Source of the DNA: Mediterraneibacter catenae
Lineage (GTDB): Bacteria; Bacillota; Clostridia; Lachnospirales; Lachnospiraceae
Direction: 5' to 3'
Length of the DNA stretch: 64,000 bases
Assembly: GCF_008691045.1 (NCBI RefSeq)
Contig: NZ_VMSO01000002.1
Coordinates: 62,001-126,000 of the forward strand
This document shows, piece by piece, positions 1-64,000 of the stretch. The first letter of the stretch is position 1; each line of letters begins with the position of its first letter. The notes beneath the pieces are model-generated. The model had not been told where the DNA came from. It was given only the letters and a program-made list of their open reading frames with translations, and searched no databases. Made by a program: the position numbers and the translations under genes.

Positions 1-1
1 A

Positions 2-58
2 GAGGAAACAGAAGAACGCATCAGAGAACTGACTGACAAGATTAAAGGAAAAGAGTAG
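2..58 (+). CDS. C-terminal end of an unidentified protein (partial)
   Basis: An open frame enters from the left edge and ends at TAG 56-58, giving the last 18 residues, EETEERIRELTDKIKGKE. The tail is charged and probably helical. A strong hairpin follows directly, as expected for the end of a transcription unit. The tail is too short to name a family. Confidence 0.5.
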   Translation, partial: EETEERIRELTDKIKGKE

Positions 59-69
59 GAAAATAACAG

Positions 70-125
70 AACACCCGGGAAATGACATGAAATAACGTCC
101 AAACATGTCTCCCGGGTGTTTTATT
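70..125. terminator. Bidirectional intrinsic terminator
   Basis: Arms 70-80 and 110-120 (AACACCCGGGA / TCCCGGGTGTT) pair perfectly, with a second inner stem GACATG/CATGTC (84-89/104-109). T-rich sequence follows on the plus side and an AT-rich stretch on the minus side. It lies between a plus-strand gene end and the end of galT, so it probably serves both. Confidence 0.85.
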
Positions 126-151
126 ATCCGTTAGTATAGTTTAAAGTAAGA

Positions 152-1642
152 TTACAGCACACTGATAAAGCGACGGAATGCTTCCAGTCCCTCGTCTGTG
201 TATTTATATACACCGGCATCCTCAAGTACCTGACAGAAAACTTTGCCGACTTCCTGCTCCAGGATGTGCATGATGTTGTCTTCGTTGATATCTGTATAGG
301 ACGGCAGGAATTCGTCTACCCAGTCCGCGTGTTTTTCGATCTGTTCGTTGCTGCGGATGTCTTTCCCTTCCAGGATGTATTCTTTCAGCAGTTCCATTTC
401 GCCTTTCAGGCGGGCCGGAAGAACAGCAAGACCCATAACCTCGATCAGGCCGATGTTTTCTTTCTTGATGTGATGCAGGTTTGCATGCGGGTGATATACA
501 CCGAGCGGGTGCTCCTCTGTAGTAATATTGTTCCTGAGAGTCAGATCCAGCTCGTACAAACCGTCTTTCATACGTGCGATCGGAGTGATCGTATTGTGCG
601 GAGTTCCGTCTGTCTCGGCGTAGATAAATGCATCCTCATCGGTGTAGGAACGCCATTTGCCGAGAATATGGTCCGCAAGGTCGATGATCCGCTCCGTGTC
701 TTTGCCGCGCAGACGGATAACTGACAGAGGCCATTTTACGATGCCGGCCTCTATGTCTTCATAACCGGTCACTGTAAAGTTTTCGATGACCGGAGCTTTT
801 GCCATGGCAAAAGTATAGTGGCCTCCCTGGAAGTGGTCGTGACTTAGGATCGAACCGCCTACGATCGGCAGATCCGCATTGGAACCCAGGAAGTAATGCG
901 GAAACAGTTTGATGAAATCAAACAGCTTGGCAAATGCACTGCGGTCTATCTTCATCGGAATATGCTCTCCGTTAAACACGATGCAGTGCTCGTTGTAATA
1001 TACGTAAGGCGAGTACTGAAATCCCCATTTCTTTCCCTGGATCGTGATCGGGATGATGCGGTGATTCTCCCGTGCGGGATGGTTCACGCGTCCTGCATAG
1101 CCCTCGTTCTCCATGCAGAGCTGGCATTTCGGGTAAGAGGATGACTTTGCGGCTCCCGCGGCTGCGATGGCTTTCGGATCCTTCTCGGGTTTGGAGAGAT
1201 TGATCGTGATATCCAGAGTGCCATACTGGGTGTCTACCGTCCATTTACGGTCGCGGCTGATGCGGTAGCGGCGGATATAATCGCTGTCCTGACTCAGCTT
1301 GTAATAATATGCAGTCGCAGCTTCCGGTGAATTTTCATATTCTTTCCAGAAACGCTCCTGGATCTGCGCCGGACGCGGTACGAGACAGTTCATAAGTTTT
1401 GTGTCGAACAGATCGCGGTATGTAACACTGTCCTCGATGATGCCGCGTTTTACAGCCTCGTCGAGAAGATCTTTCAATACATCTTCCAGAACAATATTGT
1501 CCGGATCGCAGGGCACATCCTCATAATCGTCTTCCTTCATAAGGTCAAGCAGGAGATTGGTTGTATAGATCCGTTCGCTTTCAGGCGTCAGTCCTGAATT
1601 GATTCCGTATTGTACCAGTTTTTTTATTGATTCATAAATCAT
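152..1642 (-). CDS. galT: UDP-glucose--hexose-1-phosphate uridylyltransferase, class II
   Basis: Cytoplasmic Leloir-pathway enzyme that swaps UMP between UDP-glucose and galactose-1-phosphate. At 496 residues it matches the longer Firmicute class II GalT rather than the ~350-residue E. coli type. Visible signatures are CQLC at 173-176, GGSILSHDHFQGG at 262-274 with the catalytic-type His-x-His, and a later HPHANLHHIKKENIG segment. The ATG has AAAGGAG about 9 nt upstream. It lies 50 bp downstream of galK in the same direction and is probably co-transcribed with it. The call is firm. The epimerase GalE is not in the window. Confidence 0.95.
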   Translation of the reverse strand: MIYESIKKLVQYGINSGLTPESERIYTTNLLLDLMKEDDYEDVPCDPDNIVLEDVLKDLLDEAVKRGIIEDSVTYRDLFDTKLMNCLVPRPAQIQERFWKEYENSPEAATAYYYKLSQDSDYIRRYRISRDRKWTVDTQYGTLDITINLSKPEKDPKAIAAAGAAKSSSYPKCQLCMENEGYAGRVNHPARENHRIIPITIQGKKWGFQYSPYVYYNEHCIVFNGEHIPMKIDRSAFAKLFDFIKLFPHYFLGSNADLPIVGGSILSHDHFQGGHYTFAMAKAPVIENFTVTGYEDIEAGIVKWPLSVIRLRGKDTERIIDLADHILGKWRSYTDEDAFIYAETDGTPHNTITPIARMKDGLYELDLTLRNNITTEEHPLGVYHPHANLHHIKKENIGLIEVMGLAVLPARLKGEMELLKEYILEGKDIRSNEQIEKHADWVDEFLPSYTDINEDNIMHILEQEVGKVFCQVLEDAGVYKYTDEGLEAFRRFISVL

Positions 1643-1692
1643 GGAAGATTTCTCCTTTCAGAAAAATATGTGGATTTAAAAATATTCATCGC

Positions 1693-2862
1693 TTAATCAA
1701 TCCGTGAAGCTCCGTCTCCGATATCTACAGTATAGAATTCAGCTTCATGTCCGACTTTCTCTTTATATGTTTTTCCAATGTCGTTAATGAAGGTATCCAC
1801 AGCGTCATTTTTGACAATGCTCACTGTACATCCGCCGAATCCGCCTCCGGTGATACGGGAGCCGATGACGCCTGGAATCTTCCATGCAAGATCAACAAGA
1901 ATGTCAATTTCCTCGCAGGATACTTCGTAATCATCACGAAGAGAGATGTGGGACTGGTTCATGAGCTGGCCGAATTTATTGATATCCCCGTCTCTTAAAG
2001 CTGCAACGGCGTCGATTGTACGCTGGTTTTCGTATACCGCGTGTTTCGCGCGTTTTAACTGTACAGGATCTGTGATAAGATCTTTGTTCGCCTCAAATTC
2101 ATCAGGAGTGAGATCGCCAAGGGCGTTGATATCCAGTTTTGTCTTCAGCGCAGCAAGCGCGTCCGTACATTCCTGACGTCTGTCATTGTATGCGGAATCC
2201 ACAAGACTGTGCTTTACCTTGCTGTTGGTGATGACGATTTTTGCGTCTTCGAGATGAATGGGAGCATACTCATACTTCATCGTGTTTGTGTCAAGGAAGA
2301 TTGCATTGTCTTTTTTCCCCATGGCAACTGCAAACTGATCCATGATACCGCAGTTGCATCCGTTAAAATTGTTCTCTGAATACTGCCCGATCAGAGCAAG
2401 GTCTGTCATGGACAGATCTGTGATACCATACAGATCCGTCAGGATAACTCCTGTCAGGACTTCCAGGGAAGCAGAAGAAGAGAGCCCGGATCCGTTCGGG
2501 ATATTTCCCCAGATAACCATGTCAAAACCTGTATCCAGGTTATATCCTTTCTCTGCGAATGCCCAGACAACACCGAGAGGATAGTTTGCCCAGTTGTATT
2601 CGTTTTTGTTTGTCAGGTCATCAAGTGAAGCCTCTACCACTCCGAATCTGTCAAGATTCATAGAATAAAAATGTATCATCCGGTCATCGCGTTTCCTTGC
2701 TGCACCATATGTACCCATGGTGAGCGCACAGGGAAATACATGTCCGCCGTTATAATCTGTATGCTCGCCGATCAGGTTGACACGACCCGGTGAGAAATAG
2801 AAGTGAGCTCCGTCGGGAGTCCCGAAAAGTTCTGCAAATTTGTCAAAAAGTTTCTGTTTCAT
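1693..2862 (-). CDS. galK: Galactokinase
   Basis: GHMP-family kinase that phosphorylates galactose at C1 with ATP, the first step of the Leloir pathway. The 389-residue protein has the galactokinase signature GRVNLIGEHTDYNGG at 26-40, the ATP-binding GSGLSSSAS loop at 124-132, and the C-terminal GGGFGGCTV motif. AGGAGG precedes the ATG. It is the first gene of the galK-galT operon and is divergent from an AraC-type regulator that probably controls it. Confidence 0.97.
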   Translation of the reverse strand: MKQKLFDKFAELFGTPDGAHFYFSPGRVNLIGEHTDYNGGHVFPCALTMGTYGAARKRDDRMIHFYSMNLDRFGVVEASLDDLTNKNEYNWANYPLGVVWAFAEKGYNLDTGFDMVIWGNIPNGSGLSSSASLEVLTGVILTDLYGITDLSMTDLALIGQYSENNFNGCNCGIMDQFAVAMGKKDNAIFLDTNTMKYEYAPIHLEDAKIVITNSKVKHSLVDSAYNDRRQECTDALAALKTKLDINALGDLTPDEFEANKDLITDPVQLKRAKHAVYENQRTIDAVAALRDGDINKFGQLMNQSHISLRDDYEVSCEEIDILVDLAWKIPGVIGSRITGGGFGGCTVSIVKNDAVDTFINDIGKTYKEKVGHEAEFYTVDIGDGASRID

Positions 2863-2916
2863 TCTGATGATCCTCCTCAGTTTTGAAATAAATATAAATC
2901 AGGTTATTCTGTTATC

Positions 2917-2946
2917 AGTATAATGGCAAACAGGCCTTTACGTCTA
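2917..2946 (-). promoter_or_regulatory. Promoter of galK-galT
   Basis: Read on the minus strand, TAGACG (2941-2946) and TATACT (2917-2922) are separated by 18 bp, about 55 nt upstream of galK. It is back to back with the araC promoter, so one operator could serve both. Sequence-only prediction. Confidence 0.55.
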
Positions 2947-2977
2947 TAAAAATTACGTGCAAATTTATGTAAAAATG

Positions 2978-3006
2978 TTGCGTCAATAAATGGGGCATAT
3001 TATAAT
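2978..3006 (+). promoter_or_regulatory. Promoter of the AraC-type regulator
   Basis: TTGCGT (2978-2983), a 17-bp spacer and a perfect TATAAT (3001-3006) sit 45 bp before the start codon. It is divergent from the galK promoter within a 189-bp intergenic region. Confidence 0.75.
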
Positions 3007-3051
3007 GTTCAGTGCGAAATAAAACAGGAGAATAAAAAGGCGGTATATGAC

Positions 3052-3909
3052 ATGTCAGATTCATATAAACATTCCTATAAAGTCGGAGAGGATTTCCTGA
3101 ATTCTCTGTCCGTTTACAACGTGGGATACCAGAAATGTGAGCCGGAATATCAGTGGGGACCGGGAATCCGGGACCATTACTGCATCCACCACATACTCTC
3201 GGGCAGCGGCATATATACGACGGGTAAGGTGTCTGTACGTCTCAGTGCGGGAGATACATTTATCCTGTTCCCCGGCGTCGAGCTGCAGTACCAGGCGGAT
3301 AAAGATGAGCCCTGGGAATACTGCTGGGCCGGATTTATGGGAACAGATGCTGCATCTATTATAAGAAATACAGGGTTCAGCAAGGAGACACCGTATATCC
3401 TGAAAGGCACGATACCGGAAGAAGAGATAAGAAACGGACTGGATGAAATCTATCAGAATAAGGGAAACACGTACGAATCTTCGGTGGCTATGGCGGGAAG
3501 ACTGTACAGCCTTCTTGCTGTGTTTATGCATTATGCACAGAGGACGGAACCAGAGAAAGATTCCCATGTGATGTATGTGGAAAAAGCGATGAGCTATATA
3601 GAGACAAACTATTCTTATCCGATCACGGTTGAAGATATCGCTTACTATGTGGGAATCAGCAGGAGCCATCTGTTCCGGTCTTTTCAGAATTATATGAGGA
3701 AATCACCTAAAGATTATCTGTCCGGATATCGGATCAGACAGGCGTGCCATCTTCTGCGGGAGACTGATCTTTCTGTGTCAACGATCGCCTATTCCGTAGG
3801 ATTTGAGAACAATCTTTATTTCTCAAAAGCATTCCGGAAACAGAAAGGGATGAGTCCCTCAGAGTACAGGCGGGCAAAGCGAAAAACAGAAGAAAGAGAT
3901 AGTAAATAG
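3052..3909 (+). CDS. AraC-family transcriptional regulator, probable galactose regulator
   Basis: A 285-residue protein with an N-terminal AraC-type cupin (about 20-150; HHILSGSGIYTTG, then SAGDTFILFPG) and a C-terminal double helix-turn-helix (about 185-283). The second helix-turn-helix carries the family hallmark VGFENNLYFSKAFRKQKGMSPSEYR. It is divergent from galK-galT, which suggests it activates that operon in response to galactose or an alpha-galactoside. The effector cannot be read from sequence. The next gene starts 13 bp downstream. Confidence 0.85.
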   Translation: MSDSYKHSYKVGEDFLNSLSVYNVGYQKCEPEYQWGPGIRDHYCIHHILSGSGIYTTGKVSVRLSAGDTFILFPGVELQYQADKDEPWEYCWAGFMGTDAASIIRNTGFSKETPYILKGTIPEEEIRNGLDEIYQNKGNTYESSVAMAGRLYSLLAVFMHYAQRTEPEKDSHVMYVEKAMSYIETNYSYPITVEDIAYYVGISRSHLFRSFQNYMRKSPKDYLSGYRIRQACHLLRETDLSVSTIAYSVGFENNLYFSKAFRKQKGMSPSEYRRAKRKTEERDSK

Positions 3910-3922
3910 ACAGGAGAAAACT

Positions 3923-4657
3923 ATGGTAAATCAGTATTCAAGAACAGAGCTCTTGCTGGGAACGGAAGGTGTGAACCGGCTGAAACGTGCTTCTGTCATG
4001 ATATTCGGTGTGGGAGGCGTGGGATCGCATTGTATCGAGGCGCTGGCGAGGAGCGGGATCGGCACACTGATCCTGATCGATAACGATACAGTGTCCCTGA
4101 CAAATATCAACCGGCAGTCTATCGCATATCACAGTACGATTGGCCGGCTTAAGACAGAGATTATGGAGAAACGGATCCGGGATATTGATCCGTCGATTAA
4201 AGTGCGGACGTATGAGATGTTTGTACTGCCGGATAATCTTGCTGTAATTTTGGATCAGGAGGAAAAGCCGGATTATATTATCGATGCTATCGATACAGTG
4301 AGTGCCAAGATTGCTCTTGCCCGGGAGGCGGACAGAAGAGGAATACGGCTCATCAGCAGCATGGGAACCGGGAATAAGCTGCATCCGGAGATGTTTGAGA
4401 TCGACGATCTCTCTAAGACAAGCATATGCCCTCTGTGCAGAGTCATGCGCAGAGAATTGAAGCGGCTGGGAATCTTCCATCTAAAAGTACTGTATTCAAA
4501 GGAAAAACCCGTAGATATAAGCGGGAGAGAAACAGGGGAAGACGCTGGGACGAGACGTTCGATTCCCGGAAGCGTCTCTTTTGTGCCGCCGGTTGCGGGA
4601 CTTCTGATCGCAGGCGAAGTGATCCGCGAATTGTCCGGTGTGGACGATACAGAATAG
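3923..4657 (+). CDS. tcdA: tRNA threonylcarbamoyladenosine dehydratase (TcdA/CsdL)
   Basis: E1-like enzyme of the ThiF/MoeB superfamily. It uses ATP to dehydrate t6A37 in tRNA to the cyclic form ct6A. The Rossmann-type ATP loop FGVGGVGSHC lies at 28-37, followed by the family motif DNDTVSLTNINRQ and the C-terminal segment SICPLCRVMRRELKR. The 244-residue length fits the TcdA/YgdL branch rather than longer ThiF or MoeB forms. It follows araC by 13 bp and is followed by rarA. Confidence 0.9.
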   Translation: MVNQYSRTELLLGTEGVNRLKRASVMIFGVGGVGSHCIEALARSGIGTLILIDNDTVSLTNINRQSIAYHSTIGRLKTEIMEKRIRDIDPSIKVRTYEMFVLPDNLAVILDQEEKPDYIIDAIDTVSAKIALAREADRRGIRLISSMGTGNKLHPEMFEIDDLSKTSICPLCRVMRRELKRLGIFHLKVLYSKEKPVDISGRETGEDAGTRRSIPGSVSFVPPVAGLLIAGEVIRELSGVDDTE

Positions 4658-4694
4658 AACTTCGGAAGAAGATATATGTGAAAGGAAGACTAAC

Positions 4695-6011
4695 ATGGAT
4701 TTATTTGATTATATGAGAGAGACAAACAAGGAGAAAGAATCGCCCCTTGCGTCAAGGATGCGCCCGGCTTCTCTGGATGAGGTGGTCGGACAGCAGCATA
4801 TTATCGGAAAGGATAAGCTTCTTTACCGTGCGATCAAAGCGGATAAGTTAAGCTCTGTGATCTTTTGCGGGCCTCCGGGCACAGGAAAGACAACACTTGC
4901 GAAAGTGATCGCCAATACGACCAGCGCAGAATTTAAACAGATTAATGCTACGGTCGCAGGCAAAAAAGATATGGAAGAAGTAGTAAAAGCAGCGAAAGAT
5001 CTGCGCGGTATGTACGGGAAGAAGACGATTCTATTTATCGATGAGATTCACAGGTTTAATAAAGGTCAGCAGGATTACCTGCTTCCGTTTGTTGAGGACG
5101 GAACCGTGATCCTGATCGGGGCGACCACGGAGAATCCGTATTTTGAAGTGAACAGCGCTCTTATTTCCAGATCCAGCATATTTGAGTTGAAACCGCTCGA
5201 AAAAGAGGATATAAAAACTCTTCTGAGAAGAGCGGCAGAGGATACGCAGAAGGGAATGGGGAGTTTCCATGCGCAGATCGATGAAGAGGCGCTTGATTTT
5301 CTGGCAGACATGGCGGGGGGAGATGCGAGAAATGCGCTCAATGCCATTGAGCTGGGAATTCTGACGACTGAGCGCAGCGAGGACGGCATCATCCACATTA
5401 CAACAGAAGTCGCTTCCGAGTGTATCCAGAAACGTGTAGTGAATTATGATAAACGGGGCGACAATCATTATGATATAATCTCTGCTTTTATCAAGAGCAT
5501 GAGAGGCTCAGACCCGGATGCAGCTGTCTATTACCTTGCAAAGATGCTCTATGCAGGCGAAGATATTAAGTTCATTGCGCGCAGGATTATGATCTGTGCC
5601 GCTGAGGATGTGGGGAATGCAGATCCTATTGCTCTTACAGTGGCGGTCTCGGCAGCCCAGGCCGTGGAGCGGATAGGAATGCCGGAATCCCAGATCATTC
5701 TGTCCCAGGCAGTGACGTATGTAGCCTGTGCCCCAAAAAGTAATTCCGCATGTAACGCTATATTTGCAGCGAATGAGGCGGTACAGAAGTATCGTACAAC
5801 CGTACCCGTACATCTGCAGGATTCCCATTACAAAGGAGCATCAAAACTGGGGCATGGAATCGGATACAAATATGCACATGATTATCCGAATCATTATGTA
5901 AAGCAGCAGTATCTGCCGGATGAAATAAAAGACGCCAGGTTCTATGAACCCGGCGTGCTTGGATACGAAAAACAGATGGGAGAGTATCTAAAGAAGATTC
6001 GTGAGGAGTAA
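4695..6011 (+). CDS. rarA: Replication-associated recombination protein A (RarA/MgsA)
   Basis: AAA+ ATPase of the clamp-loader clade that acts at stalled replication forks. Walker A GPPGTGKTT is at 59-67 and Walker B TILFIDEIHRF at 111-121, followed by the C-terminal oligomerisation region. The frame opens earlier, but ATG 4695 has AAAGGAAG about 8 nt upstream and gives the usual N-terminus MDLFDYM (438 residues). The 3' end overlaps the convergent DUF4364 gene by 24 bp. Confidence 0.95.
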   Translation: MDLFDYMRETNKEKESPLASRMRPASLDEVVGQQHIIGKDKLLYRAIKADKLSSVIFCGPPGTGKTTLAKVIANTTSAEFKQINATVAGKKDMEEVVKAAKDLRGMYGKKTILFIDEIHRFNKGQQDYLLPFVEDGTVILIGATTENPYFEVNSALISRSSIFELKPLEKEDIKTLLRRAAEDTQKGMGSFHAQIDEEALDFLADMAGGDARNALNAIELGILTTERSEDGIIHITTEVASECIQKRVVNYDKRGDNHYDIISAFIKSMRGSDPDAAVYYLAKMLYAGEDIKFIARRIMICAAEDVGNADPIALTVAVSAAQAVERIGMPESQIILSQAVTYVACAPKSNSACNAIFAANEAVQKYRTTVPVHLQDSHYKGASKLGHGIGYKYAHDYPNHYVKQQYLPDEIKDARFYEPGVLGYEKQMGEYLKKIREE

Positions 6012-6500
6012 AGTATAGATTTCCTGACTCTTCGCGTTCCAGTGATTGACAATGGCTTCAGCCTCTGTTTCGGTCGGAACCGTGAGTTTCAGATCGATCA
6101 GGCTGGAGCCGTTTTCCTGAATCTGACAGCTGACTTCATATTCACCGCCTGTATTCCGGTAGTAGTCGGCTTTTACAGATGCCTCTTCTTTCAGGTCATA
6201 TTGCTTTTCTTTCAGAAAATCATCGATATCTTCCCGTATGGCGCGGGATATTTTATTACTGAAATAAAGGATTGTCTCGGCGCCGTTTTCTGTCAGGTGA
6301 TACAGTGTACGGTTGTGTGTCGTTTCAGGCCGTATGAGGTCAGAGTCTGTGAGGTCGGATAAAGCTTCCTGGAGCCTGAAATAAGAGGTGTAGCCTTTGT
6401 CCAGGACGAATTCCGATATCTGGGATGTTGTCAGCGGAAAGTCTACTTTATCCAGCATATATAATATGATCAGTTTGTATAGTGTAAATGTCTCAGCCAT
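5988..6500 (-). CDS. DUF4364 family protein
   Basis: A 170-residue protein resembling the clostridial DUF4364 family. Its first ~70 residues (LTTSQISEFVLDKGYTSYFRLQEAL, then LTDSDLI) look like a winged helix, so a DNA-binding role is plausible but unproven. ATG 6500 is preferred over an upstream ATG because AAAGGAG lies just before it. Its start overlaps the end of the upstream radical SAM gene by 8 bp, suggesting translational coupling. It converges on rarA with a 24-bp overlap. Confidence 0.8.
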   Translation of the reverse strand: MAETFTLYKLIILYMLDKVDFPLTTSQISEFVLDKGYTSYFRLQEALSDLTDSDLIRPETTHNRTLYHLTENGAETILYFSNKISRAIREDIDDFLKEKQYDLKEEASVKADYYRNTGGEYEVSCQIQENGSSLIDLKLTVPTETEAEAIVNHWNAKSQEIYTLLLTNLL

Positions 6501-7449
6501 GGTACTCCTTTCCCTGCCATATGTCATTTTCCTTTAAATATTGATGTAAACGGTTCAGTACGCTGCGCTTTGCACCAGTCCAAAGGGGCGCGATCAGCAG
6601 ATTCTTCGGGCCGTCGCCGGTTAGTCGATGTATCACGATGTCGGGACGGAGATGAGAGATACATTGTCCGAGCATCCGGATATATGTTTCCATATCCGGC
6701 ACATAGAAATGCTCCTCTCTGTAAATGTCTGCCAGATCGGTCCCTTCCAGAATATGAAGCAGCTGAAGCTTGATCCCCTGGATGTCGCAGCGGTTAAGAT
6801 ATTCGATCGTTTTAAGCATCATTTCTTCTGTTTCTCCCGGCAGATAAAGGATGACATGGACGATCACTTCGATCCCTGCGCCGCGCAGTCTCTGTACTGC
6901 CTGGTCGAATATTGCTGTTTCATAGCCTCTTCGGATGAACCGGACTGTTTCAGGATGGATCGTCTGCAGACCAAGTTCTACCCATACGGGTTTGATCTGA
7001 TTCAGCCGCTTGAGCAGATCGATCACATCATCGCCCAGACAGTCGGGCCTGGTTGCAACGGAGAGGATTTTGACATCGGGATCTTCTATCGCCTCCGTGA
7101 AGATAGATTCCAGATAGCTGACGGGGGCATAAGTATTCGTAAAAGCCTGAAAATATGCGATGTAAGAATGAACCGGCCGCTTTGTGAGAAGATGCATCTT
7201 TCCCTCGGCAAGCTGCTGCGAGATTGTGTGGAAAGGCCTGCCGGCAAAATCTCCGGAGCCGTCTGCACTGCAGAAGATACATCCGCCTGTCCCGATGTGC
7301 CCGTCCCGGTTGGGGCAGGTCATGCCGCCGTTTAATGCGATCCGGTATACTTTCTCCCCGAACCGGCTGCGCAGATGAAAGTCGAGAGAGTGATACCGCT
7401 TTTCTCCCCAGCGCACGGACGGGGAGTGTAAGTTTAAATTATCTGACAT
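6493..7449 (-). CDS. YhcC-type radical SAM protein (TIGR01212)
   Basis: A 318-residue radical SAM enzyme. The cluster-binding motif is CPNRDGHIGTGGCIFC (Cys 45, 57, 60), the long-spaced pattern typical of the YhcC/TIGR01212 group rather than CxxxCxxC. The TIM-barrel segments VSVATRPDCLGDDVIDLL-like and WVELGLQT follow. The substrate is unknown for the family; a tRNA or protein modification role has been suggested by relationship to Elp3. It is the first gene of a two-gene unit with DUF4364. Confidence 0.88.
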   Translation of the reverse strand: MSDNLNLHSPSVRWGEKRYHSLDFHLRSRFGEKVYRIALNGGMTCPNRDGHIGTGGCIFCSADGSGDFAGRPFHTISQQLAEGKMHLLTKRPVHSYIAYFQAFTNTYAPVSYLESIFTEAIEDPDVKILSVATRPDCLGDDVIDLLKRLNQIKPVWVELGLQTIHPETVRFIRRGYETAIFDQAVQRLRGAGIEVIVHVILYLPGETEEMMLKTIEYLNRCDIQGIKLQLLHILEGTDLADIYREEHFYVPDMETYIRMLGQCISHLRPDIVIHRLTGDGPKNLLIAPLWTGAKRSVLNRLHQYLKENDIWQGKEYHG

Positions 7450-7480
7450 AAATTACGTAACCTGATTTTAACTTTCTTTT

Positions 7481-7637
7481 CCATTCAGCGCGCGCCAATC
7501 GCAAAGCCGCACTAGCGTGCTTATTGCGGCTGCGCCGCTTCTTTGCTCATAAACTGGCGCTAAGCTCATACATACGGCCGGTCGCAAAAACATGCGAGCA
7601 TGTTTTTCGTTTCCGGCCGTATGTATGGCTGAACTGG
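7481..7637. repeat. Nested palindromic intergenic element (copy 1)
   Basis: The gap between the YhcC gene and rho holds a three-way palindrome. Outer arms CATTCAGC/GCTGAACTG enclose two hairpins. One pairs GCGCCA...GCAAAG with CTTTGC...TGGCGC (about 7492-7560). The other has perfect 15-bp arms at 7567-7581 and 7613-7627 (CATACATACGGCCGG and its complement), with a further AAAAACATG/CATGTTTTT hairpin in its loop. The core GCAAAG-CGCA-AGCGTGCTTA-TTGCGG recurs at 58240-58270. No coding frame is seen. Confidence 0.8.
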
Positions 7638-7667
7638 TGAAATATATGATAGCACTTTGGGTCCGTC

Positions 7668-7696
7668 TTGACAAGGGCGCACTTCAAATGTATAAT
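7668..7696 (+). promoter_or_regulatory. Consensus promoter of rho
   Basis: A perfect TTGACA (7668-7673), 17-bp spacer and perfect TATAAT (7691-7696). Transcription would start near 7703, leaving a leader of about 108 nt before rho. Rho genes are commonly autoregulated, but no attenuator is clear here. Confidence 0.9.
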
Positions 7697-7728
7697 TGTT
7701 AGAGATTTAATAAGGCTTATCGATTTTT

Positions 7729-7767
7729 ATGTCAATTCAGACGATAATTCCCGAAGAGTTTTTATGA
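7729..7767 (+). CDS. Possible 12-codon leader peptide in the rho leader
   Basis: ATG 7729 opens a 12-codon frame ([12 protein letters not shown]) closed by TGA 7765-7767, entirely inside the predicted rho leader. The only Shine-Dalgarno-like sequence is a weak AAGG about 13 nt upstream. It could arise by chance and is recorded because rho is preceded by an unusually strong promoter and a long leader. Confidence 0.2.
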
Positions 7768-7810
7768 ATATAGAGTGATTTATATTAGTTTTTTAGAAAG
7801 GATAGTTTTT

Positions 7811-9160
7811 ATGACGAGAGAAAAGTATGAATCATTACCTCTTGCAACCTTGAAGGAACTTGCAAAAGCAAGAAAAATGAAAGGTGTATCCACGCTGAAG
7901 AAAAGCGATCTCATTGATGCTATGCTTGCGCTGGATGAAAAAGAAGAGCAGCAGGAGGCTGCAACCGAAGCAAAGGAAGAAGTGAAAGAAGAACTGAAAG
8001 AGAAGAAGGCGGAAACAGATATCGAACAGCTCGACAGCGGCAATACTGCAAACGGTATTCTGGAAGTTATGCAGGATGGATTCGGGTTTATCAGGAGCGA
8101 CAATTATCTGCCGGGAGAAAATGATGTATATGTATCTCCGGCACAAATCCGCAGATTCGGACTTAAGACGGGTGATATACTGACGGGAAATACCAGGATC
8201 AAGACACAGGGGGAGAAGTTCAGTGCGCTCCTCTATGTTTCTACGATTAACGGCGTTCGTCCGTCCGAAGCAATGAAACGTAAGAATTTTGAGGATCTTA
8301 CCCCGATCTTTCCGAATAAGAGAATCCGGCTTGAGATGGCAGGAAGCAGTACTGCGATGAGAATTATGGATCTGATGTCGCCGATCGGCAAAGGACAGAG
8401 AGGTATGATCGTTTCTCCGCCGAAAGCGGGTAAGACGACACTGCTGAAAGAAGTTGCACTTTCTGTACAGAAGGCGGAGCCACATATGCACCTTCTTATC
8501 CTTCTGATCGATGAGCGCCCGGAGGAGGTAACAGATATCAAAGAGGCAATCTCCGGACCGAACGTAGAAGTGATCCATTCTACATTTGACGAACTCCCGG
8601 AACATCATAAAAGAGTGTCTGAAATGGTTATCGCGAGAGCAAAACGTCTGGTGGAGCACGGTAAAGATGTCATGATACTTTTGGATAGTATTACAAGACT
8701 TTCCCGGGCATACAACCTGATTGTTCCTCCTTCAGGGAGAACGCTTTCCGGCGGTCTTGACCCGGCTGCACTCTACAGCCCGAAGAGATTTTTCGGAGCT
8801 GCGCGAAATATGAGAGAAGGCGGCAGCCTGACAATACTTGCTACTGCTCTGGTAGATACAGGGAGCAAGATGGACGACGTTGTGTATGAGGAGTTCAAAG
8901 GAACCGGAAACATGGAACTTATTCTTGACCGGAAACTGCAGGAGAAGAGAGTATTCCCGGCAATCGATATTGCAAAGTCCGGCACAAGACGTGAGGACCT
9001 GCTTCTCACAAAAGAAGAGCAGGAGGCGGTCTATATCATGCGCAGAGGCTTAAACGGAATGAAAGCAGAGGAGGCGGCGGACAACCTTCTGAATATGTTC
9101 TCCCGCACAAAATCAAACAATGAACTTGTGCACCAGGTAATTCGTCAGAAGTTTATCTAA
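7811..9160 (+). CDS. rho: Transcription termination factor Rho
   Basis: Hexameric RNA helicase that ends transcription. The 449-residue protein has a Rho_N domain (1-43), an acidic/lysine-rich linker (45-80, [12 protein letters not shown]), the cold-shock-type RNA-binding domain (about 85-150), and the RecA-like ATPase with Walker [10 protein letters not shown] near 203-211 and Walker [16 protein letters not shown] 7811 is chosen over an upstream ATG because GAAAGGA lies before it and the protein then starts MTREKYESL as in relatives. It is followed by rpmE. Confidence 0.97.
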
Positions 9161-9167
9161 AAAACAG

Positions 9168-9196
9168 TTGCAAAAGAAAATATCTTATGATACAAT
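9168..9196 (+). promoter_or_regulatory. Promoter of rpmE
   Basis: TTGCAA (9168-9173), 17 bp, TACAAT (9191-9196), starting 8 bp after the rho stop codon. This suggests rpmE has its own transcript in addition to any read-through from rho. Confidence 0.65.
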
Positions 9197-9251
9197 TAGA
9201 AAGCTGTTTAGAGATTATAATAAATTAATTTAAAATAGAGAGGTGAAAATC

Positions 9252-9452
9252 ATGCGCGAAGGAATCCATCCAGACTATCATCAGGCTACAGTAACATGCA
9301 ACTGTGGAAATACATTTGTGACAGGTTCTACTAAGGAGAACATCCACGTTGAGATCTGCTCCAAGTGCCATCCGTTCTATACAGGACAGCAGAAAGCGGC
9401 TCAGGCACGTGGCCGTGTTGATAAGTTCAACAAGAAATACGGTATTAAATAA
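9252..9452 (+). CDS. rpmE: 50S ribosomal protein L31 (zinc-binding form)
   Basis: A 66-residue L31. It keeps the four zinc-ligand cysteines, CNC at 16-18 and CSKC at 37-40, so this is the zinc-containing RpmE rather than the zinc-free YtiA type. ATG 9252 is preceded by GAGAGGTG at good spacing; a GTG 9 bp upstream is part of that ribosome binding site. A hairpin terminator follows. Confidence 0.97.
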
Positions 9453-9466
9453 GAAACAAACACAGC

Positions 9467-9502
9467 AGGCTGAGGTGGAAAGCATCTCAGCCTCTTTGTT
9501 TT
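9467..9502 (+). terminator. Intrinsic terminator after rpmE
   Basis: Arms AGGCTGAGGTG (9467-9477) and CATCTCAGCCT (9483-9493) pair with one G-U, followed by CTTTGTTTT. Confidence 0.8.
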
Positions 9503-9529
9503 AGTATGAGCCGGTTTACAGGAGGAAAA

Positions 9530-10444
9530 ATGAAATCATCAAATATAGGCGGACAGGCAGTCTTAGAAGGCATTATGATGCGCAACGGCGGGAAATATTC
9601 CGTTGCGGTCCGCAAAACGGATGGGGAGATTGCTGTCGATGTGCAGGACTATCACAGTGTGATCCCATGGAAGACGCCGCTTAAGATTCCGTTTATCCGC
9701 GGCATTTTTAATTTTGTCGATTCCCTTGTGCTCGGAATGAAGACACTTATGTATTCCGCCAGTTTTTTTGAGGAAGAGGAAGGCGAAGCGCTGACGGAAG
9801 AAGAGGCGGCAAAGCAGGAGAAGCAGGAAAAGATCTTTATGAATCTGACCGTCGTGATCGCGGTTGTGATCGCAGTCGCTCTTTTCATGGTACTCCCGTA
9901 TTTCCTGAGTACCTTTGTGGAGAAATATACTTCTTCAAGAATGGCGGTGACGGTCTTTGAGGGTGTGATCCGTGTCGTGATCTTTCTTATTTATATCTTT
10001 CTTATCTCCAGAACAAAAGATATCAAAAGAACGTTTATGTATCACGGTGCAGAGCACAAATGTATCAACTGTATCGAGCACGGGCTGGAACTTACCGTAG
10101 AGAATGTTAGGAAGAGTTCCAAGCAGCACAAGAGATGCGGCACGAGTTTTTTGTTTTTTGTCATGATCGTGAGTATCATCTTTTGTTTCTTTATCACAGC
10201 AGAATCACAGGCGGCGCGTGTCCTGATAAGGATCGCTCTCTTTCCGTTCATTGCGGGAGTCTCCTATGAGATCATCCGGCTTGCCGGGAACAGTGACAAT
10301 GCTTTTATCAATCTTTTGAGCCGCCCGGGAATGTGGGTCCAGAATATGACGACAAAGGAGCCGGATGACAGTATGATCGAAGTTGGCATCCGTGCTGTTG
10401 AGGAAGTGTTTGACTGGCGGACTTGGCAGAGGGAGAACTTATGA
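9530..10444 (+). CDS. DUF1385 membrane protein
   Basis: A 304-residue member of the DUF1385 (COG3872) family, common in Firmicutes and of unknown function. The conserved start NIGGQAVLEGIMMRNGGKYS is followed by several hydrophobic spans (roughly 105-130, 145-165, 205-230, 240-255). Between them lies the family segment YHGAEHKCINCIEHG, whose His and Cys could bind metal. ATG 9530 has AGGAGG immediately upstream; an ATG 24 bp earlier is less likely. Its stop overlaps the prmC start (ATGA). The link with prmC-prfA is conserved in many clostridia. Confidence 0.88.
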   Translation: MKSSNIGGQAVLEGIMMRNGGKYSVAVRKTDGEIAVDVQDYHSVIPWKTPLKIPFIRGIFNFVDSLVLGMKTLMYSASFFEEEEGEALTEEEAAKQEKQEKIFMNLTVVIAVVIAVALFMVLPYFLSTFVEKYTSSRMAVTVFEGVIRVVIFLIYIFLISRTKDIKRTFMYHGAEHKCINCIEHGLELTVENVRKSSKQHKRCGTSFLFFVMIVSIIFCFFITAESQAARVLIRIALFPFIAGVSYEIIRLAGNSDNAFINLLSRPGMWVQNMTTKEPDDSMIEVGIRAVEEVFDWRTWQRENL

Positions 10445-11307
10445 ACCTGAAATATGCATATCAGACAGGGACAGAGCGTCTCCGTGCTGCCAAAGTGCCG
10501 GAACCGGAACTGGATGCCTGGTATATTCTTGAGCATGTTACCGGAATAGGGCGTGCAGCATATTATGCGGATCCCGAACGAGAAATGACACAGGACCAGG
10601 CAGATGAGTGTGAACGGTGCATTACATTGCGAAGCAGTCGTATCCCTTTGCAGCATATCACGGGTGTGCAGGAATTCATGGGACTTTCTTTTCATGTGAA
10701 CGGAGATGTCCTTATCCCGAGACAAGACACAGAGACATTGGTGGAGACGGCGCTGGACATCCTGGCACGGGGAAAAAGCTCACACGGCACAGAAGACAGA
10801 GATATCAGACTTCTAGACATGTGTACAGGATCGGGATGCATTCTGCTGAGTGTGCTGTATTATGCAAAATGCAGGGCTGAGGGGACAGGAAGCGATATTT
10901 CTGCCAAAGCACTGAAAATTGCATCGGAAAACGCTCGGCGGCTGGGAATAACAGCCGGATTTATCGAGAGCGACCTGTTTGAAAAGATTGATGGAATATT
11001 TTCTATGATCATGTCTAATCCCCCATATATCAGGAGCACAGAAATAAGCAGTCTCCAGGATGAGGTCAGGCTTTATGATCCCGTGGAAGCACTGGATGGA
11101 AAAGAGGACGGACTCTATTTCTACCGTAAGATTATTAACGAGAGTCCGAATTATCTTGAGGACGGAGGCTGGCTCTTGTTTGAGATTGGATACGATCAGG
11201 CGGAGGATGTGACAGAGCTGATGGAAGCACGGGGATTTGAAGAAATCAGTGTTAAAAAGGATCTGGCAGGGCTTGACCGTGTCGTGTATGGACGATATAT
11301 TAAATAA
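10441..11307 (+). CDS. prmC: Release factor glutamine methyltransferase PrmC
   Basis: SAM-dependent methyltransferase that N5-methylates the Gln of the GGQ motif in release factors. The 288-residue protein shows RQDTE at 94-98, the SAM loop DMCTGSGC at 126-133 and the catalytic NPPY at 193-196. ATG 10441 overlaps the DUF1385 stop as ATGA, with AGGGAG upstream, so translation is coupled. Its substrate gene prfA is the next gene. Confidence 0.95.
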   Translation: MNLKYAYQTGTERLRAAKVPEPELDAWYILEHVTGIGRAAYYADPEREMTQDQADECERCITLRSSRIPLQHITGVQEFMGLSFHVNGDVLIPRQDTETLVETALDILARGKSSHGTEDRDIRLLDMCTGSGCILLSVLYYAKCRAEGTGSDISAKALKIASENARRLGITAGFIESDLFEKIDGIFSMIMSNPPYIRSTEISSLQDEVRLYDPVEALDGKEDGLYFYRKIINESPNYLEDGGWLLFEIGYDQAEDVTELMEARGFEEISVKKDLAGLDRVVYGRYIK

Positions 11308-11312
11308 TGTAG

Positions 11313-11364
11313 TGATGCCAGGGACAAAAGGTCTAAACCTATGGAACCTTTGCCCCCAACATCA
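11313..11364 (+). other. Hairpin between prmC and prfA
   Basis: Sequences TGATG...GGGACAAAAGGT and ACCTTTGCCCCC...CATCA pair over about 15 bp with two bulges. No T-run follows, so it is more likely an RNA processing or stability element than a terminator. Confidence 0.4.
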
Positions 11365-11404
11365 TGTAGTTTATGTAAGAATTTTAGAAAAGGACGTATG
11401 AGAA

Positions 11405-12475
11405 ATGTTTGACAGATTAGATGATTTGCTGATCCGGTATGAGGAAGTAATGGGTGAGCTCCAGGAACCCGGCGTGGCGGATGACCCGGCACGGTTCCGC
11501 AAGCTTATGAAAGAGCAGAGTGATCTGGCCCCCATTGTTGAGGCATACCAGGAATATAAGAGTTGTAAACAGAATGTTGAGGACAGTCTCGCCATGCTCG
11601 AGGAAGAGTCCGATGAGGAGCTGCGTGAGCTGGCAAAAGAGGAACTTAATGAGTCTAGAAAAAGGATCGAAGAGCTTGAGCAGGAATTAAAGATCCTTCT
11701 CCTTCCCAAAGACCCTAATGATGATAAGAACGTTATCGTAGAGATCCGTGCGGGAGCCGGTGGAGACGAAGCAGCGCTTTTTGCTGCAGAGATCTACCGT
11801 ATGTACGTACATTATGCAGACAGCAGAGGCTGGCGGACAGAGATGATCTCGCTAAATGAAAATGGGATCGGCGGGTTTAAAGAATGTGTGTTCATGATCA
11901 CCGGTCAGGGCGCATATTCCAGACTGAAATATGAGAGCGGTGTGCACCGTGTACAGAGAGTGCCTGAGACAGAGAGCGGCGGAAGGATCCATACCTCGAC
12001 CATTACAGTTGCGATCATGCCCGAGGCGGAGGAAGTCGACGTGGTGATCGATGAGAAAGATATCCGTATAGACGTTATGCGTGCGTCCGGAAACGGCGGT
12101 CAGTGCGTCAACACGACAGACTCGGCAGTCCGGCTGACTCACTTCCCGACAGGAATCGTGATCTACAGCCAGACGGAGAAATCCCAGCTTCAGAACAAAG
12201 AGAAGGCATTCCGGCTGCTCCGGTCCAAGCTGTATGACCTGGAACTGGAAAAACAGCAGGCATCCGAGGCGGAAGAGAGAAGAAGCCAGATCGGTACCGG
12301 AGACAGGTCGGAGAAGATCCGTACTTATAACTTCCCACAGGGACGCGTGACAGATCACAGGATCAAACTTACTCTTCACAAACTGGATTCCATATTAAAC
12401 GGAGATCTGGATGAAGTGATCGACAGTCTGATCGCGGCAGACCAGACGGCAAAACTTGCGAAGATGGAAGACTAA
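11405..12475 (+). CDS. prfA: Peptide chain release factor 1
   Basis: Recognises UAA/UAG stop codons and triggers peptide release. The 356-residue protein has the PxT discriminator as PET at 187-189, and the catalytic GGQ at 231-233 within [19 protein letters not shown]. The residue after GGQ is Cys rather than the His seen in E. coli. It is directly downstream of prmC, which methylates this Gln. Confidence 0.97.
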
Positions 12476-12492
12476 GGAGGCCGGCTGAATTT

Positions 12493-13392
12493 ATGACAGA
12501 ACCAGTATTTAAACGTCCGGAACTGGAAGATAAGGAAATCATTACATCATATTTTGAAAAATCACCGAGCAGAAGCTGTGAGCGTACATTTGTGAACGTG
12601 TATCTCTGGTCCAGACATTATAAAGTAAAATATGCCGTGATCGAAGATGCGCTCGTATTCCGAAGTGATGACAACGGGCTTGCATTCTCCTATCCGGCTG
12701 GTGATGCGGAGAACATAAAAAAGGCTGTTGATTTTCTTACAGAATATTGCAAAGAAAAAGAATGTCCTCTTGTGTTTTATAATGTGACGCCGGAGATGTT
12801 CGGACAGCTTGAGGGATGGTATCCTGGCAGGTTTACTGTTGAGTATGACCGGGATAGCGCGGACTATGTCTATGAGACGGAAAAACTTGCTGCGCTGGCA
12901 GGAAAAAAGCTCCATGGCAAACGCAACCACATCAATAAGTTTAAGAATCTGTATCCGGACTGGACATACGAGTCACTTTCAGATGATAATGTGGAAGATT
13001 GCTTCCAGATGGCTTTGAAATGGCGTAATCAGAACGGATGTGAGGATGATCCGGAGAAAAACGCAGAGATGTGTGTAACGCTCAATTCTCTGCGGCTTTA
13101 TAAGGAACTTGAACTGACAGGCGGCGTGCTGAAAATCGAAGGAAAGATTGTGGCGTTTACAGTCGGAGAGCCTTTGTGTGATGACACGTTTGTTGTCCAT
13201 ATCGAGAAAGCTTTTCCGGATGTGGAGGGGGCTTACCCCATGATCAATCAGCAGTTTGTGCAGCATGAGTGCATGGACTATAAATACGTAAACAGGGAAG
13301 AAGATACCGGCGCAGAGGGGCTGAGAAAGGCGAAGTTATCCTACAGGCCGGCATTTCTGGAAGAAAAAGGAATTGTAAAAGAAACGGAGTGA
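12493..13392 (+). CDS. DUF2156 (MprF C-terminal-like) protein
   Basis: A 299-residue soluble protein resembling the DUF2156 domain found at the C-terminus of lysyl-phosphatidylglycerol synthases, a GNAT-like aminoacyl-transferase fold. Typical segments are FVNVYLWSRHYKVKYA, KKLHGKRNHINKF and YPMINQQFVQHEC. There is no membrane flippase part, so it is a stand-alone domain whose acceptor is unknown. AAGGAGG overlaps the prfA stop, 12 nt from the ATG. Its stop lies 5 bp before the next gene. Confidence 0.8.
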   Translation: MTEPVFKRPELEDKEIITSYFEKSPSRSCERTFVNVYLWSRHYKVKYAVIEDALVFRSDDNGLAFSYPAGDAENIKKAVDFLTEYCKEKECPLVFYNVTPEMFGQLEGWYPGRFTVEYDRDSADYVYETEKLAALAGKKLHGKRNHINKFKNLYPDWTYESLSDDNVEDCFQMALKWRNQNGCEDDPEKNAEMCVTLNSLRLYKELELTGGVLKIEGKIVAFTVGEPLCDDTFVVHIEKAFPDVEGAYPMINQQFVQHECMDYKYVNREEDTGAEGLRKAKLSYRPAFLEEKGIVKETE

Positions 13393-13397
13393 TAGCA

Positions 13398-14585
13398 ATG
13401 ATATCAAAGAAAATGGAAAACATGGTGGCAAACAGTTCTGCAATCCGTGCAATGTTTGAGGAGGGTAACAGACTGGCAAAGATCTACGGCGCTGAGAATG
13501 TATTTGACTTCAGCCTGGGCAATCCGAATGTTCCGGCACCGGAGTCGGTAAAGAAAGCGATCATAGAACTTCTGAATGAAGAGGATCCTGTTGTACTGCA
13601 CGGTTACACGAACAGTAATGCCGGATATGAGGATGTGCGCCAGGCAGTGGCTGAATCGCTGAATAAGCGTTTCGGCACAGCATTTTCTTCCAGAAATATC
13701 ACAATGACCGTAGGGGCTGCGGGCGGACTGAATGTCATCCTGAAGGCTCTTCTGAATCCGGGAGATGAAGTGGTTGTATTTGCTCCGTATTTCGGTGAGT
13801 ACAGAAGCTATGTGAATAATTATGACGGTGTTCTTGTAGAGGTATCTCCGAATACGTCTGATTTCCAGCCGAAACTGGACGAGTTTGAGGGCAAGATAAC
13901 TGCAAAGACACGCGCCGTGATTGTTAATACTCCGAATAATCCTACAGGTGTTGTCTATTCGGAAGAAACGATCAAAAAGATGGCTGCCGTCATGGAGAAG
14001 AAACAGGAGGAGTTTGGGACAGATATCTATCTTATCTCTGACGAACCTTACAGAGAGCTGGCTTACGACGGAGTGGAAGTGCCATATCTTACAAAATACT
14101 ATGCCAACACAATTGTCGGCTATTCTTATAGTAAATCACTTTCCCTGCCGGGAGAGCGTATCGGATACCTTGTGATCCCGGATGAGGCTGCAGACAGTGG
14201 AAATCTGATATCCGCAGCAAATGTTGCGACTCGCATCCTCGGATTTGTTAACGCTCCGACTCTCCAGCAGAAAGTAGTCAAGGCATGTCTGGATGAGAAG
14301 ACAGACATCTCCTTCTACAACAGGAACAGAGAGACTCTCTACAATGGCCTGAAAGATCTGGGCTTTGAGTGTATTAAGCCTGAAGGAGCTTTCTATTTGT
14401 TTGTTAAGTCGCCGGTTGCTGATGAGAAAGAATTCTGCGCAGCAGCGAAGAAGTACAATATCCTTCTTGTCCCGGGAAGTTCTTTCGGGTGTCCCGGATA
14501 TGTGAGGATCGCATACTGCGTGGCATATGAGACAATCGTTAACTCCCTGCCGAAGTTTGCACAGCTGGCAGAAGAATACAAATAA
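13398..14585 (+). CDS. Class I/II pyridoxal-phosphate aminotransferase
   Basis: A 395-residue fold-type I PLP enzyme. Visible are NTPNNPTGVVY in the cofactor region, the Asp/Tyr segment LISDEPYRELAYDG, and the PLP lysine in GYSYSKSLSLPGERIGY. It belongs to the aspartate aminotransferase superfamily; substrate cannot be assigned. ATG 13398 has GGAG 8 nt upstream, and the GTG 9 bp earlier is part of the leader. It forms a tight cluster with DUF2156 upstream and hisC downstream. Confidence 0.9.
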   Translation: MISKKMENMVANSSAIRAMFEEGNRLAKIYGAENVFDFSLGNPNVPAPESVKKAIIELLNEEDPVVLHGYTNSNAGYEDVRQAVAESLNKRFGTAFSSRNITMTVGAAGGLNVILKALLNPGDEVVVFAPYFGEYRSYVNNYDGVLVEVSPNTSDFQPKLDEFEGKITAKTRAVIVNTPNNPTGVVYSEETIKKMAAVMEKKQEEFGTDIYLISDEPYRELAYDGVEVPYLTKYYANTIVGYSYSKSLSLPGERIGYLVIPDEAADSGNLISAANVATRILGFVNAPTLQQKVVKACLDEKTDISFYNRNRETLYNGLKDLGFECIKPEGAFYLFVKSPVADEKEFCAAAKKYNILLVPGSSFGCPGYVRIAYCVAYETIVNSLPKFAQLAEEYK

Positions 14586-14597
14586 TTGGAGACAGTT

Positions 14598-15665
14598 ATG
14601 AAAATCAGAGAAGAACTTCTTAGGAATATACGGCAGGTTGAACCATACGTTCCGGGCGAACAGCCTCAGGAGCAAGTTGTGAAACTGAATACGAACGAGA
14701 ATCCGTACCCACCATCACCGGAGGTGAAAAAGGCGCTGGACGCCATGGATACAGATGCTTTCCGCCTGTATCCGGACCCTGCGTCCAGTGTGCTCGTAAA
14801 GGCGCTTGCAGAGCAGTATCATGTGGGGGAGAATCAGGTGTTTGCAGGCGTCGGCTCTGATGATGTGCTCTCCTTATGTTTCCTGACTTTTTTCAACTCA
14901 GACAAACCGGTCCTGTTTCCGGATATCACATATTCCTTTTATAAAGTGTGGGCACAGCTTTACCGGATACCGTATGAGTGTCCGAAGCTGGATGAAGACT
15001 TCCGGATCGTTAAAGAAGATTATTACTGCGAGAACGGCGGTATTATCTTTCCGAATCCGAATGCTCCGACAGCAATCTATGAGGAACTAGATTTTATTGA
15101 GGACATTCTCGAGCACAACAGAAATTCCATTGTGATCGTAGACGAGGCATATATTGATTTTGCCGGACGTTCTGCTGTTGAACTGATCGGTCGTTACGAT
15201 AATCTTATCGTCACGCAGACGTTTTCAAAGTCGCGCAGCATGGCGGGGATGAGGATCGGATACGCGATCGCCTGTCCCGAACTGATCCGCTGCTTAAATG
15301 ATGTGAAATATTCTTTTAATTCATACACCATGAGCAGGGCTGCGCTTGTCTGCGGAGCTGCAGCGGTGGGGGATACAGAATATTTTGAGGAAAATATCCG
15401 TAAAATAGTAAAGACAAGAGAATGGGCAAAAAAAGAGCTGAGCAAGCTCGGATTTGTCATGACGGATTCCAAGGCGAACTTTATCTTTGCGAGACACCCG
15501 GAGTATGATGCAGGAAAACTTTTCACTGAACTGAAAAACGAACATATCTATGTGCGTCACTGGGATGACGAGCGGATAGGCCAGTATCTGCGCATTTCCG
15601 TGGGCACGGATGAGGAAATGGGAATTCTGATTGACTTTTTGAGAAGAACAGTACGCCAGCATTGA
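14598..15665 (+). CDS. hisC: Histidinol-phosphate aminotransferase-like enzyme
   Basis: A 355-residue PLP aminotransferase of the HisC type. It has KLNTNENPYPPSP near the start, FPNPNAPTAIY, and the PLP lysine in TQTFSKSRSMAGMRIGYA. ATG 14598 follows TTGGAG; a TTG 12 bp upstream is rejected. No other his genes are nearby, so it may act in histidine synthesis or on aromatic or other amino acids, since HisC paralogues are promiscuous. Confidence 0.85.
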   Translation: MKIREELLRNIRQVEPYVPGEQPQEQVVKLNTNENPYPPSPEVKKALDAMDTDAFRLYPDPASSVLVKALAEQYHVGENQVFAGVGSDDVLSLCFLTFFNSDKPVLFPDITYSFYKVWAQLYRIPYECPKLDEDFRIVKEDYYCENGGIIFPNPNAPTAIYEELDFIEDILEHNRNSIVIVDEAYIDFAGRSAVELIGRYDNLIVTQTFSKSRSMAGMRIGYAIACPELIRCLNDVKYSFNSYTMSRAALVCGAAAVGDTEYFEENIRKIVKTREWAKKELSKLGFVMTDSKANFIFARHPEYDAGKLFTELKNEHIYVRHWDDERIGQYLRISVGTDEEMGILIDFLRRTVRQH

Positions 15666-15739
15666 TCACATCAAAGTTCTTTTTGTGTAAAGAAGACTGC
15701 GTCAGTTTGAACTGTCCATAACCCCCGGGTCTGGGGACG

Positions 15740-15768
15740 TTGACAGCGCCCTGCGGATTCCGTATAAT
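15740..15768 (+). promoter_or_regulatory. Consensus promoter of the small membrane protein gene
   Basis: Perfect TTGACA (15740-15745), 17 bp, perfect TATAAT (15763-15768), 28 bp before the next start codon. Confidence 0.88.
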
Positions 15769-15795
15769 GAAAACAGAAGTTAAAGGGGGGATTTT

Positions 15796-16191
15796 ATGAT
15801 TTATGAAAATAATGAAGAAAAAAGAAGCACGATCTGGCGGACGATCCTGACTGTATCTTCTGTCGTTATCATTATTATCGCTGTATTTTTTGTCGTGAAA
15901 CTTTTTACGGGGAACCCGCTTGAAGGAAGATGGGTCAGCGAGGGCTCTGGTGATATGATCGAGATCACTGATGATAATCAGATGATTATCCGGCCGGAGG
16001 AAGGGGACCGGTTTACCGAGATCAGATGCAATGTCGACACTAAGACGAAAATACTTACTGTAGCCGAGGGCCCCCTGGATTCTGATATCATTCAGCCGGG
16101 AACCTATAACTACAATATAGAGCAGGATACGCTGACACTGACAGAACGCGAATATGGAGAACAGCTCGTGTTTGTGCGTGAGCAGGAGTAA
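15796..16191 (+). CDS. Small membrane-anchored protein, lipocalin-like
   Basis: A 131-residue protein with one N-terminal membrane segment (about 17-40, VSSVVIIIIAVFFVVKLF) and a beta-rich outer part starting LEGRWVSEGSGDMIEITDD. The LxGxW motif resembles lipocalin-like or DUF5640 domains, but the match is by eye. AAGGGGGG precedes the ATG. It has its own consensus promoter and a perfect-palindrome terminator, so it is a one-gene unit. Function is unknown. Confidence 0.8.
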   Translation: MIYENNEEKRSTIWRTILTVSSVVIIIIAVFFVVKLFTGNPLEGRWVSEGSGDMIEITDDNQMIIRPEEGDRFTEIRCNVDTKTKILTVAEGPLDSDIIQPGTYNYNIEQDTLTLTEREYGEQLVFVREQE

Positions 16192-16198
16192 AGATCAT

Positions 16199-16224
16199 GG
16201 AGAGTTCCGCATGCGGAACTCTCC
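16199..16224. terminator. Perfect 26-bp palindrome, likely terminator
   Basis: GGAGAGTTCCGCA followed directly by its exact complement TGCGGAACTCTCC, then TGTTGT. It separates the small membrane protein gene from ispG. The T-run is weak. Confidence 0.65.
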
Positions 16225-16289
16225 TGTTGTAACTGGACAGGAAACAAAGAGTGCCTGCCAGAAAAATAGCAGAGTTAGGGAGATGACTT

Positions 16290-17345
16290 ATGTTACGAGA
16301 GCAGACAAAAGAAATCAATATCGGAGGAGTGAAGATCGGCGGCAGCAACCCTGTGGCGATTCAGTCCATGACAAACACAAAGACAGAGAATATCGAAGCT
16401 ACTGTCGCGCAGATTTTAAAACTGGAGGCAGCCGGCTGTGAGATTATCCGCTGCGCTGTTCCGACGATGGAAGCTGCAGAAGCCTTAAAAGAGATCAAGA
16501 AGCAGATACACATTCCGCTTGTGGCAGATATACATTTCGATTATCGTCTTGCCATTGCCGCTATTGAGAATGGAGCGGACAAGATCCGCATCAACCCGGG
16601 GAATATAGGTTCCGAGGAGCGGGTCAGGGCAGTTGTAGACAAGGCGAAGGAGTACGGGGTACCGATCCGGGTGGGCGTGAACAGCGGCTCTCTTGAGAAA
16701 CATCTGCTGGAGAAATACGGCGGAGTCACGGCGGAAGGAATCGTAGAGAGTGCTCTGGATAAGGTACATATGATCGAAAACATGGGGTATGATAATCTCG
16801 TCGTGAGCATCAAGTCCTCTGATGTGCTCATGTGTGTAAAAGCCCATGAGCTGATCGCAAAGGAATGTCCGTATCCGCTCCATGTCGGCATTACAGAATC
16901 AGGCACCGTATATTCAGGTAATGTCAAGTCTTCTGTCGGGCTCGGGATTATTCTCTATGAAGGCATCGGAAATACAATCCGTGTTTCTCTGACCGGTGAC
17001 CCGGTTGAGGAAATCCGCACGGCTAAGCTTATCCTGAAAACACTGGGACTGAAAAAGGGCGGAATCGAAGTCGTATCTTGTCCGACCTGCGGCAGGACGA
17101 AGATCGATCTGATCGGACTTGCCAACGAGGTTGAGAAAATGGTAGCCAACATTCCGCTGGATATCAAAGTGGCTGTTATGGGATGTGTTGTAAACGGTCC
17201 GGGAGAGGCAAAAGAGGCGGACATCGGTATAGCAGGCGGCATCGGCGAGGGGCTTCTGATCAAGAAGGGCGAGATCGTGAAAAAGGTAAAAGAGGAGGAA
17301 CTTCTTGAGACTCTCCGACAGGAGCTGCTGAACTGGAAAGAATAA
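16290..17345 (+). CDS. ispG: 4-hydroxy-3-methylbut-2-enyl diphosphate synthase (flavodoxin)
   Basis: Iron-sulfur enzyme of the MEP isoprenoid pathway that converts MEcPP to HMBPP. The 351-residue protein starts [20 protein letters not shown] and carries the cluster cysteines in SCPTCGRT and in [18 protein letters not shown] precedes the ATG. It lies 17 bp before polC. The other MEP gene in the window, ispF, is at 44.6 kb. Confidence 0.97.
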
Positions 17346-17362
17346 AACGGGAGTGTTTAAAT

Positions 17363-20300
17363 TTGGAAAAGACCAGAAACGATAAGTCATTTTTCTATGT
17401 GTTCCCGACGCTTAAGGTGGAGGATGACATCCAGATCCTTTTTGCAGATGTGGAAGTAAAGAAGATCACGACAAATTCACGGCGTGATTTTCTTCATGTA
17501 CATATATTCAGCCGTCACCTGATCCAGAAGAAACAGATCTGGCAGATGGAGCGGCGGATCAAAGACCAGCTTTTCGGAAATGTGAGGGTAGAAGTGCGCA
17601 TTGAGGAAGAATACGCCCTTTCCGGGCAGTATACACCGGAAGCCCTCATGAATGAGTACAGGGAGAGTATTATTCTGGAGCTGAAAGAACAGAGCGTGCT
17701 GGCGTCAAGTATGTTCTCTCAGGCGAAGATCCACTTTGAGGATGGCAATGTGATCTGCCTCGAACTGCTGGATACGATCGTGTCGGAGGGAAGAAAAGAA
17801 GAGATACTGAATCTTCTCGAGAAGATTTATGGAGAGAGATTTCATATACCGGCGGATATCCGCATTACATACCGTGAACCGGACGGCGCGGGGACTCGCG
17901 AATATGACGAGCAGAGGCTGCAGCAGGAGATCAACGCCATCTTTGAGAGACGTGCAAGACAGCGCGGCGAATATGTAGAAGCGGGAAATAACGGAGAGTC
18001 TGCGGGAAACACAAAAGAAGAAAGTGCGGCGAACGTGCCGGGGAATACTGCCGACGCATCTTCAGGGAAAAAGAGCGGACAGGAAAAGGGCGCAGGTGCC
18101 GGAAAAGGCGGAGGAACTCACTTGTCAGGCGGCAGGAGACCGGGCAGAAAAGGTGACTTCAAGAAGAAAGATTTCTACCGGCCGGTTAAACAGGGAGATG
18201 ATCCGAACCTGATCTACGGCAGGAACTTTGACGACGAGCCGATCACACTGGATCAGGTAGTGACGGAGATGGGTGAGATCACCATCCACGGAAAGATCAT
18301 TAACTTTGACACCCGTGAGATCCGGAATGAGAAGACGATCATCATGTTTGCGGTTACGGACTTTACGGATACGATCACTGTGAAGATGTTCACCCGAAAC
18401 GATCAGCTCCCGGAGATACTGGGAGAGCTGAAGAAGGGCGCTTTTGTAAAGATCAAAGGTGTTACTACGATCGATAAGTTTGATGGAGAATTGACCATCG
18501 GTTCGGTTACCGGTATCAAGAAGATCGGCGACTTTACGGTGTCGAGAGAAGATCTGAGCCCGATCAAGCGTGTGGAGCTTCACTGTCATACAAAGATGAG
18601 TGATATGGACGGTGTATCAGAGGTAAAGAATATCGTAAAGCGTGCCCATGACTGGGGACATCCGGCGATCGCCATTACGGATCACGGAGTGACTCAGGCA
18701 TTCCCTGATGCGAACCACTATATCGAGACATTGGACAAAGATGATCCGTTCAAGGTCCTCTATGGTGTCGAGGGATATGTGGTGGACGACCTGACTGACA
18801 TCGCGGTGAATGCAGGCAGCCAGACTCTGGATGATACGTACATTGTGTTTGATATCGAGACGACCGGCTTCAGTTCTATCCAGGACCGGATCATAGAGAT
18901 CGGTGCGGTAAAGGTTGTAAACGGAAAGATTGTGGATCGGTTCAGCACATTCGTAAATCCGCAGAGGCCAATCCCCTTTGAGATCACGAATCTGACCAGT
19001 ATCACGGATGAGATGGTCATGGGATCACCGGCTATCGATGTGATCCTTCCTCAGTTCCTTGAATTTATCGGGGACGGTGTCCTTGTCGCACACAATGCCG
19101 GATTTGATGTGGGATTTATCGAGCAGAACTGCAGAAATCTGGGCTTAAATGATCACTTTGTCTATCTGGATACAGTGGCACTGGCGCGGGTGCTTCTGCC
19201 TACATTGTCGAAATATAAGCTGAACATCGTGGCAAAAGCACTGAATATTTCGCTTGAGAATCATCATCGGGCAGTAGATGACGCGGGTGCTACGGCAGAG
19301 ATTTTCGTGAAATTTGTGGAGATGCTGAAGAAGGAACATATCACGACGTTAAAAGAAGTAAACCACTACGGAGACCGCAATGTCAATGCGATCCGGAAGA
19401 TGCCGACCCACCATATTATCATAATGGCGAAGAATGATATCGGCCGATATAACCTGTATCAGCTGATCACAGAGTCGCATCTTACATATTATTCGAGACG
19501 GCCGCGTATTCCGAAGAGCCTGCTGAACGAACACAGAGAGGGCCTGCTTATCGGAAGTGCCTGCGAGGCGGGAGAACTCTATCAGGCTATTCTGGAAAAG
19601 CGTTCGGCGCAGCAGATCGCGCGTCTGGCAGATTTCTATGATTATTATGAGATACAGCCTCTGGGCAACAACCGGTTTATGATCGAGAGCGACCGTATTG
19701 CGGATGTGAATTCCGAGGAGGATCTGAAAAATATCAACCGCGAGATCGTGGAGTTGGGTGAGAAGTTCGGGAAGCCGGTAGTGGCTACCTGTGACGTGCA
19801 TTTCCTCGATCCCGACGACGAGGTTTACCGCAGGATCATCATGGCGGGAAAAGGATTCGACGATGCGGATAATCAGGCGCCGCTCTTCCTGCGTACAACA
19901 GAGGAGATGTTAGAGGAGTGTGCTTATCTGGGGGCGGCAAAGGCGCGTGAGGTCGTGATCGACAATCCGGTGAAGATTGCCGGTATGATCGAGAAGATAT
20001 CACCGGTAAATCCGAACAAGTGTCCTCCGGTAATCGAGAATTCCGATCAGGAACTGAGAAATATCTGTTACCGGAAAGCACATGAGATGTACGGCGAGGA
20101 CCTTCCCGTGCAGGTGTCCGAACGTCTGGAGAAGGAGCTGAATTCCATTATCTCCAACGGTTATGCCGTTATGTATATCATCGCGCAGAAACTGGTGTGG
20201 AAGTCCAATGCGGACGGATATCTGGTAGGATCCCGTGGTTCGGTCGGATCGTCTTTCGTGGCGACGATGGCCGGGATCACGGAGGTAAATCCGCTGAGCC

Positions 20301-21955
20301 CGCATTATTACTGCAAAAGTTGCCACTACAGTGATTTTGAGTCCGACGAGGTGCGTTCCTATGCCGGAGGCTGCGGATTCGACATGCCGGACAAAAACTG
20401 CCCGGTGTGCGGTGAACCTCTTGTAAAAGCCGGATTTGATATTCCTTTTGAGACATTCCTCGGGTTCAAGGGAGACAAGGAGCCTGATATCGACCTGAAC
20501 TTCTCCGGCGACTATCAGGCCAAAGCCCATAAATATACAGAGGTGCTCTTCGGTGAAGGCCATACATTCAAGGCGGGAACGATCGGAACACTTGCAGACA
20601 AAACTGCCTACGGATTCGTGAAGAATTATTACGAGGAACGCGAGCAGAGAAAACGCCGCTGCGAAATTGAGAGAATCACTGTCGGCTGCACTGGAATCCG
20701 ACGCAGTACCGGACAGCACCCTGGAGGTATCGTTGTCCTTCCCCACGGGCATGACATTAATGAGTTCACCCCGGTGCAGCATCCGGCAAATGATATGGAG
20801 TGCGGGATCATCACGACACATTTTGACTATCATTCCATTGACCATAACCTGCTGAAACTGGATATCCTTGGGCACGATGATCCGACCATGATCCGTACCC
20901 TTGAGGACTATATCACGTCGGACGCCATGGATAATGAGTATAATGAAGAACATCCGTTTATCGCAACGGAGATACCTCTGGATGATAAACAGGTGATCGA
21001 ACTGTTCCATGGGACGGACGTGCTCGGCATCAAACCGGAGGATATTGACGGATGTAAGCTCGGATGTCTCGGAATTCCTGAGTTCGGAACAGACTTCGTT
21101 ATTCAGATGGTGGAGGATACGAAACCGCAGACTTTGTCCGACCTGATCCGTATCTCCGGTCTGTCTCACGGAACGAACGTGTGGCTTGGAAATGCCCAGG
21201 AACTGGTAAAAACAGGTAAGGCGACCATCTCGACCGCTATCTGTACCCGTGACGATATCATGATCTATCTGATCAATAAAGGCGTGGAGAGCGCCCTTGC
21301 ATTTACGATCATGGAGAGTGTGCGTAAAGGAAAGGGTCTGAAACCGGAGTGGGAAGAAGCTATGACAGCACAGGGTGTGCCTGACTGGTATATCTGGTCA
21401 TGCAAGAAGATCAGCTACATGTTCCCGAAAGCCCATGCGGCGGCGTATGTCATGATGGCGTACCGCATTGCCTACTGCAAGATCAATTATCCGCTGGCGT
21501 ACTATGCGGCATATTTCAGTATCCGTGCGGACGCCTTCTCCTATGAGATCATGTGCCAGGGAAAGGACAAGCTGAATTATTACATGCAGGATTATAAGAA
21601 GCGCAGCGACTCCCTGAGCAAAAAAGAGCAGGATGTCATGAAGGATATGAAGATCGTGCAGGAAATGTATGCGCGCGGATTCGAGTTTATGCCTATCGAT
21701 CTTTATCGGGCAAAGGCGAAGATGTTCCAGATCGTTGACGGAAAGCTCATGCCATCCTTCGCAAGCATTGAGGGAATGGGCGATAAGGCGGCCGAGGCGG
21801 TGGAAGAAGCGGGAAAAGACGGACCGTATCTGTCTCTTGATGATTTCCGTCAGAGGACGAAAGTCAGCAAGACGGTCATCGACCTGATGCAGGAACTGGG
21901 GCTGTTCGGAGACCTGCCTCAGAGCAATCAGCTGTCACTGTTTGATTTTGCATAG
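17363..21955 (+). CDS. polC: DNA polymerase III PolC, Gram-positive type
   Basis: Main replicative polymerase of 1530 residues. In order: N-terminal domain; OB fold (about 300-385); PHP domain starting VELHCHTKMSDMDG (about 403); an inserted DEDD 3'-5' exonuclease with VFDIETTG (about 492); a Cys4 zinc site CKSC...CPVCGEP (about 982-1018); polymerase catalytic PDIDLNFSGD (about 1041); and a C-terminal clamp-binding motif QLSLF. The start is TTG 17363 with GGGAG upstream, and no better ATG exists. It follows ispG closely. Confidence 0.97.
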   Translation: MEKTRNDKSFFYVFPTLKVEDDIQILFADVEVKKITTNSRRDFLHVHIFSRHLIQKKQIWQMERRIKDQLFGNVRVEVRIEEEYALSGQYTPEALMNEYRESIILELKEQSVLASSMFSQAKIHFEDGNVICLELLDTIVSEGRKEEILNLLEKIYGERFHIPADIRITYREPDGAGTREYDEQRLQQEINAIFERRARQRGEYVEAGNNGESAGNTKEESAANVPGNTADASSGKKSGQEKGAGAGKGGGTHLSGGRRPGRKGDFKKKDFYRPVKQGDDPNLIYGRNFDDEPITLDQVVTEMGEITIHGKIINFDTREIRNEKTIIMFAVTDFTDTITVKMFTRNDQLPEILGELKKGAFVKIKGVTTIDKFDGELTIGSVTGIKKIGDFTVSREDLSPIKRVELHCHTKMSDMDGVSEVKNIVKRAHDWGHPAIAITDHGVTQAFPDANHYIETLDKDDPFKVLYGVEGYVVDDLTDIAVNAGSQTLDDTYIVFDIETTGFSSIQDRIIEIGAVKVVNGKIVDRFSTFVNPQRPIPFEITNLTSITDEMVMGSPAIDVILPQFLEFIGDGVLVAHNAGFDVGFIEQNCRNLGLNDHFVYLDTVALARVLLPTLSKYKLNIVAKALNISLENHHRAVDDAGATAEIFVKFVEMLKKEHITTLKEVNHYGDRNVNAIRKMPTHHIIIMAKNDIGRYNLYQLITESHLTYYSRRPRIPKSLLNEHREGLLIGSACEAGELYQAILEKRSAQQIARLADFYDYYEIQPLGNNRFMIESDRIADVNSEEDLKNINREIVELGEKFGKPVVATCDVHFLDPDDEVYRRIIMAGKGFDDADNQAPLFLRTTEEMLEECAYLGAAKAREVVIDNPVKIAGMIEKISPVNPNKCPPVIENSDQELRNICYRKAHEMYGEDLPVQVSERLEKELNSIISNGYAVMYIIAQKLVWKSNADGYLVGSRGSVGSSFVATMAGITEVNPLSPHYYCKSCHYSDFESDEVRSYAGGCGFDMPDKNCPVCGEPLVKAGFDIPFETFLGFKGDKEPDIDLNFSGDYQAKAHKYTEVLFGEGHTFKAGTIGTLADKTAYGFVKNYYEEREQRKRRCEIERITVGCTGIRRSTGQHPGGIVVLPHGHDINEFTPVQHPANDMECGIITTHFDYHSIDHNLLKLDILGHDDPTMIRTLEDYITSDAMDNEYNEEHPFIATEIPLDDKQVIELFHGTDVLGIKPEDIDGCKLGCLGIPEFGTDFVIQMVEDTKPQTLSDLIRISGLSHGTNVWLGNAQELVKTGKATISTAICTRDDIMIYLINKGVESALAFTIMESVRKGKGLKPEWEEAMTAQGVPDWYIWSCKKISYMFPKAHAAAYVMMAYRIAYCKINYPLAYYAAYFSIRADAFSYEIMCQGKDKLNYYMQDYKKRSDSLSKKEQDVMKDMKIVQEMYARGFEFMPIDLYRAKAKMFQIVDGKLMPSFASIEGMGDKAAEAVEEAGKDGPYLSLDDFRQRTKVSKTVIDLMQELGLFGDLPQSNQLSLFDFA

Positions 21956-21981
21956 ACGCAGCGCATAAGCTGTGCTATAAT
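21953..21981 (+). promoter_or_regulatory. Promoter of glyA
   Basis: TAGACG (21953-21958, overlapping the polC stop codon), 17 bp, perfect TATAAT (21976-21981). The leader of about 60 nt is too short for a glycine riboswitch. Confidence 0.6.
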
Positions 21982-22045
21982 GGCTTCAATGCATTTACGC
22001 AGTAAAGTGAATTCAGTTTAAAAATGAATGATGGAGGATATGCAA

Positions 22046-23281
22046 ATGTACGACTTCGATGAGATCATGACAACGGACCAGGAAATTGCCGATGCGATCA
22101 AAGCCGAGATGGAGAGACAGAATTCCCACATTGAGCTGATTGCTTCCGAAAACTGGGTGAGCAAGGCGGTGATGGCCGCCATGGGAAGCCCTTTGACGAA
22201 CAAATATGCGGAGGGATATCCGGGAAAGAGATATTACGGCGGCTGCCAGTGTGTGGACGTAGTGGAAGAACTGGCAAGAGAACGTGCAAAAGAGCTCTTT
22301 GGATGTGAATATGCCAATGTACAGCCGCACTCGGGAGCTCAGGCAAATATGGCGGTGTTCTTTGCGATTCTCGAGCCGGGAGACACTTACATGGGAATGA
22401 ATCTGGATCACGGCGGACATCTGACTCATGGTTCACCGGTCAACATGTCTGGAAAGTATTTCAATGTCGTACCTTACGGTGTCAATGAGGACGGTGTGAT
22501 CGATTACGATAAAGTCCTTGAGATCGCGAAGGAGTGTAAGCCGAAGATGATCGTTGCCGGTGCCAGTGCCTATGCGCGTACCATTGATTTCAAACGTTTC
22601 CGTGAGATCGCGGACGAAATCGGAGCATATCTGATGGTGGATATGGCGCATATTGCAGGTCTCGTGGCAGCAGGTCTTCATCCGAGTCCGATCCCGTATG
22701 CGCACGTAACAACGACTACGACGCACAAGACGCTGAGAGGTCCCCGCGGCGGAATGATCCTCTCCAGCAATGAAATGAACGAGAAGTTCAATTTTAACAA
22801 AGCGGTATTCCCGGGCATCCAGGGCGGACCGCTCATGCATGTGATCGCCGCGAAGGCAGTGTGCTTCAAAGAGGCACTTCAGCCGGAGTTTAAAGAATAT
22901 CAGGCTCAGATCTTAAAGAATGCGAAAGCACTCTGCGAAGGCCTGAAAAAGCGCGGTGTCAAGATTGTATCCGGAGATACGGATAATCATCTGATGCTCG
23001 TGGATCTGACAGAGAAAAATGTAAGCGGAAAAGAGCTCGAAAAGCGTCTGGACGACGCTCACATTACCTGCAACAAGAACACGATCCCAAATGACCCCCG
23101 TTCTCCGTTTGTCACAAGCGGCGTGAGACTTGGAACTCCTGCAGTGACGACCCGCGGCATGAAAGAAGAGGACATGGATAAGATTGCCGAGATCATTGCG
23201 ATGGTAATCGAGAGCGAGGATAACGTAGAAGCAGGAAGAAAGATGGCTGCAGAACTGACGGAGAAATATCCTCTCTGTTAA
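22046..23281 (+). CDS. glyA: Serine hydroxymethyltransferase
   Basis: PLP enzyme that interconverts serine and glycine with tetrahydrofolate, supplying one-carbon units. The 411-residue form begins [12 protein letters not shown]. Family motifs are [27 protein letters not shown] and the PLP lysine in [16 protein letters not shown]. Several ATGs lie close together; 22046 is preferred because GGAGG (22033-22037) is 8 nt upstream. Two giant palindromes follow it. Confidence 0.96.
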
Positions 23282-23311
23282 ATTTCGATTTCTCGTACTG
23301 AGAAAACATCC

Positions 23312-23442
23312 GCCGGGAGGTATGTATTGTTATCGCACACGTTTTCACTCGGTCGCGACGTAACGGTACGTAAGAGCGCAAAAGACGCGCTCTAAGTGCC
23401 GACGCCGCTCCAACGGTGCGTACACAATACATACCTCCCGGC
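23312..23442. repeat. 131-bp palindrome A
   Basis: Perfect 19-bp arms at 23312-23330 and 23424-23442 (GCCGGGAGGTATGTATTGT and its complement). Pairing continues inward with interruptions: CGCAC with GTGCG, CGGTAC with GTGCCG, and a tip GAGCGC-AAAAGAC-GCGCTC (about 23373-23393). The whole would fold as a long hairpin or cruciform. The arm CCGGGAGGTATGTAT resembles the arm of the 7.6-kb element. There is no T-run and no coding frame. Confidence 0.8.
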
Positions 23443-23515
23443 TGCTTTCTTTCCCATTCCGAAAATCAAATTTCAGACGGAAGGAACAAAGCTCCCACTT
23501 CTTTCTGTTTGTATG

Positions 23516-23795
23516 AGGATTTTTCGGATTGGTCTGTTAGTCGATAAACGTCAAAACGGAAGATTACATCCGCTCTGATGCACCTTACGCAGAGGGAGAA
23601 AAAGGTTGAGAACGGCGACTTTGGAAGGAAATTATGAAAAGTTAACACCATTTCCCTGCTTTGTTACTTTGAGTTATTTCCTGTAACCGGAGTCGGAATC
23701 AACCTTTTTCTCCCTCTGCGGACACGTGAGTCAGATTGCTGTATAGTTCTGCGTTTTCGACGTTTTTCGAATTATCCGCCAGTACGAAAAAACCG
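23516..23795. repeat. 280-bp imperfect palindrome B
   Basis: Exact 22-bp arms at 23588-23609 and 23699-23720 sit inside a much longer inverted repeat centred near 23654. Outside them, TCTGATGCAC pairs with a TGAGTCAGA-type partner. CGTCAAAACG (about 23549) pairs with CGTTTTCGACG (about 23751), and the segment 23521-23549 pairs with 23751-23790. The halves look roughly 65-80% complementary by eye. No transposase or clear coding frame is present. Confidence 0.75.
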
Positions 23796-23805
23796 AATTT
23801 TCCAC

Positions 23806-23834
23806 TTTAAATCGGCAAAGTATTATGATATACT
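23806..23834 (+). promoter_or_regulatory. Probable promoter of the paaK-ior operon
   Basis: TTTAAA (23806-23811), 17 bp, TATACT (23829-23834), 40 bp before paaK1. The -35 is weak, so an activator may be needed. Confidence 0.5.
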
Positions 23835-23873
23835 GAAACAAGGCGAATGTTTAATTGAAGGAGGAGACATACA

Positions 23874-25184
23874 ATGATATGGGACAAGGAGGAGACTCTC
23901 CCCAGAGAAGAGATAGAAGCCATCCAGCTTACCAAACTGAAAAATACGGTCCGATACATTTATGACCGTGTGAAACCTTACCGTGATAAGATGGATGCGG
24001 CTGGCGTGAAGCCGGAAGATGTACAGACGCTGAATGATCTGAAGCGCCTGCCTTTTACATATAAATCGGACTTCAGAGACAATTATCCGGACGGACTCTT
24101 TGCAGTGGACAAGAAAGACATCGTGCGCTACCATGCAAGTTCAGGTACGACCGGAAAACCGACTGTGGTCGGATATACAAGAAATGATCTGGACATGTGG
24201 CTCAACAATGTGGCAAGGCTCGCCTGCATGGGCGGCGCCACGGCGGAAGATGTGGCGCAGATTTCATTCGGATACGGTACCTTTACAGGAGCACTCGGAC
24301 TTCATGGGGGTCTTGAGAAGATTGGCGCGTCTGTAATTCCGATGTCCTCCGGAAATACGAACAAACAGATTATGTTTCTTCAGGATATGGGTGTAACACT
24401 TCTTGTGGCAACCCCGTCCTACGCGCTACATCTGGGCGAAGAAATCAGAAGAAGAGGACTTGATCCGTCAAAAGATCTAAAGCTGCATATTGGTCTGTTC
24501 GGCGGTGAGGGTATGACGGAACCGATGCGTAACGAGATGCATAAAGTATGGGGTGACCAGTTTGTCTGTACACAGAACTACGGCATGAGCGAGCTGTGCG
24601 GTCCGGGGGTTGCCGGAGAATGTACAGAATTGTGCGGCATGCATGTCAACGAAGACTGGTTTATCCCGGAGATCATCGATCCGGAGACAGAGGAAGTGCT
24701 CCCGCCGGGAGAACTCGGAGAACTTGTCGTGACATGCCTGGGTAAAGAGGCTCTTCCGCTCGTGAGATACCGGACGGGGGATCTCACAAGGCTTATGTAT
24801 GAGCCGTGTAAATGCGGGCGCACGACGTGCAGGATAGAAAATATTTCAGGACGTGCAGACGATATGCTCGTTATTCGTGGCGTCAATGTATTCCCGACAC
24901 AGATTGAGGAAGTACTCTTTAAGATTGACGAGATTGGTCCGCATTATGAGATACTTGTAGAGAGAAAGAACAGGCTGGATGTCATGACGATCACAGTAGA
25001 ACTGATTGATGACAGACTGCTTGACAGCTATGCGAAGCTGAGCGAACTTGAGAGCAGGATTAAAAAAGCACTGAAGTCGCAGCTGGGTCTGGCAACACAG
25101 ATCAGACTCGTGGCTCCGAATTCTCTTCAGAGATTCGAAGGTAAGGCGAGACGAGTGACAGATTTACGAAAGGATGGTTTATGA
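23874..25184 (+). CDS. paaK: Phenylacetate-CoA ligase family protein 1
   Basis: A 436-residue adenylate-forming enzyme expected to join an aryl acetate to CoA with ATP, or to run in reverse to make ATP. The AMP-binding loop YHASSGTTGKP is at about 86-96. The later motifs QNYGMSELCGPG, LVRYRTGDLTRL and the C-terminal GRADDMLVIRGVNVFPTQIE match PaaK. GGAGGAG precedes the ATG. It is the first gene of a six-gene operon with indolepyruvate oxidoreductase and ACT proteins. The acid substrate cannot be read from sequence. Confidence 0.92.
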   Translation: MIWDKEETLPREEIEAIQLTKLKNTVRYIYDRVKPYRDKMDAAGVKPEDVQTLNDLKRLPFTYKSDFRDNYPDGLFAVDKKDIVRYHASSGTTGKPTVVGYTRNDLDMWLNNVARLACMGGATAEDVAQISFGYGTFTGALGLHGGLEKIGASVIPMSSGNTNKQIMFLQDMGVTLLVATPSYALHLGEEIRRRGLDPSKDLKLHIGLFGGEGMTEPMRNEMHKVWGDQFVCTQNYGMSELCGPGVAGECTELCGMHVNEDWFIPEIIDPETEEVLPPGELGELVVTCLGKEALPLVRYRTGDLTRLMYEPCKCGRTTCRIENISGRADDMLVIRGVNVFPTQIEEVLFKIDEIGPHYEILVERKNRLDVMTITVELIDDRLLDSYAKLSELESRIKKALKSQLGLATQIRLVAPNSLQRFEGKARRVTDLRKDGL

Positions 25185-25185
25185 T

Positions 25186-26931
25186 ATGGCAGAGAAAGTG
25201 ATCATGCTGGGCAATGAAGCAATTGCCCGCGGCGCTTATGAGGCGGGAGTGAAAGTGTCTTCCGCATATCCGGGAACGCCGAGTACGGAGATCAGTGAAT
25301 ATCTTGTACAGTACAGAGATGATGTATATGAGGAGTGGGCGCCAAATGAGAAGGTTGCCACCGAGGTGGCTGTAGGCGCGAGCCTTTCAGGCACGCGCGC
25401 CATGGCATGTATGAAGCATGTGGGACTTAATGTTGCGGCGGATCCGCTGTATTCCGTGTCCTATATGGGTGTGAACGGCGGTCTTGTTATCGTTGTTGCA
25501 GATGATCCGGGCCTGTACAGTTCACAGAACGAGCAGGATACGAGGATGGTCGCAAGGGCGGCCCAGATCCCGGTGATCGAACCGTCTGACAGTGCGGAGG
25601 CAAAAGATTACTTTAAGATCGCATTTGAACTGAGCGAGAAGTTCGACCGTCCGTTTATATTCCGTACGACCACAAGACTTGCACATTCACAGGGGCTGGT
25701 AGAACTTCAGGAACGGGTTGTTCCTGAAGATAAGCCGTACGAGAAGAATATTCAGAAAAATGTCATGATGCCGGGCAATGCCAAGATCCGTCACATTGAG
25801 ATCGAGAAGCGCAATCTGGAGCTTGCAGAGGCGGCGAACACACTTCCGATCAATCGTGTGGAGATGAATGACACGAAAATCGGCGTGATCACGAGCGGTA
25901 TCCCGTATCAGTATGTCAAGGAGGCGATGCCGGAGGCTTCCGTGCTCAAACTCGGTATGGTCAATCCTCTTCCGAGAAAGCTGATCGAAGAGTTTGCATC
26001 TAAGGTAGAGACTCTGTATATCGTGGAAGAACTGGATCCGGTCATTGAGGAACAGGTGAAATCATGGGGAATTAAAGCAATCGGTAAAGAAATCCTCACC
26101 GTGCAGGGCGAGTACAGCGCGAATATGCTCAGAAAAGCGATCCTGAAGCAGGAGCTTGATATCAAAGAGCCGGCAGCGGCTCCGGGAAGACCGCCGATTC
26201 TCTGTCCGGGATGTCCTCACAGAAGCGTGTTCTATACACTGAATAAACTGAAAATGCATGCGGCGGGAGATATCGGATGTTACACACTGGGGGCAGTCGC
26301 TCCGTTAAGCGTGATCGATACGACAATGTGCATGGGTTCCAGTATATCGACGCTTCACGGCATGGAAAAGGCAAAAGGCAAAGATTACATAAAGAACTGG
26401 GTGGCAGTGATCGGAGATTCCACATTCATGCATACTGGTGTGAATTCCCTGATGAACATGGTCTACAACAAGGCTACAGGTACAGTCATCATTCTAGACA
26501 ATTCCACTACAGGAATGACCGGACATCAGGATCATGCTGCGACAGGAAAGACGCTGCAGGGCGACCCGACATATGCGATCAGTATCCCTGGCATCTGTAA
26601 AGCTATGGGCATCAAGAACGTATATGAGATCAATGCTTTTGATCTTCCGCTCCTCGAGAAGACGATAAAGGAAGAAACAGCGAAGGACGAAGTGTCGGTC
26701 ATCATCACGAAGACTCCGTGTGTGCTCCTTGATAAGAGAAAGAAACCTCTCTATACTGCCCATGAGGATAAATGTAAGAAATGCGGCATGTGCATGAAGC
26801 CGGGATGTCCGGCCATGACGAAAAATGCGGACGGAACGATCCATATTGACGATACGATGTGCACCGGCTGCGGACTCTGCAAAGACCTGTGTAAATTTGA
26901 TGCAATAGAGCTTGTAAAGGAGGGGGAGTAG
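25186..26931 (+). CDS. iorA: Indolepyruvate ferredoxin oxidoreductase, alpha subunit
   Basis: The thiamine-diphosphate subunit, which converts aryl pyruvates plus CoA to aryl-acetyl-CoA, CO2 and reduced ferredoxin. The 581-residue protein has SSAYPGTPSTEISEYL near the N-terminus, CPGCPHRSVFYTL and GDIGCYTLG in the thiamine-binding region, and two C-terminal 4Fe-4S motifs from about 530: CKKCGMCMKPGC and CTGCGLCKDLC. ATG 25186 lies 1 bp past the paaK1 stop, with AAAGGA upstream, so translation is coupled. iorB follows. Confidence 0.95.
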   Translation: MAEKVIMLGNEAIARGAYEAGVKVSSAYPGTPSTEISEYLVQYRDDVYEEWAPNEKVATEVAVGASLSGTRAMACMKHVGLNVAADPLYSVSYMGVNGGLVIVVADDPGLYSSQNEQDTRMVARAAQIPVIEPSDSAEAKDYFKIAFELSEKFDRPFIFRTTTRLAHSQGLVELQERVVPEDKPYEKNIQKNVMMPGNAKIRHIEIEKRNLELAEAANTLPINRVEMNDTKIGVITSGIPYQYVKEAMPEASVLKLGMVNPLPRKLIEEFASKVETLYIVEELDPVIEEQVKSWGIKAIGKEILTVQGEYSANMLRKAILKQELDIKEPAAAPGRPPILCPGCPHRSVFYTLNKLKMHAAGDIGCYTLGAVAPLSVIDTTMCMGSSISTLHGMEKAKGKDYIKNWVAVIGDSTFMHTGVNSLMNMVYNKATGTVIILDNSTTGMTGHQDHAATGKTLQGDPTYAISIPGICKAMGIKNVYEINAFDLPLLEKTIKEETAKDEVSVIITKTPCVLLDKRKKPLYTAHEDKCKKCGMCMKPGCPAMTKNADGTIHIDDTMCTGCGLCKDLCKFDAIELVKEGE

Positions 26932-26934
26932 ATC

Positions 26935-27507
26935 ATGGCAGTAAAAAATATTATGATCGTCGGCGTAGGCGGACAGGGCACACTGCTCACCAGCCGTATT
27001 TTAGGCGGAATTACTATTGCGGGCGGATATGATGTGAAGCTCTCCGAGGTCCACGGGATGGCGCAGAGAGGCGGCAGTGTGGTTACATTTGTACGATATG
27101 GAGATAAAGTGGCAGAACCTATCGTAGAGGAAGGACAGGCAGATGTTATTATTGCATTCGAACGTCTTGAAGCACTCAGATATGCACATTTTCTTAAGAA
27201 AGACGGCGTACTAATCGTCAATGACTGGCGTATCGATCCGATGCCTGTTGTGATTGGAAACGCAAAATATCCTGAGAGTATTCTTGAAAATCTTGAGAAG
27301 GAATACAAAGTCTACAAAGTGGATGCTACAGAGGAATCAAGAAAACTGGGCAATCCAAAAGTATTTAATCTTATTGTGCTCGGAGTTGCGGCGCAGCATA
27401 TGGATTTCACGAAAGAGCAGTGGTACGAAGTGATCGAAAGAACAGTGCCGCCTAAGACGATAGAGATTAATAAGAAAGCTTTTGATGTCGGATACAGACT
27501 GAGATAA
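26935..27507 (+). CDS. iorB: Indolepyruvate ferredoxin oxidoreductase, beta subunit
   Basis: A 190-residue gamma-type subunit of the 2-oxoacid:ferredoxin oxidoreductase family, starting with VGVGGQGTLLTSRILG and containing SEVHGMAQRGGSV. It starts 3 bp after iorA, with an AGGGGGAG ribosome binding site overlapping the iorA end, and completes the two-subunit IOR enzyme. Confidence 0.95.
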   Translation: MAVKNIMIVGVGGQGTLLTSRILGGITIAGGYDVKLSEVHGMAQRGGSVVTFVRYGDKVAEPIVEEGQADVIIAFERLEALRYAHFLKKDGVLIVNDWRIDPMPVVIGNAKYPESILENLEKEYKVYKVDATEESRKLGNPKVFNLIVLGVAAQHMDFTKEQWYEVIERTVPPKTIEINKKAFDVGYRLR

Positions 27508-27554
27508 AACAATAAATATGTGACAGTGATCATACAGGAAAGGCGGTGATAGCA

Positions 27555-27974
27555 ATGATCAGGCAGATATCAGTATTCGTGGAAAATCAGCCGGGCAGCA
27601 TGATGAACGTGACTTCCGTATTGACAGAAGCCCATGTGAATATCAGGGCAATCTCAACATTTGATACACCGGAATTTGGGATCATGCGCCTTATTGTTGA
27701 TAATCCGGTGCGTGCAAAAGAAGCTCTGACAGAGAAGGGGTTCGTCACAAGAGTAAGCGAAGTGATCGGAGCCGAACTTAAGGACGAAAAAGGTAATCTT
27801 AATCAGATGCTCGCAATTCTTGCAGACGGGAAGATCAACGTCAATTATATTTATTCTTTTGTAATCCGCGAAGGAAAAGCTCCGGTCATGGTATTTAGCA
27901 CGGACAATTATGAGAAAGCGGAAAAAGTCCTCAGAGCAGCAGATGTTAAGCTCGTAGAGGAAGAAGAATTATAA
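27555..27974 (+). CDS. Tandem ACT domain protein 1
   Basis: A 139-residue protein built of two ACT domains (about 1-70 and 71-139; QISVFVENQPGSMMNVTSVL, then a second half with ADGKINVNYIYSF). ACT domains bind amino acids, so this stand-alone double ACT protein probably senses an aromatic amino acid and tunes the IOR/ligase enzymes or their transcription. ATG 27555 is chosen; a GTG 9 bp upstream is part of the GGCGGTGA leader. It is similar in layout to the second ACT protein of the operon. Confidence 0.85.
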   Translation: MIRQISVFVENQPGSMMNVTSVLTEAHVNIRAISTFDTPEFGIMRLIVDNPVRAKEALTEKGFVTRVSEVIGAELKDEKGNLNQMLAILADGKINVNYIYSFVIREGKAPVMVFSTDNYEKAEKVLRAADVKLVEEEEL

Positions 27975-27995
27975 GACAAAAGGAGAAAAAGGAAA

Positions 27996-29327
27996 ATGGC
28001 AGGAGTAGCACTGGAAAACTGGGTGGAACGCATCCGTGATCCGAAGATTGAGTGTATGAGCAGGGACGAGATGGCGGACCTGCAGAGCAAACGTCTGGTA
28101 GATGTCGTTAAGAGAGTGTATGAAAATGTCGATTTCTACCGAAAAAAAATGCAGCAGAGAGGTGTGGAGCCGGGGGATATCAAATCAATCGAAGACATCG
28201 AGAAACTTCCGTTCACTACTAAAGAAGACCTGAAGAATAACTATCCGTTCGGACTTCTGGCGATTCCGATGAAAGACGTCGTGCGTGTGCAGGGGACTTC
28301 CGGAACCACAGGAAAACTTACTATAGCGCCGTATTCACAGAAAGATGTGGAAGTATGGGGGGAGTGCGTAGCGCGGGGACTTACAATGGCAGGTCTTACG
28401 AACGAAGATATTATCCATGTGTGTTATGGATACGGACTCTTCACAGGAGGAATGGGGCTTGATTACGGTGCAAAGGCACTCGGAGCGACAGCAATCCCGA
28501 TGTCTGCAGGAAATACAAAGCGTCAGATGATGTGTATGGAGGATCTGGGTGCGACAGCATTTGCGTGTACACCGTCCTATGCACTGTATCTTGCGGAATC
28601 TATTCAGGAGGCAGGACTTGTCGATCATATGAAGATAAAAGCCGGGATCCATGGCGCAGAGCCGTGGACAGAAGAGATGCGCAAGAAGATTGAGAGCATC
28701 CTGCATATCAACTGCTTTGATATATACGGCCTTTGTGAGATTACGGGTCCGGGTGTTGCGCAGGATTGTATCCATAAGGCAGGGCTTCATGTACATGCAG
28801 ACTATTTCTATCCCGAGGTCCTTAACCCGGCAACACATGAAAAATGTGCAGACGGTGAGACGGGAGAACTTGTATTTACTACGCTGGCGAAAGAAGCGAT
28901 GCCGCTGCTCCGTTACCGTACGAAAGACCTGACAAGTATTGACCACAGTCCGTGCGAATGTGGACGAACACTTCCGAGGATTTCCAAGTTTACAGGCAGG
29001 ACGGATGATATGAAAGTTATCCGCGGTGTCAATGTATTCCCGACGCAGGTAGAGACAGCGCTTCTTTCAATGGGCGGAGTAGTAGCACCACATTATATGA
29101 TGATCGTGGACAGAGAGGACAATATGGATGTACTCACTGTCATGGTAGAAGTGGACGAGAGAGTGTTCTCCGACGAGATCAGAAAGCTGGATGCGCTGCG
29201 TAATAAGATTGGTGCCGTATTGAAACAGGCACTTGGCATTTCTGTGAGGGTGAAACTTGTTGAACCTAAGTCTATCCAGAGAAGTGAAGGCAAGGCGGTC
29301 CGTGTCATTGACAACAGAAAGCTGTAA
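27996..29327 (+). CDS. Phenylacetate-CoA ligase family protein 2
   Basis: A 443-residue paralogue of the first ligase in this operon, with VQGTSGTTGKLTIAPYS as AMP-binding loop, FDIYGLCEITGPGVAQ, and a C-terminal GRTDDMKVIRGVNVFPTQVE. Many positions differ from paralogue 1, so this is an old duplication, perhaps with a different acid preference. AAGGAG precedes the ATG, 21 bp after ACT1. Confidence 0.92.
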   Translation: MAGVALENWVERIRDPKIECMSRDEMADLQSKRLVDVVKRVYENVDFYRKKMQQRGVEPGDIKSIEDIEKLPFTTKEDLKNNYPFGLLAIPMKDVVRVQGTSGTTGKLTIAPYSQKDVEVWGECVARGLTMAGLTNEDIIHVCYGYGLFTGGMGLDYGAKALGATAIPMSAGNTKRQMMCMEDLGATAFACTPSYALYLAESIQEAGLVDHMKIKAGIHGAEPWTEEMRKKIESILHINCFDIYGLCEITGPGVAQDCIHKAGLHVHADYFYPEVLNPATHEKCADGETGELVFTTLAKEAMPLLRYRTKDLTSIDHSPCECGRTLPRISKFTGRTDDMKVIRGVNVFPTQVETALLSMGGVVAPHYMMIVDREDNMDVLTVMVEVDERVFSDEIRKLDALRNKIGAVLKQALGISVRVKLVEPKSIQRSEGKAVRVIDNRKL

Positions 29328-29361
29328 AAGCAGCAGAAAGCATATATAGGAGGTAGAAGTT

Positions 29362-29805
29362 ATGGGAATCACGATTCAGCAGTTATCCGTATTTCTTGAG
29401 AACCGGGAGGGACGGCTCGATGAGGTGCTTTCTGTTCTGGCAGGAAATGATGTCAACATTGTGGCCTTAAGCCTTGCTGATACAACAGAATATGGTATGC
29501 TAAGGATGATTGTTTCTGATCCAAATAAAGGGAAAGCAGTACTCAGAGATAACGGAATTACGGCTATGCTGACAGATGTAGTTGCTCTGAGAGTTCCGCA
29601 TGAGACAGGATCCTTAAGCCGTGCCATGCATCAGATTGTTGAAGGAGATGTGAATATTGAATACATGTATGCGTTTGCAAACGGTGCAGATGCCTCAGCG
29701 GTGCTTAAATGCGATGACCCGGCAAGAGTGGTTGATATCCTGAGAGGCAGTGGATTTGATATATGGGAAGCTCCCGAAGCATATGTGTCAAATACAAAAC
29801 TTTAA
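29362..29805 (+). CDS. Tandem ACT domain protein 2
   Basis: A 147-residue double ACT protein (QQLSVFLENREGRLDEVLSV, then a second repeat with EGDVNIEYMYAFANG). It is a paralogue of ACT1, so the operon contains two ligase-ACT pairs around one IOR enzyme. AGGAGG lies about 7 nt before the ATG. A strong terminator follows and ends the operon. Confidence 0.85.
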   Translation: MGITIQQLSVFLENREGRLDEVLSVLAGNDVNIVALSLADTTEYGMLRMIVSDPNKGKAVLRDNGITAMLTDVVALRVPHETGSLSRAMHQIVEGDVNIEYMYAFANGADASAVLKCDDPARVVDILRGSGFDIWEAPEAYVSNTKL

Positions 29806-29808
29806 AGT

Positions 29809-29857
29809 AAAAGAAGATCCGTCCGGATAGTAATGAGCCGGACGGATCTTCTTTTTA
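29809..29857 (+). terminator. Intrinsic terminator of the paaK-ior operon
   Basis: Perfect 18-bp arms at 29809-29826 and 29838-29855 (AAAAGAAGATCCGTCCGG and its complement), loop of 11 nt, ending in a T-run. Confidence 0.95.
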
Positions 29858-29931
29858 ATCTCGTTTTTCTGTAATGCTTTTTTATATAAATCAAGTCGGT
29901 TTATATATTAAAAGGTACATTAAAAATCTGA

Positions 29932-30129
29932 TTAAAGTTTTACTACATTAGTTGCCTGTGGTCCTTTTGCGCCTTCTGTCACTTCGAACTCGACAGCCTG
30001 GCCTTCTTCCAGGGTTTTGAATCCATCCATTACAAGTCCTGAGTAATGAACGAAGATATCATTGCCCTCAGAATCAGAGATGAATCCGTAGCCTTTCTGG
30101 TTGTTAAACCATTTCACTGTACCTGTCAT
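29932..30129 (-). CDS. Cold-shock protein, CspA family
   Basis: A 65-residue single cold-shock domain, [19 protein letters not shown], with RNP1 KGYGFIS and RNP2 DIFVHYSGL; a single-stranded nucleic acid chaperone. ATG 30129 follows GGAGGG. The frame stays open upstream, but that part is the leader RNA. It has its own promoter and a structured leader. Confidence 0.96.
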
Positions 30130-30166
30130 TGTGTTACCCTCCATAAGAAAATATAAATAAGTTGCT

Positions 30167-30193
30167 GTATCAGTTTGCCTATTGAACTGATAC
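30167..30193 (-). other. Hairpin in the cold-shock gene leader
   Basis: Perfect arms GTATCAGTT (30167-30175) and AACTGATAC (30185-30193) lie just downstream of the predicted transcription start. A 5'-terminal stem-loop commonly stabilises csp mRNA; the role here is inferred. Confidence 0.55.
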
Positions 30194-30199
30194 CGCCTC

Positions 30200-30228
30200 A
30201 GTGTAGCATGTTTAACAATGAAAGTCAA
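30200..30228 (-). promoter_or_regulatory. Promoter of the cold-shock gene
   Basis: On the minus strand, TTGACT (30223-30228), 17 bp, TACACT (30200-30205). The leader is about 65-70 nt. Confidence 0.75.
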
Positions 30229-30275
30229 CGAATTTCTCTGTTGATTCGTAAAAATATACAAAAGATGTCAGAGTG

Positions 30276-30304
30276 TTGTAATTGTAAAGAACCTTGTTTA
30301 AAAT
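30276..30304 (+). promoter_or_regulatory. Promoter of cysK
   Basis: TTGTAA (30276-30281), 17 bp, TAAAAT (30299-30304), 36 bp before the start codon. Confidence 0.55.
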
Positions 30305-30339
30305 AATAGGAAAGTTCAAATGTCAGAAAGGAGATTAAG

Positions 30340-31266
30340 ATGAAAATATATGAAAGTATAACAGAATTAATTGGTGCAACCCCTCTTTTAGAAATTAAAA
30401 ATCTGAGAGCAGAAGAAAAGCTCAAAGCGAGAGTGCTGGTAAAGCTTGAATATTTTAACCCGGCAGGAAGTGTTAAGGATCGTGTGGCCCTCAATATGAT
30501 CGAAGATGCGGAGAAGAGCGGACGCATAAGACCAGGCGCTACGATTATAGAGCCTACCAGCGGCAATACGGGAATCGGACTTGCGTCAGTTGCTGCCGCG
30601 CGAGGGTACCGGGCGATATTTGTAATGCCCGAGACTATGAGTATCGAACGACGAAAACTGTTGCTCGGCTACGGCGCACAGATCGTGCTGACAGAGGGAT
30701 CTAAAGGCATGGCAGGTGCTATAGAAAAAGCAGAAGAGCTTGAAAAAAAGATTGATAATGCAATCGTTCTCGGACAGTTTGTAAATAAGGCGAATCCGGA
30801 TGCTCATTACAGAACAACAGGTCCTGAGATTTGGGAGGATACTGAAGGAAAGGTAGATATATTTATAGCCGGAGCCGGAACAGGCGGAACGATTACCGGG
30901 GCAGGCCGCTATTTAAAAGAGAGAAAGAGTGAAGTAGAAGTGGTTGCGGTAGAACCGTCGGCATCACCCGTTCTTTCCGGCGGCAAACCGGGACCTCACG
31001 GACTCCAGGGAATTGGGGCCGGATTTGTTCCGGAAATCCTTGATACAGAAATATACAATAGGATAATCAGGGTGACGGAAGATGAAGCATATGCTGCGGC
31101 AAGGCTTTTGGCACGAAAAGAAGGAATACTCGTCGGTATTACATCGGGTGCTGCTCTTCATGCTGCTATTTATGAAGCAAACAAAGCAGAAAATGAAGGA
31201 AAAACAATCGTTGCACTCTTGCCGGATACGGGTGAACGTTATCTCTCTACACCGCTGTTCGAATAA
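30340..31266 (+). CDS. cysK: Cysteine synthase A (O-acetylserine sulfhydrylase)
   Basis: Fold-type II PLP enzyme that makes cysteine from O-acetylserine and sulfide. The 308-residue protein has the PLP lysine in [11 protein letters not shown], the substrate loop [14 protein letters not shown], and [16 protein letters not shown] for phosphate binding. AAAGGAG precedes the ATG. The cysE that supplies its substrate is 16 kb away under a T-box. Confidence 0.95.
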
Positions 31267-31323
31267 GCTGCTGTTTAAGGATGAAGAATCGGGCATAAAC
31301 AAAGATCCTTCGATAATCCGTAA

Positions 31324-31352
31324 TTGAAAATTTATCTAATCTGTTATATACT
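31324..31352 (+). promoter_or_regulatory. Promoter of ptsH-ptsI
   Basis: TTGAAA (31324-31329), 17 bp, TATACT (31347-31352), 36 bp before ptsH. Confidence 0.8.
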
Positions 31353-31388
31353 TATACAAGGAGTAAAAGATAAAGGAGGAAACCTAAA

Positions 31389-31646
31389 ATGAAAGAATTC
31401 AAATATGTGATCACAGATCCGGAGGGAATCCATGCAAGACCGGCAGGAATTCTTGTAAAACAGGCTGCAGGATATCAGTCTTCTGTTAAGATCGCTAAGG
31501 GTGAGAAAAGCGCAGATGCAAAGAGAATCTTTGGAGTAATGGGACTTGGTGTGAAGACAGGCGAGGAGATTACGATCACTGTTGAAGGTGCCGATGAAGA
31601 TACAGCAGCAGCAGAACTGGAGACATTCTTCAAAGAGAATTTATAA
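31389..31646 (+). CDS. ptsH: Phosphocarrier protein HPr
   Basis: An 85-residue sugar-PTS phosphocarrier that takes phosphate from enzyme I on His15 (GIHARPAG, 13-20). In classical Firmicute HPr, Ser46 is phosphorylated by HPr kinase for catabolite repression. Here position 46 is Arg in DAKRIFGVMGLG, so this protein should not be a substrate at that site. AGGAGG precedes the ATG. It is co-transcribed with ptsI, 24 bp downstream. Confidence 0.95.
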   Translation: MKEFKYVITDPEGIHARPAGILVKQAAGYQSSVKIAKGEKSADAKRIFGVMGLGVKTGEEITITVEGADEDTAAAELETFFKENL

Positions 31647-31671
31647 ATCAATAAGGAGAATTTATAAATCA
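31635..31671 (+). repeat. Tandem 16-bp duplication at the ptsH-ptsI junction
   Basis: GAGAATTTATAAATCA occurs at 31635-31650 (last ptsH codons and stop) and again at 31656-31671, up to the ptsI start. The second copy forms the ptsI ribosome binding region (AAGGAGAA). Confidence 0.9.
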
Positions 31672-33293
31672 TGATTACGATTAGCGGTAAAAGTGTATTT
31701 GGCGGTGTGTCGATAGGAAAGCTTTTATTCTATCAGAGAAATGACAAAGTGATTAAGAGAACACACGTCGAAGATGTTGATGCAGAATGGAATAGATTCC
31801 AGGAAGCAAAAGATACTGCTGTTACCCAGTTGAAGGGGCTGTATGATAAAGCACTTGCGGATGTCGGTGAAGCCAATGCGATGATTTTTGAGATCCATCA
31901 GATGATGCTTGAAGATCTGGATTATATTGAGTCGATTGAAAATATCATTCGTACACAGGAAGTAAATGCGGAATATGCGGTCGCTACAACTGCAGATAAT
32001 TTCGCAGCAATGTTCTCTTCTATGGATGATGCGTATATGCAGGGGCGTGCAGCAGATGTAAAAGACGTTTCAGAGCGAGTTCTTGACATATTAAGCGGAG
32101 CTGACACAGGTTTAAAAGAAATGACAGAGCCCTGCATTATAGCTGCAGACGACCTCGCCCCGAGTGAGACTGTTCAGCTTGATAAGAGTAAAGTGCTTGG
32201 CTTTGCGACGATGTATGGATCATCAAATTCACATACGGCTATTTTGGCGCGTACAATGAATATACCTGCCGTGATAGGTCTGGGAGAAGGACTTCTTCAG
32301 GAGTATAGCGGCAGAGAAGCGATCATCGATGGCTTTACAGGTACTTTATATATCGATCCTGATGAAGCGACGCTGAAAGAGATGCAGGAGAAGCGTGAAA
32401 AAGATCTTGAGCAGAAGGCGCTTCTGGAACAGCTCAAAGGCAAAGAAAATATTACAAAGAGCGGACAGAAGATCAATGTGTATGCAAACATTGGTAATGT
32501 TTCCGATCTTGGCGCTGTTCTTAAAAATGATGCCGGCGGAATAGGGCTTTTCAGGAGTGAGTTCCTTTATCTTGAAAATACTGATTTCCCGACAGAAGAG
32601 CAGCAGTTTTCGGTATATAAAAAGGTTGCGGAAAGTATGGCGGGAAAGAAAGTCATTATCCGTACACTTGATATCGGAGCTGACAAGCAGGTTGATTATT
32701 TTAACCTGGATAAGGAGGAAAATCCGGCCCTTGGTTATCGCGCAATCCGTATCTGTCTTACAAGACCTGAGATATTTAAGACACAGCTCCGTGCACTCTA
32801 CCGTGCAGCAGTATTTGGCAATATTTCTATTATGTTCCCGATGATAACATCAGTCGGAGAGGTACGTAAGATTAAAGAAATCATAGCAGATGTAAAAGAG
32901 GAACTGAAGAATGAGGGCATCCCGTATAAAGAGGATGTTGAACTCGGTATCATGATAGAAACTCCGGCATCTGTTATGGTCAGCCGTGAGCTTGCGAAAG
33001 AAGTAGACTTCTTTAGTGTTGGGACAAATGACCTGACGCAGTATACATTGGCAATTGACCGTCAGAATTCTAAACTGGACGAATTCTATGATCCGCACCA
33101 TCCGGCAGTACTTGCTATGATAAAGATGGCGGCAGAAAGTGCGCACGCAGAAGGCGCTTGGATCGGCATTTGTGGAGAATTGGGAGCAGACCTTGAACTT
33201 ACGGAAGAGTTCCTTAAGATGGGGCTGGATGAACTGTCTGTATCTCCATCTATGGTGCTTCCGTTGAGAAAACGGATCAGAGAGTGTGAATAG
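31671..33293 (+). CDS. ptsI: Phosphoenolpyruvate-protein phosphotransferase (enzyme I)
   Basis: General PTS enzyme that moves phosphate from PEP to HPr. The 540-residue protein has the active-site His near 188 in GSSNSHTAILARTMNIPAVIG, and the C-terminal PEP-binding domain with IMIETPASVMVSRELAKE and VGTNDLTQYTLAIDR. AAGGAG lies at suitable spacing. A terminator follows. Confidence 0.96.
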   Translation: MITISGKSVFGGVSIGKLLFYQRNDKVIKRTHVEDVDAEWNRFQEAKDTAVTQLKGLYDKALADVGEANAMIFEIHQMMLEDLDYIESIENIIRTQEVNAEYAVATTADNFAAMFSSMDDAYMQGRAADVKDVSERVLDILSGADTGLKEMTEPCIIAADDLAPSETVQLDKSKVLGFATMYGSSNSHTAILARTMNIPAVIGLGEGLLQEYSGREAIIDGFTGTLYIDPDEATLKEMQEKREKDLEQKALLEQLKGKENITKSGQKINVYANIGNVSDLGAVLKNDAGGIGLFRSEFLYLENTDFPTEEQQFSVYKKVAESMAGKKVIIRTLDIGADKQVDYFNLDKEENPALGYRAIRICLTRPEIFKTQLRALYRAAVFGNISIMFPMITSVGEVRKIKEIIADVKEELKNEGIPYKEDVELGIMIETPASVMVSRELAKEVDFFSVGTNDLTQYTLAIDRQNSKLDEFYDPHHPAVLAMIKMAAESAHAEGAWIGICGELGADLELTEEFLKMGLDELSVSPSMVLPLRKRIRECE

Positions 33294-33336
33294 TTGCCCA
33301 TTTGTCAGGCAACTCATACTATAAAGAAATTAAAGT

Positions 33337-33380
33337 GACACTTCATGGAATCTAAGAAGATTTCAGGAGGTGTCTTTTTT
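33337..33380 (+). terminator. Intrinsic terminator after ptsI
   Basis: GACACTTC...GGAATCT pairs imperfectly with AGATTTC...GGAGGTGTC, followed by TTTTTT. A smaller AGTTGCC/GGCAACT hairpin precedes it just after the stop codon. Confidence 0.7.
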
Positions 33381-33388
33381 AATACCTC

Positions 33389-33417
33389 TTGAAATAATCG
33401 AACATACGTGCTATTCT
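33389..33417 (+). promoter_or_regulatory. Promoter of the radical SAM/DUF4130/helicase operon
   Basis: TTGAAA (33389-33394), 17 bp, TATTCT (33412-33417). A LexA-type box lies inside the spacer and a second just downstream of the predicted start, the arrangement expected for SOS repression. Confidence 0.75.
33400..33411. promoter_or_regulatory. LexA (SOS) box 1, in the promoter spacer
   Basis: GAACATACGTGC matches the Bacillus-type LexA consensus GAACNNNNGTTC at 7 of 8 fixed positions. It sits between -35 and -10, where LexA would block polymerase. Confidence 0.6.
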
Positions 33418-33430
33418 ATAACAAAAGAAA

Positions 33431-33442
33431 GAACAAATGTTC
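33431..33442. promoter_or_regulatory. LexA (SOS) box 2, perfect
   Basis: GAACAAATGTTC fits GAACNNNNGTTC at every fixed position, about 20 bp downstream of the -10 and 18 bp before the start codon at 33461. Confidence 0.75.
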
Positions 33443-33460
33443 GTTAATCGGGAGGGAGAT

Positions 33461-34780
33461 ATGCAGAATATAATACAGGAAGAAATGACACTGAACGAAA
33501 AACTGAATATACTCTCAGACGCTGCAAAATATGATGTTTCCTGTACTTCCAGCGGTGTTGAACGCAAAGGCGACGGCACTGGCATGGGAAATTGCAGTAA
33601 GGCAGGGATTTGTCACAGCTTTTCTGCCGACGGCCGCTGCATCTCACTTCTGAAGATACTTTTTACTAATGAGTGTATCTATGACTGCAAATACTGTATT
33701 AACCGGGCATCAAATGATGTGGTACGCACCTCATTCACTCCTGAAGAAATATGTACGCTTACGATGGAGTTCTATAGAAGAAATTATATAGAGGGGTTGT
33801 TTTTGAGTTCGGGTATCTTAAAGAGTCCGGATTATACGATGGAACTGATCTATGCGGCATTGTACAGACTCAGGCACGTATGTAATTTTCAGGGTTATAT
33901 CCACGTGAAAGCAATTCCGGGCGCTGACCCAGGGCTGGTACAGATGACAGGCTTTCTTGCAGACAGAATGAGCGTAAATGTTGAACTGCCTACAGCGGAG
34001 AGCCTGCGTCTTCTGGCACCGCACAAATCCCGAAAGAACATACTGGCACCTATGCGTCTGGTGCAAAACCAAATAACAGAGAATAAGCAGGAAATCCGAT
34101 TGTACCGGAATGCCCCCAGATTTGTTCCGGCAGGACAGAGCACGCAGATGATTATTGGAGCAACCCCCGAGACAGATTATCAGATCCTGAACGTAGCAGA
34201 ATCCCTGTATAAAAAGTTTGATTTAAAGCGGGTGTTTTACTCTGCCTTTGTTCCAGTCAATGAGGACAGGGACTTGCCGGTATTGAAAGATAACCAGCCG
34301 CCGCTTTTGAGAGAACACAGACTGTATCAGGCTGACTGGCTGCTCAGGTTTTATCATTTTGAAGCACATGAGCTTCTGGATGAAGAGAATCCTAATTTTA
34401 ATATACTGCTGGATCCTAAGTGCTGCTGGGCGCTGAAGCATCTGGAAGTTTTCCCGATAGAGATCAATAAGGCAGACTACAGACTTCTGCTCAGAGTTCC
34501 GGGAATTGGATACAAGTCGGCAGCCAGGATCGTAAAGGCGAGGCGTCTGGGCGTACTGCAGTTTGAAGATCTTAAAAAAATGGGGGTAGCGCTTAAACGG
34601 GCACTGTATTTTATTACATGTGCAGGCCGGATGATGTATCCGGTACGAATCGAGGAAGATTATATTACAAGGAATCTTCTGAATACGAAAGAAAAGATTC
34701 CGGAAGGAGCGTACGGTATGACGTACCGGCAGCTTTCTCTGTTTGATGATGCGAATTTCAGTGGGGTGAACGGAATATGA
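33461..34780 (+). CDS. Putative DNA modification/repair radical SAM protein (TIGR03916)
   Basis: A 439-residue protein. The N-terminus has conserved-looking cysteines (28, 45, 51, 60). The radical SAM motif CIYDCKYC is at 72-79. The C-terminus carries a helix-hairpin-helix (about 342-365, RVPGIGYKSAARIVKARR) that would contact DNA. This matches the TIGR03916 family, whose reaction is unknown. ATG 33461 is favoured by GGGAGG just upstream; an in-frame ATG 24 bp earlier overlaps a LexA box. Its stop overlaps the start of the DUF4130 partner (ATGATG). SOS boxes upstream support a DNA damage role. Confidence 0.9.
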   Translation: MQNIIQEEMTLNEKLNILSDAAKYDVSCTSSGVERKGDGTGMGNCSKAGICHSFSADGRCISLLKILFTNECIYDCKYCINRASNDVVRTSFTPEEICTLTMEFYRRNYIEGLFLSSGILKSPDYTMELIYAALYRLRHVCNFQGYIHVKAIPGADPGLVQMTGFLADRMSVNVELPTAESLRLLAPHKSRKNILAPMRLVQNQITENKQEIRLYRNAPRFVPAGQSTQMIIGATPETDYQILNVAESLYKKFDLKRVFYSAFVPVNEDRDLPVLKDNQPPLLREHRLYQADWLLRFYHFEAHELLDEENPNFNILLDPKCCWALKHLEVFPIEINKADYRLLLRVPGIGYKSAARIVKARRLGVLQFEDLKKMGVALKRALYFITCAGRMMYPVRIEEDYITRNLLNTKEKIPEGAYGMTYRQLSLFDDANFSGVNGI

Positions 34781-35559
34781 TGCAGATTTATATATGTACA
34801 GATACAATTACCGGTCTGTTTTCAGCACTGCATGATGCCTGGCTTGAGAGGAGAAACAGTGAGGCCGGGATCGGGCTTAGGGGTAAGGTACAACAGCAGT
34901 TATTTTGTCAGTATAAGACTGTTGCAGAGACTGAAGTGAAAGCGCAGCGTCTGCAGCGCATGGTGAAACGCTACCTGGGATACAATGCGTACTGGGATAT
35001 TTATCATGCGCTTCTGTCGGATGATCCGGAAAAAGGCACTGAAGTATTTCGAACCATGCAGGAGGCCAGAAATATAGCGGACAGCAGCAGGATTATGGAT
35101 CACCTTGGCAATGCTGATGTTGCGAAAGTGTTTGCAATGAGCCGCAGTGTATCCAATGAAGCACATATGTATGAGGAATTTATCCGCTTCCGTGAACTGG
35201 AAAATGGTGTCCTGTTTTCTGAAATTACTCCGAAATCACAGGTGCTTACATGCATCGGAGACCATTTTGCGGACCGTTTTCCTCTGGAAAACTGGATGAT
35301 ATACGACAAAACACATAAAGTATTTCTTATTCATGCAAGGGAGAGAAAATGGAGACTTGTCTGGGGTGAAAAGCTTAATATAGAGGCATCACAGGCGGTA
35401 TCAGAGAACGAGAAAAGTTATGCGTGCCTGTGGAAAAACTTTTTTGAAACGGTTTCGATCAAAGAACGAGAAAATCCAGGATGTCAGAGAAATCATCTTC
35501 CGCTTCATTTCAGGGGAGATATGACGGAGTTTAAAAGCAACAGAAAAGATATTGTATAA
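34777..35559 (+). CDS. Putative DNA metabolism protein, TIGR03915/DUF4130
   Basis: A 260-residue protein of the family that accompanies TIGR03916 radical SAM proteins. It keeps the typical C-terminal end, ERENPGCQRNHLPLHFRGDMTEF, and a middle helical segment EAHMYEEFIRFRELENGVLFSEITP. The DUF4130 region has been linked to a uracil-DNA glycosylase-like fold, so base recognition or removal is plausible but not shown. The ATG overlaps the upstream stop, so the two are made together. Confidence 0.88.
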   Translation: MMQIYICTDTITGLFSALHDAWLERRNSEAGIGLRGKVQQQLFCQYKTVAETEVKAQRLQRMVKRYLGYNAYWDIYHALLSDDPEKGTEVFRTMQEARNIADSSRIMDHLGNADVAKVFAMSRSVSNEAHMYEEFIRFRELENGVLFSEITPKSQVLTCIGDHFADRFPLENWMIYDKTHKVFLIHARERKWRLVWGEKLNIEASQAVSENEKSYACLWKNFFETVSIKERENPGCQRNHLPLHFRGDMTEFKSNRKDIV

Positions 35560-35575
35560 AACGGAAAATGAGATT

Positions 35576-35644
35576 ATGATAGATACATCATCGCATCTGC
35601 ATAAAGATGAAATACATGCAATGAAAGAGGCGACAGTGCAGTAG
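35576..35644 (+). CDS. Possible 22-residue coupling ORF
   Basis: ATG 35576 opens MIDTSSHLHKDEIHAMKEAT plus two residues and stops at TAG 35642-35644, overlapping by one base the GTG start of the nuclease-helicase. The ribosome binding site is weak (CGGAAAATGAG). It could couple translation across the 84-bp gap or be chance. Confidence 0.3.
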   Translation: MIDTSSHLHKDEIHAMKEATVQ

Positions 35645-38004
35645 TGGAAAAAGGAACGGAGAAAATCGTTCGTGTTTCTGTCAGAAATCTTGTTGAGTTT
35701 ATATTAAGAGGCGGAGACATCGATAACAGGACTTCCGGGAGTATGGATAAAGAAGCAATGCTGATAGGAGGCCGTCTGCATCGGAAGATACAAAGAAGCA
35801 TGGGTTCGGATTATCATGCTGAGATAAGTCTGAAAACAGAAATTCCGCGTGATGGATTCAGGATCCAGGTGGAAGGCCGTGCAGACGGCATTATCATTCA
35901 TGAAGAAACCGGGGAGACAGAAGTTACAGTTGATGAAATCAAAGGTGTGCTTCGTGATCTGGAACATATAACCGAGCCGGTGAAGGTGCACCTCGCACAG
36001 GCAAAATGTTACGCATATATCTATGCCGGACAGAAAGGGCTGGAGAATATAGGTGTCCAACTGACATACTGTCATCTTGACACGGAGGAGATTAAAAGAT
36101 TTGAAGAAAAGTTTACCATAGATGAATTAAAAGAATGGTTTGATAATCTGATCCGTCAGTATGAAAAGTGGGCAAGATTTCAGATAGAATGGGAGAAAAC
36201 AAGAAATGCTTCCATAAAGAAAGTAGAATTCCCATTTTCTTACCGCCCGGGACAGCGTGATGTGGCCGCGGCAGTTTACCGAACGATTTTGAGAAGAAAA
36301 AAACTTTTTATACAGGCGCCGACAGGCGTGGGAAAAACTATATCCACTGTATTCCCGGCAGTAAAAGCCGTTGGGGAGAGATTAGGGGATAAGATATTTT
36401 ATCTGACAGCGAAGACGATCACGCGTACTGTGGCAGAGCAGGCATTTCGGACGATGAAAGATCAGGGACTCAGTATGAAGGTCATCACGCTCACGGCCAA
36501 AGAAAAGATATGTTTTTGTGAAGAAACTTTATGCAATCCGGAATCGTGCCCTTATGCAAAAGGGCACTTTGATCGCGTAAATGATGCAGTTTATGATATG
36601 CTTATCAGTGGAAATGAAATGAACCGGTCGGCGATAGAGAGACAAGCTGAGAAGTTTAGGGTATGTCCGTTTGAGCTTTCTCTTGATATTTCCACCTGGG
36701 TTGATGCAGTGATCTGTGACTACAATTATGTGTTTGATCCGAATGCACATCTCAAACGATTCTTTTCAGAGGGAAGCAGTGGGAATTATATTTTCCTGAT
36801 CGATGAGGCACATAATCTGGTAGAACGCGGAAGAGAGATGTACAGTGCAGTATTATACAAAGAAGATCTTCTGGAACTGAAACGGCAGGTAAAGAATCTG
36901 GACGCCAGACTGGCGCGGCGGCTCGGCGATGTCAATAAACTGTTCCTGGAACTCAAGCGTGAGTGCGAGGATTATCAGATTCTGAACAGTGTTTCGCATA
37001 TAGCCCTGAAGCTGATGAACCTGCTGACGGAGATGGAGAGATTTCTGGAAGAACCGAGTGGGGACGAGATACGGGAGAGTGTGCTGAATCTGTATTTCCA
37101 GGTGCGTTCATTTGTCAGTATACATGATATTCTGGATGAAAATTATGTGATCTACAGTGAACTGGAGGATGATGGAAGATTTAAGCTGAAGCTCTTCTGT
37201 GTGAATCCTGCGGCAAATCTGCAGAATTACCTTGAATTTGGAAGTGGTACGGTATTTTTCTCGGCAACACTACTGCCGATCCACTATTATAAGAGCCTGC
37301 TCTCTGTTGAGAAAGATGACTATGCAATCTATGCAGAATCCCCTTTCCCGAGAGAAAATATGCTGCTGCTGCAGGCCAGGGATGTCAGCACACGCTATAC
37401 GATGAGGAGCGAAAGCATGTATCGCAGATATGCCGATTATATCGGCAGAATGGCAGAATGCAAAAAGGGAAATTATATGGCCTTCTTTCCGTCTTACCGT
37501 TTTATGGAAGAGGTATACGATCAGTTCGTGCACAAAGCAGAAGGAATCGATGTACTGCTCCAGGCTCAAAATATGGACGAACGGGAAAGAGAAGAGTTTC
37601 TTGAAGAATTTGATCGGGAGAGAGAAAACAGTCTTGTAGGATTTTGCGTGATGGGCGGCGTGTTTTCCGAGGGAATCGATCTTACAGCTGACCGGCTGAT
37701 CGGAGCTGTCATTGTGGGAACGGGCCTTCCGCAGGTGTGTAATGACCGTGAAATTGTAAAAGGTTATTTCGATTCGAGAGGAATGAGAGGGTTCGACTAT
37801 GCATATCTGTATCCGGGAATCAACAAAGTACTGCAGTCTGCGGGGAGAGTGATCCGGACAGAGACAGACCGGGGTGTCGTACTCCTTCTTGATGACAGAT
37901 TCTCCCGGCGGCAGTACAGGGACAGCTTCCCGCGAGAATGGGAAAACTGTCAGATCTGTAGTGCAGCCACGCTGAGTGATTATATGGAATCTTTTTGGAA
38001 ATAA
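35644..38004 (+). CDS. PD-(D/E)XK nuclease fused to an XPD/DinG-type helicase
   Basis: A 786-residue two-part protein. Residues 1-180 look like a RecB/Cas4-type nuclease: His46 in GRLHRKIQ, Asp81 in GRAD, Glu98-x-Lys100 in DEIK, and Gln119-x3-Tyr123. From about 200 comes a superfamily 2 helicase: APTGVGKT at 225-232, a cysteine cluster (290, 292, 297, 302, 341) fitting an Fe-S domain, DEAH at 387-390, and a C-terminal motif ending SAGRVIRT. Start is GTG 35644. It is third in the SOS-type operon and overlaps the convergent lysR by 25 bp. It probably cuts or unwinds damaged DNA. Confidence 0.9.
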   Translation: MEKGTEKIVRVSVRNLVEFILRGGDIDNRTSGSMDKEAMLIGGRLHRKIQRSMGSDYHAEISLKTEIPRDGFRIQVEGRADGIIIHEETGETEVTVDEIKGVLRDLEHITEPVKVHLAQAKCYAYIYAGQKGLENIGVQLTYCHLDTEEIKRFEEKFTIDELKEWFDNLIRQYEKWARFQIEWEKTRNASIKKVEFPFSYRPGQRDVAAAVYRTILRRKKLFIQAPTGVGKTISTVFPAVKAVGERLGDKIFYLTAKTITRTVAEQAFRTMKDQGLSMKVITLTAKEKICFCEETLCNPESCPYAKGHFDRVNDAVYDMLISGNEMNRSAIERQAEKFRVCPFELSLDISTWVDAVICDYNYVFDPNAHLKRFFSEGSSGNYIFLIDEAHNLVERGREMYSAVLYKEDLLELKRQVKNLDARLARRLGDVNKLFLELKRECEDYQILNSVSHIALKLMNLLTEMERFLEEPSGDEIRESVLNLYFQVRSFVSIHDILDENYVIYSELEDDGRFKLKLFCVNPAANLQNYLEFGSGTVFFSATLLPIHYYKSLLSVEKDDYAIYAESPFPRENMLLLQARDVSTRYTMRSESMYRRYADYIGRMAECKKGNYMAFFPSYRFMEEVYDQFVHKAEGIDVLLQAQNMDEREREEFLEEFDRERENSLVGFCVMGGVFSEGIDLTADRLIGAVIVGTGLPQVCNDREIVKGYFDSRGMRGFDYAYLYPGINKVLQSAGRVIRTETDRGVVLLLDDRFSRRQYRDSFPREWENCQICSAATLSDYMESFWK

Positions 38005-38870
38005 CTCAGAAATTCCATTGAAGCTCTTGAGAGAGGAAGCTGATCATTATAAGCGACGGCCAGCTCACGGTACGGAAGCTCTTCTTTTGTCTTCAGCAGA
38101 AACAGGTCGTCAGACTGGCTGGTGATACAGTAGTCCGGAACGAACGCGATACCAAGGCCTATGCGGGCCAGATCGATCAGAAGATCGTTGCTCGTCAGTT
38201 CGATTTCCGGTACAAGATCGAGCTGATGCTGCTGAAAGACCTGATGGAGGAATTCGTTTGTCGTACTGTTTTTATCCAGCATCAGGATTGGGTAGTGAAG
38301 AAGCTCGGAAAAAGATACTGTCCGGTCTTTTAATTCCAGGAATGGACTGCCGGCAATGAACACATCGCGGAATTTTTTGATACGCAGAACAGAGGCGGCG
38401 GTTCCTAGGTGGTTGTTCGGATAGTTCACCACGATCAGATCAACCTGACCGTTCCTCAGAAGTTCCGCACATTTCATTGAAGTCTGGTTGATTACTTTGA
38501 TGTGTGCTCCCGGAAAGGCTTTATGAAAACGTTCCAAATATGGGATCAGAAAATAACGGCAGATCGTGTCACTGGCGCCGATGCGGATCTGACCGCCGGT
38601 GGAGGCTGCGTCAATAAGCTGCGCCTCGCCCTTCTGAATCAGATTCATGGCAGGTTCGATATGCCTCATGAGAATTTCACCCTCCGGGGTGAGCTGCACT
38701 TTTTTTGTGCTTCTTATGAACAGCGTCTGATCCAGCTTCCGCTCCAGTGTCTTGATGGACTGGCTCACAGCCGATTGTGAGATGAAAAGCTGTTTGGAGG
38801 CCTCAGAAAAGTTCAGAGTTGACGCCACATGGTAAAATACTTTATACAGTTCATAATTGATATCGATCAT
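37980..38870 (-). CDS. LysR-family transcriptional regulator
   Basis: A 296-residue LTTR. The winged helix is at about 1-60 (NFSEASKQLFISQSAVSQSI), and the effector-binding domain starts near 90 (IRIGASDTICRYFLIPYL). AGGAGG precedes the ATG. It is divergent from the TIGR01906 membrane protein gene, a possible target; the effector is unknown. Its 3' end overlaps the helicase gene by 25 bp on the opposite strand. Confidence 0.9.
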   Translation of the reverse strand: MIDINYELYKVFYHVASTLNFSEASKQLFISQSAVSQSIKTLERKLDQTLFIRSTKKVQLTPEGEILMRHIEPAMNLIQKGEAQLIDAASTGGQIRIGASDTICRYFLIPYLERFHKAFPGAHIKVINQTSMKCAELLRNGQVDLIVVNYPNNHLGTAASVLRIKKFRDVFIAGSPFLELKDRTVSFSELLHYPILMLDKNSTTNEFLHQVFQQHQLDLVPEIELTSNDLLIDLARIGLGIAFVPDYCITSQSDDLFLLKTKEELPYRELAVAYNDQLPLSRASMEFLSYFQKDSI

Positions 38871-38955
38871 TATAAGACCTCCTAATAAATATTGATTCTA
38901 TTATAAGCTATATGAAAAAGAATTACAACAATACTGTGGAAAGGATTAAGACAAT

Positions 38956-39651
38956 ATGAAAAAATTACAATGGTGTGCCGGCATAATCTTAGGTTTTTCG
39001 ATCATTGCAGCACTGCTTATCACAAGTTTTGAAATTGCTATGTATTCCGATTTCAGCGTTTATCAAGAAGAATATGAGAAGTATGATGTACTGTCCGATC
39101 TGGATATGACCATGGATGATGTTATGTATGTGACTCATGAAATGATGGATTATCTTCGGGGAAACGGAGATACTCTTTCGGTGATCACAACAGTTGAGGG
39201 TCGGGAACAGGATTTTTTTAATGAGCAGGACAGGTTTCATATGGCAGAAGTCCGTGACTTGTTTATAGGCGGTCTGAATATCCGGCTGGGTGCCTGCGCT
39301 GCTGTGGTCCTCTGTATAGTATTCCTCCTTATCAGCCGGGCGGATATCAAAAAGATTATTCCGCGGTCTTACTGGATCGCCCTGGGCATTACGGGGATCG
39401 CTGTTGCTCTGATCGGTATTGCGGCAGTAGTTGACTTCAATGCGGTGTTCGTACAGTTTCACCATATCTTTTTTGATAATGATCTCTGGATCTTTGATCC
39501 GGCGGAAGACTATATGATCCGGATGCTTACGGAGGGGCTGTTTTATGATATGGTCATGAGGATTGGGGCGATTTTTGTGGGAGGTCTTGCTGTGGTTCTT
39601 GTACTGAGTTTTATCCCTCAAATCATGAAGCAGAGAAAGAAATTAGCATGA
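38956..39651 (+). CDS. TIGR01906 family membrane protein
   Basis: A 231-residue integral membrane protein with hydrophobic spans at about 7-28, 110-128, 140-162 and 203-224. A long outer loop follows the first span, with the family-like segment VTHEMMDYLRGNGDTL. Function is unknown. AAAGGA precedes the ATG. It is divergent from a LysR gene across an 85-bp gap. Confidence 0.82.
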   Translation: MKKLQWCAGIILGFSIIAALLITSFEIAMYSDFSVYQEEYEKYDVLSDLDMTMDDVMYVTHEMMDYLRGNGDTLSVITTVEGREQDFFNEQDRFHMAEVRDLFIGGLNIRLGACAAVVLCIVFLLISRADIKKIIPRSYWIALGITGIAVALIGIAAVVDFNAVFVQFHHIFFDNDLWIFDPAEDYMIRMLTEGLFYDMVMRIGAIFVGGLAVVLVLSFIPQIMKQRKKLA

Positions 39652-39766
39652 CTTATAACTAATTTAAGTTATATTAATTGTACTAATGAAGTTAAGTGTG
39701 GTACGATACTAACAGATATTATTTTGGGTGCACGAGGCACGAATAATCATGCAAAGGAGATTTTAT

Positions 39767-42700
39767 ATGGGCAGTGTAAGACGTGTATTTGTTGAGAAGA
39801 AAGCGGATTATGCCGTTGCGGCGAAAGAGCTTCGCCACGAGATCAGACGGTATCTCGGTATCATGGATGTGACAGGAGTGAGAGTTCTTATCCGGTATGA
39901 TGTGGAGAATATTTCTGATGATACATTTGAAAAGGCGTGCAGCGGAGTATTTGCAGAGCCGCCGGTAGATATTCTTTACCGGGAAGAATATCCGGTATCC
40001 GAAGGTGACCGCAGTTTCTCGGTTGAATTCCTTCCGGGTCAGTTTGACCAGAGGGCGGATTCTGCGGAGCAGTGTATCCGTTTTATCAAGGAGGATGAGA
40101 GTCCGGTTATTCGTACTGCAACAACTTACGTGATAGAGGGAGACATCTCTGACAACGAATTCGAGGCGATCAGGAACCACTGCATCAATCCGGTTGATTC
40201 CAGAGAGGCCGCAGATGAGAAGCCTGAGACACTTGTCACGACATTCGACGAACCGGCTGATATCCTTGTCTTTGGTGGCTTTAGTGAGATGCAGGAGGAT
40301 GAATTAAAGAAACTGTATGATTCGCTTGGTCTTGCTATGACATTTAAAGATTTTCAGCATATACAGAGATATTATAGAGGGGAAGAACACAGGAATCCTA
40401 CGATGACAGAGATTCGTGTTCTTGATACTTACTGGTCCGACCACTGCCGTCACACAACATTCTCTACAGAGTTAAAGGATGTGCAGTTTGATGACGGATA
40501 TTACAGAAAGCCGATCGAAGATACGTATCGGGAATATCTGAAGGACCACAGTGAGATATTTGCGGGCAGAGAGGACAAGTTTGTCTGCCTGATGGATCTT
40601 GCACTCATGGCTATGAGAAGACTGAAGAGAGAAGGGAAACTGGACGATCAGGAAGAGTCCGATGAGATCAATGCCTGCAGTATTGTCGTACCGATCAAAG
40701 TGGACGGTGTAGAAGAGGAATGGCTGATCAATTTTAAAAATGAGACACATAATCATCCTACAGAGATTGAGCCGTTCGGCGGCGCTGCTACCTGTCTGGG
40801 AGGAGCTATCCGTGATCCGCTCTCTGGGAGAACATATGTCTATCAGGCAATGCGTGTGACGGGCGCTGCAGATCCGACAGTATCTGTGAAAGACACTCTG
40901 AAAGGCAAGCTGCCTCAGAAGAAACTTGTCCGAGAAGCTGCGCATGGCTACAGCTCTTATGGAAATCAGATCGGTCTTGCAACCGGTCTTGTAAAAGAAA
41001 TCTATCACCCGGATTATGTGGCAAAACGTATGGAGATCGGAGCTGTTCTGGGTGCCGCACCGAGGCGTGCTGTTATCCGTGAGAATTCGGATCCGGGAGA
41101 TATTATAATTCTGCTTGGCGGCCGTACAGGACGAGACGGATGTGGAGGAGCAACAGGTTCCTCAAAAGTTCACACAGAAGAATCCATCGAAACCTGCGGT
41201 GCAGAAGTACAGAAAGGTAATCCGCCTACAGAACGTAAGATCCAGAGACTGTTCCGCCGTGAAGAAGTCAGCCGCCTGATCAAGAAATGTAATGATTTCG
41301 GGGCTGGCGGAGTATCGGTTGCAATTGGAGAACTTGCAGACGGCCTCAGAGTAGAACTTGATAAAGTTCCGAAGAAGTATGCCGGTCTTGATGGAACAGA
41401 GATCGCAATCTCAGAGTCACAGGAGCGTATGGCGGTCGTTGTTGACCCGAAAGACGTAGATGAATTCATGTCATATGCAAAAGAAGAGAACCTCGAGGCG
41501 ACAAAAGTTGCAGTTGTTACAGAGGAGCCGAGACTGGTTCTGATCTGGAGAGGAAAGGAGATCGTGAATCTTTCCCGTGCTTTTCTTGACACAAACGGTG
41601 CACATCAGGAGACGGATGTGGAAGTAGAGATGCCGGAGCGTGAGAACAGCCTCTTTAAGAAAAACGAGATCGGCGATGTGAGAGAAGCATGGCTGAACAC
41701 TTTGAGCGACCTTAATGTATGCTCACAGAAAGGCCTTGTGGAGATGTTTGACGGATCTATCGGCGCCGGGTCTGTGTTTATGCCGCATGGAGGGAAATAT
41801 CAGCTTACAGAGACACAGGCAATGGTAGCTAAAGTGCCGGTTCAGAATGGAAAGACGGACAGTGTGTCTATGATGAGTTACGGATTTGATCCGTATCTGT
41901 CAAGCTGGAGTCCGTATCACGGCGCAGTCTATGCAGTAACAGAATCTATTGCAAAGATTGTGGCTGCCGGCGGAGATTACAGAAAAATCCGCTTTACATT
42001 CCAGGAGTATTTCCGCCGTATGTCAGAGGATCCGAAGCGCTGGAGCCAGCCGTTTGCAGCGTTACTTGGAGCATATGCAGCCCAGATCGGTTTCGGCCTT
42101 CCGTCAATCGGAGGCAAGGACAGTATGTCCGGAACATTCCAGGATATCGATGTTCCGCCTACACTTGTATCATTTGCGGTCGATATGGCGCTTGACAAAG
42201 ATATCATTACTCCGGAGCTCAAAAAGGCAGGAAACAAGCTTGTATGGCTCAGAATAGAGAAAGACGAGTATGATCTTCCGGTTTATGGACAGATCATGGA
42301 TCAGTATGGAAAATTCGAGGAAGATATCAGAGCGGGAAGGATCGTATCCGCCTACGCGCTCGACCGACATGGCGTGATCGCGGCGGTTAGCAAGATGGCA
42401 TTCGGAAACCGCAAGGGTGTGAAGATTGAACATAATATGGATCCGCGCGATGTGTTTGCTCCTGCATTCGGTGATATTATCGCTGAGGTGGAAGACGGAC
42501 AGGTAGGAAATCTGCAGATCACATATACTGTGATCGGTGAAGTGACAGATGCTGACAGTTTTGAATACGGTAATGTTCGGATTGGCATTGATGAGGCGCT
42601 CGGTGCATGGACTGGAACGCTTGAAAAAGTGTTTGCCACAAAATCAGAAGAGAGTTCGGATAAGACAATCGAAGAAAAGCTGTTCAATACATCCGATATC

Positions 42701-43522
42701 CATATCTGCAGTCATAAGATCGGGCAGCCTACTGTGTTTATACCGGTATTCCCAGGGACAAACTGTGAATATGACAGTACAAGGGCGTTTGAGCGTGCAG
42801 GTGCAAAGGTAGTGACGAAAGTCTTCCGCAACCTGGATGCGGAAGATATAAGATCGTCTGTAGTTGAGTTTGAAAAAGCGATAGGACAAGCTCAGATGAT
42901 CATGTTCCCGGGCGGCTTCAGCGCTGGTGATGAACCGGACGGATCTGCGAAATTCTTTGCTACGGCATTCCAGAATGCAAAGATCAAAGAAGCTGTGGAG
43001 AAGCTGCTAAACGAGCGTGACGGTCTTGCGCTTGGTATTTGTAACGGTTTCCAGGCGCTTATCAAGCTTGGGCTTGTTCCGTACGGGAAGATCGTCGGAC
43101 AGAAAGAGGATTCGCCGACATTGACATACAATACGATCGGACGTCATATCTCTAAGATGGTATATACGAAAGTTGTGACAAACAAATCACCTTGGCTTAT
43201 GGGAACGGAACTCGGTGGAGTCTATACAAATCCGGCATCTCATGGAGAGGGGCGATTTGTGGCGGATGACGAGTGGATCAGGCGGTTGTTTGAGAACGGA
43301 CAGGTGGCGACACAGTACTGTGATCCGGAAGGGAATACTACTATGAATGAAGAGTGGAATGTTAATGGCTCCTACTCTGCAATAGAGGGAATTACAAGTC
43401 CTGACGGACGTGTGCTTGGTAAGATGGCACATTCTGAGCGGCGGGATTTGTCTGTTGCAATCAACATTTACGGAGAACAAGATATGAAGATATTCGAGTC
43501 CGGCGTAAAGTACTTTAAATAG
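39767..43522 (+). CDS. purL: Phosphoribosylformylglycinamidine synthase, single-chain form
   Basis: Fourth step of purine synthesis: FGAR plus glutamine and ATP give FGAM. The 1251-residue protein joins the synthetase (NETHNHPTEIEPFGGAATC region, about 325-345) to a C-terminal glutamine amidotransferase whose nucleophile is Cys1092 in GICNGFQAL. This is the large fused form, not the PurL/PurQ/PurS complex of Bacillus. ATG 39767 has AAAGGAG upstream; earlier in-frame starts are rejected. No other pur genes adjoin; purA is 13 kb away. Confidence 0.96.
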   Translation: MGSVRRVFVEKKADYAVAAKELRHEIRRYLGIMDVTGVRVLIRYDVENISDDTFEKACSGVFAEPPVDILYREEYPVSEGDRSFSVEFLPGQFDQRADSAEQCIRFIKEDESPVIRTATTYVIEGDISDNEFEAIRNHCINPVDSREAADEKPETLVTTFDEPADILVFGGFSEMQEDELKKLYDSLGLAMTFKDFQHIQRYYRGEEHRNPTMTEIRVLDTYWSDHCRHTTFSTELKDVQFDDGYYRKPIEDTYREYLKDHSEIFAGREDKFVCLMDLALMAMRRLKREGKLDDQEESDEINACSIVVPIKVDGVEEEWLINFKNETHNHPTEIEPFGGAATCLGGAIRDPLSGRTYVYQAMRVTGAADPTVSVKDTLKGKLPQKKLVREAAHGYSSYGNQIGLATGLVKEIYHPDYVAKRMEIGAVLGAAPRRAVIRENSDPGDIIILLGGRTGRDGCGGATGSSKVHTEESIETCGAEVQKGNPPTERKIQRLFRREEVSRLIKKCNDFGAGGVSVAIGELADGLRVELDKVPKKYAGLDGTEIAISESQERMAVVVDPKDVDEFMSYAKEENLEATKVAVVTEEPRLVLIWRGKEIVNLSRAFLDTNGAHQETDVEVEMPERENSLFKKNEIGDVREAWLNTLSDLNVCSQKGLVEMFDGSIGAGSVFMPHGGKYQLTETQAMVAKVPVQNGKTDSVSMMSYGFDPYLSSWSPYHGAVYAVTESIAKIVAAGGDYRKIRFTFQEYFRRMSEDPKRWSQPFAALLGAYAAQIGFGLPSIGGKDSMSGTFQDIDVPPTLVSFAVDMALDKDIITPELKKAGNKLVWLRIEKDEYDLPVYGQIMDQYGKFEEDIRAGRIVSAYALDRHGVIAAVSKMAFGNRKGVKIEHNMDPRDVFAPAFGDIIAEVEDGQVGNLQITYTVIGEVTDADSFEYGNVRIGIDEALGAWTGTLEKVFATKSEESSDKTIEEKLFNTSDIHICSHKIGQPTVFIPVFPGTNCEYDSTRAFERAGAKVVTKVFRNLDAEDIRSSVVEFEKAIGQAQMIMFPGGFSAGDEPDGSAKFFATAFQNAKIKEAVEKLLNERDGLALGICNGFQALIKLGLVPYGKIVGQKEDSPTLTYNTIGRHISKMVYTKVVTNKSPWLMGTELGGVYTNPASHGEGRFVADDEWIRRLFENGQVATQYCDPEGNTTMNEEWNVNGSYSAIEGITSPDGRVLGKMAHSERRDLSVAINIYGEQDMKIFESGVKYFK

Positions 43523-43570
43523 CATAAAAAATCCAAACAAAAAATCTTTTAAAATTAATTAAAAAAAGTG

Positions 43571-43600
43571 TTGACATTTGTTGGATGATGATAGTATAAT
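43571..43600 (+). promoter_or_regulatory. Promoter of the tRNA-Val/tRNA-Met operon
   Basis: Perfect TTGACA (43571-43576), 18 bp, perfect TATAAT (43595-43600), 45 bp before the first tRNA. Confidence 0.9.
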
Positions 43601-43645
43601 AGCAAAGCGGGTTGCGGAAAGGAACTCCGAAGCCCGCAAGAATAT

Positions 43646-43718
43646 GGGGTCTTAGCTCAGCTGGGAGAGCATCTGCCTTACAAGCAGAGGGTCATAGGTT
43701 CGAGCCCTATAGGCCCCA
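43646..43718 (+). tRNA. tRNA-Val (anticodon UAC)
   Basis: A complete 73-nt cloverleaf. Acceptor GGGGTCT/AGGCCCC, D-arm GCTC...GAGC, anticodon stem TCTGC/GCAGA with loop CTTACAA, T-arm ATAGG/CCTAT, discriminator A. CCA is not encoded. Confidence 0.96.
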
Positions 43719-43734
43719 TATACAACCTGAATAT

Positions 43735-43808
43735 GGCGGAATAGCTCAGTTGGCTAGAGCACACGGTTCATACCCGTGGTGTCGCTGGTTCAAATCCAGT
43801 TTCCGCTA
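43735..43808 (+). tRNA. tRNA-Met (anticodon CAU, elongator-like)
   Basis: A 74-nt cloverleaf with acceptor GGCGGAA/TTCCGCT, anticodon loop TTCATAC between CACGG and CCGTG, T-arm GCTGG/CCAGT, discriminator A. The normal acceptor end argues against initiator tRNA. A CAU anticodon could also be the lysidine-modified Ile form, but the sequence resembles clostridial elongator Met. It lies 16 bp after tRNA-Val. Confidence 0.92.
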
Positions 43809-43814
43809 CTCGGA

Positions 43815-43840
43815 GGATCTGCTGATGCAGGTCCTTTTTT
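43815..43840 (+). terminator. Terminator of the tRNA operon
   Basis: GGATCTGC/GCAGGTCC stem with loop TGAT, followed by TTTTTT. Confidence 0.85.
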
Positions 43841-43907
43841 CTTACTGTGGATTAATCCTGCAAGTTATGCTAGAATAATGCACAGAATAACTACGGAGGA
43901 TAAAGAG

Positions 43908-44609
43908 ATGAACAAAAAAGCAGGATATGCGTTTCGTATCGTACTCGGAGGATATCTGGCATATTTGGGAATAAGGCTTCTGCTCCAGATGGTAAAAGAG
44001 AAGCCGAGCAATATGATACTTATGTGTGTAGTAGGGGCGATCTTTTTGATTATTGGCGGCGGATATGCAATCTACTGCATGAAAAAAGTATGGGATATCA
44101 TAAAAGAGGAAAAGGGCTGGGGTGTTTCTGAAGAACAGAGCGAGAATAAAACGAAGGCTTCGACAGATTCCGCCAAAATAAGGCAGGTGAATATGCAGGC
44201 TACCCAGATAAAGGAAACGATAAGTGGAAGCGAAACAGCTAAAAAGACAGAGGAACAGCAATCTTTCAAAGTTGAAGAGCAGCGAAGGGCAGAGCCGGAT
44301 GAACAAGAACAGGACAAACAAGAACCGGATAAACAAGAACCGGGGGGAGTAGAACAAATTATAGACGAACAGCTAACGAAAGCTGATGTAAAGCAAAAGG
44401 AGCAGGCGGGGGCTGAAGTGGCAGTCGATAAAGAGGAACAGGGCAATGAGCAGCCGGAGAAAGAAGAAAAGAATACGAATGAGGACAAGTCTGTAGTATT
44501 CGCGGGTGATGACCGAGTAATAAGAATTGAAAAAGAAAGCGGAGACGACAACGGGCAAAACAATCAGGAACCGGCTGAAGAAATTGAAAATGATTATGAG
44601 GAGAGATAA
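43908..44609 (+). CDS. Membrane protein with long charged tail
   Basis: A 233-residue protein with two N-terminal membrane spans (about 7-27 and 38-58). A long cytoplasmic-type tail rich in Glu, Gln, Lys and Asp follows, with low-complexity repeats ([17 protein letters not shown]). No family recognised. ATG 43908 has ACGGAGGA upstream. It lies 2 bp before ispF and is likely co-transcribed. The tail is probably disordered. Confidence 0.8.
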
Positions 44610-44611
44610 AA

Positions 44612-45151
44612 ATGCGTGTGGGTATGGGCTATGATGTGCACCGGCTTACGACCGGAAGAAAACTGATAATGGGCGGTGTTGAGATTCCGTATGAGAAAGG
44701 CCTGCTGGGTCATTCCGATGCCGATGTACTGTTGCATGCGATAATGGATGCGCTTCTTGGGGCAGCTGCCCTGGGGGACATCGGGAAGCATTTTCCCGAT
44801 ACGGATCCGGAATATGAAGGAATATCTAGCTTAAAACTCCTGGAACATGTAGGACGGCTGTTGGATGAGTCGGGATATGTGATTGAGAATATCGATGCAA
44901 CGATCATAGCACAGCGGCCGAAGATGCGTCCCCATATTGATCAGATGCGTGAAAATATCGCCGCTGCGCTTAAGATTGAGACGGATCAGGTAAATGTGAA
45001 GGCAACGACAGAAGAAGGACTTGGATTTACGGGAAGTGGCGAAGGGATTTCTTCCCATGCAATCTGTGCAGTTGAAAAATTTACTAATTATTCCAGTACA
45101 GATTTGGCATCGATGCCGGAAGTATGCGGTGGATGCTGTGCAAACAGATAG
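44612..45151 (+). CDS. ispF: 2-C-methyl-D-erythritol 2,4-cyclodiphosphate synthase
   Basis: MEP-pathway enzyme that cyclises CDP-ME-2-phosphate. Metal ligands Asp8 and His10 are in [27 protein letters not shown] and [16 protein letters not shown] are also family motifs. It is 179 residues, about 20 longer than usual, because of a C-terminal tail with a GGCCANR end. GAGGAG precedes the ATG. Confidence 0.96.
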
Positions 45152-45202
45152 GATTGTTACAGCGTCGATGCAGAGTAGACAGTAATAAGAGGAGACAGCA
45201 AG

Positions 45203-46369
45203 ATGATCGTGCGCAGACTGGAACAGAGCGAACACGGAAAGACCCGTTCTTTGTGGGAAGAAGTGTTTACAGAAGATACGAGTGCTTTCCTGGATTATTA
45301 CTATTATATCAAGACAAAAGATAATCAGATTTATGTTGTGGAAGAGGATGGACAGATATGTTCTATGCTCCAGCTTAACCCCTATCTGCTGAAGATAGAA
45401 GAGAGCGAACGGCCGTCAGCATATATTATCGCGGTAGCGACAAAAGAGGAATACCGCGGACGCGGGTTTATGGGAAATCTTCTGAGACAGGCACTGAATG
45501 ATATGTATACGGCAAAGGTGCCGTTTACTTTTCTGATGCCGGCCGCTGAGGCGATTTATACACCGTATGATTTCCGCTTTATTTACTCACAGCGTATAGG
45601 CATTCAGGATATTTCTTCCAATGTAGCCAGTGGTAAAGGAACTACGGTCCGAAACTGTACTTTCACGGATGCTGCTGTCTGGAACGCGGAAGAAATGGCA
45701 GCCTTTTTCAACAGCTATTTTGCAGATGTTTGGCAGGTACATGCGATTCGGGACAGCTCTTATTATCAGACGATGATCATGGAACAGCAGAGCGAAAGAG
45801 GCGGTGTCCGGCTGATCAGAGAAAACGGTGACCTTAAAGGGATTTATGCCTATGCGGCGGAAGACGGTCTTGAGATTCGGGAGCCCTTGTACCTTCCGGG
45901 ATATGAAGATGCCTTCATCAGTTCGGTCCGCGAGCTTGCCGGAGTGACCGGAGAAAGCGGGAAAAGGTGTGAGAGTGCAAAGATCTATGCATGCCCGGAA
46001 TATATGTCAGCAGAGAATAAGCCGATCATCATGGCAAGGGTTGTCTGCCTTCCGGAATTTCTCAAAGCCCTGAAAACAGATTCAAAGACTTCTGTGGACT
46101 GTTCATTTGCGGTGATCGACCCGATCATTTATCAGAACAGTCGTGTATGGCGTATTGCGAGCGGTGTGGATGAGACTGGGCTGGATGTACGGGAAACCGA
46201 GGATTCCGAAGGCGTACTTCCGATTGATGCGCTCACCGAGTTAATGTTCGGGCGTATTGGAATACAGGAGCTGCAGCGTCGGGAGGGCGTTATTATGACG
46301 GAACATCTGGCCGGGGAGCTGGAGAAGATTACAAAACTCACAAAAGTATTTCTCAATGAGGTTGTCTGA
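45203..46369 (+). CDS. GNAT acetyltransferase, Eis-like
   Basis: A 388-residue protein. The N-terminal GNAT domain has the acetyl-CoA loop VATKEEYRGRGFMGNLL (about 76-92) and PAAEAIYTPYDFRFIY. The C-terminal half resembles the SCP2-like part of Eis-type enzymes. The acceptor is unknown. GAGGAG precedes the ATG. Confidence 0.85.
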   Translation: MIVRRLEQSEHGKTRSLWEEVFTEDTSAFLDYYYYIKTKDNQIYVVEEDGQICSMLQLNPYLLKIEESERPSAYIIAVATKEEYRGRGFMGNLLRQALNDMYTAKVPFTFLMPAAEAIYTPYDFRFIYSQRIGIQDISSNVASGKGTTVRNCTFTDAAVWNAEEMAAFFNSYFADVWQVHAIRDSSYYQTMIMEQQSERGGVRLIRENGDLKGIYAYAAEDGLEIREPLYLPGYEDAFISSVRELAGVTGESGKRCESAKIYACPEYMSAENKPIIMARVVCLPEFLKALKTDSKTSVDCSFAVIDPIIYQNSRVWRIASGVDETGLDVRETEDSEGVLPIDALTELMFGRIGIQELQRREGVIMTEHLAGELEKITKLTKVFLNEVV

Positions 46370-46378
46370 AGCTGCATG

Positions 46379-46407
46379 TTGACAAAAGCGAAAAATTTTC
46401 ATAATAT
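46379..46407 (+). promoter_or_regulatory. Promoter of the cysE T-box leader
   Basis: Perfect TTGACA (46379-46384), 17 bp, TAATAT (46402-46407), directly after the GNAT gene. Confidence 0.8.
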
Positions 46408-46413
46408 AAGGTA

Positions 46414-46688
46414 TATGTGGGATAAAAGTAAAGGCTGTGAACGGAAAGAGTAGCAGATTCAGAAGCTCTCAGAGAGAGGATGCCGCCGGCTGAAAGCATC
46501 CTTGTGCAGAGAATATGTGAAGTGCGTCCGGGAGCTGACCCTGTGAAATGCGGAAAAGCCAAAGTAGCAGGGGACGTATTGCATACGTTACATGCTGTCA
46601 GAGTGAAAGAAGAATTTCTTTTAAATAGAGTGGAACCGCGGATATGACTTCGTCTCTTGTTTGAGACGGAGTTATTTTATTCTATAGG
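46414..46688 (+). promoter_or_regulatory. T-box riboswitch, cysteine-specific
   Basis: A leader RNA that reads uncharged tRNA-Cys. The T-box sequence AGAGTGGAACCGCGG is at 46627-46641. Stem I has AGAGTA on the 5' side and a GGATGCCGCCGGCTG apical part. The specifier codon is best read as TGC (Cys) at 46523-46525, followed by the usual GGGAGC-type segment. The terminator follows the T-box. It precedes cysE-cysS, matching the specifier. Confidence 0.88.
46647..46682 (+). terminator. T-box terminator (alternative to antiterminator)
   Basis: ACTTCGTCTC (46647-46656) pairs with GAGACGGAGT (46663-46672), followed by TATTTTATT. The T-box antiterminator would compete with it. Confidence 0.8.
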
Positions 46689-46751
46689 ACAGTACAGAGG
46701 ATTTCCCTATAGAAAAAGGTATTCCGTGTCAATTTTAACGAGGAGAAAAAT

Positions 46752-47438
46752 ATGGGTATAATATCTTATGTCAAAGAAGAGATACAGGTGATCCGAGAGC
46801 GGGATCCGGCTATCAAATCCAACATGGAAGTCTTTTTATATCCCAGTTTCCGGGTGATCCTGCGATACCGCCTGGCACATAAGCTGTATCTGAAAGGACA
46901 CTATTTCTGGGCAAGATGGATCTCCCAGAGAGGAGCGCGCAAGACAGGGATCGAGATCCATCCCGGCGCGACTATAGGCAGGGGGCTTTTTATAGACCAC
47001 GGCAGCGGAGTTATCATCGGCGAGACGACGGTCATCGGCGACAATGTTACCCTGTATCAGGGAGTAACGCTCGGCGGAACGGGAAAAGAGCAGGGGAAAC
47101 GCCACCCGACATTAGAAGATAATGTAATGGTGAGCGCCGGAGCCAAGATACTCGGCTCATTCACGATCGGAGAAAATTCCAAGATAGGGGCCGGATCTGT
47201 CGTCCTTGAAGAAGTGCCGCCTAACTGTACTGTCGTAGGAGTGCCTGGGCGTATCGTACGCATGGATAATAAGAAAGTGCCTCGTCTTGACATGGATCAG
47301 GTACATCTTCCTGATCCTGTGCTGAATGATATCAGAAAACTTCAGGATGAGAATATCAGATTACACAACGAACTGAGAAATCTTATGAAAGAGCTCAGAT
47401 GTATAGAAAAGAAAGGAGAAGACGATGAAGATCTATAA
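46752..47438 (+). CDS. cysE: Serine O-acetyltransferase
   Basis: Makes O-acetylserine from serine and acetyl-CoA, the first step to cysteine. The 228-residue protein has the left-handed beta-helix hexapeptide repeats ([20 protein letters not shown], then [16 protein letters not shown]). The C-terminal coiled region after 190 is longer than in many EpsC-type enzymes. GAGGAG precedes the ATG, and the end overlaps cysS by 14 bp. Controlled by the cysteine T-box. Confidence 0.95.
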
Positions 47439-48831
47439 TACAATGTCAAAGAGAAAGGAAGAATTTGTACCTCTCGAGGAGGGGAAAGTGAAGATGTATG
47501 TATGCGGCCCGACCGTTTACAACTTCATTCATATCGGAAATGCCCGTCCGATGATCGTTTTTGATACTGTGAGAAGATACTTTGAGTACAAAGGATATGA
47601 TGTGAACTTTGTGTCAAACTTTACGGATGTGGATGACAAGATCATCAAGAAAGCGATTGAGGAGGGCGTGACAGCAGATGAAATCTCCAAACGCTACATT
47701 GCGGAATGTAAAAAAGACATGGATGCCATGAACATCAAACCAGCTACAAAGAATCCGCTTGCGACAGAAGAAATCTGCGGCATGGTGGACATGATCCAGA
47801 CACTGATCGACAAGGGTTATGCATACGAGAAAAACGGAACCGTATATTATCGCACGAGAAAATTTAAGGATTACGGTAAGCTTTCTCATAAGAATCTGGA
47901 TGACCTGCAGTCGGGCGGAAGAACACTCCTTGTTACGGGAGAGGACGAGAAGGAAGATCCGCTTGATTTCGTTCTCTGGAAACCGAAGAAAGAAGGAGAG
48001 CCCGCATGGAAATCTCCGTGGAGCGAAGGTCGTCCGGGCTGGCATATTGAGTGCTCGGAGATGTCGAAAAAATATCTCGGCGAACAGATTGATATCCATG
48101 CCGGCGGCGAAGATCTGATCTTCCCACATCATGAAAATGAGATCGCACAGAGTGAAGCTGCCAATGGCAAGGAATTTGCAAAATACTGGATGCATAATGG
48201 ATTCCTCAACATTGACAACCGCAAGATGTCAAAATCACTGGGCAATTTCTTCACAGTACGGGAAATCAGTGAAAAATATGATCTGCAGATCCTGCGCTTT
48301 TTCATGTTAAGTGCACATTACAGAAGCCCGCTCAACTTCAGTGCAGATCTGATGGAAGCTGCAAAGACAAGTCTGGAGCGTATTCTCACGGCAGCAGAGA
48401 ATCTCAGATTCCTCTCTAAAAATGCCGACGCCGGCGCCCTTACGGAAGAGGAAGAAGCGCTGCTTACTGATTCTGACAAATATGTACAGGGCTTCGAGGA
48501 GGCAATGGATGACGATTTCAATACAGCGGACGCTATCGCTTCGGTATTTGAACTCGTGAAATTTATCAACACGACTGCAGACGGAAGCAGATCGAAAGAA
48601 TATCTTGACGGTCTGTACGAAAAGCTTTTCAGACTGACAGACGTTCTTGGAATCATTGTTGAGAAGAAAGAAGAAATGCTGGACGAAGAAATCGAAGCTT
48701 TGATCGAGAAGCGGCAGGCAGCGAGAAAAGAGAGAAACTTTGCACTGGCTGATCAGATCAGGGATGAACTGCTTGCCAAAGGGATCATCCTGGAGGATAC
48801 CAGAGAAGGAGTAAAATGGAAAAAAGCTTAG
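47425..48831 (+). CDS. cysS: Cysteinyl-tRNA synthetase
   Basis: A 468-residue class I synthetase. Zinc Cys27 is in VCGPTVYN, the HIGH motif is HIGN at 36-39, and KMSKS is at about 267-271 ([10 protein letters not shown]). GAAAGGAG precedes the ATG inside the cysE end. It is second in the T-box operon and overlaps mrnC by 16 bp. Confidence 0.97.
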
Positions 48832-49277
48832 AACACGGATTTGAGCACTATATCGCCGGAATTCCGGGCATGGCACAGGCGGACCCTAAGACGGTATCAC
48901 CTCTTGTGCTTGCCTATATCGGCGACTGTGTATTTGACCTTATTATTAAACTGATGGTAGCAGGGAAGGGTAACCGTCAGGTACACAAGCTGCATGAAGA
49001 GACAAGCCATTATGTGCAGGCATCTTCCCAGTCTTACATGATGCGTTCCATGCAGGAACACCTCACGGAACAGGAACATGCAGTATATCGCAGAGGACGA
49101 AATGCGAGAAGCGTTACGCCGGCGAAAAACCAGTCTATTACAGATTACAGGAGAGCTACAGGATTCGAGGCTCTGATCGGTTATCTCTACCTGAACCATG
49201 AATATGAGAGACTGACAGAACTTGTGACGATCGGACTCAAAAGTATGGAAGAAAGAAATTTGAAAGAGGACGAATAA
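48816..49277 (+). CDS. mrnC: Mini-ribonuclease III
   Basis: A 153-residue RNase III-like enzyme lacking the dsRNA-binding domain; in Bacillus it matures 23S rRNA. The catalytic segment is [15 protein letters not shown], and the second half has [15 protein letters not shown] and [11 protein letters not shown]. It starts inside cysS and its stop shares a base with the rlmB ATG, so the operon is tightly coupled. Confidence 0.92.
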
Positions 49278-50056
49278 TGCAGGATATCAAAAGAGAGAAT
49301 ACAGAAAATCAGAATGACCACACACTGGTGATTGAAGGCCGCAATGCCGTACTTGAGGCTTTTCGCTCGGGCAGAACGATCGACAAGCTGTTTGTGCTGG
49401 ACGGATGCCAGGACGGGCCGGTCCGCACGATCGTACGAGAAGGAAAGAAGCACGGAAGCCTGCTGAGTTTTGTAAGCAGAGAGCGCTTGAACCAGCTTTC
49501 ACAGACAGGGAAGCATCAGGGTGTGATCGCATATGCGGCCGCTTATGATTATTCAGAGATCGACGATATGCTGAAGCTTGCAGAGGAGAGGGGAGAAGAT
49601 CCTTTCCTTCTTCTCCTGGACGGGATAGAGGATCCCCACAATCTCGGAGCGATCATACGGACAGCTAATATTGCGGGTGCCCACGGCGTCATCATTCCAA
49701 AACGCCGTGCTGTCGGGCTCACAGCTACAGTTGCAAAGACATCTGCGGGAGCGCTCAATTACACACCGGTTGCAAAAGTTACAAATCTGGTCAAGACGAT
49801 CGAAGAACTCAAGGAAAAGGGGTTGTGGTTTGTCTGTGCGGATATGGACGGCGAGACTATGTATGACCTGAATCTGACAGGGCCTATCGGACTTGTGGTA
49901 GGAAATGAGGGCGAAGGTGTAAGCCGTCTCGTAAAAGAAAAATGTGATTTTATTGCGGGTATTCCGATGAAAGGCGAGATTACTTCCCTTAATGCGTCTG
50001 TTGCAGGAGGAATCCTTGCATATGAGATAGTGAGACAGAGGTTGAGCAGACAATAA
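49277..50056 (+). CDS. rlmB: 23S rRNA guanosine-2'-O-methyltransferase, TrmH/RlmB type
   Basis: A 259-residue SpoU/TrmH methyltransferase. The N-terminal RNA-binding part begins VIEGRNAVLEAFRSGRTIDK. The SPOUT domain has DGIEDPHNLGAIIRTANIAG, GLVVGNEGEGVSRLV and SLNASVAGGILAYE, which form the knot. It probably methylates G2251 of 23S rRNA. Confidence 0.93.
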   Translation: MQDIKRENTENQNDHTLVIEGRNAVLEAFRSGRTIDKLFVLDGCQDGPVRTIVREGKKHGSLLSFVSRERLNQLSQTGKHQGVIAYAAAYDYSEIDDMLKLAEERGEDPFLLLLDGIEDPHNLGAIIRTANIAGAHGVIIPKRRAVGLTATVAKTSAGALNYTPVAKVTNLVKTIEELKEKGLWFVCADMDGETMYDLNLTGPIGLVVGNEGEGVSRLVKEKCDFIAGIPMKGEITSLNASVAGGILAYEIVRQRLSRQ

Positions 50057-50073
50057 AGCCGGGACGGTGAATC

Positions 50074-50697
50074 ATGAGGAAATATGACAGAATGACAGAC
50101 GAACAGCTTATCAATGAGCTAAGATCCGGCGACCAGGGCATTATGGATTATATTATGGATAAATATAAATCTATGGTGCGAAAGAAGGCACGGGCTATGT
50201 TTCTTCTCGGAGGTGAGAACGAGGATCTTATACAGGAGGGGATGATCGGCCTGATCAAAGCGGTCCGTGATTATGATCCGGTTTTGGGGAATTCTTTCTC
50301 CAGCTTTGCGGAACTGTGTGTGTCGCGTCAGATGTACAGCGCGATCGAGGCGTCGAAACGGAAAAAGCACCTGCCGCTCAATCACTATATTTCATTGTAT
50401 GAAGAAAGTGAGAACCATCAGGATGGAGGAAATAAGATGCAGCTGATCGATATGATCGAGCCGGAGCAGGAGAATGATCCGGAGGCGCTTTATTTCAGCA
50501 GGGAATATACGGAAGCCTTTATCGAGCAGCTCAAGGAGATGTTAAGTCCTTTTGAAAATCATGTGTTGTATCTCCACCTCATGGGGACAGATTATAAAAA
50601 GATTGCGGAAATCCTGGAGAAGAGTCCAAAATCCATCGACAATGCAATCCAGAGAATAAGAGGAAAGGCGGAGAAAATGCTCCGCCGGGGGGATTAG
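50074..50697 (+). CDS. sigH: RNA polymerase sigma factor SigH (Spo0H)
   Basis: A 207-residue sigma-70 family factor for early sporulation and stationary phase. Region 2 contains DLIQEGMIGLIKAVRDYDP and SFSSFAELCVSRQMYSAIEA; region 4 contains YKKIAEILEKSPKSIDNAIQ. The neighbourhood cysE-cysS-mrnC-rlmB-sigH is the Bacillus order without yacP (rae1), supporting the SigH call over other small sigma factors. It starts 17 bp after rlmB. Confidence 0.9.
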   Translation: MRKYDRMTDEQLINELRSGDQGIMDYIMDKYKSMVRKKARAMFLLGGENEDLIQEGMIGLIKAVRDYDPVLGNSFSSFAELCVSRQMYSAIEASKRKKHLPLNHYISLYEESENHQDGGNKMQLIDMIEPEQENDPEALYFSREYTEAFIEQLKEMLSPFENHVLYLHLMGTDYKKIAEILEKSPKSIDNAIQRIRGKAEKMLRRGD

Positions 50698-50767
50698 CGC
50701 AGACAGCCGCAAGAGCAGTTCTGTGTAAATTACAATGTACAGACAAGAAATAGAAGGAGACAAAAGA

Positions 50768-51619
50768 ATGAAAAAAGCTGCAAATTACGGAATGGCTGTC
50801 CTCGTGTTCGCAATTACAATGGTTCTGATGAATGGTTCAGCGATACTGCTGTCACTGGGCACATCGATATTTGGAATGTTTATCGGCGGATATAACGGAG
50901 CGGATATGACCTATAATTTTCTTATGGACAATCTGAATCTGTATTCCTGCATGATCTATGTGATAACGGGAACAGTTTTTCTGCTGTGGTATTATTTTGT
51001 GTTTATTGAACCTGCGGGATTAAATAAGTTTGTAAATGCGCAGACAGGAAAGCTCAGCCCTGTGTGCTTTATTTGGCTTGTTCCACTGGCGTTTGCCGTC
51101 CAGCATGCCATTTCACTGCTTATAGGGGCAATCGCGATGATCGCACCGTCAGCAATGGAGAGTTATACTGAGCTTGTAGATTCTTCAGGCCTGACAGAGT
51201 ATTCACCTGTATGGGTGATCGCGACGCTGATACTTCCGCCTCTGGTAGAAGAGATGATTTTCCGCGGGCTGATCCTGCAGTATTTGAGAAAAGCCGGCGC
51301 CTGCTTCATAGTGGCAAACCTGCTCCAGTCTGTTCTCTTCGGCATATTCCATATGAATCTTGTGCAGGGAGTCTATGCTGCTTTTCTGGGATTTTTGCTC
51401 GGATATCTGGCCTGGCGTTATCAAAGCCTGATTGTGCCGATGGCAATGCACGCACTGTTTAACTTCTTCGGAACGGCGGTGATCGAGTTTGAAAATGCGT
51501 TTCTGCCGGATTTTCTTCTGGGACTTATTATTCTTGCAAGCGTACCGCTTACAGCAATCGTGCTTGTAATGATGCATTTCGGGATTGGTGAGAAAAAGAA
51601 AGGAAAACAGGAAAGATGA
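50768..51619 (+). CDS. CPBP-family intramembrane metalloprotease
   Basis: A 283-residue multi-span membrane protein with the CPBP (Rce1/abortive infection-like) motifs: [10 protein letters not shown] (motif 1), [11 protein letters not shown] (motif 2) and [11 protein letters not shown] (motif 3). AGAAGGAG precedes the ATG. The substrate is unknown; relatives act in peptide maturation or self-immunity. The end overlaps dtd as ATGA. Confidence 0.9.
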
Positions 51620-52062
51620 GATTTGTGATTCAAAGGGTAAAAGAGGCGTCTGTGAGTGTGGACCGGCAAGTGATCGGAGCGATAGGAAAAGGGTATCTTG
51701 TGTTGATCGGCGTCTCCGACAGTGACACAAAACAGACCGCGGACAAGATGATAAAGAAAATGATCGGGCTTCGGATATTTGAAGACGAAAACGGGAAGAC
51801 CAACCTGTCCCTGGCGGACGTGGACGGCAGCCTGCTGCTTGTTTCACAATTTACACTGTACGCGAACTGTAAGAAGGGAAACAGGCCGAGCTTTATCGAA
51901 GCCGGATCGCCAGATAAGGCGAACGAACTTTATGAATATATAATCGGGGAATGTAAAAAGTCTGTACCGGAGGTACAGACGGGAAGTTTCGGAGCAGAGA
52001 TGGAAGTAAGCCTGATAAATGACGGCCCGTTTACTATCCTTCTGGATTCTGAAAAACTGTAA
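51616..52062 (+). CDS. dtd: D-aminoacyl-tRNA deacylase
   Basis: A 148-residue enzyme that hydrolyses D-amino acids off tRNA. Catalytic-region motifs are [17 protein letters not shown] (Thr nucleophile region) and [12 protein letters not shown]. It is translationally coupled to the CPBP gene and ends 16 bp before a convergent tRNA-Thr. Confidence 0.96.
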
Positions 52063-52078
52063 AAAGACAAAAAAATAA

Positions 52079-52151
52079 AGCTGTCTAGGGGACTTGAACC
52101 CCCGACCTCCGCCTTACCAAGGCGACGCGCTACCGACTGCGCCAAGACAGC
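52079..52151 (-). tRNA. tRNA-Thr (anticodon GGU)
   Basis: On the minus strand: acceptor GCTGTCT/AGACAGC, D-arm GCGC...GCGC, anticodon stem TCGCC/GGCGG with loop TTGGTAA, T-arm GGGGG/CCCCT-type, discriminator T. Length is 73 nt with no encoded CCA. It converges on dtd, and the A-rich plus strand before it (T-rich on its own strand) should terminate it. Confidence 0.93.
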
Positions 52152-52181
52152 TTACTGCGTATGCTTTCATACGCAAAGATT

Positions 52182-52211
52182 AATATACACCAGTTCGTCT
52201 TATATTGTCAA
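52182..52211 (-). promoter_or_regulatory. Promoter of tRNA-Thr
   Basis: On the minus strand, perfect TTGACA (52206-52211), 18 bp, TATATT (52182-52187). A GCGTATG/CATACGC hairpin (52157-52174) lies between it and the tRNA, perhaps for 5' processing. Confidence 0.8.
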
Positions 52212-52316
52212 GAGAAAAATGCAATGATTCCTGTCATTTTCTTTTTTCGCAGAAGGTATATGTTATACTAAAAAACACAGTGGTGTTTCAGGTGTTATGG
52301 TACTCCGGAGGAAAAT

Positions 52317-52679
52317 ATGAAAATAGGAAGAGAGGAGCTTGAGGACTTAAGAGAGGGACTGGAGAGATTAACAGATTTTATCAGAAATATGGAGCAGGGA
52401 GAACTGCCGTATTTTTACCGGTATTTTGATACGATGAAGAACAACATTGAGATTTTTTTCTGGATGGACGGTGAAGATATAGAAGATTTTCTGCCGGTGC
52501 TCGAGAGAGACTGGGAAGCATCACACACAACGGTTATCGGAGTACAGAATTATGATATCCGGAAAGAACATCCGGATCTTGATCCTGTATTATGCATATA
52601 TTTTGCTGGGCTTCTGTCAAATGTCGGGCGATTTTTCGAATACAGGACTGCGGAGCGGCCTGCGTTCACGAGACCGTAA
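52317..52679 (+). CDS. Hypothetical protein, 120 residues
   Basis: A small acidic soluble protein. The N-terminal part is helical (GREELEDLREGLERLTDFIR). The middle carries DGEDIEDFLPVLERDWEA, and near the end is the hydrophobic stretch LCIYFAGLLSNVGRFFEY. No signal or metal motif is seen and I do not recognise the family. GGAGG lies 6 nt before the ATG and a TATACT box about 55 bp upstream, so it is probably real. It precedes glnS in the same direction. Confidence 0.65.
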   Translation: MKIGREELEDLREGLERLTDFIRNMEQGELPYFYRYFDTMKNNIEIFFWMDGEDIEDFLPVLERDWEASHTTVIGVQNYDIRKEHPDLDPVLCIYFAGLLSNVGRFFEYRTAERPAFTRP

Positions 52680-52686
52680 GATTTCC

Positions 52687-52715
52687 TTGTGGTCATTTGC
52701 ATTTTATGGTAAGAT
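52687..52715 (+). promoter_or_regulatory. Promoter of glnS
   Basis: TTGTGG (52687-52692), 17 bp, TAAGAT (52710-52715), 38 bp before the ATG. Confidence 0.5.
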
Positions 52716-52753
52716 AACTTTCATGAATGTTTGCGTTATTAGAGGAGGAGACA

Positions 52754-54424
52754 ATGGAAAACGAAACTGTTTCAAAGAATTTTATAGAACAGGAAATAGA
52801 CAAAGATCTTGCAGAAGGTGTTTATGATCATGTATGTACGAGATTTCCACCTGAGCCGAACGGCTATCTCCATATCGGACATGCCAAGTCGATTCTTTTA
52901 AATTACGGACTTGCCCAGGAGTACGGCGGAACGTTCCACATGAGATTTGATGATACAAATCCTACGAAAGAGAAGATGGAGTTTGTAGACTCGATCAAAG
53001 AAGATATTAAATGGCTCGGTGCGGATTGGGGTGAGCACCTCTATTTTGCATCTGATTATTTCGATCAGATGTATGAATGTGCTGTCAAGCTGATTAAAAA
53101 GGGCAAAGCATTTGTCTGTGATCTTACTGCGGAAGAGATGAGAGAATACCGCGGCACTCTGACGGAACCGGGAAAAGAGAGTCCTTACCGCAACCGTTCT
53201 GTGGAGGAGAACCTGAAGCTTTTTGAAGAAATGCGGGAAGGGAAATATAAGGACGGAGAAAAAGTTCTTCGCGCCAAGATTGATATGGCATCTCCGAATA
53301 TCAACATGCGTGACCCGATCATTTATCGTGTGGCACACATGACTCACCACAATACCGGCGATAAATGGTGCATCTACCCGATGTATGATTTTGCTCATCC
53401 GATCGAGGATGCTATTGAAGGGATTACACATTCTATCTGTACACTTGAGTTCGAAGATCACAGACCGCTCTACGACTGGGTAGTTCGTGAATGTGAGTTT
53501 AAAAATCCGCCGAGACAGATCGAATTCGCAAAACTGTATCTGACTAATGTGGTGACAGGTAAGCGCTATATCAAGAAACTGGTAGAAGACGGGATCGTTG
53601 ACGGATGGGATGACCCGCGTCTGGTGTCTATAGCGGCGCTTCGCAGACGTGGATTTACACCGGAGTCGATTAAGATGTTCATTGATCTGTGTGGTGTTTC
53701 AAAGGCGCAGAGTTCTGTAGATTATGCGATGCTTGAGTACTGTATCCGTGAGGACCTCAAGATGAAGAAACCGCGTATGATGGCTGTCCTTGATCCGATC
53801 AAACTGGTCATTGACAATTATCCGGAAGATCAGATTGAGTATCTGGACGTGGCGAATAATCTTGAAAACGAAGAACTGGGAAGCAGAAAGGTTCCGTTTG
53901 GGCGTGAACTTTATATTGAGAGAGAAGACTTTATGGAGGAACCTCCTAAGAAATATTTCCGCCTGTTCCCGGGAAATGAAGTACGTCTGATGCACGCTTA
54001 TTTTGTAAAATGCGTAAGCTATGAAAAGGACGAGAACGGCAAAGTGACGGTCGTGCACTGCACATACGATCCTGAGACAAAAGCAGGAAGCGGATTTACC
54101 GGAAGAAAAGTAAAAGGTACGATACATTGGGTGCCGGCCTCCCATGCGGTGAAAGCAGAAGTGCGCCTGTATGAAAATCTCATCGATGAGGAAAAAGGTG
54201 TATACAATAAAGAGGACGGATCCCTGAACCTGAATCCTAATTCTCTTATCGTGATAAAAGATGCTTTTGTAGAACCGAGCTTTGAGGGATACGGAGCATA
54301 TGACAGTTTCCAGTTTGTACGCAATGGATACTACTGTATCGATGCGCATGACTCTAAACCGGAACAGCTTGTATTCAACAGGATCGTGTCACTTAAGAGC
54401 TCATTTAAACTGCCGAAGAAGTAA
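52754..54424 (+). CDS. glnS: Glutaminyl-tRNA synthetase
   Basis: A 556-residue class I synthetase. HIGH appears as [15 protein letters not shown] (about 33-47); the catalytic core includes [19 protein letters not shown]. Where the E. coli enzyme has MSKR (KMSKS-like), this one has [11 protein letters not shown], a relaxed motif. The C-terminal beta-barrel anticodon domain is present ([15 protein letters not shown]). ATG 52754 has GGAGGAG upstream. Confidence 0.96.
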
Positions 54425-54427
54425 TAT

Positions 54428-55828
54428 ATGAATGAGCTAACGATCAATCTGAAGACAGAAGGAAAAACACCGCTGTATGAACAGATTTATGAATATATCC
54501 GTTCAGAGATCAGGGAAGGACATATCGTGAGCGGCGAGAAGCTTCCGTCTACGCGTGCACTGAGCCGTTATCTCGAGGTGAGCCGGAGTACTGTGGAATT
54601 GGCATATGAGCAGCTGCTTTCCGAAGGATATATTGAAGCGCAGCCGTATCGGGGGTATTTTGCCGCTCAGGTTGACGGTCTGTATCAGTTCCGCAGCCAG
54701 GATCAGCAGGAAAAGAAGATCAGTCCGAAAGCAAAAAAGTCATATTGCTATGACTTTACGCCGAACGGTGTAGATCTGAAGAGCTTTCCGTATAATGCCT
54801 GGAGAAAACTGTCGAAGGAATGTCTGTCCGATGACCGGGCAGAACTCTTTCGACTTGGATGTCCACAGGGCGAATATGGGCTGCGCAGGGCGATCAGTAG
54901 TTACCTGCACCAGGCTCGGGGAGTAAACTGTACTCCGGATCAGATTATTGTCGGAGCAGGAAACGATTATCTCATGATGCTGCTCTGCGCTATTATCGGA
55001 ACCAGGCATAAAGTTGCTCTCGAGAATCCTACGTATAAACAGGCGTACAGGCTGTTCGAAAATCTTTCGTGTGAGGTCTGTACAGTCGATATGGATGCAA
55101 AAGGAATGAGGGTGGACGAACTTGAGGCATCAGGCGCGGATATTGCATTTGTGATGCCCTCACATCAATATCCCCTTGGGACTGTAATGCCGATCAAAAG
55201 AAGGATGGAACTGCTCGGATGGGCAAACGAAGGAGTAAACCGGTATATCATAGAAGATGATTATGACAGCGAGTTTCGCTATAAAGGTAAGCCGATACCG
55301 GCTCTGCAGGGCTATGACGGAAAGGGAAAAGTCATTTATATAGGGACATTTTCCAAATCGATCGCACCTGCGATCCGTATGAGTTATCTTGTGTTGCCGG
55401 ATGAGCTTTGCGGTGTATATGATAAACGCTGCGGATTTATCAATTCAACTGTTTCGAAAGTGGATCAGCTTATCCTGCAGAAATTTATTGATGAAGGGTA
55501 TTATGAGCGCCATTTGAATAAAATGCGCGCCCTTTATAAAAGCAGGCATGATACACTCCTCTCAGCACTGAAGGACTGGCGCGGGGACTTTACTGTTTCC
55601 GGCGAGAATGCGGGAGTCCATCTCCTTTTGCATTTCCGCGATGGAAGAAGCGAGCAGGATTTGATCCGGCTTGCTGAAGAAAAAGGCATCAAGGTTTATG
55701 GTCTTTCAGAATATTTTGTCGAGGGCGAAAAGAAAAGAGAATCTGTTATACTTCTGGGATATGCAAATATGAATGAAGAAAAGATCAAAGAAGCAGTTGA
55801 ACTGTTAAAAAAAGCATGGAAAAAATAA
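54428..55828 (+). CDS. MocR-type regulator (GntR helix-turn-helix fused to aminotransferase)
   Basis: A 466-residue chimera. A GntR winged helix (about 10-75, PLYEQIYEYIRSEIREG and SRSTVELAYEQLLSEGYI) is followed by a fold-type I aminotransferase-like domain (PLP lysine in IGTFSKSIAPAIRMSY). The family includes PdxR, which controls vitamin B6 genes, and GabR. No pdx or gab genes are nearby, so the target is open. It starts 3 bp after glnS with only a weak ribosome binding site. Confidence 0.9.
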   Translation: MNELTINLKTEGKTPLYEQIYEYIRSEIREGHIVSGEKLPSTRALSRYLEVSRSTVELAYEQLLSEGYIEAQPYRGYFAAQVDGLYQFRSQDQQEKKISPKAKKSYCYDFTPNGVDLKSFPYNAWRKLSKECLSDDRAELFRLGCPQGEYGLRRAISSYLHQARGVNCTPDQIIVGAGNDYLMMLLCAIIGTRHKVALENPTYKQAYRLFENLSCEVCTVDMDAKGMRVDELEASGADIAFVMPSHQYPLGTVMPIKRRMELLGWANEGVNRYIIEDDYDSEFRYKGKPIPALQGYDGKGKVIYIGTFSKSIAPAIRMSYLVLPDELCGVYDKRCGFINSTVSKVDQLILQKFIDEGYYERHLNKMRALYKSRHDTLLSALKDWRGDFTVSGENAGVHLLLHFRDGRSEQDLIRLAEEKGIKVYGLSEYFVEGEKKRESVILLGYANMNEEKIKEAVELLKKAWKK

Positions 55829-55830
55829 AC

Positions 55831-55854
55831 TGCCGGGAGATAATACTCCCGGCA
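55831..55854. terminator. Bidirectional terminator between convergent genes
   Basis: Perfect 9-bp arms TGCCGGGAG/CTCCCGGCA. The minus side has TTTATTTTTT directly after the stem, so it mainly serves the minus-strand membrane protein gene; the plus side is T-poor. Confidence 0.75.
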
Positions 55855-55872
55855 ATATTCGTATCTGTGATA

Positions 55873-56139
55873 TCATTCTTCTTCTGAAGATTCATCGGAT
55901 TCATTTGCATCCGTTTCAGTATCTTTTTCTGACGTCTTCCCGGACTCTTTTTTCAGAGACACATATTCCCTTTCTGCCGGCTGTAAATCGGCATCAAGGT
56001 CGAAATCCTCATCCTCTGTAAAATCTGACTTGTTTTCGTCAATATCGCCGGAACTGTTTTTGCAGAAGTATGCAATGGCAAGTCCGATCGCTGTTCCGAT
56101 GACAGCAAAGATACCAAACCATTTAATTAATTTTTTCAA
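55873..56139 (-). CDS. Small membrane protein with acidic tail (YtxH-like)
   Basis: An 88-residue protein with one N-terminal glycine-containing membrane span (about 7-27, WFGIFAVIGTAIGLAIAYF). A very acidic, Ser/Glu-rich tail ends DESSEEE. It resembles YtxH-type stress proteins only loosely. The start is TTG 56139, with AAAGGAG 8 nt upstream and no ATG. Confidence 0.75.
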   Translation of the reverse strand: MKKLIKWFGIFAVIGTAIGLAIAYFCKNSSGDIDENKSDFTEDEDFDLDADLQPAEREYVSLKKESGKTSEKDTETDANESDESSEEE

Positions 56140-56214
56140 TGCAAGATCTCCTTTCTGCCAGAAGATGTACTCCGGATAGTATTACGACAGGAGAACATCC
56201 CGAATATGTTTATT

Positions 56215-56243
56215 ATTGTAATACTTTTTCATATTAATTACAA
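56215..56243 (-). promoter_or_regulatory. Promoter of the acidic-tail membrane protein, with dyad
   Basis: On the minus strand, TTGTAA (56238-56243), 17 bp, TACAAT (56215-56220). The two boxes are part of an inverted repeat TATTGTAAT (56214-56222) / ATTACAATA (56237-56245), a possible operator. Confidence 0.55.
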
Positions 56244-56265
56244 TAGCCGGAAATGAAAATAACAT

Positions 56266-56294
56266 TTTACAGAAAGGCAAATCTATAGTATAAT
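56266..56294 (+). promoter_or_regulatory. Promoter of purA
   Basis: TTTACA (56266-56271), 17 bp, perfect TATAAT (56289-56294), 72 bp before the ATG. Confidence 0.8.
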
Positions 56295-56366
56295 TCTAAC
56301 GGCGGCTGTTTGCTGAAGCCGCTGTCAATAATATATCGGCTAACACGATACGCAGGAGGAATAAAA

Positions 56367-57647
56367 ATGGTAAAAGCAGTAGTTGGTGCAAACTGGGGCG
56401 ATGAAGGAAAGGGCAAGATCACAGATATGCTCGGAAAAGAATCCGATATCATCGTACGTTTTCAGGGTGGTGCGAACGCAGGCCACACGATCGTAAACGA
56501 TTATGGCAAATTTGCGCTGCATACACTGCCGTCCGGAGTATTTTACGGACATACGACGAGTATTATCGGAAACGGAGTTGCACTTGATGTGCCCAGATTA
56601 TTTGAAGAGATCAAGTCCATCGTGGACCGCGGTGTTCCGATGCCAAAGATCCTTGTCTCTGACAGAGCGCAGATGGTAATGTCCTATCACAAGAATTTTG
56701 ATGCCTATGAGGAGGAACGTCTGGGAGGAAAATCTTTCGGTTCCACAAAATCGGGAATCGCACCATTCTATTCGGACAAATATGCGAAGATCGGTTTCCA
56801 GGTGAGCGAACTCTTTGACGATGATCTGCTCAGAGAAAAAGTTGTCCGGATCGCAGAACAGAAAAACGTGCTGCTCGAACATCTTTACCATAAACCTCTG
56901 ATCGATCCTGATGAATTATACAAAGAGCTGATGAGCTACAAAGAGATGGTAGAGCCTTATGTATGCAATGTATCTCTGTTCCTTCACAATGCTCTGAAGG
57001 AAGGAAAGAACATTCTGTTAGAGGGACAGCTCGGTTCACTGAAAGACCCGGATCACGGAATTTATCCGATGGTCACATCTTCATCCACACTTGCAGCATA
57101 CGGAGCAATCGGCGCAGGTATCCCGCCGTATGAGATCAAGCAGATCATCACAGTGTGCAAGGCATATTCCAGCGCAGTCGGAGCAGGCGCTTTTGTAAGC
57201 GAAATATTCGGTGATGAGGCCGACGAACTGAGAAACCGCGGAGGAGACGGCGGCGAGTACGGCGCTACAACAGGACGTCCGAGACGTGTGGGATGGTTTG
57301 ACTGTGTTGCTTCCAAATACGGCTGCAGAATGCAGGGCACGACAGACGTAGCATTTACAGTACTCGATGTTCTCGGATATCTGGACGAAATCCCGGTGTG
57401 CGTGGGATATGAGATCAATGGTGAAGTTACAACAGAATTTCCGGTTACACATCTTCTTGAAAAAGCAAAACCTGTATTCAAGACACTCCCGGGATGGAAG
57501 ACGGATATCCGGGGAATCAAAAAGTATGAAGATCTTCCGGAAAACTGCAGGAATTATATTGAGTTTATAGAAAAGGAGATCGGTTACCCGATCACAATGA
57601 TCAGTAACGGTCCGGGAAGAGAAGATATCATCTACCGCAACAGATAA
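56367..57647 (+). CDS. purA: Adenylosuccinate synthetase
   Basis: Joins IMP and aspartate with GTP, the first committed step to AMP. The 426-residue protein has the GTP loop GANWGDEGKGKITD at about 6-19, NAGHTIV with the catalytic His, and TTGRPRRVGWFD. ATG 56367 follows AGGAGG; an upstream in-frame start is in the leader. Confidence 0.97.
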   Translation: MVKAVVGANWGDEGKGKITDMLGKESDIIVRFQGGANAGHTIVNDYGKFALHTLPSGVFYGHTTSIIGNGVALDVPRLFEEIKSIVDRGVPMPKILVSDRAQMVMSYHKNFDAYEEERLGGKSFGSTKSGIAPFYSDKYAKIGFQVSELFDDDLLREKVVRIAEQKNVLLEHLYHKPLIDPDELYKELMSYKEMVEPYVCNVSLFLHNALKEGKNILLEGQLGSLKDPDHGIYPMVTSSSTLAAYGAIGAGIPPYEIKQIITVCKAYSSAVGAGAFVSEIFGDEADELRNRGGDGGEYGATTGRPRRVGWFDCVASKYGCRMQGTTDVAFTVLDVLGYLDEIPVCVGYEINGEVTTEFPVTHLLEKAKPVFKTLPGWKTDIRGIKKYEDLPENCRNYIEFIEKEIGYPITMISNGPGREDIIYRNR

Positions 57648-57698
57648 GATGCCGCATATTTAATAATATCCGGCAAACAGACGTAAGCACAAAGCTAT

Positions 57699-57753
57699 AA
57701 ATCTGCCGATGTACAGTGCCGTATCAGGCCGGAAGTACAGCGGCAGATTTTTT
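57699..57753 (+). terminator. Terminator after purA
   Basis: 16-bp arms AAATCTGCCGATGTAC (57699-57714) and GTACAGCGGCAGATTT (57735-57750) with one mismatch, followed by TTT. Confidence 0.85.
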
Positions 57754-57815
57754 GTCATATCTCCGAATATTGAAGCATATAATATAAGGCTGAGATTAAA
57801 GAAGGAGGTATTTTT

Positions 57816-57974
57816 ATGCGTCAGGACAATAATGAAACGGCAGGGAATATGATATCGATGGAAGAATACCTGAAGAGGAGACAAGCGATGACACCGCCTG
57901 CCGGCAGAGGGCAGACGGAGAGTGCAAAAGAGACAGAGACAGCTCTTAAACTGGCAGAGCTGTTATATGTCTGA
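57816..57974 (+). CDS. Small protein, 52 residues, unknown
   Basis: ATG 57816 follows a strong AAGGAGG at ideal spacing and a TATAAT at 57778-57783. The product begins MRQDNNETAGNMISMEEYLK and ends with the helix ALKLAELLYV, with no membrane span. It overlaps the end of the convergent membrane protein gene by 12 bp. I do not recognise a family, but promoter-like and translation signals support it. Confidence 0.6.
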   Translation: MRQDNNETAGNMISMEEYLKRRQAMTPPAGRGQTESAKETETALKLAELLYV

Positions 57975-58193
57975 TCGATCACGATCCTGATCATTACCGC
58001 GGTCTTTTAACAGACGGGCAATCAGTATGAAAGCATATAATAAGACCGGGATCAGTATGGTTGCAGCTATGGAGGCTTTGAGCAGGGCGTCAGCCGTCGG
58101 TGAGTCGATGAGTGCAAAGACCAGAGTGGCAGCATACATGCATATAAGCAGGATAGCTCCGATCAGTGCGAGGATCCGTTTTAATTTATTCAT
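57963..58193 (-). CDS. Small membrane protein, two spans
   Basis: A 76-residue protein with membrane spans at about 5-27 and 39-61, then a charged tail KDRGNDQDRDRSDI. ATG 58193 has AAGGAG 7 nt upstream; an ATG 6 bp earlier is too close to that site. The leader RNA would contain the palindromic repeat at 58221-58283. Function unknown. Confidence 0.75.
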   Translation of the reverse strand: MNKLKRILALIGAILLICMYAATLVFALIDSPTADALLKASIAATILIPVLLYAFILIARLLKDRGNDQDRDRSDI

Positions 58194-58220
58194 AGTCATG
58201 CTCCTTGTTGTGATGTTGAG

Positions 58221-58283
58221 GTAACAGTTCAGTTCGCGTCATTTGCAAAGACGCAGCGTGCTTACTTCGGATGAACTGTTAAC
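58221..58283. repeat. Palindromic intergenic element (copy 2)
   Basis: Arms GTAACAGTTCA and TGAACTGTTAAC enclose a GCGTC-ATTTGCAAA-GACGC hairpin and the segment AGCGTGCTTACTTCGG. This core matches the 7.5-kb element (GCAAAG-CGCA-AGCGTGCTTA-TTGCGG), so the two are members of one repeat family. Confidence 0.75.
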
Positions 58284-58286
58284 TAC

Positions 58287-58315
58287 AGTATAACCAAAAT
58301 AACGGTTTACGGCAA
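58287..58315 (-). promoter_or_regulatory. Promoter of the two-span membrane protein
   Basis: On the minus strand, TTGCCG (58310-58315), 17 bp, TATACT (58287-58292). Its -35 overlaps the -35 of the divergent SEC-C gene promoter. Confidence 0.6.
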
Positions 58316-58334
58316 ACAGAAATTGGTATATAAT
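58306..58334 (+). promoter_or_regulatory. Promoter of the SEC-C gene
   Basis: TTTACG (58306-58311), 17 bp, perfect TATAAT (58329-58334), 46 bp before the ATG. Confidence 0.75.
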
Positions 58335-58379
58335 AGGTGACGATGGATTTTTAGATCAAAGATAAAGGAGTAATATACA

Positions 58380-58895
58380 ATGAGTGAAAAAAGTTTATTA
58401 GATCAGTGGCGTAGTATGGCATATGACCAGACACTGTCAAAAGATCAGCTTGAAAAATTCTGGGCAAATTACTTTCTGATCGAGAAAGGAATCTATGAGA
58501 AGCTGCTTGCAGATCCGGATACAGTAGTGAAAGGAACTGTAAAAGAGCTGGCGGAAAAATATGGACAGGATGTTATGACAATGGTCGGATTCCTTGACGG
58601 TATTAATGACAGCCTTGTGACACCGAACCCGATAGAGACTATGACTGAGGATACGGAAGTAAGCCTTGGATTTGACAAAGAGAGTCTTTATAAAAACATG
58701 GTAGATGCGAAGGCTGACTGGCTGTATGAACTGCCTCAGTGGGATGCGATTTTTGATGAAGAGACAAGAAAGCGTCTCTACAGGGAGCAGAAAGCATCGG
58801 GGACGATCCGCAAGCCGAAGAAGATCGGAAGAAATGATCCGTGTCCGTGCGGCAGCGGCAAAAAGTATAAAAAGTGCTGCGGAAGAAATGTATAA
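58380..58895 (+). CDS. SEC-C motif protein
   Basis: A 171-residue protein. The C-terminus is a zinc-binding SEC-C motif (about 150-169, [18 protein letters not shown]) like that of SecA. The N-terminal ~130 residues are a helical domain of unknown function seen with such motifs in clostridia. AAGGAG lies upstream. YdcF starts in the base after the stop codon. Confidence 0.85.
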
Positions 58896-59621
58896 ATGAG
58901 ATATTATTTTCTGATCACAGGCATTTTGTGTATTGTGTATTATCTGATACTTGTATGGTATTCACGAAAGCTGCGATCGACTTTTGCAGTCTTCTGGCTG
59001 TTTGGCGGCGGCGTACATCTTATTTTGGGATGTGCGCCGTTTCCTGCATACATGTATACTTTGATAGCTCTGGTCTGTGCAGCAGGCTGGATCTGTCTCG
59101 CAGCTGTCGAGGCAAAGATATTATCCGGCATGGTCTCACGCTGTGACAGGGAGACAGACTGGATCATTGTCCTGGGTGCACAAGTAAAAGGAAGAAATAT
59201 CACAGATTCGTTAAAACGACGTCTCGACAAGGCTGTCACATATCTGAAACGTTTTCCGGAAACAAAAGTTATTGTCTCCGGAGGACAGGGGCCCGGTGAA
59301 GAGATTTCCGAGGCGGAGGCGATGGCTGAATATATGATCCGATGCGGGATCAGCAGCAGAAGGATAATAAAAGAAGACCTTTCTACATCAACCCGGGAAA
59401 ATCTGCAGTACAGCAGGAAATATGTGGATGCGGATAAAGAGAAGATCGGGATCGTAACAAATGGATTTCATATGTACAGGGCGCTTCTGATCGCAGCCCG
59501 GGAGGGGTATCGGAATGTATATAAGATCCCTGCCAGTTCAAATCCCGTATTCCAGATCAATTATCTGATGAGAGAGTTCTTTGCGGTTATTCATGTGTGG
59601 CTTAGTGACAAAATGAAATGA
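58896..59621 (+). CDS. YdcF/SanA-family (DUF218) protein
   Basis: A 241-residue protein with N-terminal membrane spans (about 3-22, 28-48, 52-72) and a DUF218 domain (about 85-225). The domain carries WIIVLGAQVKGRNITDSLKRRL, VIVSGGQGPGEEISEAEAM and EDLSTSTRENLQYS. Relatives act in envelope or vancomycin-resistance-related processes; the exact role is unknown. It starts directly after the SEC-C gene and its stop overlaps the aldo-keto reductase leader. Confidence 0.88.
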   Translation: MRYYFLITGILCIVYYLILVWYSRKLRSTFAVFWLFGGGVHLILGCAPFPAYMYTLIALVCAAGWICLAAVEAKILSGMVSRCDRETDWIIVLGAQVKGRNITDSLKRRLDKAVTYLKRFPETKVIVSGGQGPGEEISEAEAMAEYMIRCGISSRRIIKEDLSTSTRENLQYSRKYVDADKEKIGIVTNGFHMYRALLIAAREGYRNVYKIPASSNPVFQINYLMREFFAVIHVWLSDKMK

Positions 59622-59632
59622 GGAAAATAAAA

Positions 59633-60502
59633 ATGAAAAAAGATAATGTATTGAAACAAGAAGAGTGCTATATACTGAATAATGGTGTACAGATACCGGC
59701 CATAGCGTTCGGAACATATAAGGCAGCTGATGGAAAGAATGCAGATGTGATACGGATGGCGATCGAAGCAGGGTACAGATATTTTGATACAGCGTCTTTC
59801 TATGAAACAGAAACCTATCTGGCGGAGGCAATCCGCGAGAGCGGACGCTCCAGGGATGAATTTTTTATCGCAAGCAAACTTTGGAAAACTGAAATGGGAT
59901 ACGAGAATGTCAAGAGAGCATTCAGCCGTACTCTCGAGAACCTTGAGACAGATTATCTTGATCTTTACCTGATCCACTGGCCGCTGCCTGAGCCGGGATA
60001 CAGGGAGTGGAAACAACTGGACAGAGAGACATGGAGAGCGATGGAAGATTTGTATGAGGAAGGGAAGATCCGGGCAATCGGCCTAAGCAACTTCCTGCCG
60101 TATCATATCGATAACATACTTAAAGACTGCCGAGTAAAACCTGCGGTGAATCAGATCGAATATCACCCCGGTTACAGCCAGGAAGCGACAGTATATTATT
60201 GTCAGGAGAGGGATATTCGCGTACAGGCATGGAGTCCGGTCGGTCGGCGTCGTGTTCTGGAAGAGCCGTTAGTGAAAGAACTGGCCGGGAAGTATGGAGT
60301 ATCGCCGGCGCAGATCTGTCTGAAATTTGCAGTCCAGAGGGGGATAATACCTCTGCCGAAATCTTCCTCGATCGATCGAATGAAAGAGAATCTTGATCTG
60401 TATTCCTTTGAGATGGACCAGGAAGACATCTGGAAGCTCGCAACGATGCCCCAGGCAGGATGGTCGGGAGAACATCCGGACAGGGTGCGGGTGGCCATAT
60501 GA
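59633..60502 (+). CDS. Aldo/keto reductase
   Basis: A 289-residue NADPH-dependent (beta/alpha)8 reductase. Tetrad: Asp in AGYRYFDTASFYETE with its Tyr, Lys in ASKLWKTEMGY, and His in YLIHWPLPEPGY. Cofactor motifs are LPKSSSIDRMKENL. The substrate is unknown. ATG 59633 has GAGG about 9 nt upstream; an earlier ATG overlaps the YdcF stop. Confidence 0.9.
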   Translation: MKKDNVLKQEECYILNNGVQIPAIAFGTYKAADGKNADVIRMAIEAGYRYFDTASFYETETYLAEAIRESGRSRDEFFIASKLWKTEMGYENVKRAFSRTLENLETDYLDLYLIHWPLPEPGYREWKQLDRETWRAMEDLYEEGKIRAIGLSNFLPYHIDNILKDCRVKPAVNQIEYHPGYSQEATVYYCQERDIRVQAWSPVGRRRVLEEPLVKELAGKYGVSPAQICLKFAVQRGIIPLPKSSSIDRMKENLDLYSFEMDQEDIWKLATMPQAGWSGEHPDRVRVAI

Positions 60503-60583
60503 ACAAAACTGAGCGGTAAAGTATAATTTTATCGGCAGATGGGCATAATTGATTCTGAATCTGAAGAAAGAGGAGGTATCATT

Positions 60584-60913
60584 ATGCCGGAGTTGAAATG
60601 TACGGTACAGACATGTGTACACAATCAGCAGTATCTTTGTGACCTTGACAAAATCCAGGTCGGTGGAGAGAATGCCAAGAATCCGCAGGAGACATGCTGC
60701 GACAGCTTTCAGGAAAGAAAAGAAGGAAGTTATGTTAATTCAATGAATTCCATGAATGAGGCGTCTGACCGCTCGGCTATCGACTGCAAAGCCACGAACT
60801 GTATGTACAACGAGCAGTGCAAATGTCATGCCGGAAAGATCAGCGTAGAGGGCGGAAGCGCAAGCTCGTCCGACGGAACCGAATGCGCGACATTTCAGTG
60901 CCATTGTGGTTAA
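60584..60913 (+). CDS. DUF1540 protein with two cysteine-rich repeats
   Basis: A 109-residue protein made of two DUF1540 modules (MPELKCTVQTCVHNQQYLC and IDCKATNCMYNEQCKCHAG) joined by a Ser/Asn/Met linker. Each module has about five cysteines in a spacing that suggests metal binding. Such proteins are common in spore-formers; function unknown. GAGGAGG precedes the ATG. Confidence 0.85.
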   Translation: MPELKCTVQTCVHNQQYLCDLDKIQVGGENAKNPQETCCDSFQERKEGSYVNSMNSMNEASDRSAIDCKATNCMYNEQCKCHAGKISVEGGSASSSDGTECATFQCHCG

Positions 60914-60932
60914 TTAAAAATATCAGAAGAAT

Positions 60933-60962
60933 TAAGAGGGCGGGGGATTACCTGTCCTCTTA
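60933..60962 (+). terminator. Weak hairpin after the DUF1540 gene
   Basis: TAAGAGG (60933-60939) pairs with CCTCTTA (60956-60962), then TGATTTTGG. The stem is short and the T-run poor. The rest of the 213-bp gap holds only the metA promoter. Confidence 0.45.
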
Positions 60963-61057
60963 TGATTTTGGACAAACTGTTCCTGTGAGCTGGCTGATTT
61001 TTCTTTCGTAAGAGCCGGGAGTAGAATATGAAAAGTTCGTGAGGCTTGCAAAACTTG

Positions 61058-61087
61058 TTGACTGCCTCGGAAAGTAAGCGGTATAAT
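61058..61087 (+). promoter_or_regulatory. Promoter of metA
   Basis: TTGACT (61058-61063), 18 bp, perfect TATAAT (61082-61087), 39 bp before the ATG. The leader is too short for a SAM riboswitch or methionine T-box. Confidence 0.75.
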
Positions 61088-61126
61088 AATTTTACTGCAC
61101 ACTAAAGTATAAAGGGGATAATTATT

Positions 61127-62062
61127 ATGCCGATTCGGGTACAAAACGACCTTCCGGTAAAAGAGATACTGGAACATGAAAATATATTTGTTATGGATGA
61201 GTACAGGGCTGCGCATCAGGATATCAGGCCTCTGAGTATCGGACTACTGAATCTGATGCCGCTGAAAGAGGACACTGAACTTCAGATCCTGCGTTCTCTG
61301 TCCAATACGCCCATCCAGGTGGATGTGACCTTTGTGCGAATGACGAGCCATGTGTCAAAGAATACCTCCACAAGCCATATTTATAAATTCTACGAGCCGT
61401 TTGAGAGTATCTGCGATAAGAAATTCGACGGATTCATCATAACAGGGGCACCGGTAGAGCAGATGCCGTTTGAAGAGGTGGACTACTGGGAAGAACTCAA
61501 GAAGATCATGGAGTGGACGAAGACGAATGTAACATCCACGCTGCACCTCTGCTGGGGAGCACAGGCAGGAATCTACTATCACTACGGGATCGATAAGGCA
61601 GATCTGCCTAAGAAACTGTCCGGTGTGTACCGGCACCGCGTGAGAAACCGCAGGATTCCGCTTGTGAGAGGGTTTGATGATGTGTTTATGGCGCCTCATT
61701 CAAGACATACGGAAGTACCGCAGGACTTGCTGGAGGCAGATGAGAGAATTACGATTCTGGCGGATTCCAGACAGGCGGGAGTATTTCTGTGCATGGCGCA
61801 GGAGGGCAGACAGATCTTCGTGATGGGACATCCGGAATATGACAGGATGACTCTGGACGCAGAGTATAAGAGAGATATGGGACGAGGCCTGAATCCGCAG
61901 ATACCGGAGAACTATTATCCGGATGATGACCCGGAGAACAAGCCTGTACTTACCTGGAGATCACATGCAAACAACCTGTATACGAACTGGGTGAACTACT
62001 ATGTATATCAGGCGACGCCTTACGATCTGTATGGGACGCCTGCAGCAGCTCAGCGCGACTGA
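61127..62062 (+). CDS. metA: Homoserine O-acetyltransferase (MetA family)
   Basis: First committed step of methionine synthesis. The 311-residue protein has the nucleophile Cys142 in LHLCWGAQAG and FVMGHPEYDR with the His/Glu pair. Residue 111 is Glu (GAPVEQMPFEEVDYW). In this family Glu111 marks acetyl-CoA use, while Gly111 (E. coli) marks succinyl-CoA use, so an acetyltransferase is predicted despite the common succinyl label. AAGGGG lies before the ATG. It converges on an AraC-type gene. Confidence 0.93.
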   Translation: MPIRVQNDLPVKEILEHENIFVMDEYRAAHQDIRPLSIGLLNLMPLKEDTELQILRSLSNTPIQVDVTFVRMTSHVSKNTSTSHIYKFYEPFESICDKKFDGFIITGAPVEQMPFEEVDYWEELKKIMEWTKTNVTSTLHLCWGAQAGIYYHYGIDKADLPKKLSGVYRHRVRNRRIPLVRGFDDVFMAPHSRHTEVPQDLLEADERITILADSRQAGVFLCMAQEGRQIFVMGHPEYDRMTLDAEYKRDMGRGLNPQIPENYYPDDDPENKPVLTWRSHANNLYTNWVNYYVYQATPYDLYGTPAAAQRD

Positions 62063-62078
62063 TGTTACGATTTTCAGT

Positions 62079-62846
62079 CTAAGTTTTCCGCTTTTTGCGT
62101 ACATAGTCCTTTGGAGTATACATCGTATATTTTTTAAATACTGTTGAAAAATAACTGCTGGTCGAAAAGTTCAGAAGCATAGCTGTTTCAGTGACGGACT
62201 TCCCTTCGGTCAGCAGTTTTTTTGCATATTCGACTTTCTGGGCGTTAATAAAGTGGCGCGGCGAAACTCCGAGCTGATTCTTGAATTTCTGCTTAAACTG
62301 CGAGCAGGACAGACCTGCGGTAGCTGCCAGATCTTCCAGAGAAAGTTCCTGTGACGGATCTGCAAGGATTCTCTCATAGACTTTCCGGATGTCGGGGGAC
62401 ATGGGGAATGGTTCTCTTTTAGAGTAGCTGATAATCAGATGCAGGAACAAGAGCAGATGTGAAGCTATGAGAAAGGGATCTGCATTGTCTTTCGCCAGTT
62501 CAAATGTCTGCCGGATAAAAGGAACTGTCCTGCGGATCACTGTCCTAACGACATGGTGAGGCAGAGCTTTAAGCTGATCAATGAGGTGACGGGCAGCGGC
62601 ACTGTTCAGAAAGAGAAAGTCATTCTCAGTGCTGATGTCAATCTGAAACCAGTAAAGGTCCCCTACAGTCACAGGAATCTGATTAGTTCCGTGTATCTCA
62701 TTTGGAAACGAAACGAAAACTTCCCCTCCGGAGAATTCGTAGTCTTTCTCCTCTGTCGAAAATGAGAATGTCCCCTTGGCGGGAATGGAAAATTCAAATG
62801 CATCTTTATGATAATGCCAGAAAATAGGGAAGTTCCAGAGTGGCAA
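62079..62846 (-). CDS. AraC-family regulator lacking its normal start (5' truncated)
   Basis: 255 codons encode an AraC cupin part (WHYHKDAFEFSIPAKGTFSF, about 10-80) and a complete double helix-turn-helix (about 160-252, LEDLAATAGLSCSQFKQKF, then FSTSSYFSTVFKKYTMYTPKDY). The frame has no ATG. The first usable start is TTG 62846 with no Shine-Dalgarno, and upstream codons are antisense of a glycosidase remnant. Relatives have extra residues before the WH motif, so the gene has probably lost its beginning and promoter. It could be expressed weakly or be dead. Confidence 0.75.
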   Translation of the reverse strand: MPLWNFPIFWHYHKDAFEFSIPAKGTFSFSTEEKDYEFSGGEVFVSFPNEIHGTNQIPVTVGDLYWFQIDISTENDFLFLNSAAARHLIDQLKALPHHVVRTVIRRTVPFIRQTFELAKDNADPFLIASHLLLFLHLIISYSKREPFPMSPDIRKVYERILADPSQELSLEDLAATAGLSCSQFKQKFKNQLGVSPRHFINAQKVEYAKKLLTEGKSVTETAMLLNFSTSSYFSTVFKKYTMYTPKDYVRKKRKT

Positions 62847-63676
62847 ACCCGACTCAGGCGGATATCCCTCTGGACGAGCTGAGGGAAGAACTGGGTGAAG
62901 GAGTCACCATTGAATATATGGGGCTTGATAAGACAGATGCTTATCACAATGAGATCGGCCCGATGGAAAATGAAATCGTGAACAGAGGATATGACGCGGA
63001 CGCAGTGCTTGTATTTGTAAACCAGAACTTTGCCTGCCACAGTGAGTCCATAGACCGCAATACGATCGAGATCCCGCCGAATCTTGAATATGCGATCCGC
63101 GCGGCAAGAAGGATCAATGACAGGGTAATTGTTGTTCTGAGCACGGCAGATGCCATTGCCACATGGAAATGGGAGTTCTGCGCAAAGGCGATCCTTGTCA
63201 CATGGCTGTCCGGACAGGGAATGGGAAAGGCTGTCGCTAAGACTCTCTGCGGAGAGAACAATCCGTCAGGAAAGCTTCCTGAAACATTCCCGAAACATAT
63301 AAAAGACGTAAAGAGTCTTGAGAATTATCCCGGCAACGAGCATACGGTCATATATGAAGAGAGGATGATGGTAGGGTACCGGCATTTTGATACAGATCAT
63401 ATTGAGCTGGATTATGAGTTCGGATTCGGCTTGTCCTACTCTGAATTCCGTTTCAGCGATCTGAAGCTGAATGAGAATGAGATTACATTTACTGTTGAAA
63501 ATATAAGCGATGTGGACGGAGAAGAAGTAGCGCAGGTATATGTAGAATATCCGTGGGATTCATGGAACAGTCGCCCGCTCCATGAACTTCGGGCATTTAA
63601 AAAAGTGTCTGTTCCGGTAAGATCCATGTCGGCAATTCCTCCAGAAATCTTCCGCTCTGTGTTGAAAAAGCGATGA
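62840..63676 (+). pseudogene. Glycoside hydrolase family 3 (beta-glucosidase) remnant
   Basis: This frame encodes the C-terminal sandwich domain of a family 3 glycosidase: VVLSTADAIATWKWEFCAKAILVTWL, then GENNPSGKLPETFP, YRHFDTDHIELDYEFGFGLSYSEF. The beginning of a fibronectin-type domain follows (DGEEVAQVYVEYP). The catalytic N-terminal domain (about 450 residues) is absent, and upstream sequence is the AraC gene. Homology also stops at about 63625 (ELRAFKKVSVP) before the normal end. No ribosome binding site precedes the GTG. Both ends are lost. Confidence 0.85.
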
Positions 63677-63733
63677 AACAGGATGAATATCTCACCAATG
63701 AACAGGTTATGAAATAAGACATTATCTGCCGCC

Positions 63734-63772
63734 CGGGGTATTTCGTGAATTTTTGCGAAATGCCCTGTTTTT
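63734..63772 (+). terminator. Intrinsic terminator
   Basis: CGGGGTATTTCG (63734-63745) pairs with CGAAATGCCCTG (63756-63767), followed by TTTTT. It ends any transcript through the glycosidase remnant. Confidence 0.8.
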
Positions 63773-63796
63773 ATGCCCAAGTGAGTGGAAATGTGA

Positions 63797-63802
63797 TATA
63801 AT
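63797..63802 (+). promoter_or_regulatory. Extended -10 promoter box
   Basis: TGATATAAT forms an extended -10 (TGN-TATAAT) about 105 bp before the last gene; no good -35 is visible. Confidence 0.5.
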
Positions 63803-63905
63803 CCCATTATGTGCGATTCTGACAGAAGAGCGGTCAGCCCTGCTGTGCAGGGAATATACCGGGAGTCAAGGCTTATGTCTGCACGGCAAAAGAGGAGGAA
63901 TTTAA

Positions 63906-64000
63906 GTGGATAACAGTCATTTTTCAACTTTGATAAATAATTTTCAGCAGGGCATCTTTGGTGCACTCAATGAGAAAAAGGAGGAGCTCTTAAAAGAAGG
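63906..64000 (+). CDS. Start of an unidentified protein (partial)
   Basis: GTG 63906 follows AGAGGAGG at good spacing. The visible 31 codons begin VDNSHFSTLINNFQQGIFGA and continue in a Lys/Glu-rich helix at the window edge. Too short to name. Confidence 0.65.
   Translation, partial: MDNSHFSTLINNFQQGIFGALNEKKEELLKE

Follow-up and report, generated by a model that had tools for sequence, protein, structure and literature searches.

A dispersed two-module palindromic element that ends at stop codons in Mediterraneibacter catenae and shares a conserved hairpin with other Lachnospiraceae

What is the long palindrome that lies between glyA and the paaK operon of Mediterraneibacter catenae? In the window, the 64,000-nucleotide stretch of DNA that was analysed, an earlier note had described a 280-bp palindrome at 23516-23795 with a perfect 22-bp inverted repeat at its core. 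Folding and self-complementarity confirmed that the palindrome is real and that it is a single long hairpin far above chance. The RNA fold of 23500-23810 has an MFE of -117.6 kcal/mol with z = -10, and none of 100 shuffles was as good; the palindrome folded as DNA gave z = -8.8, and its self-complementarity score was 86, whereas 40 windows of 280 bp drawn at random from the same 64 kb averaged 15.3 and reached at most 28. The fold z-score, the self-complementarity relative to random windows and the multiple copies in the genome rule out an isolated chance palindrome. The perfect 22-bp inverted repeat exists but it is not the core, its two arms being half-way up the stem with 89 nt between them. 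Similarly, the extent of 23516-23795 holds for the palindrome but covers only half of an element that runs from about 23280 to 23800, and the first account included neither module A nor the terminal repeats, and did not see that the ends match stop codons. The features of the locus are the following.

22028..23281, + strand: glyA (serine hydroxymethyltransferase; Pfam SHMT, 3.9e-180)
23280..23300, + strand: left terminal inverted repeat AAATTTCGATTTCTCGTACTG (genome consensus AAATTCCGGATTTATC, from aligned copies)
23303..23451, + strand: module A hairpin; at least 18 other near-complete genome copies, most with 89-94% identity
23312..23440, + strand: module A core (covariance model), conserved across Lachnospiraceae
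23452..23535, + strand: linker with a small third hairpin between A and B (whole-element fold)
23517..23794, + strand: module B, the palindrome first reported; about 12 other near-complete copies in the genome
23588..23609, + strand: left arm of the perfect 22-bp inverted repeat (inverted-repeat search)
23645..23647, no strand: apical point of B; an extra stretch of about 76 nt with the motif TGTCTGAGC..GCGAGTT is present here in most other B copies
23699..23720, + strand: right arm of the perfect 22-bp inverted repeat (inverted-repeat search)
23780..23800, + strand: right terminal inverted repeat CAGTACGAAAAAACCGAATTT, which pairs with the left repeat at 17 of 21 positions
23806..23834, + strand: paaK promoter-like site (TTTAAA, 17 nt, TG then TATACT)
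23874..25184, + strand: paaK (AMP-binding ligase; Pfam AMP-binding_C_2, 7.1e-31), first gene of the next operon

The element consists of module A as its left half and module B as its right half, closed by imperfect 21-bp inverted repeats, and the predicted fold of 23279-23812 has several hairpins within one closed structure (MFE -224 kcal/mol, z = -12.5). The arms of module A are a second inverted repeat upstream of the palindrome (23303-23338 with 23416-23451), and the core of this module has a stem, a side hairpin and an apical stem with conserved unpaired bases. The window copy of module B is without the roughly 76 nt of apical stem that most other copies have, which we read as a probable deletion in the window copy. 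If transcribed, a long hairpin RNA is predicted, as the earlier note had it. The TAA stop of glyA at 23279-23281 abuts the element and is kept in orthologues, and the paaK promoter-like site, which is conserved in orthologues that do not have the element, is directly 3' of it. The element spans the distance from the glyA stop to the paaK promoter-like site, with paaK as a co-directional right neighbour. Elsewhere in the window there is a T-box leader at 46428-46660 that scores above the Rfam gathering score.

Module A was found in at least 18 other near-complete and more than 10 partial places in its own genome (3.18 Mb in 63 contigs), and a search of the same genome found module B in about 12 other near-complete places. 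The copies are in unrelated genomic places, and neighbouring genes that are unrelated are what one expects of a dispersed element. Most often modules A and B occur as a pair flanked by terminal inverted repeats with the consensus AAATTCCGGATTTATC, the copies with two ends are about 430 to 910 bp long, and some copies share module A and the ends but have a different right half (for example, loci L078 and L082). Many contig ends of the assembly lie inside the element (C1, C3, C7, C8, C15, C20, C33, C37 and others), and for this reason the elements appear to break short-read assembly. Terminal inverted repeats and many dispersed short non-coding copies, by which MITEs are recognized, are both present, and the dispersed copies bear out the proposal of a repeated, MITE-like structured element without a coding frame. 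The target duplications that were looked for on the same proposal did not appear: in 16 copies there was no consistent target-site duplication, TA or other, and no direct flanking repeat, which counts against the explanation that we favour below. No plasmid or phage matches to the element were found, and a plasmid or phage origin was rejected on this ground.

The ends of the copies coincide with stop codons. Where the upstream sequence was long enough to test a terminal-repeat end, the end was between -6 and +3 nt from the stop codon of an ORF of 80 codons or more in 41 of 45 cases (about 91%); the same was true of 2% of random window positions and of 7% of positions taken from the 150 nt that follow such a stop. 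The stops at the 41 ends are TAA in 31, TGA in 7 and TAG in 3, and the stop codon is often built from the first A bases of the terminal repeat. The stop of the upstream ORF is almost exactly at the left end of the element and in most copies the stop of a convergent gene is at the right end, the gap between the two convergent genes being filled from stop to stop.

At a given locus the sequence between these boundaries differs from species to species. After glyA, one other species (G013) has the same A module, several others (G002, G036, G007, G063 and more) have other palindromic mosaics, and still others (G003 and G018 among them) have no more than a short terminator region. Orthologous gaps at 15 further loci, where both flanks were found, are 60-1036 bp long. 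They contain differing mosaics, among them A modules in inverted orientation and elements in tandem, and the shortest of the gaps (60, 65, 73 and 76 bp) have little beyond a simple hairpin or a remnant. Sequence homology between the species begins again no more than a few bases from the stop codons. The recent origin that had been suggested for the palindrome is too simple because module A is found across the family while each locus turns over between species. It is possible, though doubtful, that these are ancient 3' spacers native to their loci, and that recombination between the shared terminal repeats and modules, not insertion, exchanges their content from one locus to another. That stop-codon boundaries are kept between species while the interior changes, that mosaics, tandem copies and inverted modules are common, and that there is no target duplication would all agree with such swapping. 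However, several loci, and glyA as well, have only a short ordinary spacer in other species, so that gain or loss of the element at a site must be possible; nor is the type of terminal repeat constant at a locus.

Compensatory changes, which the earlier note had asked for, are abundant in both modules. In a MAFFT alignment of 34 copies of module A, 97% of the cells pair and 34 of the 47 pairs have changed on both sides; the covariation score is 0.433 compared to 0.176 for shuffled alignments and at most 0.087 for slid partners. In 17 copies of module B, 96% of the cells pair and there are double changes in 32 of the 88 pairs. The element is thus not a fixed, non-repeated sequence without compensatory changes but a multicopy one that has them. 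Among the mismatches, G-U and A-C are equally common in the A arms (41:46; in a separate count that set aside two G-U-rich pairs, 15 and 31, respectively) and G-U is commoner in module B (74:34). Since a role on one RNA strand predicts an excess of G-U, the A arms point to upkeep at the DNA level or on two strands, and module A looks like a sequence that is maintained in this manner, although the relatedness of the copies limits the mismatch test.

Module A extends well beyond this species. A covariance model of the A core (R1; 130 positions, E-values from a shortened calibration) had matches in 60 of 150 Lachnospiraceae genera represented by one genome each, the query included. Many of the matching genomes have at least 10 copies of A, and outside the genus the E-values go down to 6e-24 with this shortened calibration. 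When sampling was widened to the order, 23 genomes had a match, of which 22 were in Lachnospiraceae; the match in the remaining one was marginal (E = 4e-4, shortened calibration). When the window sequence was aligned with MAFFT to 22 sequences from about 20 other genera, the apical stem, the side hairpin and several unpaired bases were found to be kept, and double changes that were reported to preserve the pairing are present in 23 of the 25 predicted pairs. Outside the genus the A hairpin is intergenic and only sometimes near a stop codon, which counts against the explanation that we favour below. Its neighbours in other genera are unrelated genes, with no transposase among 20 tested, and a regulatory leader of one pathway is ruled out by these unrelated neighbours. 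Neither the element nor its relatives in other genera match any Rfam family, which rules out a known RNA family. Our literature search found nothing specific on these repeats in Lachnospiraceae; a 2021 catalogue of candidate structured RNAs from human microbiomes (PMC8040213) may list the A hairpin.

Some observations were made beside the A hairpins of other genera. In one other Lachnospiraceae genus (G191) the hairpin is in tandem arrays with periods of 187 bp and 137 bp (L321:1411-1975 and L322:3717-3995), and a 17-bp tandem repeat, TTTATGCTGTTCATGCC, is present in 7.6 copies at L322:3507-3636 inside the 3' end of an ORF without a Pfam match. In two genera, A hairpins have another RNA at most about 400 nt away: a TwoAYGGAY RNA that passes the gathering score and a Clostridiales-1 RNA that is below threshold (L332:1133-1299 and L330:1147-1289).

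The findings on module A bear on whether the A hairpin belongs to a structured RNA family, being transcribed and acting as RNA, either as a protein-binding 3' UTR element or as a small RNA, with dispersal being secondary. The fold and the unpaired bases that are conserved across about 20 genera, one pair that is mostly U-A or U-G, and the G-U excess in module B are in its favour. On the other hand, G-U is no commoner than A-C in the A arms, many near-identical copies are beside unrelated genes, both orientations occur at orthologous sites and one genus has tandem A arrays, and we consider this explanation unlikely. More improbable still is a selfish or neutral quasi-palindrome whose arms match by replication template switching and whose placement after stops is only what selection tolerates. 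Hairpins can arise and be kept up by template switching (PMC8794818), and the equal G-U and A-C mismatches fit it. But it does not explain the A-core unpaired bases conserved across genera, and tolerance alone would put roughly 7% of the ends so close to a stop, far fewer than the 41 of 45 that were observed.

Among known systems, the element works most like REP/BIME repeats but fails the tests of size, foot motif and linked RAYT gene. Like REP, REPIN and BIME sequences it is a dispersed palindrome, enriched in 3' intergenic places and often between convergent genes, and forms mosaics of alternating orientation; in GTAG-REPs the end of the repeat often provides neighbouring ORFs with their TAG stop codon (PMC3733652). 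REPs and REPINs are defined by a 20-40 bp palindrome with an unpaired GTAG or CGTC foot (PMC3733652), whereas this element is about 430-910 bp long, does not have this foot, and has 21-bp terminal repeats with both ends fixed to TAA, TGA or TAG. One Y1 transposase was found in the genome, and the palindromes on either side of it are of another kind (GGGGACGTAGT). Its RAYT-like ORF of 284 aa is at L267:1354-2319 (G000:C18), just after a glycyl-tRNA-synthetase-like ORF, and is flanked by inverted GGGGACGTAGTAAAA palindromes, of which there are about 20 further hairpins in the genome. The Y1 gene was rejected as the parent since its flanking palindromes differ from the element and its presence does not track the element-rich species; that no autonomous parent was found counts against the explanation that we favour below. 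A search of the genome with the terminal repeats for an autonomous parent found only these elements, many of them at contig ends, where most of the unpaired terminal-repeat matches are as well. The element is like MITEs in being short, non-coding and multicopy with terminal inverted repeats, but it has no target-site duplication, no full-length parent was found in its own genome, and its sites are stop codons. It has the same position as bidirectional intrinsic terminators, and simple hairpins are in the orthologous gap of some species (L219 and L262), but it is much longer and is repeated in the genome. In a simple scan for a GC-rich hairpin with a U tract, three copies scored at or near chance compared to shuffles, which speaks against a simple intrinsic terminator and also counts against the explanation given next. 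Finally, it has the conserved fold and the many compensatory changes of the structured RNAs in Rfam, but no family match.

The explanation that we favour, with modest confidence, is that this is a non-autonomous mobile element of two palindromic modules, REP-like and MITE-like but of a new family, that has been domesticated to serve genes as their 3' ends; both its transposition and its role in termination are what we infer from the comparisons. We favour it because the copies share their ends, fit stop codons and sit stop to stop between convergent genes, because the content differs at orthologous gaps, because paired changes abound and the A core is family-wide, and because the unrelated neighbouring genes and the mismatches of the A arms fit it. 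Spread of the element may be helped by an enzyme supplied in trans that recognizes the folded single strand, in the way that Y1/HUH-type transposases do with REP-like hairpins. Copies would then land at the terminator region that directly follows a stop codon, or take its place, and would be retained by the host as shared 3' ends, where the hairpin RNA could limit read-through and protect both convergent transcripts. In the window the element would be the 3' end of glyA and would separate glyA from the paaK promoter. Exact replacement from stop to stop is hard to reach by simple transposition, and this counts against the explanation.

If the favoured explanation is extended, these elements could be a new class of mobile cassette that inserts at the stops of convergent genes or replaces the spacer between them by means of an enzyme-recognized hairpin common to the family, and Lachnospiraceae would then continually exchange the 3' ends of their genes; we put this forward only tentatively and think it improbable. 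Coincidence with a stop codon in about 91% of the ends would be a new level of target precision for dispersed bacterial palindromes. The 130-nt A core has a conserved fold in 60 of the 150 sampled genera of a major gut family and yet is absent from Rfam. It offers a direct way to study how DNA hairpins are dispersed when no transposase is obvious, and how one 3' end can serve two convergent genes.
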